This document shows, one piece after another, positions 1 through 11,943 of a stretch of DNA of 11,943 bases; within the stretch, counting starts at the first letter, position 1; the number at the start of each line of letters is the position of its first letter. The notes under the pieces were generated by a model. That model searched no databases and was not told the DNA's origin. It was given only the letters and a program-made list of their open reading frames with translations. The DNA comes from DAOVGU01 sp030637775 [NCBI: bacterium] (GTDB lineage: Bacteria; Ratteibacteria; UBA8468), in NCBI GenBank assembly GCA_030637775.1, contig DAOWFY010000023.1, positions 1 to 11,943 on the forward strand, read 5' to 3'. The position numbers and the translations under genes were made by a program.

Positions 1-121
1 CATCCCCGGCGGAGGAAAAATCTTCTATGGGAAACCCCGCGGAGGTAAGTAAACTCATCAATCTCTCCGGGGAAAGGTCAAAATCAACGTATTCCTTCAA
101 CCACTGATAAGAGTATCTCAT
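1..121 (-). CDS. pheT: Phenylalanine--tRNA ligase beta subunit, N-terminal fragment
   Basis: This is the 5' end of a gene that runs off the left edge; 40 complete codons are visible. The translation opens MRYSYQWLKEYVDFDLSPER and continues into LMSLLTSAGFPIEDFSSAGD. This is the characteristic PheT N terminus, where an (S/N)WLKEYVD element is followed by a helix ending in a (T/S)xAGxxxE-type motif. PheT pairs with PheS to charge tRNA-Phe in the cytoplasm. The ATG is at 119-121. There is no strong Shine-Dalgarno, only a GAG about 6 bases upstream, and that GAG lies in one arm of a hairpin whose loop holds the start codon. No pheS lies upstream; the preceding gene is a HAD hydrolase beyond a repeat. 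pheS could be elsewhere in the genome. Identification is confident despite the short length because the whole visible segment matches the family pattern. Confidence 0.9.
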   Translation of the reverse strand, partial: MRYSYQWLKEYVDFDLSPERLMSLLTSAGFPIEDFSSAGD

Positions 122-130
122 AATATACTC
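111..130 (-). promoter_or_regulatory. Hairpin enclosing the pheT start codon
   Basis: On the transcribed strand, GAGTAT and ATACTC form a perfect 6-bp stem around the 8-base loop ATTATGAG, which contains the pheT ATG. The only SD-like GAG is in the 5' arm. The 111-117 arm has an alternative perfect 7-bp partner at 161-167, and the start codon itself has an 8-bp partner at 170-177. The initiation region could therefore exist in competing folds. Pairing is seen directly; any regulatory role is inference. Confidence 0.4.
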
Positions 131-320
131 GGAGGTTAACTTCAGCGGCACGCTCGCAGTGATACTCCCTATGAGATGCCTCCTCTGTCTGGGCATTCAT
201 CCGGCATCTAATGCACGCTTAAAGTAAACCTCCTCCTATTGGTTTACATACCAAGGCGAGGAGTATTTCTGTAGCGGCCTTGTTAGTGACTCGCGCCCCT
301 CTGTGTCTCCCCACTAATCA
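122..320 (-). other. Structured non-coding region upstream of pheT (candidate leader or small RNA)
   Basis: No gene is seen here. The stretch carries several perfect inverted repeats in series: 283-288 with 312-317 (TTAGTG/CACTAA), 252-257 with 277-282 (CAAGGC/GCCTTG), 224-230 with 241-247 (GTAAACC/GGTTTAC), and 174-180 with 203-209 (AGATGCC/GGCATCT). The first two stems abut at 282/283. Nearer pheT, 161-167 (GATACTC) can pair with 111-117 inside the gene, and 170-177 (TATGAGAT) can pair with 115-122 over the start codon. I looked for T-box motifs (tRNA-acceptor-binding bulge, AGAGA, terminator with U-tract), tRNA, SRP RNA and tmRNA signatures and recognise none. It could be a pheT mRNA leader, an independent RNA, or a single copy of a second repeat family. 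Minus-strand frames contain stops and no convincing protein. Confidence 0.45.
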
Positions 321-323
321 TGA

Positions 324-422
324 GAGATAACTGGGGTTTGTAAGCGAGTTGGCGGTTATGCTCCCAGAGCACGATAGTGCCGAGGAATAAGAAAGCCCGA
401 GTGAACAAATTCCAGTCGTCTC
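324..422 (-). repeat. Intergenic palindromic repeat, copy A (subtype 1)
   Basis: This is one of four related imperfect palindromes in the window (others at 1502, 5308 and 9189). The outer arms are GAGATAACTGG on the left and CCAGTCGTCTC on the right. The conserved interior includes GCGAGTTGGCGGTTATG and CGAGGAATAAGAAA. The apex is the small palindrome GCAC-GATA-GTGC, shared with copy C. Similarity to copies C and D continues to about 433 through CGAGCCTC. The preceding gene (HAD hydrolase) ends at 436, so on the transcribed strand the repeat begins essentially at its stop codon. The outer arms of this copy have diverged most. No U-tract follows, so it does not look like a canonical terminator. 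Confidence 0.85.
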
Positions 423-435
423 TTTCCGAGCCTCC

Positions 436-1479
436 TCATAAGATGAGTAGTTTTCCGCCAGGATTAAATTTGCCGTACAAAGTCTTTCTTATCTCCTGGT
501 TTTCCCGATAAGCACTGATATGATTATAACCTGGTTTTTCCCAGGCAGGTTCAGTAAGAAATGCTTTGTCAAAGGCGGTTAAAAGATGCTTTTCAAATTC
601 TCCCCTATACTTTCCCCGGGTAAACATTTCAAAGGCTCGCGGGAATTCATTCCAGGCCTTTTGTTCTTTGCCCGGTGGAGTTGAATAGAAAAGTCCATTA
701 TTTGCTTTTACCGCCTTTAAATCCCCTTTTCCGTCTCCAATCATCATTATCTGATTATCTCCATATCCACCGGCCTTTTTTGCCACTTCAATATGGTGGC
801 CCTTTGAGCCCATTTCCTGTCCCGCAATAATTTGAACATCGCCCGCAATTCCCTGCGTTTCCCAATAATCTGCTAAATCCCTATAAGGTGTTTTGGAAAC
901 AACCATAATATCCGCAGATTGGCTCATCAATTGCAAGGATTCCTTGACATTATCAAAGGGCGGAATTTTTGCCGAGATATGGGGAAATGTCCGATTAACC
1001 GCTTCGCTCCATCCTAAAAGTTTGTATAAAGATAAATCGGTTGGGTTTTTATCAAGAAAACCCTCCAGACTGGGATTTCCCAATCCCAATTTATTCTCTT
1101 GCGCATCATTGATATATTTATTCAATGAGGCTGTATCGGGCAATTTCACATCTTTTTCGCTCAATACCCGGTTAACATCTTCTCTTTTGGCAAGAGCCTT
1201 AAGGGTAAGCTGGACAGCAATAAACCGGTTACATCCTCGCTCTTTCGAAAAAAGATTGTAGTATTCTGCCACCTCTCTGAAATAGGATTCAATACCCCAA
1301 AGTGAATAGAACTCCATAAATTGGGGATGGAAGATCAACATCTGCTTTCCGTTCATATTATCGGTGATACAGCCATCGGTATCGATGGCAACTAAGAAAT
1401 CCTTTGTTTTTCTAAAGCCTCTCAATTGCTGCTCCGCATCTTCCTTTACCTGCTGTACAGTGAGTTTAATTAAAGCCAT
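436..1479 (-). CDS. HAD-superfamily phosphatase/hydrolase
   Basis: This is a cytoplasmic hydrolase of the haloacid dehalogenase superfamily, 347 residues. Motif I is AIDTDGCITD, with nucleophile Asp33 and Asp35. Motif II is VVSKTP with Ser195. The motif III lysine is probably Lys226 in GSKGHH, and motif IV is IGDGKGD with Asp249 and Asp253. All four catalytic motifs are intact, so the enzyme should be active. About 160 residues lie between motifs I and II, indicating a large helical C1-type cap that sets substrate choice. I cannot name the substrate. Its position after a gnd/phosphofructokinase unit suggests a sugar phosphate or related metabolite, by inference only. The ATG at 1477-1479 has no clear Shine-Dalgarno; the 22 bases between it and repeat B are A/T-rich. 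Repeats flank the gene on both sides, so it may be a separate transcription unit. Confidence 0.85.
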   Translation of the reverse strand: MALIKLTVQQVKEDAEQQLRGFRKTKDFLVAIDTDGCITDNMNGKQMLIFHPQFMEFYSLWGIESYFREVAEYYNLFSKERGCNRFIAVQLTLKALAKREDVNRVLSEKDVKLPDTASLNKYINDAQENKLGLGNPSLEGFLDKNPTDLSLYKLLGWSEAVNRTFPHISAKIPPFDNVKESLQLMSQSADIMVVSKTPYRDLADYWETQGIAGDVQIIAGQEMGSKGHHIEVAKKAGGYGDNQIMMIGDGKGDLKAVKANNGLFYSTPPGKEQKAWNEFPRAFEMFTRGKYRGEFEKHLLTAFDKAFLTEPAWEKPGYNHISAYRENQEIRKTLYGKFNPGGKLLIL

Positions 1480-1501
1480 TTTTTTAATATTAGTAGAATA
1501 G

Positions 1502-1597
1502 GAGATGACTGGGGTTTGTGAGCGAGTTGGCGGTTATGCCGCAGGTATGAAATACCGAGGAATAAGAAAGCCCGAGCGAACAAACTTCAGTCATCTC
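1502..1597 (-). repeat. Intergenic palindromic repeat, copy B (subtype 2)
   Basis: The copy lies between the phosphofructokinase stop (1608) and the HAD gene start (1479). The left arm GAGATGACTGGGGTTTGT pairs with the right arm ACAAACTTCAGTCATCTC apart from two positions. Inner pairings GGC/GCC and TTAT/ATAA lead to the apex GGTAT-GAA-ATACC, a 5-bp hairpin. It is nearly identical to copy D. Unlike A, C and D, it lacks the CGAGCCTC extension on the side facing the upstream gene. Confidence 0.9.
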
Positions 1598-1607
1598 TAA
1601 TTTCATT

Positions 1608-2918
1608 TTATTTATAGGCTGTGGGTGTATACTTTCCGCATATCTTGGGAGCGGTTATTTCCTTAAATCCAGTAAATTGAGGAAGATCTCCGCCAATCAA
1701 TGGCATTGCCCAATTTACAAAGTTATCCGTTACATCTACCTTGTTGGAAGCGATCCACTCTCCCGGAAACTCCCTTTTTGAATTAGCCACTTCCTCCAGT
1801 AAAACCTTATCATAAGTGACCCGATAGGTATCCCCCGGTATTCTTACAATTGCGGACATAAAACCATTTTTCCCGGAAAGTGCCTTTCTTACTGCGTAGG
1901 CACCCACCTCATAGGACTCCTTTCTGTCAATCTCAGAGACATAAGCAATTTCTCGCCTCTGGCGAGTTCCAGGTCTTTCCGATCTGGCTATTCCCCGAAC
2001 CTTCAGCCTGCTTTGGGCCCTCCCCTTACTATCCTTTCTGTCATTACCATTAAGGTAATCAACAAGGACCTGTTCAACCGTTCTTTCCGAAGCGGAAAAC
2101 TGCTCATTGCCAAAACTATCCCTTAAGATTCCTAAATCTCCTATTCCTGCTCCTTCGCTGATAACAACGATGCACCGATGATGACTGCTTAATTTTTCGT
2201 TAACCGCCTCGGTTATGAATTCCAGGTTCCCTGCGTAATCGTTTTTAGGGAAAACCTCCGGAAGGATGATGAGTAAAGGCATCTTTCTTTCCGGATCGGC
2301 CAATCTGGCGGCGGCCGGGATAAAGCCAATTTTTCTTCCCATCACGCCAATGACCAAAACGGGATCGCTGGTATAACTTGCTTTGTTCTCCTCATCTGCC
2401 TCCAAAATATTGATCGCGGTATTTCTTGCCGTACTTCCATAACCCGGATTATGATCACAAATGGCAAATGTACCATTGGATTGCAGGGGTCCGCCGACAT
2501 CATTATCAATTGTTTTGGGAATTCCTGTGCAGACTATCTCTAAATTATTTCGCCGGGCTAACTCACCTACCTTATTTGCCGTATCCATCGAATCCCCGCC
2601 ACCACAATAAAAAAAATAACCAACGTTATGTTTGTCAAAGACTTCAATAATTCTATTTAAATCCTCATCGCTCCTTATCTTATATCGGCAACTTCCGATT
2701 GTCCCCGCCGATGGGGTTTTTTCCAGAAGAGCTATTTGTTTTGGATCTTGAGCAGAGATATCGAGAAGTTCCTCCTTAAGCACGCCCAGGATACCCATCC
2801 TTGCTCCATATATTTTATCTATTTTTTTTGCTGCTTTTAATCCATCGATTGCCCCGCGGATGCTATTATTTATTACCGCCGTTGGTCCACCCGATTGGGC
2901 GATAACTGCATTTTTCAT
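1608..2918 (-). CDS. pfp: 6-phosphofructokinase, pyrophosphate-dependent type
   Basis: The product (436 residues) interconverts fructose 6-phosphate and fructose 1,6-bisphosphate in the cytoplasm. The N-terminal AQSGGPTAVIN (7-17) is the phosphodonor loop. GGGDS at 106-110 matches the GGDGS motif of ATP enzymes, with Asp109 in place of the glycine (E. coli Gly104). PKTIDND at 134-140 carries catalytic Asp138 and Asp140, plus Lys135 where ATP enzymes have Gly124. Asp and Lys at these two positions are the known signature of PPi-dependent enzymes, so pyrophosphate is the likely donor and the reaction reversible. MGRKIG (193-198) is the substrate-binding MGR motif. The usual first aspartate of GGD(G/D)S is Gly108 here, an oddity. 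The ATG overlaps the gnd stop by 4 bases (ATGA), so translation is coupled to gnd. Length suits the roughly 400-residue PPi clade. Confidence 0.92.
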   Translation of the reverse strand: MKNAVIAQSGGPTAVINNSIRGAIDGLKAAKKIDKIYGARMGILGVLKEELLDISAQDPKQIALLEKTPSAGTIGSCRYKIRSDEDLNRIIEVFDKHNVGYFFYCGGGDSMDTANKVGELARRNNLEIVCTGIPKTIDNDVGGPLQSNGTFAICDHNPGYGSTARNTAINILEADEENKASYTSDPVLVIGVMGRKIGFIPAAARLADPERKMPLLIILPEVFPKNDYAGNLEFITEAVNEKLSSHHRCIVVISEGAGIGDLGILRDSFGNEQFSASERTVEQVLVDYLNGNDRKDSKGRAQSRLKVRGIARSERPGTRQRREIAYVSEIDRKESYEVGAYAVRKALSGKNGFMSAIVRIPGDTYRVTYDKVLLEEVANSKREFPGEWIASNKVDVTDNFVNWAMPLIGGDLPQFTGFKEITAPKICGKYTPTAYK

Positions 2919-4402
2919 CTCGTTATCTCTTTTTCCGGCCGGTCATCTGACATCCACTCGGTGTGGAACTCTCTTATTTTTCCTTCACCGGTAGTGATAA
3001 TCCTCGGGTCATCCGGTCCGCCTATTTTAAAATAGCCGTGAGCGCCGAAATAGTCTCTCTGTAAGGCAGCTACTTGAGCGGAAAACATCACCGGGCTACA
3101 AAGTTGCACAATATAGTCATAAGCGCTGTCCATCGCAAGGCCTGGCACTCTGGCCTGGTGTGCCATTTGAATAAAGAGTCCAAGTCTTTCAAGGTTTTTA
3201 GACACAAACTCAGAAAATTTTGGAGCGGCAAGAAGGTTTGGCAAATCCGCATTTTCTTCATAAGACCTGGTAATATCATCAAGAAATTGAGCCCTGATGA
3301 TACATCCCGCTCGCCAGATTTTAGCAATTTCTCCCAGGTTCAGGTTAAATTTGTATTCTTTTGAAGCGCTCTTTAATAAAGCCATACCTTGAGCGTAAGA
3401 AGAAATTTTGGCGATGTATAAAGCGTCATGAGCAAGTTCAACTAATTCGCTCTTCTTTTCCTTAGATGCAGGTTTCTTTAGAGTTACTATTTCTGACATT
3501 TTTAATCGTAAATCCTTATCCTGGGACATCTCCCGGGAAAATACAGCGGCAGCAATTGTGGGAATCGGCACCAGTAACTCCAGGGCACTCTGGACGGTCC
3601 AGGTGCCGGTTCCTTTCATCCTTGTAATATCCGCAACTCTGTCCACAAGGTACTCATCTGTTCCTTTGTGCTTTTCTCTTGCGCTCTCTGCGGTAATTTC
3701 AATAAGGTAAGAACGTAAAACGTCGTTTTCGCCATTCCACTCAGCCATAATATCCGCAATCTCTTCGGAGCCCATCCCTAAATTTTTGAAAAACCAGGCT
3801 ATCTCACCAATCAATTGCATATCGCCATATTCGATTCCGTTATGGGTCATTTTAACAAAATGCCCCGCTCCATCAGGACCGATATAAGTGACGCATGGTT
3901 CTCCGTCATCGGCTTTACCTGAGATGTCCTTAAATATTTTTTCAACGAGGGAATATGCTTCTTTCTGGCCGCCAGGCATCATCGATGGCCCTTTTAACGC
4001 ACCCTCCTCTCCTCCAGAAACTCCGGTACCAATGAAAAGGAACCCTTTTTGAGTTAATTCGTTATTTCGTCTGATCGTATCTTTGAAGTAGGAATTCCCG
4101 CCGTCGATAATTAAATCCTCTTTTTCAAGCAAAGGAACGAGTTGATTAATAAAATTGTCTACCGGTTCGCCTACCTTGACCATCAGCATAATTTTTCTCG
4201 GGGATTCAAGGGAGGCTACAAAATCCTTTAAGTCATAAGTACCGATTATCTTTTTTTCTTTTGCCGGACCTTCAACAAAAACTTTGGTTTTTGCGCCAGT
4301 CCGGTTGTATACCGCAACAGCATAGCCTTTGCTTTCCATGTTTAAGGCCAGGCTTTTCCCCATTACTTCCATCCCGATGACACCAATATCTGCTTTTTCC
4401 AC
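2915..4402 (-). CDS. gnd: 6-phosphogluconate dehydrogenase, decarboxylating
   Basis: Gnd oxidatively decarboxylates 6-phosphogluconate to ribulose 5-phosphate with formation of NAD(P)H, in the oxidative pentose phosphate pathway. Near the N terminus are the Rossmann motif IGVIGMEVMG and the cofactor motif YNRTGAKT; the Asn-Arg pair favours NADP. Next come GTGVSGGEEGALKGPS and the catalytic HFVKMTHNGIEYGDM (Lys and Asn), then GCIIRAQFL. The C-terminal substrate tail QRDYFGAHGY ends in FHTEW, with about 13 residues more than E. coli Gnd just before FHTEW. The reading frame is open upstream to 4465, but I choose GTG at 4400-4402: it has AAGGGGG about 7 bases upstream, and the protein then begins VEKADIGVIGM, as the family does. 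This gives 495 residues and a 19-base gap after the dehydrogenase gene. The gene overlaps pfp by 4 bases. Confidence 0.96.
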   Translation of the reverse strand: MEKADIGVIGMEVMGKSLALNMESKGYAVAVYNRTGAKTKVFVEGPAKEKKIIGTYDLKDFVASLESPRKIMLMVKVGEPVDNFINQLVPLLEKEDLIIDGGNSYFKDTIRRNNELTQKGFLFIGTGVSGGEEGALKGPSMMPGGQKEAYSLVEKIFKDISGKADDGEPCVTYIGPDGAGHFVKMTHNGIEYGDMQLIGEIAWFFKNLGMGSEEIADIMAEWNGENDVLRSYLIEITAESAREKHKGTDEYLVDRVADITRMKGTGTWTVQSALELLVPIPTIAAAVFSREMSQDKDLRLKMSEIVTLKKPASKEKKSELVELAHDALYIAKISSYAQGMALLKSASKEYKFNLNLGEIAKIWRAGCIIRAQFLDDITRSYEENADLPNLLAAPKFSEFVSKNLERLGLFIQMAHQARVPGLAMDSAYDYIVQLCSPVMFSAQVAALQRDYFGAHGYFKIGGPDDPRIITTGEGKIREFHTEWMSDDRPEKEITR

Positions 4403-4421
4403 TATTTTCCCCCTTATCTGT

Positions 4422-5246
4422 CTAAACTCCCGAAAAGGCGTTAAATCCTCCGTCAATAGGAACAACTATTCCCGTTACAAATCTTGAAGCCTCAGAGGCA
4501 AGCCAGATACAAGCACCAGTCAATTCTTCGGGGTCTCCAAATCTTCCCATGGGTGTATGCTTTATTATTGTCTCTCCTCTGGGTGTCAGCTTATTTTCTT
4601 TATCAAGAAGAAGGTACCTGTTTTGGGCGGTAAGAAAAAATCCGGGAGCAATGGCATTAACCCTTAAATTCTTATTGTACTCGGAAGCAAGGTGTGTAGC
4701 CAGCCACTGGGTAAAGTTGCTCACTGCCGCTTTAGCCGCAGAATATCCCGGTATTCGGGTTAAGGGACGAAAAGCATTCATCGAGGAGATATTTATGATT
4801 GAGCCACCCGTTTTATTTTTCACCATCCTTCTTCCAAATACCTGGCAGGGAAGAATCGCCCCTCCAAAAAGGTTAAGGGCTACTACTTTCTCTAAAGCCG
4901 GTAAAGGAAGATCAAAAAAGGAAAGCTCCTTGGAAGTGGTAGCCTCCTTGATATTGCCCCCCGCGCTGTTAACTAAAATGTCTATTCGGCCAAAATCTTT
5001 AATCACTTTATCGCAGCAAACCTTTATTTTTCCAATATCCATAACATCGATAGAATACCCTTGCGCTTTTATTCCTTCTTTTTTAAATTTCTTCACAATT
5101 TTATCTGTGTTGACAATATCGCAGATCGCGATTTCCGCCCCGGCTTTTCCCAATCCTTTACCGATAGCTGAACCCAAGATGCCTGCTCCTCCGGTAACTA
5201 CCGCTTTTTTGTCTCTTAGGCTAAATAGACCTAAAATCTTTTCCAA
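4422..5246 (-). CDS. SDR-family oxidoreductase, UxuB-like (D-mannonate/fructuronate reductase type)
   Basis: This is a classical short-chain dehydrogenase/reductase of 274 residues. The cofactor loop TGGAGILG (18-25) is followed by NSAG (93-96), Asn125, Ser155, and the YSAAK active site with Tyr168 and Lys172, so the full Asn-Ser-Tyr-Lys tetrad is present. PGFFLTAQNR, LLLDKE, LTPRGE and HTPMGRFGDPEEL are features I associate with the SDR-type D-mannonate oxidoreductases such as Bacillus UxuB, which reduce fructuronate to mannonate. TGxxxxLG in place of TGxxxGIG also fits that group. No uxuA (mannonate dehydratase) is visible, so the substrate could be another sugar acid. The start is TTG (5244-5246), with a strong AAGGAG Shine-Dalgarno 8 bases upstream. 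It leads a unit with gnd and pfp. The leader contains a short hairpin (5267-5289) and repeat C. Confidence 0.85.
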   Translation of the reverse strand: MEKILGLFSLRDKKAVVTGGAGILGSAIGKGLGKAGAEIAICDIVNTDKIVKKFKKEGIKAQGYSIDVMDIGKIKVCCDKVIKDFGRIDILVNSAGGNIKEATTSKELSFFDLPLPALEKVVALNLFGGAILPCQVFGRRMVKNKTGGSIINISSMNAFRPLTRIPGYSAAKAAVSNFTQWLATHLASEYNKNLRVNAIAPGFFLTAQNRYLLLDKENKLTPRGETIIKHTPMGRFGDPEELTGACIWLASEASRFVTGIVVPIDGGFNAFSGV

Positions 5247-5266
5247 TTTTTTCTCTCCTTTCTGTG

Positions 5267-5289
5267 CCCCACACCAAAATCTGGTGGGA
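5267..5289 (-). other. Small hairpin in the leader of the SDR gene
   Basis: On the transcribed strand CACCA-GATTT-TGGTG forms a 5-bp stem that can lengthen to CCC/GGG with a 2-base bulge. It lies a few bases upstream of the Shine-Dalgarno of the SDR gene. There is no U-tract, and it could be incidental. Confidence 0.25.
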
Positions 5290-5307
5290 GGTTATAAGTA
5301 ATTGTAG

Positions 5308-5405
5308 GAGATGACTGGGGTTTGTGAGCGAGTTGGCGGTTATGGCCCAGAGCACGATAGTGCCGAGGAATAAGAAAACCCGAGTGAACAAAGTCCAGTC
5401 ATCTC
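5308..5405 (-). repeat. Intergenic palindromic repeat, copy C (subtype 1)
   Basis: The outer arms are GAGATGACTGG and CCAGTCATCTC. The apex GCAC-GATA-GTGC is identical to that of copy A. Similarity to copy D extends outward on the left through ATAAGTAATT (from 5294). Similarity to A and D extends on the right through CGAGCCTC (to about 5416). The iolB stop (TAA, 5406-5408) and its last codons lie inside this right-hand extension, so repeat-related sequence encodes the extreme C terminus of IolB. Confidence 0.88.
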
Positions 5406-6185
5406 TTAACGAGCCTCCTTTACCCAACTGTATCTTGGATCATCCTTTGGCTTTAAAACCCTTTTTTTGCCGGCTAAAATCCAGAGGTAATAGATACGAT
5501 ATCCCGGTATCACCCCTACCGGATGATAACCTCGGGGAATGGCCACGAGATCATTGTTCTTAATCGTAAAAATCTCATCATTTTTTCCATTATACAACCT
5601 CATTATTCCAAAACCATCCGCCGGCTCCAATTTAAAGAAATAGAGTTCCTCCTGTTTTGATTCAAAGGGAAGGTTATCTCTATCGTGCTTATGGGGAGGA
5701 TAACTGCTCCAATTTCCTTTTCTATTTATGGTTTCACCGACCAGGATATGCTCTGCCCTTGTTCTTTCGTCAACAATATCATAAACGTCTCTTGAGAAAT
5801 TATCCTTACCCACCCTTCTTAATCTTACCTTATCCGGGGTTATCAGAGTAACTCTTCCTTCCCTTTTTGCTTTTACTTTACAGACAGCAACTTCACAGAG
5901 AGATTCTCCTTTTAATTCATAGGAAGTTTCGGGTGGAAGGTAAAGGGTGGTAGCCTTTCCTGCAAAAGGATTTTTTCTCTTCCCTAAAAGAGGGAAGAAG
6001 TGGTTATTTGTTTTTATGGTGCATTTCCCTCCCAAAATTACCAATACCGCCTCTTTATCCTCTATCCTCTCTCTAAAGGTATCATTCCTTTTTAAACGAA
6101 TTATTCCCAGTTCGATAAGTTTTAAAGATTTTATATTTTGGGTAAGAGAGGCGTAGCCTTCCTTTTCACAATAATGGTAATGCAT
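5406..6185 (-). CDS. iolB: 5-deoxy-glucuronate isomerase (IolB)
   Basis: IolB converts 5-deoxy-D-glucuronate to 2-deoxy-5-keto-gluconate in myo-inositol catabolism. The protein is a double cupin of the KduI/IolB fold. The signature GNWSSYPPHKHD (158-168) gives metal ligands His165 and His167. EELYFFK (179-185) gives a glutamate ligand, GFGIMRLY follows, and RGYHPVGVIPGY (218-229) gives His221. These match IolB rather than KduI. I choose ATG at 6183-6185 (259 residues). It has AAAGGA about 7 bases upstream and begins 4 bases after the RNase stop, whereas the longer reading frame to 6221 overlaps that gene by 32 bases without a better ribosome site. No other iol gene is visible, so it may serve another deoxy sugar acid. 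The stop lies within the edge of repeat C. Confidence 0.92.
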   Translation of the reverse strand: MHYHYCEKEGYASLTQNIKSLKLIELGIIRLKRNDTFRERIEDKEAVLVILGGKCTIKTNNHFFPLLGKRKNPFAGKATTLYLPPETSYELKGESLCEVAVCKVKAKREGRVTLITPDKVRLRRVGKDNFSRDVYDIVDERTRAEHILVGETINRKGNWSSYPPHKHDRDNLPFESKQEELYFFKLEPADGFGIMRLYNGKNDEIFTIKNNDLVAIPRGYHPVGVIPGYRIYYLWILAGKKRVLKPKDDPRYSWVKEAR

Positions 6186-6189
6186 AGTT

Positions 6190-7437
6190 TTATCCTTTTT
6201 TAAGTCTGCCTGTCCCATCACAGTAAGGACAATTCTCGAAATAAGAGGCGTTCAGGCTTTCGGTTGTTCTTTGCCGGGTCATCTCTACCAAACCCAACTT
6301 TGAAATCTGTAGGATGTTTATTCTTGCTTTACCCCTCTCCAATTCCTCCTCCAGAGATTTGTGGACATATCTCTGATCGGATGGAGATTCCATATCAATA
6401 AAATCAATGATGATGATCCCGCCCAGATTTCGCAGTTTAATCTGACGGGCGATCTCTTTCGCCGCCTCTAAATTTGTTTTCAGAATTGCTCTTTTTACAT
6501 TCTGCCCGCGCACCCCTTTTCCGCTATTAACATCGATGGAGACCAAAGCCTCCGTCTCCTCAATAATAATGGAGCCACCATTTTTTAACCAGACTCTCTC
6601 CTGAAAAAGCTTCTCTATTTCTCTTTCTATCCCTTCATTTTTAAAAAGGGGAATTTCTTTTTGATAGAGCCTCACCTTCCTTTTAAGAAGGGGAGCATGT
6701 ACCTTTAGAAATCTGAGAATACTCCTATATTGGAAAGGAGAATCGACAACAATTTCATCGATATCGGTAAAAACAAGATCTCTGATGGTGCGCAAATCTA
6801 AATTTAACTCCTGATGAAGAAGGAAAGGAGCGGATAGCGTTCTTGCTCTTGTTTCAATCCTTTGCCAATTCCTTAACAATTGCTTAATTTCAAGAGCAAA
6901 GGTCCTCTTTCTCTGACCCTCGGCTAAGGTGCGAACGATAATGCCCATCCTCTGGGGAACTAAATTCTCCAGGAGACTTTTTAATCGCTCTCGCTCCTTT
7001 TCCTCCTTAATTCTTTTGGAAATTCCTCTCCTTTTTTCCAGGGGAAGGAGCACGAGATATCTGCCGGGCAGAGAAAGGCGAGTGGTCAATTTAGGTCCCT
7101 TTGTTCCAATGGAGTCCTTGATAACCTGGACTAAAATTTCATCTCCTTTTTTGACCTTTTCGAGTGAACGAAGGGGAGTAATCTCCTCCCCTACCAAATC
7201 TCCCTGATAAGGAAGTTCTTCCGAAAAATCTTCGATGGGTAGGAATCCCTGTCTCTCTTCCCCAAAATTCAGAAAAGAGGCATTCAAGGCCGGAATTACT
7301 CTCTCTACTTTAGCCTTATAGATATTTCCTGCGATTGATTTCTTCGCACTTTTCTCCATAAAGAAGTTCTCTAAAATCCTATCTTGAGTGATTGCTACCC
7401 GGGTACTGTCTTTATTATAATTAATTAAAACTTTCAT
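6190..7437 (-). CDS. rng: Rne/Rng family endoribonuclease, short form
   Basis: This is a single-strand-specific endoribonuclease of the RNase E/G family, acting in rRNA maturation and mRNA decay. The S1 domain is at about 35-120, with GNIYKAKVERVIPAL and ERQGFLPIEDF. A 5'-sensor/RNase H-like region follows. The catalytic DNase I-like part contains IDVNSG (Asp302) and IDFIDM (Asp345). The zinc-link CPYC has Cys403 and Cys406. These positions match E. coli RNase E (303, 346, 404, 407) almost residue for residue. The protein then stops at residue 415, nine residues after the second cysteine. The small domain that helps build the tetramer, present in both RNase E and RNase G (about 489 residues), is therefore missing. 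The active site and the zinc-link that joins protomers are intact, so a dimer is plausible. The ATG overlaps the stop of the solute-binding protein gene (ATGA). Confidence 0.93.
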   Translation of the reverse strand: MKVLINYNKDSTRVAITQDRILENFFMEKSAKKSIAGNIYKAKVERVIPALNASFLNFGEERQGFLPIEDFSEELPYQGDLVGEEITPLRSLEKVKKGDEILVQVIKDSIGTKGPKLTTRLSLPGRYLVLLPLEKRRGISKRIKEEKERERLKSLLENLVPQRMGIIVRTLAEGQRKRTFALEIKQLLRNWQRIETRARTLSAPFLLHQELNLDLRTIRDLVFTDIDEIVVDSPFQYRSILRFLKVHAPLLKRKVRLYQKEIPLFKNEGIEREIEKLFQERVWLKNGGSIIIEETEALVSIDVNSGKGVRGQNVKRAILKTNLEAAKEIARQIKLRNLGGIIIIDFIDMESPSDQRYVHKSLEEELERGKARINILQISKLGLVEMTRQRTTESLNASYFENCPYCDGTGRLKKG

Positions 7438-9146
7438 CTTATATATATTTCCTCAATATTATGAAAGAGACCACCGTAACTGGTGGGATGAAGATTGCCA
7501 AGCTTATTCCTCACCGCATAAAGACTGGCAGAATTGACGGTATAGATTAAAGGCAGTTGTTTACTTACAATCTCCTGCCATTGGTCATAAAGTATTTTCC
7601 TTTTATTCCGATTAAGCTCTCGAACTGCCTCCTCAAAGATTTTATCAATCTTTTTCTCCCAGGCGGAAGCTGCGCTTTTTTGTCGGGGATGCCAGATATG
7701 GAGTTGTCCGGCAGAGGCCCAGACATTCCTTCCGCTATGGGGCTCTATTCCGCCGGTAAGCCCGATTAAGACCGCCTCCCAATCAAAGGAGGCATCCAAC
7801 TTTGTCACCAGGGTGTTGAAGTCTAAGGGGGTAAAGTGAACCTTCATTCCCAGTTTGGTAAGGTCATCTCTAATGATATTGGCGATATTAATCCGTTCTA
7901 AATTATCATTATTGGTGAGCAGAGAAAATTCCACCCGGTTTCCTTCCTGATCAAAAAGAGCCCCATTTTGAATCTTAAATCCTATTTTCTCTAAAAGTTC
8001 TTTTGCTTTCTTCAAATCGTAGCGATACTTTTTTACTGCGGGATTATAGAAGAAGCCACAACTTTCATTCATCGGACCATCCTGGGGATAGCCAAAACCG
8101 GCTAAAACATTGGCAACCATCGTCTCTTTATCAATGGTATAAGCAATTGCCTCTCGGAATTTACGGTTGGTAAACCACCTTAATTTTATGGGAGAAATGG
8201 GGGAGGCTGGGTTCTGATTAAAGACCAAAAAATTTGCTCCCAGGGCCGGACCTGCATTATGGATAGAGAAATTCCCTTTTCTCTCCTTTGGTTTCAAGAA
8301 GGAATAATCCTGACCCCTCAGAGAGAGGGCATCAATCTCTCCTGCCTGAAACTTCAGCAACTGGGAGTTCTGGTCAGGAACAATCAAAAAGATAATTTTG
8401 CTGATGTAAGGTAATCTTTCTTCATTTTTTCTCTTCCAGCAATAGGGATTCCTTTCTAAAATAATCTTCTGTCCCGCTAAATACCGCTTTAGCCTGAAGG
8501 GACCGGTTCCCATGATTTGAGAGGGAATAGTATTGATTCCCCAGGTAGAATTAAATCTCTTCTCCGCCACCGTCTTCTCTAAAATATGCTTGGGCAAAAT
8601 CTCCTGTCCCAATACCCTCAGGAAAGGAGCAAATGGAGAGGATAACCTGAAGCGCACCTTGTACGGAGAGACCTTTTCTACCAAAAAGGGTTTGCCTTTT
8701 ATGGTGAGAATATCGCGGGAACTGGTAGGGATTTCAGGATTATAGATAAGTTTATTGTAGGTAAAGACAACATCATCGGCGCTAAATTTTTCTCCATCAA
8801 ACCATTTTACATCGTCGCGTAAATTAAATGTCCAGGTAAGTCCGTCTGCGCTTTTCTCCCAGTCTTTAGCAAGAGCGGGCATCACCTCCGTTGTCACCCC
8901 ATCGGTCTCGGTAAGACCCTCAAAGAGGAAACCGGTTATGGCGGTGGTGCTTGTCTCCTTAGCAATGATCGGATTGAAGGACTTGGGATCTGAGGTCGTG
9001 CTTAAGATCAGCGTTCCTCCATACTTACCTTGCCTCCCGGCAGGCAGGCCTTTCGGTTTCTTCAGGTGCTCAAGGGACTTTTTGGAAGGACATCCTACGG
9101 AGAGAAAAAGAATAAGATAAAAAAATAAGAGACAACATTTTTTCAT
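7434..9146 (-). CDS. ABC transporter family 5 solute-binding lipoprotein (peptide/oligosaccharide type)
   Basis: This is an extracytoplasmic substrate-binding protein of the DppA/OppA type (570 residues). It delivers peptides, or in some members nickel or oligosaccharides, to an ABC permease. MKKCCLLFFYLILFLSVGC is a lipoprotein signal peptide with lipid-attachment Cys19; serine at -3 is slightly off consensus. Family motifs follow: YGGTLILSTTSDPKSFNPI, FEGLTETDG, AKDWEKSADGLTWTFNLRDD, WFDGEKFSADDVVFTYN and MGTGPFRLK. I choose ATG 9144-9146. The upstream ATG at 9174-9176 adds ten residues before the MKK n-region and sits in the conserved flank of repeat D. Neither has a clear Shine-Dalgarno. 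No permease or ATPase gene is nearby, so this looks like an orphan binding protein or one whose transporter lies elsewhere. An in-frame palindrome encodes residues around 33-40. Confidence 0.92.
   Translation of the reverse strand: MKKCCLLFFYLILFLSVGCPSKKSLEHLKKPKGLPAGRQGKYGGTLILSTTSDPKSFNPIIAKETSTTAITGFLFEGLTETDGVTTEVMPALAKDWEKSADGLTWTFNLRDDVKWFDGEKFSADDVVFTYNKLIYNPEIPTSSRDILTIKGKPFLVEKVSPYKVRFRLSSPFAPFLRVLGQEILPKHILEKTVAEKRFNSTWGINTIPSQIMGTGPFRLKRYLAGQKIILERNPYCWKRKNEERLPYISKIIFLIVPDQNSQLLKFQAGEIDALSLRGQDYSFLKPKERKGNFSIHNAGPALGANFLVFNQNPASPISPIKLRWFTNRKFREAIAYTIDKETMVANVLAGFGYPQDGPMNESCGFFYNPAVKKYRYDLKKAKELLEKIGFKIQNGALFDQEGNRVEFSLLTNNDNLERINIANIIRDDLTKLGMKVHFTPLDFNTLVTKLDASFDWEAVLIGLTGGIEPHSGRNVWASAGQLHIWHPRQKSAASAWEKKIDKIFEEAVRELNRNKRKILYDQWQEIVSKQLPLIYTVNSASLYAVRNKLGNLHPTSYGGLFHNIEEIYIR
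9029..9048. repeat. GC-rich palindrome inside the lipoprotein gene
   Basis: TGCCTCCCGGCAGGCA, extended by one wobble and one C-G pair, is a near-perfect palindrome with one symmetric C/C mismatch. It encodes GLPAGRQG, in the linker between the lipidated cysteine and the mature YGGTL domain. The peptide is unlike the Lys-rich linker around it, consistent with a small mobile palindrome inserted in frame where extra residues are tolerated. Confidence 0.6.
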
Positions 9147-9188
9147 TAAAGACAATGGTAGTTGCGCAGCAATCATAAGTAATTACAG

Positions 9189-9284
9189 GAGATGACTGAG
9201 GTTTGTGAGCGAGTTGGCGGTTATGCCGCAGGTATGAAATACCGAGGAATAAGAAAGCCCGAGCGAACAAACTTTAGTCATCTC
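9189..9284 (-). repeat. Intergenic palindromic repeat, copy D (subtype 2)
   Basis: The arms GAGATGACTGAGGTTTGT and ACAAACTTTAGTCATCTC pair over nearly their whole length. The apex is GGTAT-GAA-ATACC, as in copy B. The left flank shares ATAAGTAATT with copy C (from 9175), and the right flank shares CTTTCCGAGCCTC with copy A, reaching the secG stop (9295-9297). Relative to copy B, one arm changes G to A opposite an A-specified partner, which improves pairing at that site. Confidence 0.9.
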
Positions 9285-9294
9285 TTTCCGAGCC

Positions 9295-9588
9295 TCATTT
9301 TTCCTGGCTAATTGGTGCTTTCTCTTTTTTCAACTCCTCCTTAATGATGGAGGTGGAAGAAAATCTTGAGGAAAGCATCGCTAAGAGAAGAGAGGTAACG
9401 ATGAAGCCGGCTGCCAGGATTGTGGTTGCCCGATTCAAAACGGCCGAGGTCTGGGCACCAAAGACATTCTCTGCTCCACCTCCTCCAAAGATATTGGCCG
9501 TTGCCGCCCCTTTCCCGCTCTGCAAAAGCACCGCCGCAATCAGAAAGAGAGCAAAGCTCACATGAAGAATTATGAGAAAAGTATACAT
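9295..9588 (-). CDS. secG: Protein translocase subunit SecG
   Basis: SecG is the small inner-membrane partner of SecYE that helps SecA-driven export. The 97-residue product has two membrane segments (about 2-22 and 53-74). Between them is the family loop LLQSGKGAATANIFGGGGAENVFGAQTS, shown here by LLQSGKGA, FGGGGAENVFG and the small-residue run. A charged Lys/Glu-rich tail follows. Length and order of parts are typical. The ATG (9586-9588) lies 11 bases after the stop of the large secreted-protein gene in a very A/T-rich gap with no recognisable Shine-Dalgarno, so it is probably read from the same transcript. Its stop codon directly abuts the edge of repeat D. Confidence 0.95.
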   Translation of the reverse strand: MYTFLIILHVSFALFLIAAVLLQSGKGAATANIFGGGGAENVFGAQTSAVLNRATTILAAGFIVTSLLLAMLSSRFSSTSIIKEELKKEKAPISQEK

Positions 9589-9599
9589 TTTAATATTTA

Positions 9600-11831
9600 T
9601 TAAGCCGGATTCGGCTCTGTTTTCTTCTCCTTAAAATCATACCTGAACCTGTCAAACCAGGTTGTAACTTCTTCCTCATAAGGAAAATCTATCGTAACCT
9701 TCCATTGATTTCCATCCCATTCTCCTACTGGATCACTAACATTACTTTGAACACCATTAGTGGGTATCACACCACTATAATATTTGTCTGAAGTAAAACT
9801 GGAAAATGTTTCACTCCAGATCCCTTTGGGGGCATCTGCGGGAAGATATTGTACATTAAAACTCCTAGAAATATAGTGCAGAACTCTTCTTGAATGGGTG
9901 CCAGAATCCCACTCTAAAACTTCAAATGGAGGAATATGATTCTCCATTGCGTAAGGAGGATCAGAACTGAGGGTGAAATACTCCCAACCATCGTATATTT
10001 CTCCTGACAAATTCGAGGGAATAGCTCCCTGTATACTTGAATTAGCAGGTACAGTAACAGAAAAACCTTGTAAATGGTATGTGAGAGATGCCGGAGTTCC
10101 GAATGCTGTGCTTACTCCAAGATTATAAGTTCCTCCCACCTTCTTTACTCCTGCAGGAATCCTACGACGGGAGTGATTACTATAATCAGAACGTACCCAT
10201 AGATGATTAGCTTGAAACTCATTTATAATCGTAAAACTCCATCCTCCTCCTATCGCACAGCTTCCCCAACTGTGTGTAGCAAAAAAGTCTACCACGTCGG
10301 CATAAACTTGTAAATCATGCTCCTCATCACCATTCAGATGAGTAATGCCGTATGCGGTTCTACAGTAGGATGCTCCACCTGTCGTTCCTGCATCAATAGA
10401 ATCAGAAGGAGCTCCAAAAGCTGGCTTTATATATCCTTTCAGAGGAAAAGGATTCTCTTCGCTTCCTTCATGAAATTCATCAACAACAGTAATACCATCT
10501 AATTCTCCAGTCTCCCAATCTGCTGTTGTATCAACAATTAACCTTTTCCACTGATATGTCTTCCAAATAGCGACATCATTCGCAGAGGCTAAACCTGTAA
10601 CCCTAACCCCGTGTTTCATATCAAGAGCATCATCATCTGTTGAAACCCATTGAGGGTAATCAAGTTTTAAATCACAATAACAGGGTAAAATGTCTTCTTT
10701 AATCTCAACCTCTCCAATAAGGTCCCAGTCAACATCTTTCCATTCTTCCTCATCTGCCTTCTTGTCCTTCGCATAAATTTTATAGGTTCCTGCCTTAGTA
10801 AATTTAAGAAGCACATCATATCCTGTCCATTCAAGGATCTTCTCAACTACTAAATTCTCAATAACAATGGGAATTGAGGTAAGCTTGTAATTACCTGCCT
10901 GGTCAAATGCTTTGGCGTAGAGGGTATCCTCCTTATTGAGTTCAGTATTGGGTACAGTGGTGGTGTCGAAGGAAGTGGTATAGAAATGGTATACGTCATA
11001 ATTACTATTATCTCTATCTATTTCCACTATAGTACCATCTGATTTTTCAAGCCAGAGTTCTGCCCTCGTTAATCCCGAACCCTTATCTCCATCTGAGGCA
11101 TAAAAGTTAATATCAACTGTATTCTTGATATAGTATTTACTATCTTCGTACTTAATCTTGGGGGTAATTGCTTCTCCCTCCTCTATGATTCCTGACTTGT
11201 GGAAAGCGATTTCTTCTAACTGAGCTGTTTCGGCAACCATATTACCCATCTGTCTAAATGGCCAGAGGGTGCGCCAGGTATCATTTTCTACGATTCCTCC
11301 ATTATTCCCTGGTTGCCAAGGTTCTCCCAAAGCTACTTCATAGCAGTATTCCACTAATCCATCACAGCGGAAAGATTTAGGCCGTCCCGGAGGGGGCTCA
11401 GGATTTTTATAGCCCCGCACAAAACTGTAATGCGCGAAATCATCCACTTGGGCCTTGGCTGTATCAACAATCTTTTGCCGTCTTTTATATCCAATATTTG
11501 GCATTGTGAAAACGCCGGCATCCGCTCCTTTTCCTGCCAAGAACTCCTGGTAATTGGTAACGGTTGGGCCCTGCTTTGACCATTCCCACCACCAAATACT
11601 TCCTAAAGACTCAATGGTAAGATGAGTAGTATCATCCTCAGGGTCTTCTCCTTCCCAATGCGAATAGAGACCTGCATGCCCTACTAAAAAAGTAAGAGCA
11701 GGAGGGATACCATAACGATAGATACCATCTCCTTTTTCAAACCGGCCCTGGGCACTAACGGTTCGGTATATTAACAATAAAAGTATACAAATTAGAGAAC
11801 CAAACCCCAATATCCTTATACTCTTCCTCAT
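9600..11831 (-). CDS. Secreted multidomain protein with permuted NlpC/P60-like papain-fold domain
   Basis: This 743-residue exported protein starts with a basic n-region, a hydrophobic core and VSA before Gln28, a standard signal peptidase I site. The N-terminal domain (about 35-215) has GHAGLYSH (His52), LTIESLG (Glu74) and FRCDGLVEYCYE (Cys156). The order His-Glu-Cys is that of the circularly permuted NlpC/P60 enzymes (YiiX/YaeF type), opposite to classical NlpC/P60. Such enzymes cut amide or ester bonds in cell-wall peptides, lipids or related compounds; the substrate here is unknown. Residues about 235-325 (VDINFYASD..GSGLTRAELWLE..DTLYAKAFDQAGN) resemble a bacterial Ig-like domain. Residues about 330-743 are rich in aromatic and Asp/Gly/Ser residues and I do not recognise them; they may be beta-sandwich binding modules. 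The ATG overlaps the stop of the preceding gene (ATGA), so the two are probably co-translated and functionally linked. Confidence 0.75.
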   Translation of the reverse strand: MRKSIRILGFGSLICILLLLIYRTVSAQGRFEKGDGIYRYGIPPALTFLVGHAGLYSHWEGEDPEDDTTHLTIESLGSIWWWEWSKQGPTVTNYQEFLAGKGADAGVFTMPNIGYKRRQKIVDTAKAQVDDFAHYSFVRGYKNPEPPPGRPKSFRCDGLVEYCYEVALGEPWQPGNNGGIVENDTWRTLWPFRQMGNMVAETAQLEEIAFHKSGIIEEGEAITPKIKYEDSKYYIKNTVDINFYASDGDKGSGLTRAELWLEKSDGTIVEIDRDNSNYDVYHFYTTSFDTTTVPNTELNKEDTLYAKAFDQAGNYKLTSIPIVIENLVVEKILEWTGYDVLLKFTKAGTYKIYAKDKKADEEEWKDVDWDLIGEVEIKEDILPCYCDLKLDYPQWVSTDDDALDMKHGVRVTGLASANDVAIWKTYQWKRLIVDTTADWETGELDGITVVDEFHEGSEENPFPLKGYIKPAFGAPSDSIDAGTTGGASYCRTAYGITHLNGDEEHDLQVYADVVDFFATHSWGSCAIGGGWSFTIINEFQANHLWVRSDYSNHSRRRIPAGVKKVGGTYNLGVSTAFGTPASLTYHLQGFSVTVPANSSIQGAIPSNLSGEIYDGWEYFTLSSDPPYAMENHIPPFEVLEWDSGTHSRRVLHYISRSFNVQYLPADAPKGIWSETFSSFTSDKYYSGVIPTNGVQSNVSDPVGEWDGNQWKVTIDFPYEEEVTTWFDRFRYDFKEKKTEPNPA

Positions 11832-11943
11832 TCTTGATACTCTTGACCGGTGAGATCTTTATATGCTTTCTTGAGATCTTCTTTATCATAAGAGGCGGCT
11901 TCCCTTATGGCTGCGGCTAATGGTTCTGCTGCTCTTTGGTCAC
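11828..11943 (-). CDS. C-terminal fragment of an unidentified protein
   Basis: A reading frame enters from the right edge and ends at TGA (11828-11830), overlapping the ATG of the secreted protein gene by 4 bases. The 37 visible residues are helical and charged (AAEPLAAAIREAASYDKEDL, then KKAYKDLTGQEYQE). The (A)EPLxxAI, AAxxD pattern and the LTGQ near the end resemble the last helices of HEAT-repeat proteins, but that is weak evidence from a short piece. The stop/start overlap supports this being a real gene co-expressed with the next one. Confidence 0.6.
   Translation of the reverse strand, partial: DQRAAEPLAAAIREAASYDKEDLKKAYKDLTGQEYQE

Follow-up and report, generated by a model that had tools for sequence, protein, structure and literature searches.

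What are the palindromes of about 100 bases that recur between the genes of the window, that is, the whole 11,943-nt stretch of DNA analysed here, and how did they come to lie there? The first-pass annotation had claimed four such repeats, and all four were present, each end lying 1-2 bases further out than noted:

323..423, + strand, core repeat copy 1, apex type GAGCACGATAGTGCC, within a 314-nt composite spacer
1500..1598, + strand, core repeat copy 2, apex type GGTATGAAATACC
5306..5406, + strand, core repeat copy 3
9187..9285, + strand, core repeat copy 4, 98% identical to copy 2

No difference between the four copies was seen in the inner blocks GAGTTGGCGGTTATG and GAGGAATAAGAAA, and the outer arms were complementary to each other, in line with the claim. 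All four copies lay on the + strand and the adjoining genes on the - strand. Blastn with copy 2 retrieved the other three at E values of 9.2e-44, 2.6e-29, and 8.5e-25, and for each strand of each window copy none of 200 dinucleotide shuffles folded as well (z -4.2 to -8.2), thus excluding a chance origin of the four copies. The core repeat is short, non-coding, and multi-copy and carries terminal inverted repeats, as MITEs do.

The core repeat belongs, as one module, to a mosaic of nested palindromes, the other parts of which in the window are as follows:

122..435, no strand assigned, composite of 314 nt occupying the entire spacer from the stop of ORF 436-1479 to the next ATG
140..320, + strand, second dispersed repeat family, about 175 bp, adjoining copy 1
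424..435, + strand, stop-codon-side end module, TTCCGAGCCTCC (GGAGGCTCGGAA on the gene strand)
6183..6192, - strand, junction TAA-AACT-ATG, its 4-nt spacer representing the empty state
9147..9186, + strand, left half of an outer palindromic shell, GACAATGGTAGTTGCG...ATAAGTAATTAC, flanking copy 4
9286..9296, + strand, stop-codon-side end module, TTCCGAGCCTC

This extragenic, mosaic composite arrangement is that of REP/BIME elements. The 314-nt composite is bounded by a TGA stop at 436-438 and an ATG at 119-121 (both - strand), the latter presumably the start of a PheT-like N-terminus; in the - strand reading, the composite begins with GGAGGCTCGG and ends with CCGAGTATATT. The second dispersed family had many matches in the relatives, chiefly in G001, a genome of the same genus. 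At the 6183..6192 junction, between RNase G and KduI genes, the window reads AAGGATAA-AACT-ATG, whereas G001 has AAAGGAGTAA, then a companion composite, then ATG, the insert being 358 nt in G001 versus 4 nt in the window. In all 20 occurrences, the tail of this companion element was placed 4-7 nt ahead of an ATG, and the spacer count (own-genome sequence, overlaps removed) was 8 of 30 spacers versus 0 of 94 coding segments. No repeat of the window or the companion loci matched Rfam at the gathering score, and the matches under that score, obtained at relaxed thresholds, had E values of 0.65 or more, none of them credible for the core or the companions. The companion tail bears what we take to be a fleeting resemblance to the 3' end of a group I intron; this candidate found no support from Rfam at either threshold.

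The high genome copy number that had been claimed was borne out, as the repeat occurred at 32 distinct places in the 1.4 Mb draft genome to which the window belongs (G000; 34 blastn pieces merged by hand). Full or nearly full copies of about 100 nt accounted for 24 places, one of them truncated by the end of contig C139, and 'mini' hairpins of 43-45 nt that lack the interior for three; the remainder comprised one copy with an exchanged apex, one half copy, and three further copies cut by contig ends. Contig ends touched 5 of the 32 places, in keeping with repeats breaking assemblies. A covariance model search, proposed in the first-pass annotation, was run with stricter filters, by which weak matches may be lost, and of the 61 genomes it found matches in four, each belonging to the taxonomic family of the window: 34 rows in G000 (29 distinct places plus five reverse-strand duplicates), two in G001 (one place, both strands), two in G002, and five in G003. 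Scanning the GTDB collection for the exact pattern yielded 16 loci, and the six that scored with the covariance model were all in three MAGs, namely G001, G002, and G003. Phage and plasmid collections held no match to the repeat, and none of seven exact-pattern loci in IMG/VR scored with the model. Within the collections searched, the repeat is thus restricted to one family. Six copies from the relatives were 83-97% identical to the best own copy, and the identity of orthologous gene segments between the own genome and the relatives was 69 to 95%.

Mobility was examined by comparing seven own copies with the corresponding sites in the three relatives, which made 21 comparisons, of which two could not be made. 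The repeat was absent in 18 of the remaining 19, and a degenerate piece occurred in one. Where orthologous genes lay on both sides (11 comparisons), ten lacked the repeat and one held the degenerate piece; where an orthologous gene lay on one side only, it was absent in all eight. The orthologous spacer of copy 2 was free of the repeat in G002 and G003, that of copy 3 was free of it in G002 and held the degenerate piece in G003, and that of copy 4 was free of it in G002. Other palindromic repeats stood at the orthologous place in 4 of the 19 comparisons, two with G001 (copy 2 and L016:2021) and two with G003 (copy 4 and the L014 site). These absences indicated that the repeat has moved or amplified, as claimed; it was neither confined to the four loci of the window nor conserved at the same loci in relatives, and presence versus absence at orthologous sites is a trait of ERIC-like MITEs. 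The flanks, inspected by eye, showed no constant target-site duplication, and the nearest empty sites were too diverged for one to be established. In the reverse case, the sole full copy of G001 lay in a 309-nt spacer, which corresponds to 12 nt in G002 and to other sequence in G003. Loss could also account for there being a single full copy in G001 versus 32 places in G000.

The copies were strongly oriented. The gene at the right end was antisense to the element for 26 of 28 own copies (25 of 28 without L026, which was set by eye) and for 9 of 9 copies of relatives, counts that rest on simple ORF calls and leave out the 4 of 32 own copies lacking a right neighbour in the available sequence. 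Both exceptions were in L007, one of them (261-361) separating a tRNA gene from the co-directional ORF that follows it and the other (7963-8100) lying between divergent ORFs. Such an orientation bias is stronger than expected of a purely selfish element. It would also be explained by a functional 3'-UTR element, a hairpin that stabilises, processes, or punctuates the upstream mRNA, and several observations point that way: the right end of the repeat lay -11 to +14 nt from a gene 3' end in 21 of 28 own copies and 8 of 9 copies of relatives, the RNase P RNA gene (L013) was among the genes so flanked, the interior was highly conserved across genera, and the passages on ERIC in PMC2229807 report orientation to be crucial for mRNA destabilisation. 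Pairing, too, exceeded that of shuffles in some measures. Paired cells made up 97.8% versus 96.8% in shuffles (0 of 500 shuffles reached the observed value), and cells changed on both sides numbered 12 versus 3.1 (0 of 500; covariation, 2 of 500), all both-side changes lying within the apical helix. The number of pairs changed on both sides, however, was reached by 69 of 500 shuffles, and further pair types were less numerous than in shuffles, 499 of 500 of which were as high. The excess of pairing implies some constraint, on source copies at least.

Nevertheless, a 3'-UTR role is unlikely. The element strand, opposite to the mRNA of the neighbouring gene, was the better-folding one in all 34 copies with DNA energies and in 32 of them with RNA energies; none of 14 terminator-like sites (GC stem plus T run; 13.2 expected by chance) overlapped any of the four window copies; and orthologous gene pairs manage without the repeat. 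Private mutations were not significantly rarer in the interior (8 in 41 columns) than in the arms (13 in 44 columns; p 0.39), by a test that is weak for single copies (23 own copies). Private pair states comprised five G.T and six A.C, versus 72 G.T and 19 A.C among all own cells.

The first-pass annotation had further proposed a non-autonomous element mobilised in trans by a transposase of the IS200/RAYT kind. Its mobility or amplification stood, as described above, but a cognate RAYT did not emerge. Y1_Tnp genes were present in all four family genomes (two in the own genome, six in the three relatives), and a REP/BIME family moved by a RAYT of its own would fit the palindrome, the intergenic 3' location, the high copy number, and the composite arrangement. 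The sought Y1-type gene bounded by the same repeat was not among them, as the repeat, the shell, and the second family occurred at none of the eight Y1 loci (1.8-3.3 kb fetched from each, in four incomplete genomes). Three loci (L028, L029, and L138) were instead bounded by an unrelated inverted repeat, GGGGTCAG..., to which a fourth (L139) had one partial match. In addition, the description of REPtrons in PMC3733652 includes a GTAG (or CGTC) tetranucleotide at one end, and an alignment with 40-nt flanks, inspected by eye, gave no such constant tag; full copies are also about 100 nt and the three minis 43-45 nt, versus 20-40 bp for a REP unit. Mobilisation by an own RAYT is therefore doubtful, less probable than the 3'-UTR element. 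No mobilising gene was linked to any copy in the sequence searched, nor did a search of the four genomes with the left-arm 14-mer (0-1 mismatch) find an autonomous parent among the places inspected; beyond these and the recognised copies, the 14-mer matched three places in G000, one of which was at a contig end, and one place in G001.

Placement of an RNA-templated (retro) element by a reverse transcriptase would explain the strand-biased G.U pairs; it is highly improbable, given that RVT_1 was found in 0 of 4 family genomes versus 3 of 14 control genomes, although the family genomes are 77-93% complete and a reverse transcriptase could thus be missed. Vertical inheritance of old duplicated spacers, or misassembly, is already largely refuted, since the one degenerate copy at an orthologous G003 site is outweighed by the other 18 comparisons and by copies in four separate MAGs.

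We therefore favour, with a probability of roughly 0.66, the reading that this is a palindromic interspersed element, non-autonomous and set within a nested mosaic, mobilised in trans by a separate enzyme, and best regarded as a new MITE/BIME-like family. Copies would have spread through the own genome, probably moving as single strands in folded form; the moving strand would be the + strand for the window copies, antisense to the mRNA next to it, since G.T pairs are kept mainly on that strand in the shared form. The unlinked enzyme, its class uncertain, may be a resident Y1 transposase, possibly acting in trans. Insertions would persist where they are least harmful, directly behind a gene end, and individual copies would then age without detectable selection.

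The mosaic may, more tentatively, also include a class of spacer elements that fill operon junctions from stop to start. Such elements would be polar, with the GGAGGCTCGGA end directly behind stop codons and the ATAGTCCGAACATA end directly before start codons, and would enter between a ribosome-binding motif and its start codon; the site may work again by refolding, as the element would fold into one long hairpin that places a GGAGG or the old motif near the AUG. We regard this as a rather improbable proposal. In the predicted fold of the 314-nt composite, GGAG and the last five bases before the ATG were unpaired, one to each side of a closed foot. When the foot pairing of seven hand-chosen composites was compared with shuffles, the observed pairing was reached by 2 of 40 shuffles for window copy 1 and 4 of 40 for L208, by 21 of 100 for L198 and 26 of 100 for L195, and by 32, 37, and 40 of 40 for L072, L199, and L200, respectively. 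By these predictions, two composites would support a split binding site, two weakly, and three do not; moreover, the predicted fold of L208 pairs the first GG, and its motif is thus not free. Exact GGCTCGGA lay within 420 nt upstream of 2 of the 20 tail occurrences, four of which had under 160 nt of upstream sequence available, and it also followed a stop codon at L134, between convergent genes, a position at which it would serve no start. None of the 20 tail-bearing genes had a ribosome-binding motif at -15 to -5, versus 18 of 73 background genes before the first ATG and 32 of 73 before any nearby start (internal ATGs gave eight hits); since that stretch is mostly the repeat itself, the 20 genes amount to little more than a single observation. 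A visible binding motif persists near the start of several genes that lie behind a core copy.

Among known systems, ERIC, IRU, RU-1, and other MITEs, as portrayed in passages of PMC2229807, are likewise non-coding, intergenic elements of about 100-200 bp that form a whole-element stem-loop, and orientation relative to genes matters for ERIC too. The likeness to ERIC is one of description; no TA ends or target duplication were shown here, and the present repeat differs in being nested in other palindromes, strongly oriented, and confined to one family in the collections searched. REP/BIME systems with RAYT, in the sections of PMC3733652 and PMC2817692 that describe them, share mosaic palindromic units mostly downstream of genes and Y1-type transposases in the same genome, but the repeat here has neither the GTAG/CGTC tag nor a unit at the Y1 genes. 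With their long unrelated terminal repeats, three resident Y1 genes resemble the 'TIRYT' kind. The companion tail recalls the TAACTGA repeats of Beggiatoaceae, which, in the relevant part of PMC4679880, are dispersed a few nucleotides before start codons in genomes where ribosome-binding motifs are rare; those repeats are tandem heptamers, whereas the tail is the end of a long structured element.

These findings describe a dispersed palindromic family in a candidate phylum scarcely mentioned in the papers searched. Its orientation bias, strand-biased pairing, and nesting in palindromes are clues to how such elements choose their sites. Should the stop-to-start polarity seen in the companion elements have a function, it would mean that mobile hairpins are reshaping how translation starts in operons.

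The repeat family is real, dispersed, oriented and palindromic. All four palindromic copies announced for the window by the first-pass annotation were present, each being a near-complete palindrome of about 100 nt, and when these copies were folded on either strand, none of 200 shuffles folded as well. They are listed here with a second dispersed family lying beside copy 1.

323-423, + strand: core copy 1
1500-1598, + strand: core copy 2
5306-5406, + strand: core copy 3
9187-9285, + strand: core copy 4
140-320: second dispersed family

The high genome copy number expected from these four copies was borne out by a blastn search of the whole draft genome that carries the window (G000; 1.397 Mb, 83.5% complete; the window is contig C177), which returned 34 pieces, manually merged into 32 places. 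Three mini hairpins, two in locus L005 and one in L006, retained the outer stem without the interior, and their junctions sat at a short AGCGA repeat flanking the interior. In another own copy (L007:7963-8100), the apex was replaced by a longer hairpin; similar apex exchanges occurred in L083 and L084 of G003.

To check mobility by orthologous loci with and without the repeat, the places of seven own copies, of which four lie in the window, two in L016 and one in L014, were compared with the matching sites in G001, a relative of the same genus, and in G002 and G003, relatives of the same taxonomic family. Of the 21 comparisons set up, 19 were usable; two in G001 dropped out, copy 4 because of a contig break and L014 because no flanking ortholog was retrieved. 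Where orthologous genes were found on both sides, the element was absent in 10 of 11 comparisons, and the remaining one, the copy 3 site of G003, held a degenerate element piece. Where an orthologous gene was found on one side only, namely copy 1 and L016:8893 (G001, G002 and G003 each), copy 3 (G001) and L016:2021 (G002), it was absent in all eight. The mobility suggested by the first-pass annotation is therefore well supported, with the element absent in 18 of 19 comparisons and a degenerate piece in the other. Some element-free sites were tight spacers, and others held different repeats: a TCATTGCGAG-type palindrome stood at the copy 2 and L016:2021 sites in G001 and at the copy 4 site in G003, and a different palindrome stood at the L014 site in G003. 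The copy 2 place in G001 (L070, about 4380-6670) carried, besides the TCATTGCGAG palindrome, an insertion of about 2 kb resembling an insertion sequence. At L016:2021, the own protein, read by eye, ends in ELIQVKR versus ELIRLKKRRGHR in G003, and its stop codon seems to be supplied by the end of the inserted element. The reverse case was the sole full copy of G001: two ORFs, presumably GspE- and GspF-like, enclose it in a spacer of 309 nt; G002 has 12 nt there, G003 has other sequence, and the own contig stops at the matching place.

Of 61 genomes searched with a covariance model built from 21 core copies, four contained the element, each belonging to the taxonomic family of the window. The exact inner pattern occurred on 16 named GTDB contigs, six of which scored with the model and belong to three MAGs, G003, G001 and G002. 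No match to the core was found in the phage and plasmid collections.

With the element strand defined as the window's + strand, the right-hand neighbouring gene was antisense to the element in 26 of the 28 own copies, one of them reassigned by eye (the script gave 25), and in 9/9 copies of the relatives. The distance between the 3′ end of this gene and the repeat was within -11 to +14 nt in 21/28 own copies (20 by script plus L013, counted by its RNase P RNA gene) and in 8/9 copies of the relatives. In L013, the copy (2169-2267) follows the RNase P RNA gene at a distance of 11 nt, in the same orientation as behind protein genes. Copy-adjacent genes are ordinary metabolic and housekeeping ones, with Pfam names including phosphofructokinase, short-chain dehydrogenase, KduI, family 5 solute-binding protein and SecG; ORF 436-1479 had no Pfam match at 1e-5.

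Folding favoured the element strand over the complementary one in 34/34 copies (27 from G000, seven from relatives) under DNA energies and in 32/34 under RNA energies. Over all own cells, G.T outnumbered A.C pairs on the element strand (72 versus 19), yet private pair states were nearly balanced (5 G.T versus 6 A.C), and private mutations did not differ significantly between arms (13 in 44 columns) and interior (8 in 41 columns; p 0.39 in a low-power test). These figures fit a structured source form that gives rise to copies ageing freely afterwards, with the reservation that pairing exceeded that of the shuffles by three of five measures.

The core is one module of a mosaic. An outer palindromic shell encloses several of the copies, and in relatives this shell also surrounds quite different interiors; the second family and further families are scattered through these genomes. 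Six stretches of the own genome, 99,259 bases in total from contigs also bearing a core copy, were compared with the core copies excluded: among 30 spacers of 50 nt or longer, eight matched a further place in the own sequence sampled, versus 0 of 94 coding control segments. The end module GGCTCGGA occurred 26 times in loci picked for holding such elements; 21 occurrences were intergenic, and 18 of these followed shortly after a same-strand called stop codon. Other dispersed repeats were also seen: one of about 155 bp at L072:5007-5163, with many matches in G000, G002 and G003, and three short ones at L016:9061-9133, 192-256 and 3797-3871, with many matches in relatives.

A companion element has a start-side tail with the 12-mer ATAGTCCGAACA, found eight times in G000 and 12 times in G001. 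Neither G002 nor G003 contains it, and the reversed control gave no occurrence. In all 20 cases (L191-L210, L205 and L209 being one gene in two genomes) an ORF-opening ATG followed, at 4 nt in 17, 5 nt in one and 7 nt in two; L198, with a second in-frame ATG 1 nt past the 12-mer, was scored at 4. None of these 20 genes had GGAG, GAGG or AGGA at -15 to -5. In the window, a 314-nt composite (122-435) that includes copy 1 fills a spacer from stop to start, its ends being a variant of the tail and end-module ends; this spacer appears to be made up of dispersed modules. It is bordered by ORF 436-1479 and by a start codon at 119-121 on the - strand, which we take to open a PheT-like ORF. In the predicted fold of the composite, GGAG and the five bases before the ATG would be unpaired at the two feet; a fold test of composites bearing on translation had a mixed outcome. 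The cleanest empty site was window 6183-6192, where 4 nt (TAA-AACT-ATG) separate an RNase E/G-family ORF from the KduI ORF; the same junction in G001 (L070), with the same stop and start codons, holds a 358-nt composite starting with GGGAGGCTCGGAG and ending with GTCCGAACATACCT.

The other part of the earlier interpretation, mobilization by a cognate IS200/RAYT-type transposase, was not supported. Of the eight Y1_Tnp genes found, two in G000 and six in its relatives, none was bounded by the repeat, and core, shell and second-family sequences were absent from all eight loci. Three of these genes (L028, L029 and L138) are instead flanked by GGGGTCAG-type inverted repeats of about 24-28 nt, a further locus matching these partially, and this arrangement resembles the TIRYTs described in PMC3733652. 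RVT_1 was found in none of the four genomes. The core would be moved in trans by an unlinked enzyme, and the family belongs to the MITE/BIME kind as a variant that is new with respect to the literature searched.
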